Shown: positions 1 to 64,000 of the stretch, piece after piece
Position numbering within the stretch: position 1 is the stretch's first letter
Layout: every line of letters begins with the position of its first letter
Assembly (NCBI GenBank): GCA_963383645.1
Contig: OY726565.1
Location: 34,825,529-34,889,528 of the forward strand
Length of the DNA: 64,000 nucleotides
From: Muscardinus avellanarius
Taxonomy: Eukaryota > Chordata > Mammalia > Rodentia > Gliridae
Direction of reading: 5' to 3'
Program-made: the position numbers and the translations under genes
The notes under the pieces: model-generated
What the model was told of the DNA's origin: nothing
Databases searched by the model: none
Seen by the model: only the letters and a program-made list of their open reading frames with translations

Positions 1-255
1 GACCCCCAAAGCTCAGGAAATTAAAATAAGAATTAATAAGTAGGATGGCAACAAACTAAAGAGTTTCTGCTCATCAAAAGAAATCATCAAGAGTCTAAAG
101 AGAAAGCCTACAGAATGGGACATCTTTACCAGCTATCCCTCTGACAAAGGTCTAATACCTAGAATATACAAAGAACTTAAAAAAAACTTTACACTAGAAA
201 AACAAATAACCCAATCAAGAAATGGGCAACTGAATTGAATAGACATTTCACAAAA
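1..255 (+). mobile_element. L1 ORF2 C-terminal fragment
   Basis: This stretch resembles the last third of mammalian L1 ORF2: a segment on choosing AAACTAAAGAGTTTCTG, the CTCTGACAAAGGTCTAATA block and the AATGGGCAACTGAATTGAATAG block occur in the usual L1 order. It is cut by the window edge at its 5' side and interrupted by a SINE on the other. Stops and indels are present, so it is a dead fragment. Confidence 0.75.
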
Positions 256-270
256 TAAGGTATACAAATG

Positions 271-450
271 GCCCAGCATGGTGGTGCATGTTTTTAATCC
301 CAGTATTCAGGAGGCTGAGACAGGAAGATCGTGGTTTGTGGACAGCCTCAGCTTTTACTTAGTGAGGCCCTTTGCAACTCAGTGAGATCCTGTTTCAAAA
401 TAAAGAATAAGAAATAGGACTGGGGTGTAGCTTGGAGTTTTCATTTGGGT
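271..450 (+). repeat. B1-ID dimeric SINE, older subfamily
   Basis: B1-like half (GGTGGTGCATG, CAGGAGGCTGAGACAGGAAG) joined to an ID-like half (ACTGGGGTGTAGCTTGGAG) through an A-rich linker. It lies at the end of the L1 fragment. Diverged copy. Confidence 0.8.
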
Positions 451-828
451 AAGCCTATTCATATATATTGGCTTAATTTCACATGCCAATAGCATTTTGC
501 ATTTGCCTACCTTAGAAGTAGTGTTCTATGGGAAATTGGTGGCAAATTCTTGTTTATATAAATGGACATCTCTCACCCCATGTCCTCCTGATGCAGGTTT
601 AGAGTTTGTAGTAAAATCCTACTACCTGGGAGGAAGTTCAAATACCTACTCAAATAGCATTCAGGTAGGAAATTTAGTTGAAGTCTGCAGAGAAGCCTAG
701 TTATTGAACTGCATTTTTTCAGGAAGTCCTTCCTCATTAGTTCTTGACAGCTTCACACAAGATTGAATATATTTTAAATAACTTGCTTTATTTTTCCCCA
801 CTGATTTAGTCACTTTCATGTGGTCTTT
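451..828. other. AT-rich single-copy DNA
   Basis: No gene, RNA or repeat recognised. The 67-codon open frame inside has no family features. Confidence 0.5.
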
Positions 829-944
829 CCAGGCTTGGTGGCACACACCTATAATCCCAATACTTGGGAGAAAAAAAAGTAGAAAGGGCTGAGGGTATAG
901 TTGGAGTTAGAATGCCCCAGGTTTCAGTTCCCAGTACCACCACC
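829..944 (+). repeat. B1-ID SINE with internal deletion
   Basis: The first about 40 bases of the B1 half run straight into an A run and the ID half (AGGGCTGAGGGTATAGTTGGAG...CCAGTACCACC). The middle of the B1 half is missing. Confidence 0.7.

Positions 945-1020
<76 letters not shown>
936..1020 (+). repeat. Compound microsatellite (CCA)n-(CAA)n-(CA)n
   Basis: The SINE tail has expanded into three successive simple repeats: CCA to about 960, CAA to about 976, then about 22 CA. Long reading frames here are low-complexity Thr/His/Val/Cys and not genes. Confidence 0.95.
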
Positions 1021-1021
<1 letters not shown>

Positions 1022-1530
1022 CTTTACCCACCATGCCTTCCTCTCTCTCCTAGTTCCTATTGGCAGGTGAGCTTAGAGTTATTGTGGATATTTTTGAGAT
1101 CTGGATAGGGGAAGATGAGATGAGTCATCAGTCTAGGTTTAGTAAGATGCATATAGTTGTCAGTCACTTCTACATGTAGCTGAACTATTATTAGGCCTTT
1201 TGGGGGTAGAAATAGCTTCAAGGAAAACTTTAACCAGAGTCATGACCAAAGTGAATAAGAATGTGTCTTTTGGTGGCCATTGTTGTAAATCTCAAAAGAA
1301 AACTCTGTGAACTTGATAATAAAATCAACTTTTGCTGCAAAAAGACTGAACTATACTTTTAGTCTCTCTAGAAAATGTTACACAATTGTCATAAAAAGTG
1401 ACCAAAGAGTAGAAAGCAAAAATTCAGAAAATTCATAGCATTAGGCAATAAATATATTATTCTAGATTTTAAAATTATGTGTGATGTGTCAATATTTTTG
1501 TATTTGATGTTATGATCTCTATCGTCTTAT
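1021..1530. other. Single-copy AT-rich DNA
   Basis: No coding, RNA or clear repeat signal seen. Confidence 0.5.
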
Positions 1531-2529
1531 TATTTATTTTTATACTTTCATTGGTGTATTTTAGTCTCATAACGTAGTTCAGAGTGATAGTGACATACAT
1601 ACAAATAGCACTTGGTGAGCTTCTCCCTAGTTCCCTTTCTACTCCCTCCTCTTCATACATGATGTTGAGATGGGCACTGATAAAGTTGCTTATGTAAACT
1701 ACACCAATGGAAGCATTTTCTTCATTAATTTTCTTTCCTTCACTCCCACATTCTCCCTCTAGCTCCCCTCCATCACTCTACTAGGGTTTGTCCTCCTTTG
1801 AAGTCCCTCTGCTATCCCGATTACTCCCTAGCTTCCACATATGAGAGAAAACATGACTCTTCACTCTCTGTATTGCCTAATGTCACTTAACATGATATTC
1901 TCCAGGTCCATCATTTTCCTGCAAATAACATAATTTTGTTCTTCTTTATTAATGAGTAGAATTCCATTGTGTAGCCCATAATTTTGTAATCCATTCATCT
2001 GTTGATAGATACCTGCTTTGGTCTCACAATCTGGCTCTTGTGAATTGTGCTGCTATAATCATGAATATGTAGGTATCAATATAATGTTCAGTTTTTTTTT
2101 GAAAAATACCCAGCAGTGATATAAATGGATCATGTGGAAGATACATTCCTACTTTTCTGAAGAATCTCCACATTGATTTCCTTAGCAGCTGCTATAATTT
2201 GCAACCCCAGCATAGTGTATATGAGTTTCTATTTCCCCAAGTCCTCACTAACATTTATTGTTGTTTGACTTCTTGATGATTGTCATTCTAATTGGGATCG
2301 GATGGAATTTCAGTGTAGTTTTGATTTGCGTCTCTCTGAATGTTAATTATTATGAGTATTTTTTCATGTATATATTGGCCATTTTAATTTCTTTTTTTGT
2401 GAAGTGTCTATTGATAGTTCAATTGACTATTTCTTGATTGGTTTGTTGTTTTAGTGTTAAGCCTTTCAAGTACTTTGTATATTCTAAGTATTAGTCCCCT
2501 ATTAGAGAAGTAGCTGGCAAAGATCTCCC

Positions 2530-2672
2530 AGTTAGATGTGGTGGTGCACATTTGTAATTCCATTACTTGGGAGGCAGTGACAGAAGGATAGCAAGTTTCT
2601 GGCCAGCCTTAGCAACTTGTGAGGCCCTCTGCCACTTTGTGAGGCCGTTTCAGAAAAAATAAAAATAAAAAA
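2530..2672 (+). repeat. B1-like SINE inside L1
   Basis: B1-type half (GTGGTGGTGCACATTTGTAA) with an A-rich tail. It interrupts L1 sequence, which resumes at about 2680. Confidence 0.7.
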
Positions 2673-2772
2673 AATATTTTTTCATTCTGTAGGCTATCTC
2701 TGTAGATTTATGATGGTTTCTTTTGCTGCACATAAACTTTTTGATTTAATACAATCCCATTTCTTAATTTTT

Positions 2773-2981
2773 TTTCTTTTTGTGATACGGGGATGGAACC
2801 CAGAGACATTCTACCACTGAGCTACAACCCCAGCCCTATTTTTATTCTTTATTTTGAAACAGGGTCTCACTGAGTTGCAAAGGGCCTCACTAAGTAGCTG
2901 AGGCTGTTTGTGAACTGTGATCCTCCTGTCTCAGTCTTCTGAATGTTGGGATTACCAGCATGCGCCACCACACCCATCTTC
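2773..2981 (-). repeat. B1-ID SINE inside L1
   Basis: On the plus strand a T run, then the ID half reversed (GGGGATGGAACCCAGAG) and the B1 half reversed (GGGATTACCAGCATGCGCC). L1 sequence continues on both sides. Confidence 0.85.
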
Positions 2982-3297
2982 CATTTATTAATTTTTGTTT
3001 TAATTTCCTGAGCTTTGGGGGTCTTATTGGTGAAGTTTCTAGCTGTGCCTGTATGTTGAAGTGTTTAACCCTCCTCTAGCAATTTCAAAGTCTCTACTTT
3101 TCAGGTCTTGAGTTGACTCTTCTTCAGGGTGAGAGGCTAGTGTTCAATTCCACTTTTATACAAATGGATAACCAGTTTTCCCAACACCATTTTTTGAAAA
3201 GATAGTCTTCTGTTCAATGTGTGTCTTTGCCACCTTTGTCAAAAACTGATTGGCTCTAAGCATGTGGATTTGTTTCTGTATTTTCTGTTCTATTACA

Positions 3298-3482
3298 CTA
3301 TATACATATATATGTATATATATATGTATATATATATGTATATATATATGTATATATATGTATATATATGTATATGTATATGTATGTATATATATATGTA
3401 TATATATGTATATGTATATATACATATATACATATATATATATATATACATATATACAAAACATATATATATATATGTTTTG
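3298..3482. repeat. TA/TG microsatellite with terminal palindrome
   Basis: About 180 bp of alternating TATATATG / CATATATA. It ends in a perfect 26-bp palindrome at 3457-3482 (CAAAAC, TA core, GTTTTG). It sits at the 5' truncation point of the L1. Open frames on both strands read as Tyr/Ile low complexity. Confidence 0.95.
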
Positions 3483-3522
3483 GGTCCACTTTTATCATTT
3501 TAAATAAACATTTGTTTATATG

Positions 3523-3706
3523 CTTTTTATGGCATTGGAGATTGACCTCAGGGGTGTTCTACGTCCAAGCTATATCTCAGTCCTATTTCATATTTTATTT
3601 GAAAACAGGGTATCACTAAATTGCTGTGAGCCTTTCTAAATCTGAGACTGGCTGCAAACCTGAGGATCTCATTTGTCTCCCAAATACTGTGATTACATTT
3701 TATTTT
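3523..3706 (-). repeat. Diverged B1-ID SINE
   Basis: ID half reversed (GGCATTGGAGATTGACCTCA), then a degraded B1 half ending ACTGTGATTACA. Confidence 0.65.
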
Positions 3707-3983
3707 TTATTTTTTTTCAGAGACATAGACAGAAGTTTACTTAGGAAAGTAGAAGATACATTGTAATGCCTAGTTCAAGAAGTCCCCAAAGACCACCAGG
3801 GAGACCGTCACCATATGCAAGAGGAAAGAACCTTTATTTGGGCTTAAGCTTGGGCTCTCAGACCTCACCAATGCAGCGGATCCGTACAAAGAGCCCCCAG
3901 CATCAGTTAGACAAAGCTTTTTACTGCAGTTAGGGTAGGGGTAGGGGAATTCCAATTTAGCAATTCCATGATTGGACGACGAC

Positions 3984-4020
<37 letters not shown>

Positions 4021-4197
4021 TTGGTGGTACTGGGGATGGAACCTTTCCAACTCTGGGCTACACTCTCAGACCTATTTTATATTTTTATTTGGAAACAGGG
4101 TCTCTTAAGCCAGTGAGACTGGCTTCGAACCTGCACAATTCTCCTGTGTCTGCCTCCCAAGCGCAGGGATTACAAGCATGCGCCACCATGCCCGACA
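3984..4197 (-). repeat. B1-ID SINE, young subfamily, in 3' LTR (first of pair)
   Basis: ATT microsatellite tail at 3984-4020, then TTTTGGTGGTACTGGGGATG and the B1 half to GCCACCATGCCCGAC. It lies between LTR sequence resembling ATTGGACGACGACT and ATTGGGCGACT, which look like its target duplication. Confidence 0.9.
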
Positions 4198-4207
4198 TTG
4201 GGCGACT

Positions 4208-4397
4208 TTTTTTTTTTTGGTGGTACTGGAGTTCCAGTACCCTTCTAATTCTGGGCTACACTCCCAGACCTATTTTTTAATACTTTTATTTGTAAACAGG
4301 GTCTCTTAAACCAGTGCGGCTGGCTTTGAACCTGCCCGATTTTCCTGTCTCCACCTCCCAAGCGCGGAGATTACAAGCATGCGCCACCACGCCCGGC
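4208..4397 (-). repeat. B1-ID SINE, young subfamily, in 3' LTR (second of pair)
   Basis: Flanked by an exact 10-bp duplication TTGGGCGACT (4198-4207 and 4398-4407). The left copy is also the right flank of the previous SINE, so this one entered the same site later. Confidence 0.93.
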
Positions 4398-4534
4398 TTG
4401 GGCGACTGACTTTTAAGCAGGGCTGATTTGGTGCAAGGAGATCGGCCCATAATGACCACATCAGCTTAAGCATTTTATCTATTGTAGCCAGGGACCTTAT
4501 AACAAAATGGAATCAGAACTGTCAGGGTTCTTCA

Positions 4535-4548
4535 TTTCTCCCTTCTCT
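4535..4548 (-). promoter_or_regulatory. Polypurine tract of the provirus
   Basis: On the minus strand AGAGAAGGGAGAAA directly precedes the TGAAGAACC start of the 3' LTR. This is the expected plus-strand DNA primer for reverse transcription and it fixes the LTR boundary. Confidence 0.9.
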
Positions 4549-4563
4549 TATAACAAGGCCCAA

Positions 4564-6608
4564 CTATAGATCTTGGACATCAAGCCTATCTAAGGGTTTG
4601 TATTGTGACCAAAGAACCAATAGCTGTACAGCATTTATTCGTTCTGTAATGAAAGCCATTAATCTATTAATAATGCAAGAACCCAAGGTTAAAATTAGTA
4701 TCAGGAGAAATAAAGGTCCTGCCATCACAGTAAGTAAAGTAGTTAGCCAAGGAGACCATGAAAACAAATACTCATACCAGTTTTGATTTTGGATCCTGTC
4801 GTTTTTTTCTTTTTTGTAATCTTTTTTCTGAGGACAGCAAGGGAATCTTTAATGACCCTGGAATGGTTGACATTTTTCTCCTAAGGCTGCACAAAGGCCT
4901 CCTTGCTGGAGAAATAGGAGGTCGATCCCCCTCCTGTTTTGAAGGGTGATTTCTGCTAGAGATGAAAGGAACTCTTCTATGTGTTTGAGGGAGGCCTCTA
5001 TCTCCTTAAGATCTGCATCTATTGCAGCCTAAAGGGAGTAATAATTTTTGGACTGAAGTACCAGTGCAGAAGTCCCAGCACCCACTGCCCCAATTCCCAG
5101 AAGGGTGGAGAGGACAATAGCGGTTGTTATAAGTTCTCTCTTAGGGCATTTTGGGGAGTAGGTCACTAATCCCTTATTTCCTTTTCTAAACAATAGAGTA
5201 TGTGGGGTAACCAGCTGAGTTAGTATATAGAAATCTTGGGTCCGGTTCAGTACCATGGTGTGTATACAGGGTACCAGACATACATACCCACTATGTGTTT
5301 CTTGGTGGCACTAAATATCCCGAGGCCAGCGGGACTACTGCTGCCTGGCTACTCAGGTTTTGATATGTTTTTGTTATTGGCTTGCCTGGAGGTCAGAGAC
5401 ACAGACCTTGTCCTGACATGCTCCAGAGAGTTACTCTTCCTGTTTCAACTTTAGACAACCACTGGCACTGGCCTGTGTCCTCAGTATAGGTAAAATTGCC
5501 AATCCATTATAGTAAGGGGGTTGGGTAGCTAACCCAAACCCACAATCTTTGGTTAGGGCTGGGTCAGACTGGTTAAGAAGTAAAAAAGAAGCTTCAAGGA
5601 GGTAGATGGCCCTAAAGCAGGGGTAGGCCTAATAATTGCATTGGAATAGTCACAGTTATTTGGTTGTGGTGACTGGTGATCTGGGTGGCAAGGATGTCAC
5701 CGACAGAGCTGCCTGGGTAGATAGGTGTGACCTTTGGGGGTGCCTCATGGTGGGGTTGGGGTTCCGTTCATAGATGCATGGTAAACAGGATACCAGGGTC
5801 TAACCTCTAGCTATATAAGTGTGGTCCCATGTGAGGCTGCATTCCCACTTAGGCCAGTTAGTAGTCCCTTTACCTTTGTCAGTAAACCTGACAACTGCAA
5901 ATCTGCCCCTTTTAGACATTTGTATAAGGTCATCTTTAACAAGAGCTATCCATGAGATGTGCCCAGTAGATACACAATCCCAGCTAGCACAAAAGTAGTG
6001 CCCCCCCCCCTTTTGCTTAGGACTTCCATTGGACCCTGGGCAAACATAAAATTGAAGAGAGTCAAAAGTACAATGTGCAGTCATCGTCTTGGGATGAAGC
6101 CCACTTATGAATGTCTCTCAGTCCCAGAAATTTACCTACCCAAATGCATAGATTAAACTGGAGCTCCGGATACCAAGTTCCTTGAGGTGCTGTCTTGGAT
6201 GTCGCAAACAAGGTCCTACCAGTGGCTGTCTCACTGATCGTCCAGGTAAGATTCAGGGCCCTGTGGGGAGACAGGAAGGCTGCACTTGGTATAGCTAAGG
6301 GAAAGAATAAGAGGAAAGTTACTAGTGGGTCCTTTTTGTCCTTTTTTTTTTTTTTTTTTTGGTGGTACTGGGGTTCCTGGAAGCCCTTCTACCTCCGGGC
6401 TACACTCCCAGACCTATTTTTACATTTTTATTTGGAAACAGGGTCTCCTAAGCCAGCGCATGCGGCTGGCTTCGAACCTGCACGATCCTCCTGTCTCTGC
6501 CTCCCAAGCGTGGGGATTACAAGCATGCACCACCACGACCGACCTTTTTGTTCTTTTTTAAAACAAATTTTTAGGGGATTGGTTGGGTCTTTGGTGAGCT
6601 GCCATCAT
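4564..6608 (-). pseudogene. env: env remnant (SU and TM), gammaretroviral type
   Basis: The surface/fusion glycoprotein gene of the provirus. In coding order: a possible ATG pair at 6608-6603, a signal-peptide region cut by a SINE (6342-6544), an SU body (about 6250-5250) with a readable cysteine-rich block at 5800-6084, a basic SU/TM junction near 5130-5120, a hydrophobic fusion-peptide-like stretch (about 5120-5060), the region corresponding to the conserved TM ectodomain motif (about 4945-4893), a C-X6-C pair (Cys codons 4891-4893 and 4870-4872), and a hydrophobic anchor with short tail (about 4767-4567) ending in TAG at 4564-4566. Damage: several frameshifts and stops. The SU position where the family has a CXXC motif reads C-G-F-G (5544-5533), and the third Cys of the TM CX6CC motif is Gln (4867-4869). 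Not functional. Confidence 0.85.
6342..6544 (-). repeat. B1-ID SINE, young subfamily, at the start of env
   Basis: T run 6342-6360, TGGTGGTACTGGGGTTCCTG, then the B1 half. Near-identical 11-bp flanks CCTTTTTGTCC (6331-6341) and CCTTTTTGTTC (6543-6553). It divides the env signal-peptide region from its start. Confidence 0.92.
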
Positions 6609-6631
6609 TGTAGGTTGTCTACCTCAGCAGA

Positions 6632-9600
6632 TCAAATGTGGGTATGATGAACCCAGGCAGCAATCCTGTCGACTTTGACTTGGTGGGTGTGGTCAGGATC
6701 AAAATGTAGGGTCCTTTCCAGTGCGACTGGAGAATTTCTCAGCAATGTCTGGGTACAAAGACCCAGTTTCCTGGCTGATAGCTGTGAGGGGTAGGAGGAA
6801 GAGCTGCTTCATATATAGCTTTAAGACATGGCCACAAATTTTTTCTGGTATGAGCTATCATTTTGAGAGAATCAAACAGTTGTTGATTATCAAATTTAGC
6901 AACCAATTTGGCTTTTAGGTTAGGCAAAATGGGGGGTGGTCTCCTGAACATAATTTCATAAGGAGTCAACCCTAGTATACAAAGGGTATTATGAACCCTA
7001 TATAAGGCATAGAGGAGAAGAGCCACCCAGTCTCCTCCAGTCTCCATGCTTAATTTAGTAAGGGTCTCCTTTAAAGTTCTGTTCATACATTCTACCTGTC
7101 CTGAACTCTGGGGCCTGTATATACAATGTAATTTCTAATCTGCCCCCAAAATTCGGAATAATTCTTGTGTCACCTGAAAGGTGAAAACTGGCCCATTGTC
7201 TGAGCTCAAGAGTGTAGAAATACCATACTTTGGGAAGATGTCTTCGAGTAATTTTAGTCACCGTCTGGGCCATCTTATGTTTGGTAAAGTAGGCCTTGGT
7301 CCATCATGAAAAAGTATCTACCAAGACTATAAGATATGTGTATCCTGCCGGGCGTGGTGGTTCACGCTTGTAATCCCCGCGCTTGGGAGGCAGAGACAGG
7401 AGGATCGCGCAGGTTTGAAGCAAGCCGCGGGTGCTGGCTTAGGAGACCCTGTATCCAAATAAAAATGTAAAAATAGGTCTGGGAGTGTAGCCCGGAGGTA
7501 GAAGAACTTCCAGGATCCCCAGTACCACACACACACAAAAAGATATGTATATCCATACTGCCAGGCTTAATTTCAGTGAAGTCCATCTCCCACTGGGCTC
7601 CAGGTTTAGAGCCTCTCAGTCGGGTTCCTTGTTCCTTGGGTCCATTATCTGCATTTGTGAGTCTGCAGCTTAGGTATTTACTAGCCTATTTGTTCAACTA
7701 GCAGCCTAAAGTTAAGAACTTTCAGGTGAGCTCTGTATAACAAGTCTTCTGTCTTCCTGATTCCCAAATAAGTGGATCGATGTATGTGAAGGAGCAATTT
7801 TTGTGCCAAATGGCTGGGCAAGATTATTCTACAATCTCCAGTCAACCACCAGTCTTTAGGCTTTTGAACCATTGGACGTTTGTGTATTAGTTTTAGGTCT
7901 TCTGGGCTAAAGACAAGTCTTGTAGGGCAGGGGCGCCTGGGTCAGGCAACATCAGTGCCATCACTGTTATGGGGTTTTTTAGAGCTGCTTCTTTAGAGGC
8001 TACTTCTGCCCTTTGCTTTCCCCATGCAATGGGATTGCCTGCCCTCAGGTGTCAGAACAATGAATGATCACCAACTTAGCTGGGAGCCATAAGGCGGCCA
8101 GCAAATTCAAAATTTTTTGTCTGTTTTTGATAGTCTTTCCTTCTGCAGTGAGTAGCCCCTGCTCCCTGTAGGTGGCCCCATGCACATGTGCCACATGTGA
8201 AGGCATATCAACTGTTTATGTAGACGTTGATCTTTTTGCTTTTCCCCATCTCTAAAGCTTTCATTAGGGCTATTAGTTCAGCCCTATGACTGAGGTGTCC
8301 TCTGGCAGAGCCATGGCCCACAAAGTCTCTGTATCTGTTACTACGGCTGCCCCCACGTACCTTACGCCTTCTCTGATAAAGCTGCTGCCATCTGTGAACC
8401 ATGTAGCCTCTGCATCAGGCAAGGGTTGATCACTCAAATCTTCTCTGAGCCCATGGACTTGGCTCAGAATCTCTGCACAGTCATGTAGGGGGCATCCAAG
8501 TCTGGATCTGCCAGCTGAGTAGCTGGATTCAAGGCAGTGCTTGGCAAGAACTGGATACATGGGGGGTTAAGGAGCAGGCTTTGATAATGAGTCATGCAGG
8601 CATTGCTCATCCACCAGTCAGAGAGTTTTTGAGCACCCCTTCTACAGCATGGGGGTGGTAATAACAAGTTCTTGGCCCAGAGTGAGCTTATCAGCATCTT
8701 TGACCAGTAAGGCAGTGACTGTGATGATTCGCAGACAAGGGGGCCACCTAGCTGCCACTGGGTCTAGCTTCTTCCCAGAGATAGGCCACAGGCCTGTTCC
8801 AACGCCCAAGGGTCTGAGTCAGAATTCCCTTGGCTACTCCCTTCCTCTTAGCAATATACTGATAGAAAGGTTTTGTTAAGTCCAGAAGTCCCAATGCTGC
8901 TGCTGATAAGAGAGCCTGTTTAATCTGGGAAAAGACTTTTTCTTCTATCTCAGTCCACTTAAATGGCTCTTTTTCTCTAGTGGCCTCATATAGGGGTTGA
9001 GCCAACTCAGAAAAACCAGGGATCCACAGATGGCAGAATCCTGCCAAGCCCAAGAGCTCTCACTTCCTGCTGGGAAGTGGGAGTAGGGATTTTCAATACA
9101 GTCTCTTTTCTGGCTTCAGACAGCCACCTCTGCCCTTCCCTTAGTGCATATCCCCAATAGGTTACCTCTTCTTGACCTATTTTTGCCCTTTTAGCAGATG
9201 CCCTGTAGCCCAGTGCTCCGAATGTGGTGAGCAGGTCCTCTGTTCCCTTCTGGCAATCTCTGGCAGATTCAGAGGCTATTAAAATATCATCTACATTTTG
9301 TAGGAGAGTGACATGGGGATGTTCTCACCGGTACTCACCCAAATCTTTGTGTAGGGCTTCATCAAAGATGCTAGGTGAATTTTTTTTATCTTTGAGATAG
9401 CCTAGTCCAGGTGAGTTGCCCATTAAAACCCTCTTTGGGGTCATGCCACTCAAAGGCAAACAGAGGTTGGCTCTGGGGGTGCCAAGGATAAACTAAAGGA
9501 GACATCTTTAGGTCCCAAACAGTCTACCACACATGGAAGGGAGTCAGAGAGCTCAAGAGTAAGTAAGGGTTAGGGATGGTAGGATGGATGTCCATCACTC

Positions 9601-10323
9601 TCTTGTTAACTTCCTGGAGATCTTGAACTGGCCCATAGTCATTCAAATTTGGCTTTTCACAGGCAATAAGGGAGCTTTCTTTCATGGGGACTGGCAATGG
9701 ACCGATATGCCCAGGGCCACGAAGCATCTAATGTGAGGCTCGATTCCTTGCCTTGTCTCTCTGGACATAGGGTACTGTCTTACTCTGGTTGGACTCACAC
9801 CAGGTTTGAGTTCCACTAAGATTGGTGCCTGATGAGCGGCTAGCCCCATGCCCCCAGTCTCAGCCCAAGCAGTTGGGAATTTAATTAGCCAGCCTTTTAT
9901 TTTTTTCCAGGGGAGTACCAATCAATTTTTAGAGCAGCCAATATTCATCCTCCAATTGAATCATCAACACTTGTATGGGGCTCCCTGTTTGATCAGTCAC
10001 CTGGGGCTTTTCATTTATGAAGGATGTTTGTGCCCCAAATTGGGTTAATAAATCTCTCCCAGGAGTGGGTATGGACATTCTGGTATGACCATGAAAGAGT
10101 GGGATACCCGGCCCGTTATGAGGTCCACGGTTCTTCGGGTAGTCCATGAATATTTGTTTGTACTAGTAGCCCTTTGTACCCAAGACTTTTTACTAGACAA
10201 TTTGCCCAGGGCCTGAGTCAAAACCAAATGTTGGGCTCCAGTATTGACCAGAAAGTCAGTGGGCTTCCCCTCCACTCTGAGAGTTACCCTGGGTTCAGGG
10301 AGGGGTTCTGAACCCTGTCTCCC
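6632..10323 (-). pseudogene. pol: pro-pol remnant (protease, RT, RNase H, integrase)
   Basis: The enzyme precursor of the provirus, starting just after the gag UAG. Protease: the catalytic triad position reads Asn-Thr-Gly, codon AAT at 10243-10245 instead of Asp; the flap region follows in another frame. RT fingers/palm at about 9920-9520; the polymerase Y-V-D-D box reads N-V-D-D at 9286-9297. Connection domain 9053-8748. RNase H 8560-8200 has the first catalytic Asp (Thr-Asp-Gly-Ser) and the Glu, but the later Asp-Ser is Asn-Ser (AAC, 8214-8216), followed by a stop. Integrase 8050-6632: a partial zinc-binding N-terminus (7872-7681), then Asp 7581-7583, Asp 7198-7200 and Glu 7090-7092 with the D,D-35-E spacing kept, and a C-terminal G-P-Y element near 6720. 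A SINE lies between the first two Asp residues. Several frameshifts and stops; non-functional. Confidence 0.9.
7347..7540 (+). repeat. B1-ID SINE, young subfamily, in integrase
   Basis: GCCGGGCGTGGTGGTTCACG to a CACACACAAAA tail. 14-bp flanking duplication AGATATGTGTATCC / AGATATGTATATCC (7332-7345, 7541-7554). It lies opposite in strand to the provirus. Confidence 0.95.
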
Positions 10324-10326
10324 CTA
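10324..10326 (-). promoter_or_regulatory. gag-pol UAG, likely readthrough codon
   Basis: The minus strand reads AAC-TAG-GGG-AGA-CAG-GG between the nucleocapsid end and the protease. Gammaretroviruses make Gag-Pol by suppressing a UAG followed by a purine-rich spacer and pseudoknot; the order and the downstream AGACAGGG fit that arrangement. I have not tested pseudoknot folding. Confidence 0.75.
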
Positions 10327-11045
10327 GTTGCTGAGTTCACCTAATTCTAGAACTTGGGTGCAGTTGGTGACACATTTACCAACCAGGGGGTTTTCGGGGG
10401 AATCTTTGGCCCAATGTCCCATTTTTTTTTACAATAAGCACATTGGATTTTTAGTAACCCGAGTCACCCCATTGATGGAGCTCCCTTTCCTTGTTCTATC
10501 ACTAGGCATTGCAGTCGGTGTTCTTTCTCCCGCTGTGCCAGCGGTCCCAGCCAGCAAGATCCTTGCCATGTTGCTAGTCTGTTTCTCATTCATCCCCAGT
10601 GATAGCCCTAACCTGCCTATCCTCAGGACTTTCTCTATTATTATATACCCCTTCGTCCACTGCCAGTAATTCCTGTAAAGTCTTATCTGTCAATCTATGT
10701 ATTTTCTGTAATTTTCTCTTAATATCTGGAACGGCCTGGTTTACAAAGGCCATATAACTGCAGACTTATGTTCCAGAGCTTCATAGGAGTGTAGGCTCGG
10801 AAGGCCTTCATAATTCTCTCTAAAAAAGCTGCAAGAGACTCTGTATTTTCCTGTTGTTTATTATTTACCTTCCCCAAAGTAGTGGGTCATCTGGCTGCGA
10901 CCCTGAGACCTCCCCCCTTTAGAGTCTGGTGGTAGACCCGGAGCCTCTCCATACCTTCTGCCATATTATAGTCTCAGGTTGGTCTGATCAAGGGAAAGCC
11001 TTCATCTATCAAGGCTCCAAGGGCTGGGGGTCCTGTGGGGGGTCT
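10327..11045 (-). pseudogene. gag: gag remnant: C-terminal capsid and nucleocapsid
   Basis: Only the 3' part of gag is present. The minus strand shows the C-terminal capsid region including the major homology region (about 10860-10790), and a nucleocapsid with the first half of a CCHC knuckle (Cys codons in 10431-10442). A run of nine A (10422-10430) then shifts the frame, so the His-containing half is out of frame. An in-frame TGA at 10974-10976 sits where the family usually has Trp. The capsid sequence begins within about 20-30 bases of the primer site, so the leader, matrix, p12-like region and N-terminal capsid are missing. Confidence 0.85.
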
Positions 11046-11049
11046 TGGG

Positions 11050-11067
11050 GTTCTGGATGAATCCCCA
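11050..11067 (-). promoter_or_regulatory. Primer binding site, tRNA-Pro-like
   Basis: The minus strand begins TGGGGATTCATCC two bases (TT) after the LTR end. By position and pattern it matches the tRNA-Pro site used by many gammaretroviruses, with about six differences; two are CpG-to-CpA-type changes. Confidence 0.8.
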
Positions 11068-11069
11068 AA

Positions 11070-11411
11070 TGTAATGTTCAGTTCAAGGAGTCCCAAAAGA
11101 TCACCAGGGAGACCATCACCGTATGCAAAAGCAAAGAGCCTTAATTCGGTTTTAAGCTCGGACTCTCAGACCTTACTGACGCAGCAGATCCATACAGAGA
11201 GGCCCCAGCAGCAGTTAGGCAAAGCTTTTATTGTGGTTAGGGTAGGGGTGGGGGAATTCCAACTTAGAAATTACATGATTGGGTGACTTTTAAGCAGGGG
11301 TGATATGGCCCAAGGGGATTAGCCCATGATGACCACATCAGCTTAAGCATTTTATCTATTGTAGCCAGGGACCTTATAACAAAATGGATTCACAACTGTC
11401 AGGGTTCTTCA
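11070..11411 (-). repeat. Provirus 5' LTR
   Basis: 342 bp, TG...CA. On the minus strand it starts TGAAGAACCCTGACAG and ends GAACATTACA. An AATAAA lies at 11232-11227 within AATAAAAGC, which could serve as polyadenylation signal or as a TATA-like element. It pairs with the split LTR at 3762-4534. Confidence 0.93.
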
Positions 11412-11515
11412 AGACATTCAAGGGGGTATGTGGGTTACCCCAATAGCAAGAGAAGCCTTGTTTTTTATTTTTATTTATTTATTATTATTATTGTTGTTGT
11501 TGTTTATTTATTTAT

Positions 11516-11722
11516 TTTACAGTACTGGGGATTGAACGCAGGGGCATTCTGCCTTCAAATTGCACCCTTGGCCCTATTTTTTATTCTTTATTTTTGAAAT
11601 ATGGTTTCACTAAGTTGCAGGGGGACTTCACTAAGTAGATGAGGCTGGCCATGAACTTGTGATCTTCCTGTTGCAGCCTTCCATGTACTGGAATTACAAG
11701 CATGTTCCACCATACCTGGCTT
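11516..11722 (-). repeat. B1-ID SINE
   Basis: TTTACAGTACTGGGGATTGA (ID half reversed) and a B1 half ending CCACCATACCTGGC. Preceded by a TTTA/TTATTG-rich tail from about 11460. Confidence 0.85.
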
Positions 11723-11731
11723 GTGTTTATT

Positions 11732-11830
11732 TTGAAACAGAGTCTCACTAAGTTTCTGAGGCTGGTCTCAAACTCATGATTCTCCTGTCTCAGCCTCCAA
11801 GTACTGGGATTATAGGCATGAGCTACCATA
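11732..11830 (-). repeat. B1 monomer
   Basis: A second B1-type half with TTTTGAAACAGAGTCTCAC and GGGATTATAGGCATGAGC, directly abutting the previous SINE. Confidence 0.8.
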
Positions 11831-12009
11831 TTGTTAATTTATATTTTACTATGTTTTCTTTTTATTATAAATAGGCCCTCAAATACAAATGAACTATAAT
11901 CCCTAACTGTGAGAACTGGGGTCTGCTCCTGAGACAAGTGACTCTGGCTGGGGAGGTGTGAACAGAGAGGTGGATCTTATTACTTCAATCTTCTCTTGAG
12001 TAAGGGATT

Positions 12010-12300
12010 TTTAAAAAATATATTTTTATTGGTGCACTGTAGTTAAACATCTCAATGGAATACAAGATTTGTGAGGATATACAAGCACACATCACCCAAT
12101 TAGCCTTTATCCAATCCCCATCCCATTCTCTCCCCCTCCCTCCATCCCATGCTTGATTTAGTGATTGACTTTGATATATTAAGTACATCATGTGTTTTAA
12201 AGAGATTCCATCTTCCCCCTTCCCGTCCCCTCTGATAGGTCACCTTAATTGTTCCTCCATAGGGCCCTTTCTTCAACTAGATTTCCTCCTATTACCCATT
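12010..12300 (-). repeat. L1-type 3' tail of the composite element
   Basis: Plus-strand TTTTTATTGGTGCACTGTAG, then the C-rich CCATCCCATTCTCTCCCCCT and CATGCTTGATTTAGTGATTG blocks. Related stretches occur alone at 35372-35545 and 58745-59030 (minus) and 23755-23905 (plus), with a shorter one at 28500-28640. AATAAA at 12030-12025. Confidence 0.8.
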
Positions 12301-12369
12301 TCTTCCTAGTTTTTGCATGTTGGGGAAAGCATATGATTTTTTTTTCTGTGATATTTCCCTGGGGATGCG

Positions 12370-13500
12370 GCATTGCAGGCTCCAATTCCACTCTCAAAGG
12401 CCGCAGCACTGGCCTCGCCTCATGGCAGGCTTCAATCCTGGCCTCGCAGGCCCCAGCACCAGCCTTGTCTCATGGCAGGCTCTGATCCCAGCCTCAGAGG
12501 CCCCAGCGCTGGCCTTGCCTTATGGCAGTTTCCTATCCCAGCCTCACAGGCCTTGGTACCGGCCTTGCCACATGGCAGGCTCCAATCCCGTTCCTTGGAA
12601 GCCCCAACACTGGCCTCACAACACAGCAGGCTCTGATCCCAGCCTTGCTGGCCCTGGCACTGGCCTTGACTCATGGCAGGCTCTGGTCATGGCCTCGCTG
12701 GCCCCAGCACTGGCCTCGCTACATGGTAGGCTCTGATCCCAGCCTCACTGGCACCAACACCGGCCTCACCACACCCAGGCTTCAATCCTGGCCTCATTGG
12801 CCCCAGCAATGGCTTCACCGCATAGCAGTCTTTGATCCCAGCCTTGGAGGCTTCAGCACTGGCCTTGCCTCATGGCAGGCTCTAATCCTGGCCTTGCTGG
12901 CCCCAGAACTGGCCTTGCCACATGCAGGCTTCAATCCTGGCCTCACTAGCCCCAGTACCAGCCTCGCCGCATGGCAGGCTCCGATGATCCCAGCCTCGAA
13001 GGCCCCAGCACCGGCCTCCCCACATGGCAGGCTCTGATCCTGGCCTCACTGGCCCCAGCACCAGCCTCACGGCATGGCAGGCTCTGATGATCCTGGCTTC
13101 GGAAGCCCCAGCACTGGCCTTGCCTCATGGCAGGCTCTGATCCTGGCCTCGCTGGCCCCGACACTGGCCTCACTGCACAGCAGTCTCCTATCTCCACCTC
13201 GGAGGCCCCAGCACCAGCCTCCCCACATGGCAGGCTCTGATCCCAGCTTCACTGGCCCCAGCACCAGCCTCAAGGCATGGCAAACTCTGATGATCCTGGC
13301 TTTGGAAGCCCCAGCACTGGCCTTGCCTCATGGCAGGCTCTGATCCCAGCCTTGCTGGCCCCGGCACTGGCCTCACTGCACAGCAGTCTTCTATCTCCAC
13401 CTCGAATGCCCCAGCACCTGCCTTGCCTCCAGGCAGGCTCCTATCCTGGCCTCAGAGGCCCTAGCACTGGCCTTGCTGTGCTGTGGGCTCTGGTCTCTGT
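12370..13500. repeat. 50-bp VNTR, about 22 copies
   Basis: GC-rich units built around CATGGCAGGCTCTGATCC, CAGCCTCGCTGGCC and CCAGCACTGGCCT. CATGGCAGGC recurs at 12421, 12471, 12521 (variant), 12571 and so on, giving a 50-base period; a few units gain or lose bases. Because 50 is not a multiple of 3, open frames on both strands pass through it by chance. They are not protein genes. Confidence 0.95.
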
Positions 13501-13529
13501 CACTGTGAGTAGGTTGTCTACAGATGTTC

Positions 13530-13830
13530 CCATTTTTCTTTATTTTTTTTAAATATGAGAAAGCAATACATGTCTTTTGCAAAAGCTGGGAGCCCAAATA
13601 CCTGGTGGCAATGAATTTTTTCTCCCCTCTGAAGGCAGAGGTCCACAGCTTCACTACAGAGAGCAGGCCCTGCTGCTCCTTGTGCACCCTGGCCTCCTGC
13701 ACTGTGCAGAGGAGCATGGTGGCCATGAAGGCTGATGTCTCCCAGAACATGCAGCATGGCAGCTCAACTCAGCTATGTGGGGCTCCCTCTGATACACCCC
13801 AAACATTTTTACCACTTAGCATGTTGTCCA
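13530..13830. repeat. Long direct repeat, copy 1, of the composite element
   Basis: Contains CAATGAATTTTTTCTCCCCT, GCAGAGGTCCACAGCTTC and CCCAGAACATG. The same order (CAATGAATTTTATCTCCCCT, GCAGAGGCCCACAGCTTC, CCCAGGACATG) recurs at about 14830-15125. The two copies flank the array of about 170-bp units. Confidence 0.8.
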
Positions 13831-14830
13831 GAATTCCTGAGCATGTGGGGCAGGAGCAGTCTACTTTGGAGGAGATTTCCTCAAAAGTTCAAGGTGGATT
13901 GGACTGGATCTGTCTGTCCCTCCAAACACTGGTCACCACCATCACCACCGCTGCTTCCACTGCCATCTTGGTTCTTTCCTGAATACCTTACCCACACAGC
14001 ACGTTTTCCAGAATTCCTGAGCATGTGCAGGAGTAGCAGTCTACCTTTGGGGGGATTTATTCAAAAGTTTAAGGTGGATTGGAATGGATCTCTGCCTCTC
14101 CCAAATACTGGTGGCCGCCACTGCCACTATCACCATCTCAGTTCTCTCCCAAACACTTTTCCCACATGGCGTGTTTTCTGGAATTCCTGAGCATGCGCGG
14201 CAGTAGCAGCCTACTTTTGGGGAGATATCTTCCAAAGTTCAAGGTGGATTGGATCGGATCTCTGGCTCTCCCAACTACTGGCTGCCACTGCTGTCTTGGT
14301 TTTCTCCCAAACAACTTTCCCACACAACATATTGTCCAGAATTCCTGAGGATGTGCAGCGGTAGCAGTCTACCTTTGGGGAGATTTCTTCAAAGATCAAG
14401 GTGGATTGGATCAGATCTCTACCTCTTCCAATTACTGGCTGCCACCACCACTGCCACCGCTGCTGCTGCTACTCCCATCGTGGTTCTCTCCCCCACACTT
14501 TTCCCACACAGCATGCTGTCCGGAATTCCTGAGCATGCGTGGTGGTAGCAGCCTACATTTGTGGAGATTTCTTCAAAAGTTCAAAATGGATTGGATTGGA
14601 TTTCTGCCTCTCCCAAATATGGCTGCAGCTGCTGCCCCTGCTGCTATTGCTGTCCTCCTGGTTCAACCCTGAACACCTTCCTTACATGGTATGATATCCA
14701 GAATTCCTAAGCATGTGTGGCAGGAGCAGTCCCCCTTCGCAGAGATTTTTTTCCCAAAAGTTCAAGGTGGATTGGATAGGATTTGTCTGCATTTCCTGAA
14801 TACTGGCTACCGTTGCCATCTTGTCCCCCC
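13830..14830. repeat. Array of six units of about 170 bp
   Basis: GAATTCCTGA followed by GCATGYG recurs at 13831, 14011, 14181, 14339, 14523 and 14701 (spacings 180, 170, 158, 184, 178). Each unit also holds GTTCAAGGTGGATTGGAT (or a variant) and a stretch of GCC/CTG-like triplets whose length explains the variable period. Confidence 0.92.
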
Positions 14831-15125
14831 TCCAATATTTTTAATAAAAAAAGACAGATGTGTGTTGTGAAGAGGTTGTGATATCGAGCACTCAGCAGCA
14901 ATGAATTTTATCTCCCCTCCAAGAGCAGAGGCCCACAGCTTCCCTGCAAAGAGCAGGATCTGCTGTTCCGAGCACATCACAGCCCCCAGTGCAGTATAGA
15001 GGACTGCAGTGGCCAGGCACGCTGAGTTCCCCAGGACATGTGGCTGGGCTTCCCGCCCGGCATTGCTGGGCTTCCTCCACCATACCCGGATCATTTTTCT
15101 TACAAGGTATGTTAAGAGTTCCCCA
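14830..15125. repeat. Long direct repeat, copy 2, of the composite element
   Basis: Partner of 13530-13830, in the same orientation. It is followed by GGGCTTCCTCCACCATACCC, which corresponds to the edge of the unit array in copy 1. Confidence 0.78.
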
Positions 15126-15418
15126 GAATGCATGGCTAAAGTGGTATTTTCTCTAATCATTTCTAGGATGTTCTTCCAAAAATCACTTTTCTTGCGTGGC
15201 GGGTGCCTCGTTGTCATCTTGCTTCTAATTCTGCCATTATTCACTCTCTCTCCTATATTCTAGATAGGAAGTCACGGCTGGGAATGCCTCCTTAAGTTGT
15301 CCCAATCAGATATTAAACCAAAATGTGGTGTCCAGGGCTTCTCCAAGGAATGCATGTCCTATTCGGCACCTGAGGTTGCCACTGCGGCTGTGGCCACCAC
15401 CATCTTGCCCCTATCTCC
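15126..15418 (-). other. 5' domain of the composite element
   Basis: About 290 bp of non-repetitive sequence. On the minus strand the element would begin GGAGATAGGGGCAAGATGG. The AAGATGGTG core is the type of YY1-like site found at L1 5' ends, and the same nonamer lies at the 5' end of the L1 at 38418-38410. Promoter activity is inference. Confidence 0.6.
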
Positions 15419-15582
15419 AGTAAGGGATTATTTTAGAACTGCCAGTGATAGCATGCCCTACAAATACCAGAGTTAATTAAGAGTTAATTAAGAGTGTGGA
15501 CTAAAGTCTATGATTTGTTCTTATAGTAGTGAGATAAGTGTTTTTGCCCCACAGAAATAAGTACCATTTATAACCTAATCTA

Positions 15583-15765
15583 GCCGGGCGTGGTGGCGCA
15601 CGCTTGTAATCCCCGCGCTTGGGAGGCAGAGACAGGAGGATCGCGCAGGTTCGAAGCCAGCTGCGTGCGCTGGCTTAGGAGACCCTGTTTCCAAATAAAA
15701 ATGTAAAAATAGGTCTGGGAGTGTAGCCCGGAGGTAGAAGGGCTTCCAGGAACCCCAGTACCACC

Positions 15766-15780
<15 letters not shown>
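15583..15780 (+). repeat. B1-ID SINE, young subfamily
   Basis: GCCGGGCGTGGTGGCGCACG, perfect GGTTCGAAGCC B box, ID half ending CCAGTACCACC. Exact 11-bp duplication AACCTAATCTA at 15572-15582 and 15832-15842. Confidence 0.97.

Positions 15781-15831
<51 letters not shown>
15780..15831 (+). repeat. (TA)n tail expansion
   Basis: TA dinucleotides grown from the SINE poly-A tail, inside its target duplication. Confidence 0.95.
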
Positions 15832-15834
<3 letters not shown>

Positions 15835-15842
15835 CTAATCTA

Positions 15843-16354
15843 GTAGTATTTTTTTCTTATAATTTCTAAATTTTGGTATGGGTCTTTACCTAAGTAGACA
15901 TTGTCCACTAAAAGACTATAAAAAGATGTTCAGTATTTTCTTTGATATTTTTATGTTTTTCCTTTTTACTTAGCTCTTTATCTGAAATTTATTTTATAGT
16001 TGATATGAGAAAAAGATGTCTACTCTATTTTATTCCCAAGATATGCCAACATTCTTTATTGAGTGTTAATAGAATATATATACATATATGTGTATGTGTG
16101 TGTGTGTACATTGTTTCCCCAAGTGTTGATAGGATATACACTCTTTTTTCCAACAGTGATAATATCTATTGTGATTTTGATTTACATTTCTCTAATTAGT
16201 AAGATATTATAATACTTCAGTTAAAACAGCTTTTATAAAAAACACAAAAAATAAATGTTGATGAGAATATGGAGAAAGAGAAAGTGTTATACGCTGTTGG
16301 TAGGAATGTAAACTACTACAGTCATTAAAAAGATTTCTCTAAAACTAGAAAGAA
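15843..16354. other. AT-rich DNA with old L1 scraps
   Basis: 16064-16108 is a TA/TG simple repeat. 16150-16215 resembles minus-strand L1 (TTGTGATTTTGATTTACATT). About 16230-16350 resembles plus-strand L1 ORF2 (GTTGGTAGGAATGTAAACTA). No gene. Confidence 0.55.
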
Positions 16355-16490
16355 GCCAGGTATGGTGTTGCATGCTTGTAGTCCCAGTACTTGGGAGGCT
16401 GAGATAGTAGGTTCACAGGTTTGCAGCAGCCTTAGCAACTTGGGAGGGCTTCTGAAACTTAGTGAGACTCTGTTTCAAAATAAAGAATAG
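16355..16490 (+). repeat. B1-like SINE
   Basis: GCCAGGTATGGTGTTGCATG with TTTCAAAATAAAGAATAG; the ID half is missing. Confidence 0.75.
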
Positions 16491-16505
16491 AAATGGAGAA
16501 AATTA

Positions 16506-16686
16506 GCCAGGTGTGGTGGTGCACGCTTGTAATCCCAGCACTCAGGAGGCTGAGACCAGAGGATCGCGGTTCGCGGACAGCCTCAGCTACTTAGTGAGGC
16601 CCTCTGCAACTCAGTGAGACCTGGTTTCAAAATAGGGGGTGTAGCTCAGAGGTTCCATCCCCAGACCCGCAAAAAAAAAAAAAAAA
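16506..16686 (+). repeat. B1-ID SINE, shortened right half
   Basis: GCCAGGTGTGGTGGTGCACG to GGGGGTGTAGCTCAGAGG and a long A run. Confidence 0.85.
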
Positions 16687-16992
16687 TGGAAAAAATTATG
16701 CTAAGTGAGTCATTGTGACTGACTGCTAGTCAGTCACAAAAAGTAAAAAATTGGGTGCTCTCCCAAATATATGAAAGCTTGTACTGCCAAAAAAAAAAAA
16801 AAAAGAATGTCTGAATTATATATGCTAGGTTCAGTCCTCTTTTGATTACTCAATAGACATATATTTATAAAGTCAAATTGTTATTATATAAATTACAACA
16901 ATGATAGACTTATATATTTTTCTTAAAGTTAACTTTCAAAAGGGAGATGAGAAAATTCAGTATTGTGGCTATTATTTCCAGTATTTTATTTT

Positions 16993-17199
16993 ATTTTTTT
17001 GATGTATTGGGGATGTAACCCAGGAGCATTCCACCTTCTAGATATACCCCCAGCCTGATGTTTTATTCTTTATTTTGAAGTATGGTCTCACTGAGTTGCA
17101 AAGGGGCTCACTAAGTAGCTGAGGCTGTCCATGAACTGCTATCCTCCTGTCTCAGCCTCCCAAATGCTGGAATTACAAGCGTGTGCCACCATGCCTAGC
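16993..17199 (-). repeat. B1-ID SINE
   Basis: GATGTATTGGGGATGTAACC through GGAATTACAAGCGTGTGCC. Older subfamily. Confidence 0.85.
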
Positions 17200-17654
17200 T
17201 TATTTCCAGTATTTTAAAAGAAACTTCTTGACAAGTAATTTTTAAATTTGATTATAATAATTAAAATTTTAATTTTGTCTACTTTATAAAATATATAATT
17301 ATATGTGATTAGAGCCTTCCCTATATTTTACATGGTGATAAACTATTTTACTTCATTTATATTTTTTCAATAAGACTCAAAATCTTTTATAGGTGTTAAT
17401 ATTTACTATACTCTCATGATGAAATTTTATCAGAAGTTTCTATTTTATAAATACTAATCAGCACCAAAGGGAGTCACTATACAAATCTGAAATATGTGTC
17501 ACAGCTAAGGTTAGGGTTAGTTGGAATATTCAGTCACCTCTGTAGTGTATTTTAAGAAATACTGACAGAAAGGCCCTGTAGTGTGAAATGACTGAGAGTG
17601 AAGGGAGAAACATCTCCCAAATGGAGACTGACTTTGCTTCAGAAGAGTCTTTCT
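17200..17654. other. AT-rich single-copy DNA
   Basis: No gene or repeat recognised. Confidence 0.5.
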
Positions 17655-17870
17655 GGGGCTAGTGGTGATAGTGATGTCTGCAATCCCATCATCCTAGTAC
17701 TTGGGAGGCTGAGACAAGAGGATTACAGGTTCCAGGTCAGCTTCAGCACTCATAAATGTCTTCAGTAATTTAGTGAGAACTTGTTTCAAAATAAAAACAT
17801 AGGAGTAGGGGTGTGGCTCAGAAATAGACTACCCTTGAGTTCATTCTGCAATACCAAAAGAAAAGTCTTT
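17655..17870 (+). repeat. Diverged B1-ID SINE
   Basis: CTAGTGGTGATAGTGATGTC, TACTTGGGAGGCTGAGACA, then an ID half GGAGTAGGGGTGTGGCTCAG. Confidence 0.75.
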
Positions 17871-18555
17871 TTGTACGAAGAGTTCCCTTTGAGACAGTTA
17901 AGGATATAGACTTCTGTTTAGTGCCATGTTAATCAAAATAATACCTCGCCTTTGTGATTCATAATTGGGTTAGTAATTAGCACAGGGCAGAAAAACAGTA
18001 GAATAAGCAGGACTTTAATTCCTTTTGCTAAGAACAGGTTGTTAATGATCAAGGAACATTGTGACTTCCTACCCAAATCTTGGTTGTTTACTCCTTCAAC
18101 TCCCTGTCCTCTCATGTAACTACATAGTTTCATTTAAGATTTGATAAATCTTCCGTTGAACAAGTATACAAAGAACATTTATCTCAATGCAGTTAAACAT
18201 TTCTTTTGCACATAAAGCCCTGATTTCCCCTGTTGTTCCCATGTCTTCCTTACAATTCTCTTTGAAGCTGCTTTGGAAATTGAGCCTTATAAGTGGTACA
18301 TTATTTTATCATAGTCTCCCTATGTATCTTCAGGGAGAATGTGAAATCTTTGACATTAAGCATAATTAGCTGAGGATATTCGTTTACACACTGAGCCTGG
18401 TCCTCTTATTGTTGGCATTTTCATGAGACTACCACATCTTTTCCCACAGACTTATGGCTTAGCCTTATTTAAAATACCCCTGTCTCTCTTTCTTGAATAA
18501 GGCCTTTGGTGGTGCATCCACTCATATACAAGCTTATCTCCAGACTTAAAGGATC
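17871..18555. other. Single-copy DNA
   Basis: No coding or RNA signal recognised upstream of the solo LTR. Confidence 0.5.
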
Positions 18556-18891
18556 AAATTGAAAGACCTAACTCAGCTTAGCCGAAGTGACGCCATGTTT
18601 TACTGCCCCCCCCCCAAGTACCAGGAAGTTAAAATGTAACTGTGGGAAATTACAGGATTCAGTAAGCCTGCAAAACAGGATGGGGTCGGTAGTTAAGGTA
18701 GTTAACTGCATACCTGCGGCTTAACCGATAAGAGAAGGCAGTTACGAGATAACTCCGGGACTTTCCACCAGGCCCGTACCAGAAAAGCCGGAGGCAAGCA
18801 AAGGTCATTCAGCTCCTCATTAACTCGAACCAATGAAATCCCTGTAACTATGCTTTCTGCTTCTGTACCCCGCTTCTGCTCCCCCATCCCC

Positions 18892-18898
18892 TATAAAA
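18892..18898 (+). promoter_or_regulatory. LTR TATA box
   Basis: TATAAAA after a C-rich stretch, 73 bases before the AATAAA in the solo LTR. Family layout supports a U3 promoter; activity unknown. Confidence 0.75.
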
Positions 18899-18970
18899 GC
18901 TACCTAAAACTTACCCAGGGCGCGCAAGTCTCTGTGCAGACTCTGTCGCCCACAGGTACCTGTGTCCCGC

Positions 18971-18976
18971 AATAAA
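18971..18976 (+). terminator. LTR polyadenylation signal
   Basis: AATAAA in CGCAATAAAATCC, placed as in the R region of gammaretroviral LTRs. Confidence 0.75.
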
Positions 18977-19071
18977 ATCCTCGTGCTTTTGCAGCCAGTG
19001 GTCTCGGACTGATCTCTGGGTCTCGGGGTCCCCACTTCTGAGGGAAAGACCACTCGGGGGTCTTTCAAAAT

Positions 19072-19379
19072 GACTTCTGCTGTTGGAAGTCAGAGGCCAG
19101 GAGTCCTCCAGCTGTGTTGTCTTTAGGAGACACAGAAGGCCTTGTGTTCCTTCAATTTTAGGCTTACTACTCACTCCCTGAGCCCCTTCCCCCGACTTGC
19201 CAGTCTTTGGTTGTGCATATCTATTTTCCCAACTTGACCCAGAAAGATTTATACCCTTTTTGGTACTTCATTTTGTTCTTAAGAGAGAAAAGAAAAAATA
19301 AATGTGCAAAGCAGTGAAGCCAAAACATGTGATCATATGGATTTAGTAAAGAAGAACTCTAACCTCATTTAAATCATTG
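19072..19379. other. Single-copy DNA between LTR-like sequences
   Basis: No gene recognised. The minus-strand open frame overlapping the LTR edge has no family features. Confidence 0.45.
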
Positions 19380-19793
19380 TGTGGTAGATTATTAAAAGTT
19401 ACTAAAATGGAAGGTCAAAATGTACCCCTCTCCCAGTATTCACAAAGAATGTAACTACATATAAGTAGCCTGCAGATGTATCCAGGCTACCATCTATAGA
19501 GAAAGACATATAAGTCATATAGGTCAGTAGCCTGCTCAGGAATTTCCCCTTCTTGCCAGACTTCCTCCAGTGATCTTGTAATCACTAACTGTCACGTTTC
19601 AACCTCTGTAAGCCCTCCTGCCTGCTTCTGCCCTTTGTCACAAATCTGTAAAATGAAAGCTCATGTGGAGCTCAGGCTGGAAGTTTTCAGGACCTATCCT
19701 TACTTTAACCTGCCAGTGTAATAAACTTCCTATCTTTCACCCTAACTGGCATTGGGTCAATTATTCCAGAAAATTTCTGCAACAGTTGTTTAG
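19380..19793 (+). mobile_element. Possible old solo LTR
   Basis: Starts TGTGGTAGATTATT and ends TTTCTGCAACA. Contains GTGTAATAAACTTCCT about 70 bases before the end, the layout of an LTR polyA region. Flanks ATTG/GTTG agree in 3 of 4 bases. Family not recognised; could be class I or ERVL. Confidence 0.45.
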
Positions 19794-20098
19794 GTTTTTA
19801 CTTTGAATCTGTGGATTTGGTATCCAGTATGCACTGCTGTATGTATCACTTATGTATTGGAAATGTTAAGAAATTCTGATGTCTCAAAGGAGCATCAAGT
19901 GTTTGAAGATAGGCAAATAATCTCTTAATCATTCAAATTTGATAGTAATTGAAATGAGACTAAAATATTCTTTCAGGACTTACAATTTTCTATTTAAAAT
20001 GTGAACAAGAACACCATAACTTTTTGTTTTGGTGCCTGGTTTTTTATGTTTCTGTTTATTGTATTTTTAGGAACAAGACAAACACAAAAGGAAGAAGT
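19794..20098. other. AT-rich single-copy DNA
   Basis: Nothing recognised. Confidence 0.5.
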
Positions 20099-20106
20099 TG
20101 AGAAAG

Positions 20107-20109
<3 letters not shown>

Positions 20110-20158
<49 letters not shown>
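20110..20158. repeat. (AT)n microsatellite
   Basis: About 24 uninterrupted AT units in the A-rich tail of the adjoining SINE. Confidence 0.97.
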
Positions 20159-20161
<3 letters not shown>

Positions 20162-20350
20162 ATGTTACTGGGGTTCCTGAAAGTCCTTCTACCTCCGGGC
20201 TACACTCCCAGACCTATTTTTTTATACTTTGTTTTTAATTTTTGGAAACAGGGTCTCTTAAGCCAGCGCAGCTGGCTTCGAACCTGCGCGATCCTCCTGT
20301 CTCCGCCTCCCAAGCGCGGGGATTGCAAGCGTGCCCCACCACGCCTGGCT
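20159..20350 (-). repeat. B1-ID SINE, young subfamily
   Basis: TTACTGGGGTTCCTGAAAGT through GCCCCACCACGCCTGGC. Exact 14-bp duplication TGAGAAAGTAATAT at 20099-20112 and 20350-20363. Confidence 0.96.
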
Positions 20351-20536
20351 GAGAAAGTAATATTTTGAATACACCCAAACATCAAATTTGGAATGATCAG
20401 AGCTGAAATTTTGTCTTTCTAGTTAAATAGATTGTTTCTAGCTACAAAATGAAGTGTGTAGATCATATGCAGTATAATTTCTAGAACAAAGCATCGGAAT
20501 CACAGGTATTTATTTGTTTCTTTGTTTGCTTGTTTA

Positions 20537-20719
20537 TTGGTGGTACTGGGGTTCCTGGAAACCCTTCTACCTCCCGGCTACACTCCCAGACCTATTTTTA
20601 TACTTTTTAATTTGGAAACAGGGTCTCTTAAGCCAGTACATGCAGCTTCAAACCTGTGCGATCCTTCTGTCTCCGCCTCCCAAGTGCGGGGATTAGAAGT
20701 GTGCGCCACCATGCCTGAC
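20537..20719 (-). repeat. B1-ID SINE, young subfamily
   Basis: TTGGTGGTACTGGGGTTCCT through CGCCACCATGCCTGAC. Flanks share GTATTTATT. Confidence 0.93.
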
Positions 20720-21314
20720 TCAAGTATTTATTGTTAAAAAAGAAAATTCAGTTGACACCTATTAAATGTCTAATATGTTTTGAATAGGTACTCTTAACTA
20801 TTCTGCCATTGGAGCAACATACATTCAATAATATTCTTACTGCGAAAGCCACATTTAATGACTAATAATAGCTTTTGTATAACAAAGAGAATTACAGCTC
20901 TCAATAGTGAAGGACTTCTCCTAGATGATACTGTTTTTATCTGCTTGTTATTATCTAGACAATCAGCTAACCAACACAAGTACCAAAATAAGGAACTGGT
21001 GTCCAGGATCTATAACTAGAATGAGCCCTATTATATTTATTTACTATATAATTCAGACTCTATAATTCTAAGTGGACATCAGTCATGGAATAAATTTGTT
21101 CCTTACTCTTCAGTCATGGAAAATGCCACCTGCATGAACTCATTTTGAAGACAAGACAGGACTCTATTTGCATTAAATAGTATGAGAACTTTTATTATTC
21201 TTGTTGAAAGAGGTCAAATAGAGGATCTAAAACCCAAGATTTGAATTGACTCTGTAATTGGTAGATAATATTAAAAGATAAGCCTTATGATCTGTGATTG
21301 AAAATAGAGGAGTT
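20720..21314. other. AT-rich single-copy DNA
   Basis: Nothing recognised. Confidence 0.5.
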
Positions 21315-21530
21315 GCCGGGCATGGTGGTGCACACTTGTAATCCCAGCACTTGGGAGGCTGAGACAGGAGGATCATGGTTGGTGGACAGCCTCATGTAAT
21401 TAGTGAGGCCCTTTGCAACTCAGTGAGACTCTGTTTCAAAGTAAAGAATAAAAAAGTAGGGCTGGAAGTGTAGCTCAGAGGTAGAATGCCCCTGGGTTCT
21501 ATCCCCAGTAACACCAAAAAAAGAAAAGAA
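21315..21530 (+). repeat. B1-ID SINE, older subfamily, well preserved
   Basis: GCCGGGCATGGTGGTGCACA; ID half GTGTAGCTCAGAGGTAGAAT; A-rich tail. Flanks GAAAATAGAGGAGT and GAAAATAGAAGAGT agree in 13 of 14 bases. Confidence 0.93.
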
Positions 21531-21929
21531 AAAGAAAATAGAAGAGTGCATAGTAGTATCTTATGAAACCCTGGCTGCTTTGCTCATGAGCTTTGTGGTC
21601 TTAGGAGGCTATTTACCTCCGTGCATTTTCCCCTTATCTATAGAAAAGGTTTAATTTATAATGATGACAATCCAAGTTGTATCCCATCATGTACTAGCCA
21701 TTTGAATTTTGAAAGCTAATATAGACTGTGCTGTGGTTTTCTTATATTTCTGACTCATAGTAAGAATGCAACAGAAGTTAACTGTCTTTAAGTTGTACTA
21801 TAATATAATGGATTCTGCACAGAAGAGTTATGAGGAAATACCATTTGCTGGATATGTACTTCATGCCTTATTTGGAAATAAATATTGCCTTCATCAGGGA
21901 TTCTTGGTTTCTATTAACAAAAAGCTCTC
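21531..21929. other. Single-copy DNA
   Basis: Nothing recognised apart from small open frames lacking family features. Confidence 0.45.
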
Positions 21930-22155
21930 CCAGGCATGGTGGTGCAAGCCTGTAAACCCAGTACTTGGGAGGCTGAGACAGAAAGATTGCAGGTTTGGCT
22001 AGCTTCGGCTACTTAGTGAGGCCCTCAACACATTAGTGAGACCCTGTTTCAAATTAAAGAATAAAAAGTAGGGCTGGAGTTGTAGCTTGGAGGTAGAATG
22101 TCCCTGGGTTTAACCTCCAGTACCAAACCAAACCAAACCAAACCAAACCAAACAA
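21930..22155 (+). repeat. B1-ID SINE with (CCAAA)n tail
   Basis: CCCAGGCATGGTGGTGCAAG through CCAGTACC, then about six CCAAA units at 22124-22153. Confidence 0.9.
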
Positions 22156-23072
22156 CTCCCCAAATTCTTGCCAAAAGAATTGAAACAATGATATCAATTT
22201 ATGAAGTAATTTTATCTGACTCATTCCAGTGAGATCCTATGTGTATTGCTATAAGGTACAGGTTTCATCTCATACTGCCCAAGGTAGGCATGCCCACTGG
22301 GAGGCCAAATGTCTGCATCCAAGGTATAAAGAGGGTTGGGCTCTTGTCTTACTTTCAGGAGGGGCCAAGAGAATGCAAATTTCCCAAAATGAGAAAGGTG
22401 GTCAAAAAGTACCAGGTCTTCAAAAATATAATAATAAAGATTACAGGCTCTTCACATAAATTATTTTAGTCTTCACAGCTTCCTGGTAAAATGACATTAA
22501 CACCCCACCCCCTTTTAGACTACTTAATGGAGACAAGTATATTAAGATCTTTCCAAAGCCCTTCACTAGTGAACTGTAGATCAAAGAGCTAAGCAAGGCA
22601 GCCTGTTTCCAAATATCTAGTTATTCTACATCACTTTGCATCTTCAGTGGATGAGGATGACCCTGGCAGATAACCAAACAAAAAAAGTTAAAATACTAGT
22701 TCTTAAACAGGTAGGGTTGATATATAGTAAGAATTTCCTTTATAAAACCAGTTGTATTACATTCTAAAACAAGTAAATAATCTTATTTTCTATTTATAAC
22801 TTAAAAAATAATCTCAGATCTTAGTTTACTAATTAGGGTATGTTGATCCTTTAGGCATAATTTTGATGCATTTTGAATTTAAAAAAATTTTTAAATATTA
22901 TTAATTTTTAATTTTAATATGATGGTATTTTGACATAGAAAAAAGTTCTTTCATGTTTACTGGCCCTGAGAGCTTGAGGGGTTTATTGAGTGCATAGGGT
23001 GGGTTTAAAATTATAGTCTTTTGTATTTCTTAGTGGTCTTGGAAGCACTGTATAAATACTTAGGGGAAGATG
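22156..23072. other. Single-copy DNA
   Basis: Two overlapping open frames of 76 codons at 22229-22469 have no recognisable domain. I do not call them genes. Confidence 0.45.
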
Positions 23073-23280
23073 AATGTGGTGGCACACACTTGTAATCTCA
23101 GTGACTCAGGAGGCTTAGGCAAGAGGAGCACAAGTTCAAGGCCAGCCTCAGCAACTTACCAAGACCCTGTCTCAAAATAAATCAAAATAAAATAAAATAG
23201 AGTTGAGATATAGTTCAGTGATAGAGTGGCTCTCATTCAATCCCCAATACCACAAACAAACAAACAAACAAATAAACAAC
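23073..23280 (+). repeat. B1-ID SINE with (CAAA)n tail
   Basis: GAATGTGGTGGCACACACTT through CCCAATACCA, then CAAACAAACAAAC. Confidence 0.88.
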
Positions 23281-23754
23281 ATTTAATGGTCCTGCTTATT
23301 AATTCCCTTTTCTAAATACTCAGTAAAATTCAGAGAACTGTGGAGTTGACTAGACTTCTTTGGTAAATGACCCAGGATACTACAAATGCATCGGTTTATT
23401 TGGCCACTTCTGTTTAAATTTCAATGTTCCAAAAAAGGATTTAATTAAAGGATTGGTGTGTCAGTAATTCCTACTGATGGATCAATGTGTTCTGGAGAGA
23501 GCTTGAACCATTTAATGATCATCAACCTTGGAAGAAGAAAGCTTTGGTTCAAGCCTTATCTAAGTACCTACTAGCAGTGTGCACCTGGACGGAAGCTTGA
23601 CCTCCTGAGCCTTAAGTTCCTTATCTGGAAAAGGGTAAGTGGTAGTTCACTTGCCTACTTCAGAGGGCTTATTGTGGGTATCATGTATCAGAAGGTGCTT
23701 TTAATGATGCAGTCTACTGTGCTAATCAGATTTAGTAAGAGGCCTGAAAGTTCA
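23281..23754. other. Single-copy DNA
   Basis: Nothing recognised. Confidence 0.5.
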
Positions 23755-23905
23755 ATCACTATTAGGGAATGGGATGGGAATGGGGTAAGGGCTAATTTGG
23801 TGCATTTATGTGTGCAAGATGTGTGCATTAATGCCTCTACCATCTTGTACTCCATTAAGATATATGACTACAATGCACCGATAAAAACAGAAAGAGGGAA
23901 ATATT
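23755..23905 (+). mobile_element. Short L1-type 3' end fragment
   Basis: GGGAATGGGATGGGAATGGG, then ATGACTACAATGCACCGATA and AAAACAG. Related, in the opposite orientation, to the tail of the composite element at 12010-12300. Confidence 0.7.
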
Positions 23906-26900
23906 CTTTTATTTATAGTGTTTTCATTCTTCCAGTTTTTAAACTGTGACTGTTATGGCCCTTATAATTTTGATTATTTGGTCACTGTAGAATTAGACCT
24001 TTTATTATTTAATGATTTTAGTTTTTCTAAGTGACTTACATTTCCTGATAAGATTTATTACATTGTCCTCATTAAAATGTTTTGGTTTTCAGGGTTTATA
24101 ATAAATATGAACTCAAACATGAAAGAAATGTAAAATATGTACATTTATTATTAGCTCACCTTTTAAATCATATGTCACAGTCAAGAGTTTTTGCTTGTAC
24201 TTAAGGGCTTTGATTACTGTGTATTATGTTAATATTTCAAGAGGCTGTTTATACCTAACTATAAAAATATTCTTGAGGTACTGGGGAATCCTTTGAAGTA
24301 TGATCTATTCGTTTTCTTCTCCAGAGTTAATGTTCTTCTCTGAGGTAGAAGAATATCCTGATAAAGAAATAAAAACTCTTCATAAGGCCAACTCATGTTT
24401 AGAGAAATAATAATCCATTATTTTCCTCATTTTTATTTTAAATTTATTTTATATGATATGTAAATGTAAATTTGTAATTGAATTTTTCATTATATACATG
24501 CAGAACATTTCTCAAGATCATGGAAAATATTAAAGTTATACCTGTAGTTTGTGTCCCACAATTAATTTCTATGGCATAATCTTTCATGTCCAAGGAGATA
24601 ATGAACTAAAAACCAGCAGGTAAAAATCTTCATTTCTTGTTTGCTCATTATATTCATAATCATTTTTTTTAAAAAGCACTAATTCAGAGAAACCTTTGAC
24701 TTTAGTGTTATAAAAACATATATCAAGTTTAAATTTATCAAGTTTAAAGTTCTAGAAGGAAAGGGCTAAGAATGCAATTACTACTAATAGGGAAAAGTAA
24801 TTTCCTATTGATAGTAAGTAACACTTTTTGAACTTTATGTGCTTGGTAACTTACTAAGACCTTATCTAAAATTTACAATCAAGTTGTATTATTTCTGTAT
24901 ATAGATGAAGCTACTAGTTATTAAATAGCTTGCCCATGGTCACACAGTAAGTGCTGGAGCTGTGATGTAAATCTAGCCAGTCTGAATCTAGAACTAGGTC
25001 TCTTAACCGCTCTGCTATTCTCTAGAAAACACACGTGAACTACTATCTGCCGAACTAAGCAAATGATGGTCAGGCAATGTCTTACCAAAATCTTACGCTT
25101 TGTCCAGGACATTTTTTATACATATTACTTATAACTTGTAGGTCTATATTTGAGTTTTGGTTCCAGATAAGATTCAAAATAAAAATGAATGGACTGTGAC
25201 AGGCTTTGGGGTATCTAGAAAAGCACGCACATGGAATAAGAAACAGTCTTTGCACATTTGGCTTTTGACAATGTAGTTTTAGCAATTGCTTATTAAGTAC
25301 TTGTTATGACAGGCATTGCAAAAATATTTTTTAGTAATATTTAGTGACTTGAGAAAAAAATCTAAGAAAGGCTATGTCATATCTGCATGATTTTAGTTTC
25401 TCCATACTTTTGGAGACCCTAAAAGTGATCTTCAAAAGCAAAGTTCTCATCTAGAAAGCTAGAAATCAGAGGAATTTGATTTAAAAACGTTCTGACTTAA
25501 GTACTCTGTGAGTCACCTGTGTAATTCATCTCTGAACCTAGTGACAGAAATGAAGATGAGCTTACAGCAGATGAGCATGGCACACTGATGATGTCTCAGA
25601 GACTGTGGCCTTAGGTCAGAGTAAGAAACACCCATTTACCCAAACTTTGCCAGGATGGACAGCAGAAAATCTGAAAAATCTCTACAGTGGTGGAGAATCA
25701 CTGTAATAAACAGGAAACTCTTATGCTGGGGACATTACATCAGCCTTCTCAGCTCAGAGGGAAGAAACGCCGCACTAATGGGGTTTTCTTGTTCATCTCT
25801 TAGGATAACGTCACTGCGCATACAGTCATCTGACTTTTGAGCTATTTCTTTTCTCTTGAGATTCTTTTCATGTTTACTTCCCTTTACTTTTGACTCACTT
25901 ATATATTTTTCCCTTATAAAACTGAAAAAGACTATTTCATATTATCTTTTAGGAACATCTTTTAAAAGTCTCAATAGTGTTCAGTTATCTATGAAACAAT
26001 TTATCCGATGATTATTATTAAGAATGAGCAATAGATGGCAATTTCTATATTCAAAGTATTTAAAAATAATCAAATGCCTGGTTGATCTCTGAGATATAGA
26101 GCCTATAAAAACCTCTGTTTCATATCTCTTCCCCCCAGTAATATCCACTCGACATACTACTCTATTTTTTCATCAAAATAATTAGAAAAAGTATTTACAT
26201 AAACTCTTTTCTTCATAATCCAAACTCTTCTTAGATCAGCAATCAATCTCTATCACTCCATAGAAATTTTGTCTGTAAAAGGTCAGATTGCTAGATGATA
26301 TTTTCTTTCATGTCCTCTTCCTCTATTACCATATAGCATTTCACAGTGTCAACAACCTCTTCTCCCTAGAGTCATATCTTGCTTCTGTTGCCCTATTTTC
26401 TTGATTCTTCTAGCCTACCACAACTTGTTTTTCATTATCACTAGAGGATCATGTCCAGATTATGGGAAAATGTTTGTTTCCTTTGTATCTGAGGCAATTC
26501 AAGGAAAAGTGTGAGGAAAGTACTTAAAGATGTCCTGGTGCATTCTTAGATCTTTCAGGGTATTATGGCCATCATTTATATAACCCAAGGTTCTTATAAA
26601 GCCATTTTTGTTGTTGTTGCTATATGGAGAAAATATTGCTAAAGATAATCAGAAGCATAAATAAACTTGTCTGCTTATTGGAAAATTGCTCTCTCATCAT
26701 AGGTGTCTAGAGGGCATGCTGCCATCTTGGGGTTCCTTTGTTCCAAACTTCTGACTACAAATTATTCTGTTGCTTCCTCTTCTAATTCCCCCTATGCATT
26801 GATTTGACACAGAATTCAACAGTGGTCCAATTTCTCATCCCTGTGTATCCAGTTTCTCTCTAAATTGTCTCTGATGCACAAATATGGAAATGTGAGAGAA

Positions 26901-27569
26901 TTTGGAAAGAATGTATTTTCTCAGAACCTTTTTAGCAACAGCATCAGAATAGGCATTTGGAACTAAATGTTTTTATTATCTGTACTCTGTTGCATAACCT
27001 TTTGTTGTAGGTTCACATGATGTACATTTAAGGGTGGAGCTTTGTAGTGAGGATGGCAGTGTGCTGAGTTTTCATTGACTGTAGGAGGGGAGCAAGAGCG
27101 TAGGTGAGATTCTCTTAAAGGTTTAGGGAATAAGAGAAGGGGCAGAGGACTTTTGTCATAGGGGGCTTGTTATGCAAACACAAAGCAATTGTAATTCAAG
27201 TTGGTATATATTCTAAATGTAATGGTTCCTTTTGTGTTGTGTATTTATATAATATTTCCCAGCATCCAGCTTTACCTTCTGACTCTTGTTACTTACGTGA
27301 ACAACAGAATGTTTTCTCTGCTTGGTTGTTCTTAATTTTCATATAGATGAGAGGCTCCCTTTGCTTGAGCAGCTTCACATTTTACAGACATGTTTCACTA
27401 GAGCTCAGTGTCTCTTCTTCCCCAAGTTCTTCTTGAAGTATTTATAAGAGTTTTAGATGATCTAGATTATACACATGTGCTTACTTGTTTGCCCTTCACG
27501 GAAAGCAGAAGGCTGTGTGTTAAGTTTGAAAACCTTATTGTAACACAATTAAATTCTGTTCACCACATT
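23906..27569. other. AT-rich single-copy DNA, low repeat content
   Basis: 3.6 kb with no SINE, L1 or LTR that I can recognise. No open frame above about 67 codons and no splice-bounded coding pattern seen. Could be intron or intergenic. Confidence 0.5.
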
Positions 27570-27873
27570 ATTTGGATTTTCTTTCTGGCTTTTTAAAATA
27601 GTGTTTCTGATAAATGTAAATTTTCAAATTGTAGTTCTATATTATTCACTAAAACATTGTGTTTCTATATATGGTGACATGCTTACTATTTAATAACAGG
27701 CATGATTATCTTTGAGTTAATATTTGGATTTTCTTTCTGGCTTTTTAAAATAGTGTTTCTGATAAATGTAAATTTTCAAATTGTAGTTCTATATTATTCA
27801 CTAAAACATTGTGTTTCTATATATGGTGACATGCTTACTATTTAATAACAGGCATGATTATCTTTGAGTTAAT
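27570..27873. repeat. Perfect tandem duplication, 2 x 152 bp
   Basis: The segment starting ATTTGGATTTTCTTTCTGGC at 27570 is repeated base for base from 27722 and runs to TTGAGTTAATATT. I see no mismatch between copies. Confidence 0.97.
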
Positions 27874-27875
27874 AT

Positions 27876-28499
27876 TCTTATTATGTCTGAGTATTGAGAA
27901 GAAGGTTTGAATATTTCTTAATCAGTTTATTGCAGAAGAGTTCAAATATTAGGTAGGTCCTTATTAGAGAAATCTGACATTGGAGGTAAGTAGCTATACA
28001 GATTCTTTAGCTAGAGAGTGAATCTTAAACATTTTCTACCATAAACTCTAGCAGAAGTACTTTTAACCTGTGATCTGGTTGATTTATAAATTCATAAGAA
28101 CATGGCATGCATGCACACACATATGTGAACAGACTGAAGTAAAAGAGTCATGAAGTAACACTGTTATATGTGATGTCTTCTAGTATTTTCATAATATTCT
28201 TTTCTATAGCTATGGGTAGGATATATGTTTGCTTTTAAAAATGCTGGTCAAGCTGAGTACATTGCTTTTATTCACTAGTTAATTGTGATGTACATTTTAG
28301 AAAAGACTGATCTAGACTCAGGCTTACACCTTGGAGTTCTTGGAGCAATAACATTTTATGTATTAATATGTAGACTTGTTTTTCTGGACATTGTGTTCTT
28401 AAGTTTTATCAGATTCTCAAAAGGTCTCTGTTCTTGATGAAGGAAACAATAATGTTAGTTACATATATAAAATGATTAATACCTATCTCAATAACATGT
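27876..28499. other. AT-rich single-copy DNA
   Basis: Nothing recognised. Confidence 0.5.
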
Positions 28500-28640
28500 A
28501 TGGGGAAGGAAAGGGAATGGAATGGGATCCAGAAGGAAGGATATCAAGTGCTGGGAACTTGTATGTTCCTATCACTTGGAAACTCATTATGATATATAAT
28601 TACAATGCACCAATAAAAGTATATTTAAAAATTTAAAAAA
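28500..28640 (+). mobile_element. Short L1-type 3' end fragment
   Basis: GGAAAGGGAATGGAATGGG and the terminus ATAATTACAATGCACCAATA followed by A-rich sequence. Confidence 0.7.
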
Positions 28641-29107
28641 AGTCTGTGGTTTTTGATCTAAAGGTACATACACACAAATCAATGGGCTCTATCCTCTGAA
28701 CTTTAACCTCCTTCCCCCTTTTTGGTATTGTAATCACTTTTCTCTCTATTTTCTTCTCATTCCCTAACTTTACTATAACCTTGTTCATCCTAGAGTTCCT
28801 ACTGAACAAGGGAATCCCATACACTAATTTTTAATCTATGTGATAATTATAATAATAAAATAAACATGTATTTAACTTAAATCCCATTCTATGTTTAGAG
28901 CTGTATTAGAAGCATAAATATTTTACTTTGAATTCACAAAAATACCTACAAGACAGGTATTCTTATCCACATTTTTCTTATATAGAAGCTAAGACTGAAA
29001 TGGCATAATTAATTTGCACAAGGTCTCACAGAGTAGAGAAGGATTCTAACACTGATTCATGAAACTCTAAGTAAACATACCACTTACCACCATGTACCAA
29101 GCTGTAG
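28641..29107. other. Single-copy DNA
   Basis: Nothing recognised. Confidence 0.5.

Positions 29108-29162
<55 letters not shown>
29108..29162. repeat. (TA)n microsatellite
   Basis: About 27 TA units without interruption. Confidence 0.97.
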
Positions 29163-29166
<4 letters not shown>

Positions 29167-29978
29167 TTGAATCAGAGCTTGAAAGTGTGGAATGAGATAA
29201 ATCAGCTGTGCACGAGTTAGCATACTGAGAGCAGGAGACTTAGTCTAGGGAATTAGCTCAATTTCCCTTATTACTGAGTTACCCTGGAAGAATTGCTCAC
29301 TTTAATAGGCATATACTCAAGACTTTTGATTCTTGGAATTTTTGAAACTGGCCTTTTTGGTCATTAACTCATTGATGCAGAGCTGTGGATTCAGTTTCTG
29401 ACATTTTTGAATAGAGCTGTTAACAGATGAAGGGAACAATAGCCTTCCAGAATTTTTCTGTAACTTGTTTTTATTATGTAGCCAATTATTCTACCAAACA
29501 ATTATAGACAATCAATATAGAGTGCTTAATATAGTCAAAAGAAAAGCAAAAATGGATAGTAGGAATTGTGGCAAGGCAGCTTAATTCATTTCCCATTAAA
29601 CCAGTGATTTCAAGCCATCACTGATGTTCTTTGAGAGCTTTTTCTGTGTTCAGGACTCTTATAAGTGAGGGGATTTCATCAGCATATAGATGGGGAGACT
29701 AAGGCAGAGAGACCTTAAGAAACTTGCTCAAAAATGCAAAAATGACAAGGAGTGGATCCAGGACCCAGGAGCTTGTGCTCTGGTCTCTTAAGTACACAGC
29801 CTCTTAGCCATGTCTCCCCCAAAGAATTCAATCATGAATTTATTCATCTGGTCTTTATCTGGCATGAATTTAGGTTTGATGCCAGAGTGGTTCAAATTTA
29901 AGATGACTAGTCATGAAAGCTGCTGTAGCTTATAATCAGTCCTCTAGGCCACCTAACTATTGAAATAAGAAAATAAAT
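29163..29978. other. Single-copy DNA
   Basis: Nothing recognised. Confidence 0.5.
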
Positions 29979-30191
29979 GCCGGGTGTGGTGGCGCACGCT
30001 TGTAATCCCCGCGCTTGGGAGGCAGCGACAGGAGGATCACGCAGGTTCGAAGCCAGCCACGCGCGCTGGCTTAGGAGACCCTGTTTCCAAACAACAACAA
30101 CAACAAAAAATGTAAAAGTAGGTCTGGGAGTGTAGCCCGGAGGTAGAAGGGCTTCCAGGAACCCCAGTACCACCAAAAAAAAAAAAAAAAA
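29979..30191 (+). repeat. B1-ID SINE, young subfamily
   Basis: GCCGGGTGTGGTGGCGCACG, GGTTCGAAGCC B box, an (ACA)n linker, ID half and A17 tail. Confidence 0.95.
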
Positions 30192-30768
30192 GCAACTTCA
30201 AAGAACAATCATTTTTAAATCCCCTTAGTGGTAAATTTTCAATTCCATTTTAAAATTAACCAAGTATAGGAAATGACCCACTTTTATATTAGGTTATGTT
30301 TTTCACAGACTAAAACGATGCCTAGTATGTTTAATTCATTCTTTTAAAACTTTTTCCTAAATTGTTCAAATACAAAGAGATGACTGATTTGATGATACAT
30401 TTTCACAGCCACAGAGGCTCTTCTTTGGCTGGATGAGAAGAGGTTATCAAAGTAATGGCTTGTAATTATGGGAACCAGCATTTTCTTACTCAAGCAGAAC
30501 TTATAACACTCCTTTAATTTGGCAGAAGGCGGGATGCATTTTATTTGTTAGTATATCTCTCAATCCCCAAACAGTGATGATGGCTAATTGCTGTTATCAT
30601 CAGTAAGCATTCTTTGTTTTGTTTTTTCCAAAGTGTTACTAGGTTTGTGTCAATTTGTCATTGTTTTTTCTTTTTGTAACCTATGACTGACAACAGTAGC
30701 GGTAGCACTGGAGTGTCCTGAAGAGATCAAAACAATCCTGCATCTGGAGCTCAAATGCATGACTGGCC
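30192..30768. other. Single-copy DNA
   Basis: Nothing recognised. Confidence 0.5.
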
Positions 30769-30774
30769 TCTAAT

Positions 30775-31254
30775 TGTTGGGGTGTGTGCATACAGCGCCT
30801 AAAGAGATGCAGCCTCCCTCGGCCTGAGTGGCCTGCAGGCTAAGGCAAAGCTTTAGGTAAAGTTTAAGAACTTCCACAGTAAAATGATTCAACAGAAAAG
30901 GGACTAAGATGGCACCTGGAGGAAGTTATGAAGGCGTGGTTTCCCCATTCGTTATGGGTGGGAAGACTGAGCAGTTTTTCTCTTTTTACCTTTAAAGGAG
31001 CTTCCACACACATGAATGGCTCATGTACTGGCCTAGGATTGGCTGCAAGCTACATGCTGGGTCTGTGAAGAGGTGACCTTTATCTGATAGGCTAGGCTAT
31101 TTCCTTATTGGAAATTCCCCTTGTGGTTTTGTGCTATATATATGTTGCTTGAAGAAGAATAAACAAGCTCCTGCTTGACTCGGCTCCCAGCTCGTATGTG
31201 TTTGTGTTTGGGCCATCGATGCTCAGCCCCACTGCTGACGGGCTGGACTCATCA
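30775..31254 (+). mobile_element. Solo LTR, likely class II (ERVK/IAP-like)
   Basis: 480 bp beginning TGTTGGGGTGTGTG and ending GGACTCATCA. Exact 6-bp target duplication TCTAAT at 30769-30774 and 31255-31260; six bases is the usual length for class II retroviruses. TATATATA at 31135-31142 and AATAAA at 31158-31163, followed by CTCCTGCTTGACTCGGCTCC. The close TATA/AATAAA spacing and TGTTGGG start fit IAP-type LTRs. Class assignment is inference; the LTR identity itself is well supported by the TSD. Confidence 0.85.
31158..31163 (+). terminator. Polyadenylation signal in class II-like LTR
   Basis: AATAAA in GAAGAATAAACAAG, 23 bases after the start of a TATATATA motif. Confidence 0.65.
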
Positions 31255-31260
31255 TCTAAT

Positions 31261-32451
31261 GACACTCCTCTAACCAGCTCTCTGTGGTGCCATGAGAAGG
31301 GCTTTGGAATTCAAGAACACAGGGCAGTAATTAAAAAGGCATGGGCTGTCTGCATGCCCAAGAGAGTGCTATGTGAATGAACACACACTGTGGTTCAGAA
31401 TAATGTTAGGGTTGATATACATTCCAATAATTGCATGTGTTAGTGATTGTATTGGGGGGAGGTGGGATGGGGTGCAGAGCAAGTAGAATATGAAAAATGT
31501 TAGGTTCAAATACCTTCACAGCCTTAATAATGTGTTTGTTAAAATCTTGGAGAAATTTTCACAATAAGATATATTTTGTGTAGTCACTGGCTATTGTGCA
31601 ATGTTCCAAAACCTATTCTTATAACGAGGCAGCATACAGGTCAAGTTTGGGGGATGATGTTTATTGAAAAGAAACTAAGGAAGACAGTAGATATAATTTA
31701 TTCTTCAGGTATACACAAAGATCTGGTGAGGCTGGATGTCAGATTCTAGGAGATGGATTCCAACCCATGAACTGGGGAGCTGTTAACTTACATGATTCAG
31801 GAAGGACTGGTCCATCTTCTGAATGATCGAGGGCTTGGATAGAATTATGAAAGAATGAAATGAAATTTTGGCTCTATATCTAAATGTATCAATTTGGCAT
31901 CTATGGTTAGGGGAGCCTCAGATGTTCCCCTGATATACTACTAGAAGGATTGGGGTCCAAGCCTTACTGTTGTGTCTGTATGACAAAATGAGCAAGTAGC
32001 ATGATTTATTCTTTACCTCAGTTTCCAAAGACAGAGAAGGGTATTATGGTACTTGCTGTGGTGTGATCAGAGAACTGCACTCCTAGGCTTGAAGTTGGTC
32101 GAATTGATTTTCATAAGTACTGTTCATGGTTAGGTTTCCAGGAACTTTGTAAAGAGGGTGACACTTTTTCTGGAGGGCAACCTGAAGGAGATTGCTCTTC
32201 TATGAATTATCACTTTTTATAGAACTTTAAAGATAAATGAAACTTTGGACATCTGAACAAAAAGATCAAATCACCTAAAATGAGTACAATATGAGTGTGC
32301 CTTTAGAATTCTACTAGAGACATTCAGAACTGAGATTAATTAAGCCTTTACCTCCTCTCAATCCCCACCATTTGCAAAAAACCATCTGAGATGGTTTTAT
32401 TTTTTATTATGTATATTTGCTGTTCAAATGACATTTATTCATCGTTAAAGC
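31261..32451. other. Single-copy DNA
   Basis: Nothing recognised; no coding signal. Confidence 0.5.
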
Positions 32452-33870
32452 AATGACTTCACCCAAATTTTATTTTTTGTCATTGTCATATATTTATTTA
32501 TTTATTTTTATTTTTATGTGGATCATATTGAAAATGGCATACATTCACACAGTGCTTGGTGCCCTCCCTTCTCCCCTGCTTCCCCTTTACCTCCTCCCAA
32601 CAATGAGTGTCCAGGTTGTCCATTCTACATTCATACTTTTACACATTCGAATGTAGCTCCTCCATTAATCAACCTCAGCCTTTTTCCTCTCCTATCCTTC
32701 CATTCTAGCTTTGCTGAGGTTTCCCCTACATTATCTGGAGTCCCTCTGGTATCCCCAATACTCCCTAGTTTGGACATATTAGAGAAAACATATGTCCTTT
32801 CTCTTTCTGTGCTTGGCTAATCTCACTTAACATAATATTCTTCAGGTCTTTCCATCTTCTTGCAAATGACATGATTTTGTTCTTCTTTATAGCTGAGTAG
32901 AATTCTAATATGTATATCTCCCATAATTTTGCAATCCATTCATCTGTTGATGGAAGCCTAGGTTGGTTCCACATTTTGACTATTATGAATTGTGCTGCTA
33001 TGGACATGGGTATACATATGTTACTGTAGTTCCCTGATTTCAACTCCTTTGGAAAGATATACCAGGAGTGGAATAGCCAGATCATATGGTGAATCCATTC
33101 CCAGTTTTCTAAGGAATCTCCACACTGATCTCCATTGCAGCTGAACTAGTTTGCACTCCCATAAACAGTGTGAAAGAGTCCCTCTTTCCCCATATCCTCG
33201 CCAGCATTTGTTGTTAATTGACTTCTTTATGCTTGACACTCTGATTGGGGTTAGATAGAATCTCAGTGTAGTTTTGATTTGCATCTCCCTGATGGCTAAT
33301 GATGTTGAGTATTTTTAATGTATCTATTGGCAGTTTGTATCTCTTCTTTTGTGAAGTGTCTATTCAATTCAGTTGCCCATTTCTTGATTGGGTTATTTGT
33401 TTGGCTAGTGTAGAGTCTTTTGAGCTCTTTTTATATTCTGGATATTAGCTTTCTATCAGAGTGGTGGGTGGTAAAAATCTTCTCCCATTCTGTAAGCTTT
33501 CTCTTTAGATTCTTGATGGTTTCCTTTGATGAGCAGAAACTTTTTAGTTTGATGCCATCCCACTTGCTAATTCTTGCTTTAATTTTCTGTGCTTTGGAGG
33601 TCTTGTTGAGAAAGTTACTGCCTGTGCCTGTATGTTATAGTGTTGAGCCTATGCCCTCCTCTAATAACTTCACAGTCTTTGGACTAATTTCTAAGTCTTT
33701 GATCCATCTCGAGTTGTGCACAATGAGAGGGTAAGGATTTAGTTCTATCTTTCTACAAATGGATAGCCAGTTCTCCCAGCACCATTTGTTGAAAAGGCTG
33801 TCTTTTCTCCAGTGCAGGAGTTTGGCCCCTTTATCAAAGATCAATTGACTATAGGTTTATGGGTTTTAAA
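32452..33870 (-). mobile_element. 5'-truncated L1 (ORF2 C-terminal part and 3' UTR)
   Basis: On the minus strand, three open blocks carry L1 ORF2 C-terminal sequence: 33844-33635, 33284-33021 (with the Cys-rich C-terminal motif, C-W-R-G...H-C) and 33085-32765 (W-N-Q-P and Y-S-A-I-K-K type motifs). Frameshifts join them. The 3' UTR extends to about 32490 and the A-rich end is the TTTA-rich stretch at 32485-32515. The break at about 33870 is the 5' truncation. Confidence 0.92.
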
Positions 33871-35370
33871 CATTCACAGGCCATAGAACTAGGGGGAAGA
33901 AAAGACAAACTAAGATTTGTGTTACCTGTGTCGTCTCCTGCTCAGTGGTGTTATTCTCTGTCCCTTTCTTGCCTATCTTTTTAACCTAGTTTATTATCCT
34001 ATATATTTCTTATTCGAATCTATGTTTGTTTCTTTCTTCTATTTTCCCTCTATTTTTTCACTATTTGTACTTTTATTACTCATTCATGGTAGTCTCACAA
34101 AGTAATAAAATGAAATTACTTATTTGTAAACATCTATTTGCAAAATTTTCTACCATTAAACTATTTTTGGTAATGTATCGGTCTTGAAGTTTTGAATATT
34201 CTGAACTTACCTTTTCTGTTCACCTTTTCTGAGCTTACCATTCTCCTGTTTTTATTTTTTGTAAGAGTTTTTTTCATTCTTTTTAGGAATCTATTTTTAC
34301 ATGTTGTTAGGTAAAGCTAATGCAGATATTTTAAAAATTATCTTTTTACATTAACGTTTGCTCTTTTCCCTAACAACCAAAATGAGCTGCCCATTAGGTT
34401 AAGTTAGTTTGGAGAGAAAACAAATGACTTAAATTTGTTGTTGGTCATTAATGCGACAACCAGTGAACATAAGCAATGACTCTAGTTTCCCTTTATAGAA
34501 GGTGAATAATGGTGAGCAGTTCAGGTCCTGTGGTGGTCACAGATGCATATGTCAGCAAGTTGACCCTGTATGCAGAGCACTAGGGCACACAAAAATTGTT
34601 TGAATTCCATCTGATCAGAAGATGTCTGAACATTTAGGGTATTGAATCCCATTGGAAGAAATTTCTGGTTGTATCTGAGCCATTCCACTTTGATTTTTAC
34701 TGGATTGTGGAGATAAAATATTGACAGACTTTTTCTTTTTTTTATAATTTATCTATTACAATTTCATATGACTTGAACCCAAGAAAATAATAATATTGAC
34801 TGTGTGAGAAGTTAGACTAACCTCACTCTGAGGAGGTATATTTCCTTCTCTTCCTCTGATGCCCTTGAGGCAAATGACAGTGGGAATATCTCATGCATGT
34901 TAAAAGCTGATATCTGCCAGGAGAATTAGTCAGCATATCCTAGATTTATTTTCAGTCTCCCATGAATGCAAAATGAGAGCCTCCTCTGCACAATGAACAC
35001 ACTTTAGTATTGGGGGTGACTGCAGTCTTTACCTGGGGAAGGAAAGGTCTGATTAGACAGAAAGAAGGTTTTTTTTAAAAAATTTTTTTTTTAAAGAAGG
35101 ATCCTTCAAATCCAATTCAGCTAAATTATCTACCAAATCACAGTTAACCTCAAGTAAAACATCAGCAGAATTCACTTAATGGAAATGTCTTTCCTAAGAT
35201 TTCCCAGTACTCTAAACATTCTTCATCAGAAAATGTGACAAAAAGCAGACAGAAAAGTAGGCATAGTTTCCTCTGAGCTTTACATAATGTTTGATTTTAA
35301 CAGAATTATTATGCGCAGAAAAAAGTTAAGAAATTTTCTTTGACTTAGAATGTGATGGAATTATTTTTTT
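33871..35370. other. AT-rich single-copy DNA
   Basis: 1.5 kb without a recognised repeat; small open frames only. Confidence 0.5.
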
Positions 35371-35371
35371 T

Positions 35372-35545
35372 AATTTAATTTTATTTTTTATTGGTGCACT
35401 GTATTCATACATCATAGTGGGATAAAAAAAAAAAAACTTTTGTAGACATACATGCACACATCGCCCAGTTAGCACCTACCCGATCCCCACCCCATTCCCT
35501 CCCCATCCCTCCTTCCCATGCTTGGCTTAGTGGTTGACATCTAGT
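35372..35545 (-). mobile_element. Short L1-type 3' end, same family as composite tail
   Basis: TTTTTATTGGTGCACTGTAT, ACATGCACACATCGCCCAGT, ACCCCATTCCCTCCCCATCC and TGGCTTAGTGGTTGACATC: block for block like 12010-12180. Could be a 5'-truncated copy of the composite element or of its L1 donor. Confidence 0.8.
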
Positions 35546-35689
35546 ATTATAGCAATTTATCAAAAATTAAAAATGATAATCTCACATAACAGTTTCATTT
35601 GTCTGATACCAAGCTTTTAATGACTTAAAGATAACATTACAATATTTCTTTTTGCTTTCTTTCTTACCAGAGGATATTTTTTTCTTCAT

Positions 35690-36415
35690 TTTTTTAGGTG
35701 AAACTATCATATATTTATTTATTTTCCAGAAAAAATCTATCCTAATATGGAATATGGACTCTAGGTACCCACAACGATCTCAAAAAAGAAGCTAGAAGAT
35801 GTATATTTTCTGATTTCAAACCATATAAAGCTACAATAATCGAAACAGTGTAGTACTGTTATAAAGGTAGATGTATAAACCATTGGAGTTAAATAGAAGT
35901 CTAGAGATAAATTCTTCTATATATTGTCAAGTTATTTTTGACAAGGTTTCCACGAACATTTGGTGGAGGAAATAATAATCTTTTAACTAAATATTGTTGA
36001 AAAATAATAATTACATGGAAAAGAATAAAATTGGGCCCTTACCTAACCCCATATACAAATATTAACTCAAAATAGATAAAAGACCTAAATATAAATATTA
36101 AGACTATAAACTTTTAGAAGAAAATCTGGGTCATAAAACCTCACAACACTGAAATTATTTCTTGGATATGATTTCAATGGCACAGGCAACAGAAGGGTAT
36201 ACAAAATCCCTAAAAAATAAAAAAAAATTGTATATCCAAAGACAATGTAAACAGAGTTAAAAGTTACTGATAGAATGGGATAAAATATTTCCAAATGCCA
36301 TATCTGAAGGTATATTAATATTCCAACTAGAAATCCTAAAAATTAGCAACAATAAAAGCAAACAATACAATTTAGAGATAGGTAAAAGACTAAGATAAAT
36401 AATTAATCTTCACAG
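35690..36415 (+). mobile_element. Old L1 ORF2 fragment
   Basis: Contains AACTCAAAATAGATAAAAGACC and CTTTTAGAAGAAAATCTGGG, typical of L1 ORF2 upstream of its C-terminus. Many stops. It ends where the next, opposite-strand L1 piece begins. Confidence 0.7.
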
Positions 36416-36685
36416 ATAACCAATCTTAGTTGTCCTTTGGATGGAAAATCTTGTTTCTCTGGTTCTGGTGTGTGCTACCTATTTCTTCTTTGTAGTTAAT
36501 CTCTTTGAGTATTTTCTCTCATGCTGGTTTTGAAGACATAAGTTCCTTCAGTTTCTGTTTGTCATGGAAGCTTCTTATTTCCCCATGTAATTTGATAGAA
36601 AGTTTTGCTGGGTAAGGAAATTTTTGGCTGGAAGTTGTTTTCTTTCAGGGTTTAGAATATGTTACTCCAAGCCCTTCTGGCTCTC

Positions 36686-36924
36686 ATGACTTGGTTTGGG
36701 AAGTCTGGAGTGATTCTAATTGGTTTGCCTCTGAATGTCACCTGGCTCTTTGTTTTTGTTGCCTTTAAGATTCTCTGCTTGGCTTCCACATTGGTCATTT
36801 TGACAATGACTTGGTTTGGGAAGTCTGGAGTGATTCTAATTGGTTTGCCTCTGAATGTCACTTGGCCCTTTGTTTTTGTTGCCTTTAAGATTCTCTGCTT
36901 GGCTTCCACAAGGTCATTTTGACA
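36686..36924 (-). repeat. 120-bp tandem duplication inside L1 ORF1
   Basis: ATGACTTGGTTTGGGAAGTC starts at 36686 and again at 36806. The copies differ at about two substitutions and one small indel. The 120-bp period equals 40 codons, so both copies read in the same ORF1 frame. Confidence 0.96.
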
Positions 36925-37505
36925 ATTATGTGGTGTGGGGATCCTCTTCTTTGATCCTGTCTAAAGGGAGTTCTATAAGTTTCCTGGACCTGTGTATCGA
37001 CCTCTTGCTCTATGTTTGGAAAATTTTCTGCTATTACTTCCTTGAAGAGATTGTTGATCCCTTTTGTTTCACCTTCTTTTCCCTCTTCTATTCCAATTAT
37101 TGTTAGGTTAGCTCTCTTAAAATGGGCCCATATTTCTTCAGTGTCAGATTCCTGCTGTTGGATTTTTTTCTAAATTAGAAACTATGCATACATTTTTGGA
37201 GTGCTCATCTTCTAAGAGCGAGATTCTATTCTCCATGTGGTCTAATCGGTTGTTTGTACTTTGAATTGAGGCCTTCACTTCATTAATTGCATCCTTTATC
37301 TCTTTTGGCTCTCTCTGAATTCTTTTTGAAACAGCTCTATTATTTCTACAGTTATTTTCCTGATTTGATCTTTTAGAAATCTCTGAATTTCTGTTTTATC
37401 ATGTTCTGATGTTGTGGGGTTGTGGACATTCATTGCTCCATTGTTATTCCTCTTTCCCATGATTTCAGAAGTTTGTGCCTTCTCTGGGTTCTTCCCTTGG
37501 GTCAC

Positions 37506-38425
37506 TACGACTTCACTTAAGGTGCTGTGGATCTCGAGTCTATGGTATCTCAGTCCCCACTACTCCTTTACTGGGTTGTATTGCAGAGTCTCAGACCCAA
37601 GGAGTCAATCGAGGCTGCTTTAGACTATGGGGGGTGCCAGGTTGGGCATTCTCTTATGGTGTGATGTCTCTGCCACCGCCACTTCCCCACTGGGTCAAGT
37701 CCCTGGGAATGCAGTACTGGGATTTCTCCTCTAGGGGCCACAATTTGACTCACTGTTGAGTGCGCTGATGGAACTGTAGTGGACTTGGTGAATTTGCTGC
37801 TGCTGCCGCCAGTGGCAATATGGCGCCCCTGTCCTGCCCTCTGGCCGTGAGGCTGGCGTATTTCTTTTCTGGTTTTGAGCTCCTCTCTGAGTCCCTGCAG
37901 GGTGTGCTGAGCCCAGCCACTGGGAGCTTTAGATGCTCTTTGCGCCAAGAAATCTGCTGAATTCTGCCCAGCTGTTCCGCAGCAGCTCACCTCGGCTTGC
38001 CGTTTGCCGCTCCTCTCTGGAGCCTGGTGGGCTGTTGAGTGCGTTGGTCTAGAGCTGTCCGGTGAACTTACTGCTCCCGCTGGCAGTAAGGCGCTGCTGC
38101 TGCATCCTTGGCCGTGAGGCCGGCGTATCTCCTCTCTGGCTCTGAGCTCCATTCTGAGTCCCCATCCTCTCTGGGGCCTGGTGCTGCAAGGGAAGATGGC
38201 GCCCGTGCCGTTCCATGCTGTGGCTCCAGCCGCAGCACTGTGGTCTTGTTTCTTTCTGGTGTCTCGTTTTTCCAGCCCTCTTTTTCTCTGTCCCTTGTAA
38301 TTACATTTTTTTTTCTCTGCTGATAATGTTTTCTGGCTATGAAAGGTGCTGATTTTGTGGTAATAGAGATTGGTTGATAGCGGGGCTCATAAGCCCCACT
38401 TTTCTCCATCACCATCTTCCCGGAA
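37506..38425 (-). promoter_or_regulatory. L1 5' UTR with tandem monomers
   Basis: CTGTTGAGTGCG occurs at 37753 and 38032 (279 apart), and GCCGTGAGGC or its variant at 37844 and 38111 (267 apart), each followed by GGCGTAT and TCTGAGTCCC. So there are about two tandem units of 270 bp plus a partial third. Mouse L1s use tandem promoter monomers; a similar role here is inference. Long minus-strand frames (37625-38152, 38068-38505) are CpG-rich UTR and not genes. Confidence 0.8.
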
Positions 38426-40648
38426 GTTCCCCTGGAATTCTTAATTCTTTCAAAAATATTATGGAATGCTTGCATTGTACAATATCTGCGCTTAACTCTG
38501 GGCAACCAGGGTTCACTCTTACTCCATAATCATTTCTTGTGATAAGTCTTCTGCAACAAAATTTAATATACGAAAGAGCACACTGGGACACAAATGAGTT
38601 AGTGGGGTTTTATAATGAGAGAGGTGGAGTATAGTAAAAGATACTTAAAGATTTTGTCTCCTTGGAGTAGGCAGTTTTCTAAAAGTAACAAATATTGTCA
38701 CCAGGAGATGAAGCCAAAGGTGTGAAATAACTTTTAACTGAAGAGGGTAAAAATAATGGAATAATTTTGAGAATAATAATAAAAATATATGCTACCTTGG
38801 GACTAGCCTGATTTAGTAAACAGTAGGGCACTGGTTTCTCAATCACCAAAGGACAGCTGTAGAAGCAGAACTGAGTCAACAAGGGAAATAGCATTGATTA
38901 TGCACCTTTCTTTGTGCTTTATCTTATTTAATCTGCGCAATAAACCTGTGAGGCATGGAATATCTTTTTCAATTTCTTCATCTGTCAAATAATAATTTGC
39001 ACTATTATCTAGTTCTTAAATGTGATGATGTCTGAGAGATAATGTGAGTATTCAATAGGGCATGTCAAATATTTAGAGCAATTACTGAGACCAGGAAAGA
39101 ACTGCATGTAGGGATAGGTTATTATATGAAACAGCATGTTGAGGGAGATAGTAATAGCTATGGAGCAGGGAAGAGAAAGTAGCACTAGGGCTGGAAGGAG
39201 AGCCAGGGCGAGAGAATTCTGATTGACTCTACCTTGGCTTTTGCTTAACTACCTAAAATCATGCCTAGGGAAAAAAATGAAAATGGGTTACAATTGCCTC
39301 AGGCTTTCTTCTCATTTGCTCTTCTCCGACCCAACTCTCAACACCCTAGTACAGCTCCTGCTTCCCAGAATATGACAGGATCTACATATACACTTCTCTC
39401 TTTAACTATCCTAAGTTTGTGTCTTCAAGGCTTTTGGTTCTACCTCCCAAATGTTTTTGCCTCTGTTTCTTCCTTCAGTAGTCAATTATCTGTTGGTTAA
39501 ATTGAAATGTAGATTAATAAACTGTTCTAGAAGTAGATGTAATTTAATATTCTCATTCAAGAAATACATGTATATTTAACTAGATGAGTTTTAGAAACAA
39601 ATCCTTAAATAAAAGAAGTGAATCTATTGAGGTGTTTTCATTTTTATGGCGATAAAGACAAATTGGGTAAAGGTAGCATGCCCTTATGTTTCTCAGCTCA
39701 CTATTCATTAAATCTCCCATTTTCTGTGACCCTCTCAGCACCAATAAACAGTTGAAACAGGTGCATTCAAAGTCTGGCAAACTTCTGTGCTGGTCCAACT
39801 TCAGTGTTTGTGAAAGTAAAACTTGGGAAATCTGAATCTTAAACATTCATCTATTGATTCATTTTTCACATTTTGAAGGTACTTCATTTTTCATAGATTG
39901 TGCTATGTCTCTAGTTGTTCAATAGCTTTCTTATAGAAGAAACAGAATTATCCAAGTGTTGCTGCTTCAGGAGGGAATGAATTTCTGATATATCGTATTT
40001 TGGCAAGGTTCTATAACTAGATGAGTTATTTTTTGTCCCTCAAAGGCTCTTTATTAAATGGCCACTGGACATATCCATAATGCTAATGCCTTTTTGATTT
40101 AGTCTTTTTGGATGACTGCTTTTTCTGTGGCTCAGGGCTTTGGATCCATCTCCCAGTGTTCAACTAAAAGGGAAACTCTGGGTAAAATTTTCCAGTGCTT
40201 TAGTTTTACATCAGGGTACTCAGGTCACATTCTTCACTGAGGTTGGAAGTACACTAAAGTAATTGAAAATATGTACACCGTTAAATATAATTTGATTTAT
40301 GTGGATCCAGGCTTTGAAGTTTTCCATCCTCAACAACTTATTTTGAGAAAGGAAAGATTGTTCTGGTCTGAATTATGCTTATTTATTAGCTCACTTGAAA
40401 AATGGAAAGGGGCTTCACTCTTTTCCACACCTTTCATTCCTGCCTACTGTACAGCTGTTCAAAGTTATCTCCTGATACACTCTCTGAAGAATTAAAGCTG
40501 AGAATAACACTTCTGTTTTTATTCAAACAATGTGTGCTTATCTAAAATTATATTAGTCACTAAAATATTTTAACTAATTCATTAAGAATTTGTAAATAAG
40601 TTGTCAAATTCTACCAAATATATGTTCTATGAAAAGTACACTTAAAAT
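38426..40648. other. Single-copy AT-rich DNA
   Basis: 2.2 kb; no SINE, L1 or LTR recognised. Open frames up to about 88 codons show no family features. Confidence 0.5.
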
Positions 40649-40858
40649 TTTTTTTTTTGCGGGTCTGGGGATGAAACCCAGGGGCATTCGACCTCCGAGC
40701 TACAACCCCTGCCCTATTTTTTATTCTTTATTTTGAGGCCGGGTCTCACTGAGTTGTAAAGGGCCTCACTAAGTAGCTGAGGCTGTCTGTGAACCACGAT
40801 CCTCCAGGTCTCAGCCTCCCAAATGCTGGGATTACAAGAGTGTGCCACCATGCCCGGC
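40649..40858 (-). repeat. B1-ID SINE, older subfamily
   Basis: T run, GGGTCTGGGGATGAAACCC, through GCCACCATGCCCGGC. Flanks CTATGAAAAGTACA and CTATGAAAGTATAC are a near-perfect duplication. Confidence 0.93.
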
Positions 40859-41404
40859 TCTATGAAAGTATACTTTACATGGAAAGAAACTCCTTGTGCA
40901 TGCCTTGATAGAGAGATACCCCATACTTTGTTCTTTAAGACTAAATGTGTGAAGTCTAGAAGATCTTTTCTTCTAAACCTCACAGAAGAACAAGTACTCC
41001 CAAAACATGTTGGGGGATGCTTTACTTTATTCTGAGATTTTTCTGAGAGTTTGTTTAGAAATTTGGCATAAAAGAATTGTCTTTCCAAGATTTGAAATTG
41101 TTACTGGCAGCTTTTAGACAGAAATAACTTTAGAACAGTGTTTTAAGATAAGCTTTTTCTGAGGAATGCAATGGAATACATAAAATGGGGAGGACATGTG
41201 AATTCTTGATAAAATTGCATTGGAGAGATGAACCTCTGCAGTAGAAACAACTGTTAGAACACAGGACCCAAATACATTTTAGTTAGATGACGCAATTTTT
41301 TGAGACTATCATTATTGATAAAAATACAACTTAAAGATAAGCTGCCTTTTACATATATGCCATTAATACCTGGTGACTTGGATGAAATTTTTATCTCCAT
41401 AAGA
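40859..41404. other. Single-copy DNA
   Basis: Nothing recognised. Confidence 0.5.
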
Positions 41405-41423
41405 GTTGTTGTCAAGGATTTTT

Positions 41424-41615
41424 TTTTTGTGTGTGTGTGGTACTGGGGTTCCTGGAAGCCCTTCTACATCCGGGCTACAATCCCAGACCTATTTTTTATA
41501 TTATTTTTGAAACATGGTCTCTTACACCAGCGCAGCTGGCTTCAAACCTGCGCGATCCTCCTGTCTCTGCTTCCCAAGTGCGGGAATTACAAGTGTGCGC
41601 CACCAAGCCCGGCTT
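41424..41615 (-). repeat. B1-ID SINE, young subfamily
   Basis: TGTGTGGTACTGGGGTTCCT through GCCACCAAGCCCGGC. The long direct repeat TTGTTGTCAAGGATTTTT flanks it (about 41406-41423 and 41617-41634). Confidence 0.96.
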
Positions 41616-41636
41616 TGTTGTTGTCAAGGATTTTTA

Positions 41637-43679
41637 AATGGCTGTTGTAAGAGCATTTGTGGATGCTCTGCTTTGGTAGATATTTTAGATATTGAGTTAT
41701 ATGAAGGAAAGGGATAATAACAGGCTAGCCCATGGATATCAGATATAGGGCCATAACTGATGCATTCACTGCCCTTCTCACCTGCACTGCATGAGAATGA
41801 TTTTCTTTGAAAGATTATCTACCTAGATTGATTTGTTTTACCTTCACAGAATGCCAGATTATTTCTCAGGACAAATCTCAGATCTAGCTTATAGTCTTAC
41901 ATGGCAAAAAGTCAATAAATATATTTTTGAACAACTAGAATATTTATACATTTATTGTTGTATTATAACTGTGATATGCTTATAATAGTTTGAATTATCC
42001 AGTTATTCTTCCATAGGTACCTGCTATGACTCTGGAACTTTGTTGTCTTTCATATATTTAACGTTGCATAATAGGTATGATTCTAGGAAAGCATTCCTTT
42101 TTCTAAGGCAGAAAATTGAAGCATTCAAGGATGCTAACTTGCCTGCCTGAGATCCCATAGTAGAAAAGCAGCAAAGCTATGTTCTCCTGGTTGCATAATC
42201 CATGCTTTAACCCAGTATATTCATGTCCTTCATGTCAGGCTGTTTCCCTAGAAACAACCTCTACCCTCAACTGCTGCCCTTGAGGGTAAGACCTGAGGGG
42301 TTTACCCTCAGCTGCAAATCTGTTTCTTGGATCTAACAAATATGTATACCTCCTCCCCTAAACACTGCCATTATAATTTCTTATACTGAATTTATTTTTC
42401 TGCTTTAGCACTCCTGTATATACCAGATTGATGCCACTCTCAGAGTTGGAGAAATAACACAGGGCTTCTGAATTTCTTATTGCTTTTTGGCTACTTCCCC
42501 TGTAGCACTTCTTCCTACTCTTCCATTCCCTTCTAAAATTATATCTATTTTCTCCTCATTAGAACTACCACATTTATAATATACACATCCCAATAAGGAG
42601 ATATGATGGGGTGGCTTTAATGAATATCTTCTAAGTTATAATTATCTAATGTCTCTTACCTTGCTTGGCAGGGTCACTTGCTTATCATACAAACTTCATT
42701 TCTATGTGTTATAAGACAAAATGAAGGTAATGCTTTGGGGTTGACTACTCATTATTCTGCATATGTGGAAACAGACAAGGCAAGGAAAACTTTAGTGGCT
42801 TTGGGTATCTCCATTTAGTTGTGACCTGGGCAGGAAGTAACATTCATAGATGGAGAACTGATGAGATTTAGACCACTTGATCCGTGGGCCTCAGAACTTC
42901 CTACCCTCTCATTTGCTTCTTTTCACTCAATACTGAAATACTCTGTGAGACCATATGTAAAAATATTAAGAATATATAGTCATTGAAGTCACTTACTTAT
43001 AAGCTATGCCTAATTACATAAGAAATTATACCTTCTTTAAAGGATTGGTTTAATTGATCTTTCTGGAAGTTCTCTTTGATAGCAACTTCCTCTCATCTCC
43101 CTTGATATTCAGGCTTTATGTCTTATAGCATACACAAAATATCTACCTGCTTGGAATCTTGAATCATTAGAGGAAATAATCCTCCAAGGGCAGCATTAAA
43201 TGATATTTAACTACTGGGAAATCATAGAAACATCTTGGTAGAGTTGCAAGAATATGACCTTTAAAGGTAGAACTGGTTTTAATCCCAATTTTGAATTTAT
43301 TAGGCAGTATATGATCCTGAATACATTTCTTAACCTTGGATTCCTCTTTTATAAAGTAGAAATAACAGCATATTGCATTCAGGGATGTGTGAGGGCTTAA
43401 ATAGCACAATAAATGTCAATTCCTTTACTGGCTATTTATACTCAGGACTGTGGGCTGCTCAGAACTGGCACTGGTATATACAGTAACTACTTAAGGATTA
43501 ACCAATTAATTTATTCATTCATTTAAAAATATTTGCTTATTGAACAACAGGTAGGGGGTTCAACTGAGAAAGGTCTAAATGACTCCAGGGATAATTGTAT
43601 TTTAGTATTGCTTTTTATTTGCTGGCATTTCTTCTGTGCTTGTGCTTATATGAAACATGGCAAAGCTAGCTAATTTTTG
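41637..43679. other. Single-copy AT-rich DNA
   Basis: 2.0 kb; no gene or repeat recognised. Confidence 0.5.
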
Positions 43680-43744
43680 TTTTAATTTTTGTGGTACTAG
43701 GATCCCAGGAGCACTCTACCACTGAGCTATAGCCTCAGTCCTGG

Positions 43745-43787
<43 letters not shown>

Positions 43788-43888
43788 GGGACATGATCTC
43801 ACTAAGTTGCCTGGCCTCAACTATTGATCCTCCTGCCTCAGCCTCCCAAATGTCTGGGATTACAGGCATGTGCTAACCCACCCAGTGT
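43680..43888 (-). repeat. SINE with internal (TGA)n
   Basis: TTTTGTGGTACTAGGATCCC (ID half reversed), then a TGA repeat at 43744-43783 (about 13 units) in place of the A-rich linker, then a B1 half to GGGATTACAGGCATGTGC. Confidence 0.85.
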
Positions 43889-44296
43889 TAATTTAGTTGG
43901 CTTTAAGTTTAAATAAGCTGTGCCTAAATAGCTCTTTCCTGTGGACAAGAAGTCTTGTCTTTGGGGCTACTGATGAAATATTAATAAATAACAGGAAAAC
44001 CATCATTTTGCATGTGTTAATCTTCAGATTATAAACTTTGGAACAGAATTTTCTTGTTTTATTTGCATTAAATAACTACTTTTTATTTTAGTTTATGAAT
44101 GTATGTTGGGATAAAGCAAGAAATTGGCATTAAAGGACCCAAGTTATGATTTTCTGTTCTGTCTTCCACAATCCTAGGTTGATTTTCTAATCTTAGAAAA
44201 CCATTTTATTATTGAAATAAAGTGAGACTCAGAGAAATTATGTGGCTGTAAGTGAGAACCTACAGGATCTGGGCAGAATCAGATTAGCAGGGTATT
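43889..44296. other. Single-copy DNA
   Basis: Nothing recognised. Confidence 0.5.
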
Positions 44297-44637
44297 AGAA
44301 TTTGGATGTAAAATGTCCCCTAGAGAAGCTCATGTGTTAGACAACACAGCCAGGTTTGGAAGTCAGACATGGCTAGAGGAGTGTTGTGCCCTTGGAGACT
44401 CTATCTATTCCTGGCCCCTTCTTCTCTTTTTCTTTTTTCTTTCTTGTTGCCATGAGGTGAGAGTAATTTTCCTCCACTCCCTAAAGTTCTGTAGCCCAAT
44501 GGTTTCTGCCTTGGAGCCAGCCAACCATGTACTGAAACCTTTAAAACTACTAAATTTGCAAGCCAATACATCTTTCTTCCTCTAGGTTTTACTTGTCATA
44601 TATTTTGGTCATAGCTACAAAAAGTCTTAATAAAACC
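44297..44637 (+). mobile_element. Ancient MaLR-type LTR (MST/THE1/MLT1-like)
   Basis: TTTGGATGTAAAATGTCCCC, AAGCTCATGTGTTAGACAA, CTGGCCCCTTCTTCTC, TTGCCATGAGGTGAG, GGAGCCAGCCAACCATG and ATTTTGGTCATAGCTACAAA occur in the order known for mammalian MaLR LTRs. Heavily diverged; ends lost. Confidence 0.75.
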
Positions 44638-44829
44638 AAAGAGTCTATTAGACTCAAAATTGGGAAATGCTCCTTGTTTAAACATAATTAAATTGGAAGT
44701 GTTTTATTCAGGATGCATGTGCATTTGTATGTAATATCAGAAAGAATATCTGTAAAACTTCACAATATGTTTCACTAGAAAACACTCTTCTTTCTCCATC
44801 CTGCAGCACTCCCTAAAATACATACACTT

Positions 44830-45049
44830 GCCAGGCGTGGTGGCGCACGCTTATAATCCCCCTGCTTGGGAGGCGGAGACAGGAGGATTGCGCAGGTTTG
44901 AAGCCAGCCTCGCTGGCTTAAGAGACCCTGTTTCCAAATAAAAACATAAAATAGGTAACCTGGAGGTAGAAGGGTTTCCAGGAACCCAGTACCACCTAAA
45001 AATAAATAAATAAATAAAAATAAATAAATAAAAATAAATAAATAAAACC
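44830..45049 (+). repeat. B1-ID SINE, young subfamily, with (AAAT)n tail
   Basis: GCCAGGCGTGGTGGCGCACG through CCAGTACCACC, then AAATAAAT repeats 44999-45047. Duplication AAAATACATACACTT / AAAATGCATACACTT at 44815-44829 and 45051-45065. Confidence 0.95.
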
Positions 45050-45065
45050 CAAAATGCATACACTT

Positions 45066-45831
45066 TAGACCTGTTGAAAAAGATATTATTTACATTAAGA
45101 TAGTATCTTTGGACAGTTTATCATTTAGGCTGATTACACAGCTGGATAACATGATCAGTAATTGAAAAAGCCAGAGGAACTTATTAAAGGAACTACACTT
45201 ATTGGATAAAAGATAACTTACTGCAATGTGGGCTGTATAAAACTGATAGGAAGTATATCTACCTTTCTGTGTCTCCAGATACAACAATCAATTGAAGTTT
45301 ATTTTTGAAACCAGAAACTCTTAACAAACTAAGGCAATATTGCCTTGAAGGGCTATAAGGCTGCAAGCTGAGGTTTGGGGGATTCATTTAACTCAACAAT
45401 TATTTAATACCTACTTTTAATTATTTAATACCTACTTTTTCCTAGCCAATTCTAAGTTCTGCTGCTATGAAAATGACTGGGCACAGATCCAGTCAAAGAA
45501 AGACTTCCAATGATAAACAGCAAAGGAAGTCAAGATAGGCAAGCACCGGATTACGAGTACTCTCAAAAGTGATGTAGAAGGTATTTGAGAAGCATTTTTT
45601 CTCATATTTTCTTCTAGAGGATAGAAAACATCTGCTAGTGGAGTTTTCATTTGAGTTAAATCTGAAAAGTTAAGTTGGGGCTTCTTCATCGGTAGAGTGG
45701 GAAAGGATATTCTTGTCAGAGTTGTGAAAGACCATGTGCAGGAACCAGTAAGTACTTGAGCATCTTGGAATTCCTGGCTGATTGGGGAGGATTGGGGGTG
45801 AGGCCGTGAGCAGGCATGTAGCTTTAGGACA
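45066..45831. other. Single-copy DNA
   Basis: Small tandem ATTATTTAATACCTACTTTT x2 at about 45399-45440. Nothing else recognised. Confidence 0.5.
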
Positions 45832-46165
45832 CTCTCTTAGTTTATGTTAGTGCTATCATAAAATAACATAAACTAGGTGGATCACACCAGACATTTATTT
45901 CTCTCAGTTCAAGAGACCAGCATGGTTGGGTTCTCAGGAATGTCCTCTTCTGGGTCCTATACTGCTGACATCTCATATGCACGCATGGCAGAAAGAGGAC
46001 TCTCTGGAGTCTCTTTGATAGGAGCACTACTCCCACCACCAGGGTTTCATTCTCACGAAGCAATCACCTCCCAAAGGTCCCACCTCCCAGGGTTGTCACA
46101 CTGGGAGTTGGAATTTCAATATATAAATCTTGGTGGAACACAAACATTCAGTCCACTGCAGAGAC
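45832..46165 (-). mobile_element. Ancient MaLR/ERVL-type LTR, minus strand
   Basis: Plus strand shows TTAGTTTATGTTAGTGCTAT, TTATTTCTCTCAGTTCAAG, TCCCACCTCCCAGGGTTG and AACACAAACATTCAGTCCA, the order seen in antisense MaLR LTRs. Diverged; subfamily not determined. Confidence 0.65.
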
Positions 46166-47160
46166 TTACTACCATCTAAAGTAGAATTGAGCTTTTTCAT
46201 CCCTCAAATACAGAATATTCATTTAAAAAACAATTCATGACTTTAGATGTGTTTCCTAAAACGAAATGACTTGAAAGCACAAACTTTATACTAATTGTGT
46301 TTACCTGGAAAAAGATTTTCTCTGTTTTAGATTTATTGTGATAGAATCTGATTGTAATCTGTGGTTAAATTGTGAAGAAATTTGGAAATTGATCAGGAAG
46401 GCAAAAATAAAAGTAAGAACAAGTTTCTTCTGTCTGGACTTAATCATTTAAAGTAAACTCTGATCCATAGAAGGCCCAAGAAATGCGGCTTCAGATATTA
46501 GCAGATAATGTGAGCGGGAGGTAGGGAAGAGGTGAGGATGAGGTGACACTGATCTTGAGAACATGGGGCAGTCGTTGGATCATAAGGCAGCATATGAAGA
46601 TGGAACAGGAGAAAGTCATCTGGACTAAGAAAGCCTCATGAAAATGTAGGTATGAATATGAAAAAAGGCAGGGTAGATTCAGAAATATGAAATAGTATGG
46701 TGGGGCTGAACAATAGGTGATGTGATTAGGGGAAATGTGTGGAGAAATCATGAAGAGATATTTTAGTGTATAGCCCATACATCTTATTCATTGCTTCACA
46801 AATATTTACTTCCCAGGGTGTACAAAGCATTCTAAAGTTAGATCCAAAGAAGACAAGACATGATTCTTACCCTTAAGAAACAATAAAAATGGGGAGAGTC
46901 AGTCCCTCCCTACAAGATCCCTTTAGCTTTTTCCTTTTCTGAAGTCCTCTACTGCACTTTTCCTCATTCCACATTGCACCATTCTTCTCTGCTGCAAGAA
47001 GCAAGCAGATGCTCCTTCCAACACGGTCTCCTCTCTCAGTTCCTTGTCATACTCACATCATTTCCTACAGTAAAAAACATGGACTGATCCTTTACTTCTT
47101 TATCTCATATAACACATTTTCAGCAAATTCAAATGCTTTAAATTAATATGTTCTGAATTC
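46166..47160. other. Single-copy DNA
   Basis: Open frame of 95 codons at 46491-46778 has no recognised domain. Confidence 0.45.
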
Positions 47161-47162
47161 AG

Positions 47163-47203
<41 letters not shown>
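47163..47203 (+). repeat. (TG)n microsatellite
   Basis: About 19 TG units ending TACGTGCGCGC. Confidence 0.96.
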
Positions 47204-47205
<2 letters not shown>

Positions 47206-47220
47206 TGCGCGCTAGTTACT

Positions 47221-47290
47221 GTGGATTAAGCCCATAGCCTTAAGGAAGCTCAGCAAGCATTCTACCACTGAGATACATTCCCAGTCCCAG
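47221..47290 (-). repeat. ID-like SINE half
   Basis: GCTCAGCAAGCATTCTACCA, CTGAGATACATTCCCAGTCC: the tRNA-like part only, reversed. Confidence 0.7.
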
Positions 47291-47777
47291 GAATCCAGCA
47301 TTTCCATCCTCTTTGGATGCATCTCTCTAACCTAATCACCATCGCCAGACTACTGTATCTAGAGCCTCTACTTCAACTGGCCTCCTCTGGTCTTTGCTCA
47401 ATTTCACACTCAAAGGGGTTTTTCTCAAGTATTAATTCAAATGATCTTACTCCCCTGCTTACTACATTCTCAAGGCTTCCAATCACATGTAGAACAAGGT
47501 ACACATTTCTTACCTTGGCACTTAAAGTCCTGCATAGACTGCCTTCTATCTGTAATCTCTAACTCCATCTCCTAGTAATTTCCCTCTTGTCTACTGACTT
47601 CCAGATAAATTGGCTTCCTTGCTGTTCTCTGAATGTACTTACTGTGTTCTTACATGGGATATTTGAACTTTCTCTTCTGGAATTATATTATCCTATATAT
47701 GAACATGGTTTGCTCCTGTACGTTGAATTTTCTTGATTTTTGCTTAGTCATCACCTTCTTAAAAGGGCCTTACTAAA
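47291..47777. other. Single-copy DNA
   Basis: Nothing recognised; open frame 47317-47562 (81 codons) has no family features. Confidence 0.45.
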
Positions 47778-47990
47778 CTGGGCACAGCAGTGCATGCCTG
47801 TAATCTCAGGACTTGGGTGGCTGAGACAGGAGGATCTCAGGTCCAAGGCCAGGGCTAGGTAATTTAGCAATACTATGTTTCAAAATAAAAAATAAGTATA
47901 ACAAAAATAAAAAGGGCTGGGGAGGGGGGTGAGCTTGGTGGTAGAATACCCCTGGGTTCAGTTCCCAATACAACACACATATATACCACG
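47778..47990 (+). repeat. B1-ID SINE, older subfamily
   Basis: CTGGGCACAGCAGTGCATGC through GTTCCCAATACAACACACAT. Confidence 0.85.
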
Positions 47991-48318
47991 CACACACTAC
48001 ACACAGGCATTATTAGACAACTTGTCTAAAATTGTGGCTATCATGCTTGTCTATATATTTGTCTTATGTTTTCTCAAAGCCCTTAGCAACATGATATTAT
48101 GTATTCATTTGTTGATTTTTCTGTCTCCAAGAAAATTAAGCTCCTCAAGAACAGATCTATCCATCTTGTTTACAGGGTTATCTCTAGTGTCTAAAATAAT
48201 ATCTTCCTTGAACAGGACTGAAGAAATGTATAAGTGAGGTACATACTTTTTCAGGTTTAATACTAAAAAATAATAAAAATTGTTGAGATGCATTTCAAGG
48301 AGGAAGTAGAATTAAAAG
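47991..48318. other. Single-copy DNA
   Basis: Nothing recognised. Confidence 0.45.
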
Positions 48319-48332
48319 AGGATGCTTTTATT

Positions 48333-48530
48333 TATTTATTTATTTATTTTTGTGGTATTGGGGTTCCTGGAAGCCCTTCTACCTCCGGGCTACACTCCCA
48401 GACCTATTTTTACATTTTTATTTGAAAACAGGGTCTCTTAAGCCAGCGTGGCTGGCTTCAAACCTGCGCGATCCTCCTGTCTCTGCCTCCCAAGTGTGGG
48501 GATTACAAGCGTGCGCCACCACGCCCGGCT
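48333..48530 (-). repeat. B1-ID SINE, young subfamily
   Basis: (TTTA)n tail, GTGGTATTGGGGTTCCTGG through CGCCACCACGCCCGGC. Flanks GAGGATGCTTTTTA / GAGGATGCTTTTAT at about 48319 and 48531. Confidence 0.95.
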
Positions 48531-48701
48531 GAGGATGCTTTTTAAAGTGTGACAAAGTCAAACATGTATATAGATTGAAGGTGTCAACTCAAATAATGAT
48601 TCTCCAAAGACTGGTAAGTTTATTCAAGATTGAACAATACAATGGCAATATGCATACCATAGTAAATTATGTGTCTACTAAAGGGGATTGAATAAGGTTT
48701 G

Positions 48702-48975
48702 TTTGTTTGTTTGTTTGTTTGTTACTAGGTATTAATCCCAGGGGCATTCCACCTTGAACTATATCCCCTTTATGGTTTTTATTTATTCATTTATTTTTAT
48801 GTGTGGTCCTGGGGACTAAACTTGGAGGCATTCAATTTCTGAGCTACTTTTTATTTGGAAACAAGTTCTCTCTAGGTTGCTGAGAGCCTTGCTAAATAGC
48901 TTTGAACCTGTGATCCTCCTGTCTTGGCCTCCCAAGTGCTGGGATGACAGGCGTATGCCACCATGCCCAGATGCT
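48702..48975 (-). repeat. Diverged B1-ID SINE with nested ID half
   Basis: (TTTG)n, an ID half (GGGGCATTCCACC), a second ID half (TGTGGTCCTGGGGACTAAAC), then a B1 half to GCCACCATGCCCAG. Confidence 0.75.
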
Positions 48976-48981
48976 TTTTTT

Positions 48982-49112
48982 GATTTTGAAACAGGGTCTA
49001 CTTAAGTTGCTGAGGATCTTTGTAAGTTTCTGAGGCTGGCCTTGAGGCTGTGATCCTCCTGTCTTAGCTTCTCAGGTACTAAGATAACAAGTGTGTGCTA
49101 CCATGTATGGCA
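48982..49112 (-). repeat. B1 monomer
   Basis: TTTTGAAACAGGGTCTACTT through GTGTGTGCTACCATGTATGGC. Confidence 0.78.
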
Positions 49113-50934
49113 AGAGGAAGTTTTTAAAAGCAAAATGAGTATAATATAAGTTGTTTTGAAAAAATAACATTAGGCTGCAAGTGCCAATAACAAGGGTGGT
49201 GTCAGCCCACTCTTGAACAGGTAGAAATTCTTGCAGAAATGTTTTCTGTGTAAGGTTATGGTTCTAGCAGTCTTTGGATCATTCTTGTTAAATGATATCC
49301 CCTTATTTATAATGACACAGTTATATTTATTATTCTTATTTTCCTTGTTAGAGTTCAATGCAAGTTGCTCCATTTTGGTTCCAAAGGGAAGTTGCATGGT
49401 GGAAGATCATACAAAATGGGTGTTTTGTTGTAAGAATATGGTGGGAATGAGGTAGAGAAAAGAGGGAAGGAGTTGGTTAGAAAACTTCCCAACTGATTGC
49501 CTCAGCACATGAATGGGCCACAAATGGCTTGCAGTTTTGTCCAGGCACTGATTCATTCAGTCTTTGTGGTGGCTAGCTGGCTTCATGGATCACCTCAAGC
49601 CAATGACAGCCAGTGACAGCCTGTATACTCCAGCGAGCCACAAAAATGTCATTTTTTACATGTGCCATGAGTGAAAATGTGCTCATAAGCTCTGACATAG
49701 AGGAAGAGTTGGAATGTTTTCTTCAGGTCTTAAAGGGTGAAAGCACAGAAAATAATTCAAGAAATGTGAACAAGTCAAATAATAGACATCCGAACCTTTG
49801 GTAGAAATAAAAAGGACTTGCTAGTCCAGTTTTACTTCTGTGTCCTTCTTTCTTCCTTTTCCCTGCTCTCCTTCTTCATAAGGTACTGATCAAAGGTTTG
49901 CTGTCTGCCACTTTCAGCAGTGGTAACCACAGGCCACGTACTCAGGTCATAGCTTAGTCTTCACCTGCTCTAGAAATCTTTGAACCACTGAGGTTGAGTT
50001 CAGGGTCTGGTCACCCTTTCATGGTGCTCTGTCTAAACATCCATCATAATTTCTCCCACATTGTATTGATGTGTTCATCTCCCCTGTCATTCACAGCATC
50101 CCTCAGGGTCAGGGATCTGTCTCATTTGTCTTTATAGCCTGACCATCTAGCTTGGACCCTGCTATGGAGTACATGCTCAAGAAATGGTTGTTGAACTGAA
50201 ACTGTATCAAGGTGAATAAGACTTAGTCTTCACCATCAAGTTGCCCAGGTTATTTGGGGAGAAAGATGTATAAATTAATAATTGTGCTATGATGTGAGAA
50301 GAGCTATAACAGTTATATAACAAAGTGCAGCTGTAATCCAGGGGCAGGCACAGCCAGCTCTTATGGAGCAATGGAATGGCCCTTGTACTTTTTCCCTGGT
50401 GTATTTGGGGAGCAGTTTTATTCATTTAGGAAAGAAAGAATATCGACTGTGAAGACATTAGATTCTTTGTAAAGCTCTAAAGCTCTTAGCAACCCTTAGA
50501 TGGGAAGTTACTATATAATAATGAAGTATTAACCACATAGCATTGGCTGGCAAATCTCTTTTTCCATGTAGCTTAAGCCACACCAACTGAATCTGTTGAC
50601 ACCTATAAAATTTCCTCCTTCTGAAAAGAGGGCTATTACAAAGGTTAGCTTCTTTAATGTTCTTTTAATATTAGCTTGTAAAGGGTATTTTTGTATGTAA
50701 TGAAGGTCAAAACGATTAAATCAGACAACTAATAGGTCTAGTAACAATTAAAACAGGCAAGATCTCTGTTCCTCTGTGATTTAGAAATGTTAATTGTCAT
50801 GTATTTTCTCTGTTGAAACCAGGCATTTGTTATAAGTGCTTCATAATAACTTAAGCAGATCTCTCTTCACCCCAGGCATGTTGATCCATTTGAAGTGGCA
50901 CAAATGGTAGAAAGTGTTCACTGAATATATTTTG
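49113..50934. other. Single-copy AT-rich DNA
   Basis: 1.8 kb; no recognised gene or repeat. A short CCAATGACAGCCAGTGACAG direct repeat at about 49600. Confidence 0.5.
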
Positions 50935-50951
50935 AAGAAATACTGCCTGGT

Positions 50952-51021
50952 ATGTATGCCACTGTCAACATGATCTACATTATGATGTGAGACTATAATA
51001 CACCAATAAAAATAAGTAAAA
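50952..51021 (+). mobile_element. Very short L1 3'-end insertion with TSD
   Basis: 70 bp ending GACTATAATACACCAATAAA plus A-rich tail. Flanked by AAGAAATACTGCCTGGT (50935-50951) and AAGAAATGCTGCCTGGT (51022-51038), 16 of 17 identical. The TSD shows it is one insertion, truncated to the last bases of the 3' UTR. Confidence 0.9.
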
Positions 51022-51038
51022 AAGAAATGCTGCCTGGT

Positions 51039-54000
51039 TTGATGAAAACACACAAATTTGAAAGTTGGATTAACCTGTATTAGAATCTGTGCCTCAAATA
51101 ATCTAGAGTTTTATGGAAGTGTTGTAAAATTTCTTAGGTTTGTTTTTTTCCTATAAAGTCTCAATACTTGCAATATTTGATACGCAGTATTATTTTGATA
51201 ATGAGTTAGCAGATGAGAGTCTAGTACAATGTTTGAAAAATAATGTGTGTTTAGTAAGTGTATGTTTGTTTTGCCTAGAGCTAAGAATCTTTTGTTCAGA
51301 ATTCTTCCTGGTAAATGTTTCAAGCTTTTATTCCCCAAAGATGACACTCAAGGTCTATTGCCCTTACGCTCAATACCTCATGTTTCAATAATGATAATAC
51401 TAAAAGCTAATATGTATGGGGCACCTATCATGTTGAACACTATATACTAAGTGATTGCCCTCAGGAACCTAATTTTTTCTTATTCTTTTTAGATCCATTT
51501 ATTGGGTGAGGAAATCGAGATGGAGAGAGGGTCTAATGTTTAACTAGCCACTGCAATCAAATCCTCAGAGTTTGACTCCAATGATGTGTTCTTAATGACC
51601 ACCTCCTTGTACAATACTCACACTCTTCTCTTCTCCTACTCCTTTATACCAGATAAAGCATAAAGGGGATTATGTAGAAACAAACAGAATCTATTTCTCG
51701 TCATCATTGTAGATTGAGACTGGAGTCAAGGAGTAAGAGCCAAAAGGACACTGTGACAGAGAAGACATTGGTTTCAGTATCCAGTAGGAGTGAAAGAATA
51801 ATGATAATCACGTAGGTAGAGGAGGGGTCATGATGGCTACTTGAACCTCAAAACTTCTCTCATGGTAAATGACTGGGATGGTGGTCAGCTATAAGTGGTG
51901 GGTATTATTTTCTTGTTAAATTAAATTACTGTGTTTGGGTATGAGAGCATATTCATACAGCAGTAGAAAGTCCATCTTGGTTCACCTACAGCCTAATGGT
52001 AAATTGAGGACCTAGAGTACAGGAATGTTTTCTATATAGTTTATATAGATTATTACTAATTTATGTAGATTAATAGATTATATAGATTATTTTGCCTAGT
52101 ACTTTGACAAAAGCTTTGAACCCAGGGAGTATTCTGAAAAGTTAGATTGTATATACCAAAATGTTGTATTCCAATGCTATTTTCTCTCAACTAAAAGAGG
52201 CCATCAAGTTTAAAGAAGAGAAAATATTGTTCATGACTGGTCACTCTAGCAACTCATCAGGAAATCCAGAGATTGGCCACTCTATGGAGCTATCATTTCT
52301 AACCTTCATAGTCAGGTATTATGATTGATGGACTTGCACCTAGTCTTGAGAATCATTATGAAATTTAACAAAGACTGAGATCGGCAGAACACATCAAATA
52401 AAACATCCAGACCAAAACACTCAGCTTCAACTCCATTCTCAGAAACGTCTTTTCCATTAGGATCAATGAGTACATGCTATACATTTGAAGGTAAGGACTT
52501 GTGATTTGGCTGTAAGATAGTGTGTGGAAAGAGGCAAGCTTGAAAACTCCTGATTTTTTTTCATCTCACTTTCATCTTATTTCATCCTACACCCTGTTTC
52601 TAATCTCTTCTCTTTGTAGCAAGACTTTCTTGATAATGGAAACAAGATCTTTTCAGCCTGTAGTTTTCAAACACAGAAAAAAATTTAATGGAATGAAACT
52701 GAAATTGGAAATGATTTTTTAAAGATTCTGCTACTGTCATTCCTGGACTCTCTTCTCTCTGTATCTACTCATTAGCATTGTTGAACAGCTATATGATCTG
52801 GTGCTTAGCATAGTTCTGAGAAAAAAGAATATGGTTTTCATAGATGAAAAATCCAAGGCTTAAAATGCTAGAGGACTTGCCCAAAGTCACTTAGGTGGTG
52901 GCAAGACTGAAGCCCACATCTAAGCCTCGTCTCCACAGAACTCCTGGCCAATGAGCATTTTTACCAGTTTGTGTTTTCCTTCAGTTTTGCCAACACAGAA
53001 AGTTTGTTGCTACCAGGTGTTATTTAAAATGTACCAAATAAATAAATACTGGGAAATAATGTTTCATTCATTCTACAGAGAATTAATCCCTTAAATCAGT
53101 GAATAAAAATTTTCAGATTGATGACAGAAACAGTACAATTAAATTTTTATGGTGTTTACAGAGCCAGTATCACTTTTTTTGGTTGAAAGCATCTTTTTTT
53201 TTCTTTAACTACATATCAAGTTAACAAATTGTTGGAAAGCAGCGCCATTTGTAAGTAGCATTTGAGTGAGTAGCGCTTTGAGTGTTTAGTGAGCATTTTA
53301 ATGTTCTAGGTAAGGTCGATTTGCTAACAGCATAAATGCTTTTTTTGTTAAACTTTCCTCTCCTTAGTCAAATCATATTTAAAAGAAAATAATTCTGAAC
53401 TGTATTTTACTGATGATTAAATGATAGCATGGCCTTATTCTTCTCTTGATGCTAGAATTTCTTTTCCTAAACATGTTGGGAATAAAAGGCACAATAACAT
53501 GGAAAATTTTCCCAAAAATATGCTCTCAACTTTGTTATTAATCTTGCAGATTTAAGCTAGAAGTGCTAAAGTGGAAGACACAGAAAAATAGAGCAGGCAT
53601 TTCAAGTGGAGTAAGATCAATTTATTTAACATAACTAGCATTTCTATGAACTGAGTTTCATGAGTTAGCATTTTTGCTGGCAATAATTCACAACAATAAA
53701 AAGAATCATAGGAGACTTATATTGAGTCTAAGAAAATATATATCCAGGATAAGGTACATCTTAAAATGAGAGAAAACTGATTTAATTGAATCTTTATGGT
53801 TTTCTATGCTATGTTTTTGTTTATGCTTAGTCAGGGCTTTTATATCTATCTCAAACCTTGTGAAATAGGAGCAAGCCATCATAATAAAGAATATCAAAGT
53901 AAGGGATACAAACAACAAGTTCACTTTCTCAACTAAAATCCAAGATATAAAAAACACAGGGGGTCAGCTGTGTACACATTGCCTGTATTAGTGACTTTCA

Positions 54001-54451
54001 GGGGAAGGTGGAGTTTTAAAAAAATAACCTCTGTAATTATTTATACAGAAAGAATTTTTTTCTACTAGAAGATAGATATCTTCAGTGTCAATCTGTGGTA
54101 GTAAAGGTCTAGTTTAATCAGATATAACTAGGATTACTTGCATTGAATTATAGTAGATGTAGAAAAATGTGTCTGATTTTTTAAAAAAAGGTTTGTGAAA
54201 GTAAAAGTATTTTTCAAACATATTACCTTAATGACTGCTTCAAGATCAAATTTGGCTTCATATCATGGAAAATTTGTGATTTTAATCCAGTTCTTAACTG
54301 AAGAAATACCATGTTAGCAGTGCTAAGGATGTGGCAGTCCCACTATAGGCTGAAGGATTTTTTGGTGCTGAATTGGTAAGGGGAGAAACATAGATCCCCT
54401 TCCTGACCTATGAAAACTACTTCTGCCTTCCAAAATTATTGAAATTACCAA
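51039..54451. other. AT-rich single-copy DNA, repeat-poor
   Basis: 3.4 kb without recognised SINE, L1 or LTR. Small TATAGATTA repeats at about 52035-52090. No coding signal. Confidence 0.5.
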
Positions 54452-54655
54452 AAACCCAAGCTGAGTGCAGTAGCACATGCCTGTAATCTCAGTACTTGGG
54501 ATACTGAGTCAGGAGAATCACAAGTTCAAGGCCAGCTTCAGCAACTTAGCGAGAACCTGTTTCAAAATAAATAAAAAAGGATTAGGGAGAAGCTTGGAGA
54601 TAGAAGGCCCTTGGCCCTTGGCCCTTGGTTTCAATTCCTAGTGCCACCTCCTCCA
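54452..54655 (+). repeat. B1-ID SINE, older subfamily
   Basis: CTGAGTGCAGTAGCACATGC through TTCCTAGTGCCACCTCC. A CCCTTGG heptamer is repeated three times in the right half. Confidence 0.85.
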
Positions 54656-55804
54656 AAACCTCAATTTCTTATCTTCTGAGTGTTGATTGCTTTTAATTAT
54701 TTTTCTCTGTCACACAGTCCAAATTAAAAAATATATATATGTGAAAGTTCTTAAATAAAAGTATATGGAGATAAAAAACACCATATATCTGAATACTTAT
54801 TTCAGAACAGGTGAATTTAAAATATAACTTCTCACTCAGAATCTCCATAGCAGTTTTAATTAAGTTTTTGTAGTTCTACCTTTTTTAGGCTTTCTTTTTG
54901 CAACTATGTTTGATCCGAGTGCAGTTACTAATTGCTGATTTTTTTTTTTTTTTTGAGTACGGTATCATAGAAGATAAGGAATGGTTCACAGGTGGAAAGC
55001 AGATTTTTGACTCTTGTCATATCTCATAAAATAATATCAAGAGCTGAGTCCTGCCTCAGGCAAAATAGAACTCAGGAATTGATTTGTAATGTCTTCAAGG
55101 GAGTCAGGAGAGGTGGGGATTGTGGTGAACAGTTCTTGTAATTGTTCATTCTAGACTAATTATTGGAAAAAGAAGCCCAGATTCCATGGAAGTGTCTATT
55201 CAGCTTTGAAAACAAGAGTATAGCTTGCAGTGTATCCCAGTACTTTAATTTCCTGTGTTCTTACTATAGTGTAAATACTGTTATAAGAAACTTAATGTTT
55301 TCAATTCACATCTTATTTAAAAGATAATTCCATAGACTACAGTTATTTCAGGCCTCTACTGGAATACAAACATTTTAAATAGAGTTTTAGACACCTTTGA
55401 GCAAAATTACCTCAATACAAATCTAGTTAACAATTAGAAATGACATATACCAAATATTAGGTCATAAGTTTTTAATTGACAACAAAATCTGAGTGTGTAG
55501 ATGCCCATTCTTTTAACATTTACTTGAAGTTTCACAGGCAGGACTCTGGTGAGGATAGGCATCCAGTGTGTTCAGAACCTGCAGAGAACACTGTCCGTGC
55601 TGATGGACCTGGCTGCCTCACCTCTTTGGTCTCTTTACAGATCTTCGAGTTACAGCCATGACCTAACGGAAAAAGAAGAGTTTCAGTTCCTGTCACCTGG
55701 GCGCTCCTCTTTTCTGTTCCCTTTGTCCCTGTCTTGACATTTTCCTTCTTTATATTTTGCACTTCTGCACTCTCTTAGCTCTACACAGTCTCTGGGATTC
55801 CCTT
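54656..55804. other. Single-copy DNA
   Basis: Overlapping small open frames at 55476-55762 have no recognised domain. Confidence 0.45.
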
Positions 55805-55820
55805 GCCTACTCAATCTTTT

Positions 55821-56015
55821 TTTTTTTTTTTTTTTTTTTTTGGTGGTACTGGGGATGGAACCCTTCTACCTCCGGGCTATACTCCCAGACCTATTTTTTT
55901 ATATTTTATTTGAAAACACAGTCTCTTAAGCCAGTGAGGGTGGCTTCGAACCTGCGCGATCCTCCTGTCTCTGCTTTCCAAGCGCGGGGATTACAAGCGT
56001 ATGCCACCACGCCCG
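55821..56015 (-). repeat. B1-ID SINE, young subfamily
   Basis: T run, GGTGGTACTGGGGATGGAAC through GCCACCACGCCCG. Exact 16-bp duplication GCCTACTCAATCTTTT at 55805-55820 and 56016-56031. Confidence 0.97.
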
Positions 56016-56031
56016 GCCTACTCAATCTTTT

Positions 56032-57760
56032 ATGAACCTCTTTCCATTCATGTCTGTCATTCTTTCCATGATATAGTCAATGGTTTATTTCCATGATATA
56101 GTCCTACCCTATATTTGCAAAATTATTCAGCATAAAGATAAATATCAGCTCAAGCCAGGATATATCATAATGTTTTAAGTAAAGAAATTCAATTAATGAG
56201 GCTTTCAAAGAGGAAAAAGAAGTCTTTAAAGTACTTTCATCAGGAATACTGTTTTATGGAGAAGGTTTCAATCAGTTAACCATGGTTTCATATTTCTTTG
56301 TTTGTCCCAAGCTGCAAATTACTTTTTTAATTGTTCAAGGAATGCAAATAAAGTGGCAATACTTTCCTACCAGATGTGCTGGATAGGCATGAGGGCACAA
56401 TCATTTTCCTAACCAATATTTTCATCAAGAACCTATTCAGAATCTTAGAATGAGTTATTTGTATACTTCCTGCTTTCAGCTTAATTGAACTGCAGATCTT
56501 TGCCAGGGGCAGGTTTTTGTCCTCTAGTGCTCTTAGCTGCCCGGCCTAGAGATTAGGATGCTTGGAATACTGTGAGGAACATTAAACTGTGGCTTGATCT
56601 TGTATTGAAAGGCAAAAGCTGTATTTATATTCAGTGACAGGGGACTTCATGATTTACACATTTGAATAAGAATCAGGATGCATGTGCAGCCATGTCCCAG
56701 TTGCCCAATGATTGCTGTTCAAATCCCCAGGGTTCAGCAGGAATAGACAAGGAAATCAAGTAAAGTTGAGTTCTAAGATAGCTTCCTTTTCAAACTTTTT
56801 TTCTCTTCCCACCCCTCTGCAATTGAGGTGTTGCTTGAGACACAGGAAAAATTAAATTTATCATAAGTCAATTTCAGAAATAGTGAAAAACTGCTGGAGT
56901 AGAGGAGACCATGCTGTGCAATGGAACACTAAAGGTACTGGAAATCTAGAGTTTCTTCTTAGGTGTGAGACTCTCCTGGCTCCTCATTTAGAAACACATG
57001 TTCCTCGTGTGCACAATGCGGACAACTCAGGAAATGCTTTCTAAGGTCCTCACCAGGCCTAAGGTGATATGTGTCAATGAACACTAATGCAATGGGATGT
57101 CCCCTCGGAGGAAACCAGAAATGTGTTTGGACTTTTCCCTTTTAGTCTTTCTTCCTCTGTCCTATTTCCTTATGTCTTTCTTTATCATTTCATAATTGAT
57201 CTGATGTTTTGTTGAGAAGCCTTGGACATCCAGTCTTCCAGCCCCATGTTAAATGATGTCCATTTTAGAGACCATGGTGAAGAAATGAACATTTTTTATT
57301 TCCCACCTATGACAAATGCATTCTACATGATGCCATGAGACCATCAGTTTACTCATCATCCATATCTTCTGGAAGGTTTCTTCTTATTCAGCTACCTGTT
57401 ACTGAAATATCCCATTTTTTTTTACATACAACATTTTCTACATAAATGTAGAAAATTGTTATTACCCATATAGTACTTAATTAATGTTGTCTTGCCTTCA
57501 AGTTATTTGTATACTTTCTGAGCCTGGTTCAGAAATACAAACCTGCAATAGAGGGTATGTGTTTAAATTGCTTTATGTTCATTCAGAGCCTATTATAATT
57601 AAGAGTAATATAGTTTTAATTCTCATATATGTAATTTCTTGTTCTTATTCAAAAAACAAAATAAACTAGCTTTCCTCATGTATTTCTAGTTTATTTCTAA
57701 AAAATAAAAGATTATTATCAGATGTATTATGTTTTCTTATTAATTCTTTTTTTCTTCTAG
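56032..57760. other. Single-copy AT-rich DNA
   Basis: 1.7 kb; ATTTCCATGATATAGTC repeated at about 56060-56103. Nothing else recognised. Confidence 0.5.
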
Positions 57761-57840
57761 AGGCCCTTTTTTTCTTTTTCTTTTTCTTTTCCATCCCCAG
57801 ACCACCCCCCTACCCCAACACACAAAAAGAATGAAAAATA

Positions 57841-58066
57841 TGACTGGGGGTATGGCTTTGAAGGTTCCATTCCCAGTACTGAAAAAAAAGAAGAGAAAAG
57901 AAAAGAAAAGAAAAGAAAAGAAAAGAAAAGAAAAGAATTAGAGCTGGGTGTGTGGTACATTTTTGTAATCCCAGCATTTGGGAGGCAGAAACAGGAAGAT
58001 CGAGGTTCAAAGGTAGCCTCAACTACTACTTAGGGAGACCCTTTGCAACTCAGTAAGACCTTGCAA
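57841..58066 (+). repeat. SINE pieces split by (AAAAG)n
   Basis: ID half 57841-57886, an AAAAG repeat of about 10 units at 57888-57937, then a B1-like half 57943-58066 (GCTGGGTGTGTGGTACATTT). Confidence 0.82.
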
Positions 58067-58349
58067 TACTAGGAGTGGAACCCAGGGCATTCTACCTCCA
58101 AGCTCTACCTCCAGCCCCATTTTTCATTCTTTTATTTATTTACTTATTTTTTTGGTAATGGGGATGGAACCCAGGGGCATTCTACCTCCAAGCTATACTC
58201 CCAGAACTATTTTTTATTCATTATAAAACAGGGTCTCACTGAGTTGCAAAGAGCCTCACTAAGTAGCTGAGGCTGGCCATGAGCCATGATCCTCCAGTCT
58301 CAGCCTCCAGAATTCTGGGAATACAAGCATGCGCCACCATGCTGGGCTT
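58067..58349 (-). repeat. ID half plus B1-ID SINE
   Basis: 58067-58134 is a lone ID half reversed (GGAACCCAGGGCATTCTACC). 58149-58349 is a full copy (GGTAATGGGGATGGAACCC to GCGCCACCATGCTGGGC). Confidence 0.83.
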
Positions 58350-58385
58350 CCTTCCTTTCCCTCTTTCTCTCTTTCTCTCTTTCTC

Positions 58386-58425
<40 letters not shown>

Positions 58426-58426
58426 T

Positions 58427-58482
<56 letters not shown>

Positions 58483-58516
58483 TCCTTCTTTCCTTCTTTC
58501 CTTCTTTCTTTCTTTT
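58350..58516 (+). repeat. (TTTC)n microsatellite
   Basis: About 165 bp of TTTC with TCTC variants at the start and TTCC near the end. Frames read Leu/Ser/Phe or Lys/Glu/Arg low complexity and are not genes. Confidence 0.97.
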
Positions 58517-58518
58517 CT

Positions 58519-58735
58519 TTTTCTGTGGAACCAGGGATGGAAACCAGGGGCCGTCTACCTCCAAGCTTTAGCCTCAGCCTTATTTTTTTTTTTTATTCTT
58601 TATTTTGAAACAGGGTCTCAATGAGTTGCAAAGTGCCTCACCAAGTAACTGAGTGAGTGCTGGCCACGAACCCAGATCCTCCTGTTTCAGCCTCCCAAAT
58701 GCTGGGATCACAAGCATATGCCACCATGCCCGGCT
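58519..58735 (-). repeat. B1-ID SINE
   Basis: TTTCTGTGGAACCAGGGATG through GCCACCATGCCCGGC. Confidence 0.85.
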
Positions 58736-58744
58736 TATTCTATT

Positions 58745-59030
58745 TTTTTAAAATTTTTTTATTGGTGCATTATATTCATACATCATATTGGAGTAAAAAA
58801 CTTGTGTGGACATACATGTACACATCACTGATTTAACCCCTACCCAATTCCCACCACATTCCCTCCCCATCCTCCCTTCCCTTGCTTGGTTTAGTGGTTG
58901 ACTTCCATATGTTTAAGTACATTGTGTGTTTTAGAGAATTTCCTTCTTCCTCCCATCCCCTCATTTAGGTTGTCTTGTCTGCTCCTCTATAGGATTTCCT
59001 TTTTCATCTAAGTTACATAGAGGCCCTTTT
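58745..59030 (-). mobile_element. L1-type 3' end, same family as composite tail
   Basis: TTTTTTATTGGTGCATTATA, CCTCCCCATCCTCCCTTCC, GGTTTAGTGGTTGACTTCC and GTCTGCTCCTCTATAGGATT correspond block for block to 12010-12300, which is longer shared sequence than a bare L1 terminus. Confidence 0.82.
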
Positions 59031-59044
59031 AAAATAAACTTTTA

Positions 59045-60765
59045 TTGAGGCCCTTTTTACAATAACTTTTATTGGTGCATTATAGTCTCACCTCAGTCAT
59101 ACTGACATATGTGCACACAGTACTTTGTGATCTTTCCCTTGGCTCCCACTCCACTCCCCTTCTTCCCCATACATGGTATTAAGATTAGCATTAGTATTCT
59201 CACATATGTACAGAATGTCAATGAAAGTGATTTCTTCATTGATTCCCCCACCCCCGCTTTCATTATGCTACCCTCCTGGCTCCACTAAGGTTTCTTCTCC
59301 TCCATATCTAAAATCACTGGTATCCCAGTTACTCCCTAGCTTCCCCATATGAGGGAGCATATAGAACACTTCACTTTCTGTGACTAGCTAAAATCACCTA
59401 GCATGATGTTCTCCAGGTCCATCCATTTTTCTGAAAATGACATTATTTTGTTCTTCTTGACTGCTGAGTAACATTTCATTGTGTATATATCCCATAACTT
59501 TGCAATCCATTTATCTATTAATGGATAGATTTATTATTTCCATAATTTGACTCTTTTGAATTGTGCTGTTATAAACATGGATATACATGTATTATTATGA
59601 TTTTTCTGATTTTAGCCCTTCTGGAAAGATAATCAGAAATGGTATAGCCGGATCATATATGGTGGATTCATTCCCGAATCTCTACACTGATCTCTATAGC
59701 AATTATATGAATTTGCAATCCCAACAGTGTAGAAGAGTTCCTTTTTCTCCACCTCCTCATCGGCATTTGTTGTTGCTTAACTTCTTGATGATTGCCATTA
59801 TGATAGGGGTTAGACGGAATCTCAGAGTAGTTTTAATCTGTATCTTCCTGATTACTAATGGTGTTGAATATTTCATGTATTCTCTTGGACATTTGTATCT
59901 CTTCTTTTGTGAAGTGTCTATTAAGTTTAGTTGCCCATTTTTTGACTGGGTTATTTGTTATTTTTAGTGTCAAGTTTTTTAAGTACTTTGGTATATTCTA
60001 GATATTAGTCCTCTATCAGAGGGATAGCTCGCAAAGATCTTCTTCCACTCTGTAAGTTATTTCTTTAGACTTTTGATGGTTTCCTTTGATGACCAGAAGA
60101 TTTTTAGTTTAATGCCATCCCATTAATTATTGATTATTGTTTTAATTTCCTGAGATTTGGGGGTCTTATTTAGGTAGTTTTTTTGTTTTTTGTTTTTTTT
60201 GGTTGTACTGGGGTTACTGGAAGCCCTTCTACCTCCGGGGTACACTCCCAGACATATTTTATACTTTTTATAGTTTTGGAAACAGAGTCTCTTAAGCCAG
60301 CGTGGCTGGTTTCAAACCTGCGGGATCCTCGTGCCTCTGCCTTTGAAGCGTGAGGATTACAAGCGTGCGCCACCAGACCCAGCATATTTAGGAAGTTTTT
60401 ACCTCTGCCTACTTGTTGAAATGTTGAATCTATGGCCTCCTCTAATAATTTTAACATTTCTGGTCTAATTTCCAGGTCTTTGATCCATCTCGAGTTGACT
60501 CTTGTGTAGGGTGAGATGTTAGGGTTTAATTAAAATTTTCTACAAATTGGTAATCAGTTTCCCCAACACTATTTGTTGAAAAGGCTATCTTTCCTCCAAT
60601 GTATGTGTTCGGTACATTTGTCGAAAATCAATTGGTTATAGGTATTTGGAGTTGTTTCTGCATCTCCTATTCTATTCTATTCTATTCCATTGATTTTAGG
60701 TGTCTGTTTTTGTGCTAATATCATGGAGTTTTTTATTGCTATAGCTCTGAATTATAAATATTTAT
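59045..60765 (-). mobile_element. 5'-truncated L1 (ORF2 C-terminal half and 3' UTR)
   Basis: 3' end at about 59060 (CTTTTATTGGTGCATTATAG). ORF2 landmarks: TTGTTCTTCTTGACTGCTGA, GTGCTGTTATAAACATGG, CTTTTGTGAAGTGTCTATTA, TTGAAAAGGCTATCTTTCC. Split by a SINE at 60181-60384. Same layout as the L1 at 1535-3298. Stops throughout. Confidence 0.9.
60181..60384 (-). repeat. B1-ID SINE, young subfamily, inside L1
   Basis: T-rich tail, GGTTGTACTGGGGTTACTGG through GCGCCACCAGACCCAGC. Flanks TATTTAGGTAGTTTTT / TATTTAGGAAGTTTTT. Confidence 0.94.
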
Positions 60766-61511
60766 GTAGACCCTGATAATTTGACTGAAATAGCTTTTAT
60801 TTATTCCTTCATTTTAAAGTCATTCCTTTCTCCACATTTTCACATCATATTTTTGGTAAGGAAGTCACAATGCACAGCCTATACTATGTAATGAGGAATT
60901 ATGCTTCTCTTCCTTAAAACAGAATAACTGCATAGACTTATTTAGAATTATTCTGCAAAGAGGTTTGTCTCTTTCTCTTGTTTATTTAATCGCTTATTTA
61001 TATCACTAAGGACTTAGAGTACTTATTTTTTATTTATACTTATTTATATTTTATTACTTTTATTTTTATTTATTTTATTTTGGGTTACAATCAAATGGTG
61101 CTCTATAGTTCAACTTGTTCCAGGTTTGCCCATGGGAAATACTTTCATTGGCTCTGTGCTACATTCCTATCAATGTCTGTCCCTCTCCCCCAGTACTTCT
61201 TTACTTTCTGTCATCATGAGAGCTTACCTTGTATATTTTCTGCTCCTGTCCTAAAATTGGCCCTTTTGAACTCTTATTGATTTTATTTAAAAAGGCATTA
61301 GAAACCATGATTTGGGGTTTAGATGTTCTCATTGCTACTTCACATCATTGCTTCTAGGTCTTCTGAGTTGGCAGAGTATAGAAATGTTTGTATATAAGCT
61401 GATTCATGTAGACACACTCATATCTATTTCTGTAGATATATGTGCATTTTCATATATAATCATGTATACCTAGCCTGAACTAAACATAAGTTTTTATTGA
61501 TGTTTTGTATA

Positions 61512-61513
<2 letters not shown>
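60766..61513. other. AT-rich single-copy DNA
   Basis: TTTATTTA-rich stretch at 61027-61080. No gene recognised. Confidence 0.5.

Positions 61514-61556
<43 letters not shown>
61514..61556 (+). repeat. (GT)n microsatellite
   Basis: About 21 GT units. Confidence 0.97.
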
Positions 61557-61558
<2 letters not shown>

Positions 61559-61792
61559 GTATGGGACTTCCTTGAATAAAAAAGCCAACTGTAAGACCTG
61601 TGTATGTGGTCAGGCTATGTGGACTGCTAAGGTTAATTTAGAGCATGGAGTCAAGGAGAAGAAAGAAGACTACATGCCTCTGGTCACTCTCCACATCCCC
61701 ATATTCTGCAATGTAAAATCATCTTGGCAATGGCAAAACCAGGATCTTATTGTGCTAACTCTAGCTGGAAGTTTACTGGGATTAGTTCAGTT

Positions 61793-61831
<39 letters not shown>

Positions 61832-62013
61832 GGTGGTACTGGGGTTCCTGGAAACCCTTCTACCTCCAGGCTACACTCCCAGACCTATTTCATATTTTTT
61901 TAAATTTGGAAACAGGGTCTCTTAAGCCAGCAAGACTGGCTCTGAACCCGCGTGATCCTCCTGTCTCCGCCTCCCAAGCGCGGGGATTACAAGCGTTTGC
62001 CACCACGCCCAGA
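61793..62013 (-). repeat. B1-ID SINE, young subfamily, with (TTTA)n tail
   Basis: TTTA repeat 61793-61832, GTGGTACTGGGGTTCCTGG through GCCACCACGCCCAG. Flanks share TTAGTTCAGTTTTA (about 61783 and 62016). Confidence 0.95.
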
Positions 62014-62029
62014 ATTTAGTTCAGTTTTA

Positions 62030-63079
62030 AACAGGACATTTTCTATCTTCAATAACCTGATGATAGAAAAATGTGAGTGGCTGAAATACAAAGGTTTCTT
62101 TGAATAGTTCATGAATTGCTTTCCTCTGCGTCTTCCTTGTCTCATAATTTGTATTTCCATACCTTCTGGCTGGGTGCTATGCCCATATCTCAGAGATTTG
62201 CTGCAAAGATTAAGAAGTATGATACATGGATCATGTTGTTTGGTCCTCAGTAAGTAGTCAACTCTGGGGGATTTTAATTAGATGTAAGATATGCCACATG
62301 CAAGGAAAGGGAAACTAGGGGGCAACTCTTGAAGGGAGGTGTATCGAATGATTTATAGACATTGAAAAAAATCATCATATTATTTCTAACAGCCCTTTAG
62401 AATAATTTCTTAGTATTTTTATTTTGCATGATTGTATGATCTACCAATCAGGGAAGATCCCCCCATCTTCTTCTCATCTTTCATTTCTTTGTCTTATTAT
62501 GCAGCCATGGACCTCCAATTCAAGTCTTTAAAAACATGTTGAAAATAATTTGTGAAACTGTAAACTTTCAAAATTTGCAATTTTTTAAAGCCAAAAGAAA
62601 TGTTATATATTTTGACTATACCGGATTTTATTTTTCTTTCCTGGGACATTTACATTGCTTTATGATTAAAATAATTATTAAAAAAGGTTTCTAAACCAGT
62701 TGTTTAAGATAATTTTTCACTTTAATAATAAATTTATTATTTCACAATATAATCTTTCTCTAATTCATTCATTTAAGAATCCATTTTACAATTCTTTTTT
62801 AAAATCTTTTTTGTGTCAGGAACAATACAGGTGCTGGGGATATAGTGCAACCAATACCAAGAATATATATTTTCATAAAATTTAAAATCCATTCCAGGAA
62901 ACAGATATTAATCAAATAATTAAAAACACAATAGTAATCATTGGTATAGAAAATTATGTGCTGTGAGAGAGACTCAAAGCCTTAGAAAGGAGTGTCTAAA
63001 ATATACTTCTAATTTTATGTCTCTTGGTCAGCCAGTAGCACTTTGAGGAAGAAGTCAATGCTAGAGAATAGGAGGTTTA
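62030..63079. other. AT-rich single-copy DNA
   Basis: 1.0 kb; nothing recognised. Confidence 0.5.
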
Positions 63080-63312
63080 TTTATTTTATTTGATTCTGGG
63101 GATTTGATCTAGGAATGTTTACCTTTGAACTACATCCCCAGGCACCCCCACACACACCTTTTTTTTTTTTCTTTCTTTTTGTTTAGAAACAGGTTCTTGC
63201 TAGGTTAGTGAGAGTCTTGCTACTTGCCAAGGCTGTTCTTGAATCTGTGATCCTCTTTTCTCACCCTCCCAAGTACCTGGGTTATAAGTATGCGCCACTG
63301 TGCCCTGCTCAG
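63080..63312 (-). repeat. Diverged B1-ID SINE
   Basis: GATTCTGGGGATTTGATCTA, CTACATCCCCAGGC, then a B1 half ending TATGCGCCACTGTGCCC. Confidence 0.8.
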
Positions 63313-64000
63313 TGAGGTGTATTTTAAATGATTAAAAGTCTATAATTGATATTACTTAATATTTTCCATTATTCTTTTCTAATAATAAAGTGTGATAGGT
63401 AGTATCCTAATTAATACTCAATTTTATCCATATATTTCTTATTTATATTTTCTTCCAATTTAAAGCATTTTTTTCCTGAAGCACAACATAAAATGAATTT
63501 TATCGACTCCCAGGTGACCAATACACAATCAGGGATTTATCTCTTATTTATTTTGTAGTTCTCTTAATACAGGAATTTTAATTTCATAATTGACAAGTGT
63601 GATTCATTTTCAAAAATAACCAGCAGATTGTTAAAGGGGAGAACACAATCTTGGTTAATAAACTGGAAAATAGAGGCTTCTAGACAATAAAGTTATTTAA
63701 AAGGGTTGAGATGTAGATTTGATTATTTCTGTCTTCATCATGTTTTACCCAAAGCACAAGACACAGCTATTTCTAAACAAATTGATCTGAATTTACCCTA
63801 AGTTTTAAATTTTAACAAGTATTAACATAATTGACTTTATAGGGTACTTGAATCTCTACAGTTAATGTTATTTAGACTGAAAAAAATTCAAAGGATTTTG
63901 GCATGTGGGGGAATAAGCATTTTTAATGTAGAAGCATCCTCCTTAGTTGTGAAGAAATTTTGTGAAGACAAAGCATTATTGAATTGAAGTGGACTTAAAT
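63313..64000. other. AT-rich single-copy DNA to window end
   Basis: Nothing recognised. Confidence 0.5.

Follow-up and report, generated by a model that had tools for sequence, protein, structure and literature searches.

High-copy, SVA-like VNTR composite elements with an L1-derived 3' end in the genome of the hazel dormouse

Introduction

Non-coding composite retrotransposons with a central array of variable tandem repeats (VNTR) include SVA (SINE-R-VNTR-Alu) of hominids and LAVA (L1-Alu-VNTR-Alu) of gibbons. The HAL1 (half-L1) elements are another type of non-autonomous family, derived from L1 and ending in an L1 tail. The L1 elements of mouse carry tandem promoter monomers in their 5'UTRs. 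VNTR composites are described as specific to hominoids (PMC4432496, PMC7353768), and 5'UTRs are described as having been swapped in mammalian L1s (PMC5753468).

Here, we analyze a 64,000-nucleotide stretch (the window) of chromosome 8 of the hazel dormouse (Muscardinus avellanarius mMusAve1.1). The original prediction, made from the sequence of the window, was that it contains a non-autonomous SVA-like composite of a rodent family, and this is supported by dispersed copies of common structure. We consider the element to be one copy of a composite retrotransposon family of the hazel dormouse that is abundant, non-coding, and non-autonomous and is copied through RNA by L1 proteins, a reading to which, leaving aside the source of the 5' part, we assign a probability of roughly 90%. 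The family was not found in searches of the dormouse and mobile-element literature, and it may correspond to an existing unnamed or uncurated entry of Repbase or Dfam.

Structure of the element

The composite element occupies positions 12010–15418 of the window on the minus strand and is flanked by exact 11-bp target-site duplications. Its parts, from the 5' to the 3' end, are:

15419–15429, no strand: target-site duplication at the 5' end of the element (AGTAAGGGATT), an exact 11-bp match to 11999–12009
15041–15418, minus strand: CpG-rich 5' domain, defined by genome hits with a common start and a profile match at 15411–14830
15400–15407, minus strand: CAAGATGG motif near +12, with AAGATGG near the start of copies
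14829–15040, minus strand: repeat R1 and link 1, with a 74% match to 13608–13751
13791–14823, minus strand: array of ~170-bp units, about six including a partial last one, from nhmmer units and self-alignment
13477–13790, minus strand: repeat R2 and link 2, with an R2 profile match at 13790–13534
12393–13476, minus strand: 50-bp GC-rich VNTR of 22 units, from TRF and nhmmer
12352–12392, minus strand: VNTR-to-L1 transition, the approximate site of the genome-wide junction marker, from the junction pattern
12017–12351, minus strand: L1 module of the last ORF2 codons and the L1 3'UTR, from alignment with nine independent L1 3' ends and the 3' module profile
about 12112–12152, minus strand: polypurine tract within the L1 3'UTR, part of the L1 module
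12025–12030, minus strand: AATAAA polyadenylation signal, read from the sequence
12010–12024, minus strand: A-rich tail, read from the sequence, overlapping the module end by a few bases
11999–12009, no strand: target-site duplication at the 3' end of the element, an exact match to 15419–15429

The predicted exact 11-bp repeats that bracket about 3.4 kb are the only two occurrences of AGTAAGGGATT in the window. The mean number of matches expected by chance is 0.11, and two matches were obtained in one of 100 shuffles. Just 0.3% of 342 mismatched flank pairs reach the score of the window copy's own pair.

The 5' domain had been predicted to be unique, but its second half (profile positions 231–579) reproduces, in diverged form, the region of the last unit, repeat, and link. 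The majority sequence of the domain, determined from 19 copies, begins GGGGCAAGATGGCGGTGGCC. The sequence AAGATGG is located at most about 20 bases from the start in 19 of the 20 fetched copies and also in the window copy. The CAAGATGG motif near +12 is similar to the YY1 site found at the 5' ends of L1 elements. As predicted, the array of ~170-bp units lies inside a direct repeat, the two parts of which (13608–13751 and 14898–15040) are 74% identical. The 50-bp VNTR was likewise recovered by TRF, at 12398–13473 with 21.4 copies, against 22 units counted with a profile. The 3' end, described in the prediction as L1-type and A-rich, is derived from L1 but is wider than was proposed, comprising the end of ORF2 and the 3'UTR in addition to the A-rich end. 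It has matches at four other places in the window, two of which are recognised as L1-type tails. The AATAAA signal is retained in 13 of 18 copies with both ends, the window copy among them.

The prediction that neither ORF1 nor ORF2 is visible holds for ORF1, similarity to which was absent from 12010–15418, but the last codons of ORF2, and only these, were recognised in a comparison of DNA rather than a protein search. A coding function of the 5' domain, the majority sequence of which contains frames of 104 and 117 codons, was considered and rejected. The counts of synonymous and non-synonymous substitutions in the two frames are near the neutral expectation (198/472 versus 211/459 expected, and 178/414 versus 165/427 expected). 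In-frame stops interrupt the 104- and 117-codon frames in 11 and 6 of 19 copies, and frame-changing gaps are present in 13 and 11 of 19 copies, respectively. Two long frames of the 5' domain have no similarity to Pfam. An origin from 7SL/Alu or another RNA of the Rfam collection was also rejected, as there was no Rfam match at E<=1.

Dispersed copies in the genome

The family has thousands of dispersed copies, and the copies examined have a common 5' start, module order, VNTR/L1 junction, and 3' end with an A-rich tail. All 40 scored genome hits, including the window copy, begin within query bases 1–14. The marker of the VNTR/L1 junction, which the window copy carries with two mismatches, occurs 13,061 times in the genome (reversed control 0), and the 5' marker occurs 1,656 times (control 1). 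The VNTR is located upstream of the junction in all 22 matches inspected, 19 of which came from the 20 fetched loci. In an alignment, the junction is common to six composites and absent from nine L1 3' ends. Some copies are tens of kb apart, for example three 5' markers at C3:157.74-157.77 Mb.

The 20 fetched loci are those closest to the window copy and not a random sample of the family. Both ends of the element are present at 17 of them, one of which contains a nested insertion, and the 3' end is missing at the remaining three. A VNTR of 5 to 32 units was found in 17 of the 20 loci scanned. One copy is truncated inside the VNTR, and in another (L043) R2 was not detectable by profile search.

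The original prediction named a single copy as the outcome that would speak against a family, and thousands of copies were found instead. It also offered an alternative in which an old L1 was stripped of its coding region and the VNTR expanded after insertion. Such a history, with the arrays of a single L1 growing at this place, would produce an L1 tail and tandem arrays at one locus, as observed, but the same arrays and junction are present at many dispersed, independent insertions. Because the VNTR and arrays are common to dispersed copies, they did not grow in place, and the junction shared by independent insertions refutes this history, which retains practically no probability. The idea of an L1 without its coding region fails at this locus and survives only in another form, in which an L1 deletion product carrying an old 5'UTR gave rise to the family.

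Insertion hallmarks

Most copies that could be judged have different target-site duplications at different places. The score of a copy's own flanks exceeds the 95th percentile of the scores from 342 mismatched pairs in 11 of 19 copies, and nine of these 11 duplications start at T/AA, a count in which only the preceding T is informative, because the start of each block was set by extending over A's. The remaining eight copies do not have a duplication above the control threshold. Two of them (L042 and L044) score equal to it and one (L031) just below; the flanks of L033 were paired with an unrelated L1 tail; and scores well below the threshold were obtained for L034, L036, L040, and L047. The prediction had proposed that a family would be established by multiple copies that share the 5' start and junctions and differ in their target-site duplications, and such copies were found in the window's own genome. 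It had also called for the empty site in relatives; for one copy, which is inserted in an L1 tail, a paralogous empty site was observed in uninterrupted relatives of that tail.

The tandem repeats in the element, the copies within tens of kb of one another, and the flank scores under the threshold in six of 19 copies might indicate that the family spread as DNA, by segmental duplication or as a dispersed satellite, and not through RNA. However, common ends, A-rich tails, differing target-site duplications, and the empty site speak against this explanation. Furthermore, 300-base flanks of different copies have stretches in common in just 5 of 210 pairs on the 5' side and 8 of 153 pairs on the 3' side, and these stretches are short and repeat-like, some of them reversed, and mostly at shifted offsets. 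We regard spread as DNA as very improbable.

Relation to L1

In a tree of tails, 21 composite tails are separated from 12 L1-type tails by a branch with a support of 100/100. Three additional composites identified in flanks branch from within the other composites, with a long stem of good support. The neighbouring forks are poorly supported, and the tip lengths of the three (0.023, 0.025, and 0.074) compare with 0.022–0.071. With low-support forks and overlapping tip lengths, these composites may be either an older or a younger derived variant. The tail tree is consistent with one capture of the L1 tail and the later formation of at least two subfamilies.

The genome contains many intact 1278-aa L1 ORF2 frames, and the L1 machinery therefore exists. 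The L1 hallmarks of the copies suggest that the family is mobilised in trans by L1 proteins. Transcription by Pol II would start at the CpG-rich GGGGCAAGATGGCGG end, and the RNA would be terminated by the polyadenylation signal that came from L1. Nicking of T/AA sites and reverse transcription of the composite RNA may then be carried out by L1 ORF2p, perhaps together with ORF1p. The founding step may have been a fusion, within the last ORF2 codons, of an L1 tail with the repeat-rich 5' part.

The 5' part was probably derived from outside L1. The competing possibility is that the founder was an L1 from which ORF1 and ORF2 were lost internally. In that case, both ends of the composite would be L1, with the 5' domain and 170-bp units representing a monomer-type 5'UTR from an older, extinct L1 lineage. 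The position of CAAGATGG near +12, a likeness to L1 5' ends, is compatible with this origin, as are the tandem promoter monomers of mouse L1. One young autonomous L1 (L051) and one ORF1-only element likewise begin ...GGGAAGATGGCGAC, and replacement of 5'UTRs is on record for mammalian L1s (PMC5753468). However, neither the 5'UTR of this young L1 nor that of the ORF1-only element matches the 5' domain, the units, or the VNTR significantly. Moreover, the 5' domain does not continue into an ORF1 of the same element at any of the 20 loci, and the sole ORF1 among them is carried by the nested insertion of L044. An extinct 5'UTR is the less likely source, although not an implausible one; with this origin, too, the family would be non-autonomous, carry a VNTR, and be mobilised by L1. 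We favor the origin of the 5' part outside L1.

Comparison with known composite and L1-derived elements

It is somewhat more likely than not that the dormouse lineage evolved VNTR composites of its own from unrelated parts, as a second and independent origin, in which they reached several-fold the copy number of human SVA and formed at least two subfamilies. If this is true, placing a GC-rich VNTR between a 5' domain that resembles a promoter and a 3' tail would be a repeatable way to use L1 proteins. A rodent family of the same plan with other modules provides a second case for asking about the role of the VNTR, because only features common to both can be general requirements. The copy number suggests that such elements can exceed ten thousand copies, and at thousands of dormouse loci the family contributes sequence that is rich in GC and CpG and variable in length.

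The dormouse family has tandem units of ~170 bp near a promoter-like 5' end, similar to the ~170–200 bp monomers of the mouse L1 5'UTR, but its units are not followed by ORFs and lie within a larger duplicated block. As in an L1 deletion derivative, the 3' end comes from L1. The family resembles HAL1 in being L1-derived and non-autonomous with an L1 tail; however, HAL1 is described as encoding ORF1p (PMC5753468), whereas coding sequence was not detected in the dormouse element. The hazel dormouse genome separately contains an element of the HAL1 type that has ORF1 only.

The likeness to LAVA lies in a VNTR followed by a 3' end containing an L1 fragment. In LAVA, the 5' region is hexamer/Alu-like as in SVA, and the 3' part is described as consisting of AluSz and L1ME fragments (PMC4432496), whereas in the dormouse family a natural L1 3' terminus serves as the element's own 3' end.

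With SVA, the family has in common a non-coding composite structure, a central GC-rich VNTR, an A-tail, target-site duplications, and subfamilies. The unit of the VNTR is 50 bp long, compared with 35–50 bp given for SVA (PMC5753468), and a VNTR of the SVA/LAVA type, with 30–50-bp units and variable length, is present in the dormouse copies, as are the L1-type insertion marks (target-site duplications, A-tail, and T/AA). Dependence on L1 has been demonstrated for SVA, and we infer it for the dormouse family. The host is a rodent instead of an ape, and the 13,061 junction markers compare with about 2,800 SVAs reported in human (PMC7353768). All four hominoid families begin with a CT hexamer and an Alu-like region, whereas the dormouse family begins GGGGCAAGATGG...; a tandem repeat scan of the window found no CT hexamers in the dormouse copy, and an Alu-like domain was not found by Rfam search (E<=1). 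The 3' end is formed by an L1 tail, in contrast to the retroviral SINE-R of SVA. It differs from each of the hominoid 3' modules (SINE-R, L1ME+AluSz, PTGR2, and FRAM) in being the ORF2 end and 3'UTR of L1 tails of its own genome. The dormouse family works like SVA and LAVA but is not a member of their group, as an Alu-like domain, a CT hexamer, and a known 3' module were not found in it.

Organization of the window composite and its relatives

The composite retrotransposon in the window is one member of a dispersed family. It is located on the minus strand, and its modules are arranged in a fixed order.

Features of the composite and of two loci discussed below
12010–15418, minus strand (15418 down to 12010): composite element, 3,409 bp
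Minus strand, first module at the element 5′ end: 5′ domain, CpG-rich, starting GGAGATAGGGGCAAGATGGTGG
Minus strand, after the 5′ domain: direct repeat R1 and link
Minus strand, after R1 and link: about six ~170-bp units
Minus strand, after the ~170-bp units: diverged direct repeat R2 and link
Minus strand, after R2 and link: VNTR, 22 units of 50 bp
Minus strand, after the VNTR, element 3′ end: L1-type tail, AATAAA, A-rich end
Locus L031, 1587–1952, plus strand as fetched: 5′-truncated composite of subfamily B
Locus L051: young autonomous L1, start near base 229, ORF1 ATG near 1687, intact ORF2

All the parts named in the original prediction of an SVA-like non-autonomous family (5′ domain, arrays, VNTR, L1-type A-rich end, and 11-bp repeats) were located in the window. 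The 11-bp repeat, AGTAAGGGATT, is exact on both flanks of the element and has no further occurrence in the window (expected matches 0.11).

The searched assembly, mMusAve1.1, comprises 104 contigs with a total of 2,497,143,478 bases; the window is C8:34825529-34889528, on hazel dormouse chromosome 8. The hazel dormouse assembly is given as 2,497.5 Mb in 212 scaffolds in an excerpt of PMC11190645, and some small scaffolds may be absent from the contigs searched. The first 178 bases of the element were used as a query, and 40 of the 2,329 first-look candidates, including the window copy, were scored. All 40 matches begin at query bases 1–14, as expected for a family of copies sharing the same 5′ start. 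The 20 best-scoring of the other 39 loci were read as 10-kb stretches and have a common module order, except for gaps and insertions in individual copies: R2 is not detectable in L043, and the 5′ domain of L050 contains an insertion. Both element ends are present in 17 of the 20 loci, among them L044, which carries a nested L1-related insertion; the copies in L033, L039, and L046 are shortened. The 3′ ends read ...CACCAATAAAAATATATT, with minor variants, followed by an A-rich tail, and AATAAA is retained in 13 of 18 copies (window copy counted). The number of ~170-bp units differs between copies. In 17 of the 20 scanned loci the VNTR ranges from 5 to 32 units; in L044 it falls beyond the scanned part, and L033 and L046 are without a VNTR. 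Beside the composite in L045, but not within it, the sequence at about 190–860 yields X in every reading frame (N or masked).

A 26-base marker from the 5′ domain occurs 1,656 times in the genome (853 + 803, up to three mismatches; reversed control 1), and a 27-base VNTR/L1 junction marker occurs 13,061 times (6,485 + 6,576, up to three mismatches; reversed control 0). VNTR units are positioned upstream of all 22 junction-marker matches in the window and the 20 loci; however, 19 of these junctions belong to the window or to loci picked by their 5′ domain and three were met by chance, so that extending the result from 22 junctions to all 13,061 is an extrapolation. Human SVA and gibbon LAVA have 2,800 and 1,800 copies, respectively, as stated in an excerpt of PMC7353768.

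Subfamilies and age

The sequence flanking the 20 elements happened to contain three more composites (in L031, L033, and L042), which form a second group, subfamily B. Their tails are 90–93% identical among themselves and 77–82% identical to four tails of subfamily A, the composites resembling the window copy. The stem of subfamily B has a support of 100/100, whereas there is little support for where it branches within subfamily A, and the tips of the two groups overlap in length. A B-type 26-mer occurs 4,458 times in the genome (2,217 + 2,241, at most one mismatch; control 0), and two of the three B copies have the tail CACCAATAAAAATAAATT. In the L033 B copy, no R2 is detectable between the units and the VNTR.

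The mean distance to the majority sequence, with CpG-prone sites left out, is 0.054 for the 5′ domain (19 copies), 0.068 for R2/link (17), and 0.055 for the L1 tail (18). The mammalian substitution rate is near 2×10^-9 per site per year, a value that is not dormouse-specific, and gives an age of the order of 25–30 million years for these copies, which were picked by likeness to the window copy.

L1-derived tail and probable insertion by L1

The L1 portion covers the last ~340 bases of the element. Six composites can be aligned with nine independent L1 3′ ends from late ORF2 codons through the 3′UTR. The homology starts within SEISQSQK-like codons (so read in six of the nine L1 ends), ~13–16 codons before the stop, and upstream of these codons it is not evident between the same sequences. 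A tree was built from 33 tails; one branch, with a support of 100/100, separates the 21 composites from the 12 L1 or L1-like tails, the bootstrap being not fully settled. The simplest reading is that the L1 tail was acquired in one capture event.

Target-site duplications were assessed by aligning the 5′ and 3′ flanks of 19 copies against 342 mismatched flank pairs. The own-flank score exceeds the 95th percentile of these controls in 11 copies, including the window copy, equals it in two, and is below it in six. One of the six is L033, whose low score reflects the pairing of its 3′ end with the tail of an unrelated L1. The duplicated block starts with T/AA in nine of the 11 above-threshold copies and with C/AA or G/AA in the rest; since the start is fixed by extension over the A's, only the T is informative. 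The L1 endonuclease prefers TTTT/AA, which the T/AA starts fit. When 300-base flanks of different copies were compared, shared stretches turned up in 5 of 210 5′ pairs and 8 of 153 3′ pairs. They are short, some reversed, and mostly lie at different offsets, which is the pattern expected of other dispersed repeats. The L035 copy sits within the tail of another L1, and its flanks, joined over the duplication, continue through other tails (window 58846–58747, 82%, 100 columns; L033, 83%, 90 columns), which identifies a paralogous empty site. Many intact 1,278-aa frames among 150 scored of 26,731 RT-domain candidates indicate that L1 machinery is present in the dormouse genome. Judged from these sequence hallmarks, the composite inserts in the manner of L1 cargo.

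The anatomy suggests how copies would arise. The CpG-rich 5′ domain is most likely the start of Pol II transcription, and the transcript would end at the L1-derived signal; the resulting non-coding RNA would be copied in trans by L1 proteins at nicked T/AA sites. Truncation at the 5′ end, as in the L031 B copy, fits such copying. The role of the LAVA VNTR in retrotransposition is a subject of PMC4432496, according to an excerpt, and by analogy the VNTR of the composite may help retrotransposition.

Neighboring elements

A second non-autonomous element, with an L1-type 5′UTR, ORF1, and an L1 tail, is present at window 35364–38450 (minus strand) and L044 4208–6991. The two copies are collinear, with 88–91% identity over most of their length and 82% at the 5′ end. 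The ORF1-to-tail distance is about 0.9 kb, too little for a full ORF2. The element resembles HAL1 (half-L1) and looks like an independent HAL1-type dormouse family. Its ORF1 region contains a 120-bp tandem duplication (window 36686–36926, 96%). The best 150 scored of 38,950 ORF1-domain candidates have no stops, and most are in 329-aa frames with equal scores. Among the matches listed for contig C1, compared by eye, the best-scoring ORF1 domains do not adjoin the best-scoring RT domains; this observation and the ORF1-only element itself point tentatively to a young family carrying ORF1 alone. Elsewhere in the window, 27569–27876 is a perfect tandem duplication of 152 bp in two identical copies, which is either of very recent origin, polymorphic, or an artefact of assembly.

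Source of the 5′ part

Against the 5′ domain, units, and VNTR, the 5′UTR of the L051 L1 gave no significant hit (best E 0.24), and neither did that of one ORF1-only element. Compared with these two, the 5′ part of the composite appears not to be that of present L1. The main rival explanation for its origin is an extinct L1 5′UTR, kept because the element start, GGGGCAAGATGGCGG, resembles L1 5′UTR starts with a YY1 site. The last unit, R2, and link 2 together make up a block of which the second half of the 5′ domain is a diverged duplicate, and the 5′ region was therefore probably built up through nested duplication. No coding signal was found in the 5′ region, no Pfam match for two long frames in the 5′ domain, and no Rfam match for the element. 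Inspection by eye shows an irregular, GGAGCGGCCAGAGC-like repeat rich in GC at L051 400–900, inside the 5′UTR of that young L1, so GC-rich arrays also arose in dormouse L1.

Comparison with known composite retrotransposons

Titles and opening lines of abstracts in the open-licence literature yielded no rodent, squirrel, dormouse, or other mammalian family of this kind. The SVA-like variants named in an excerpt of PMC4982230 are primate elements only, and a corresponding excerpt of PMC5857283 names no rodent case. It is possible that an uncurated Dfam or Repbase entry for the family exists. The dormouse composite appears to work like both SVA and LAVA. However, the hexamer/Alu-like region shared by the SVA/LAVA group and its known 3′ modules were not found in the composite, and the host is a rodent, which places the family outside that group.
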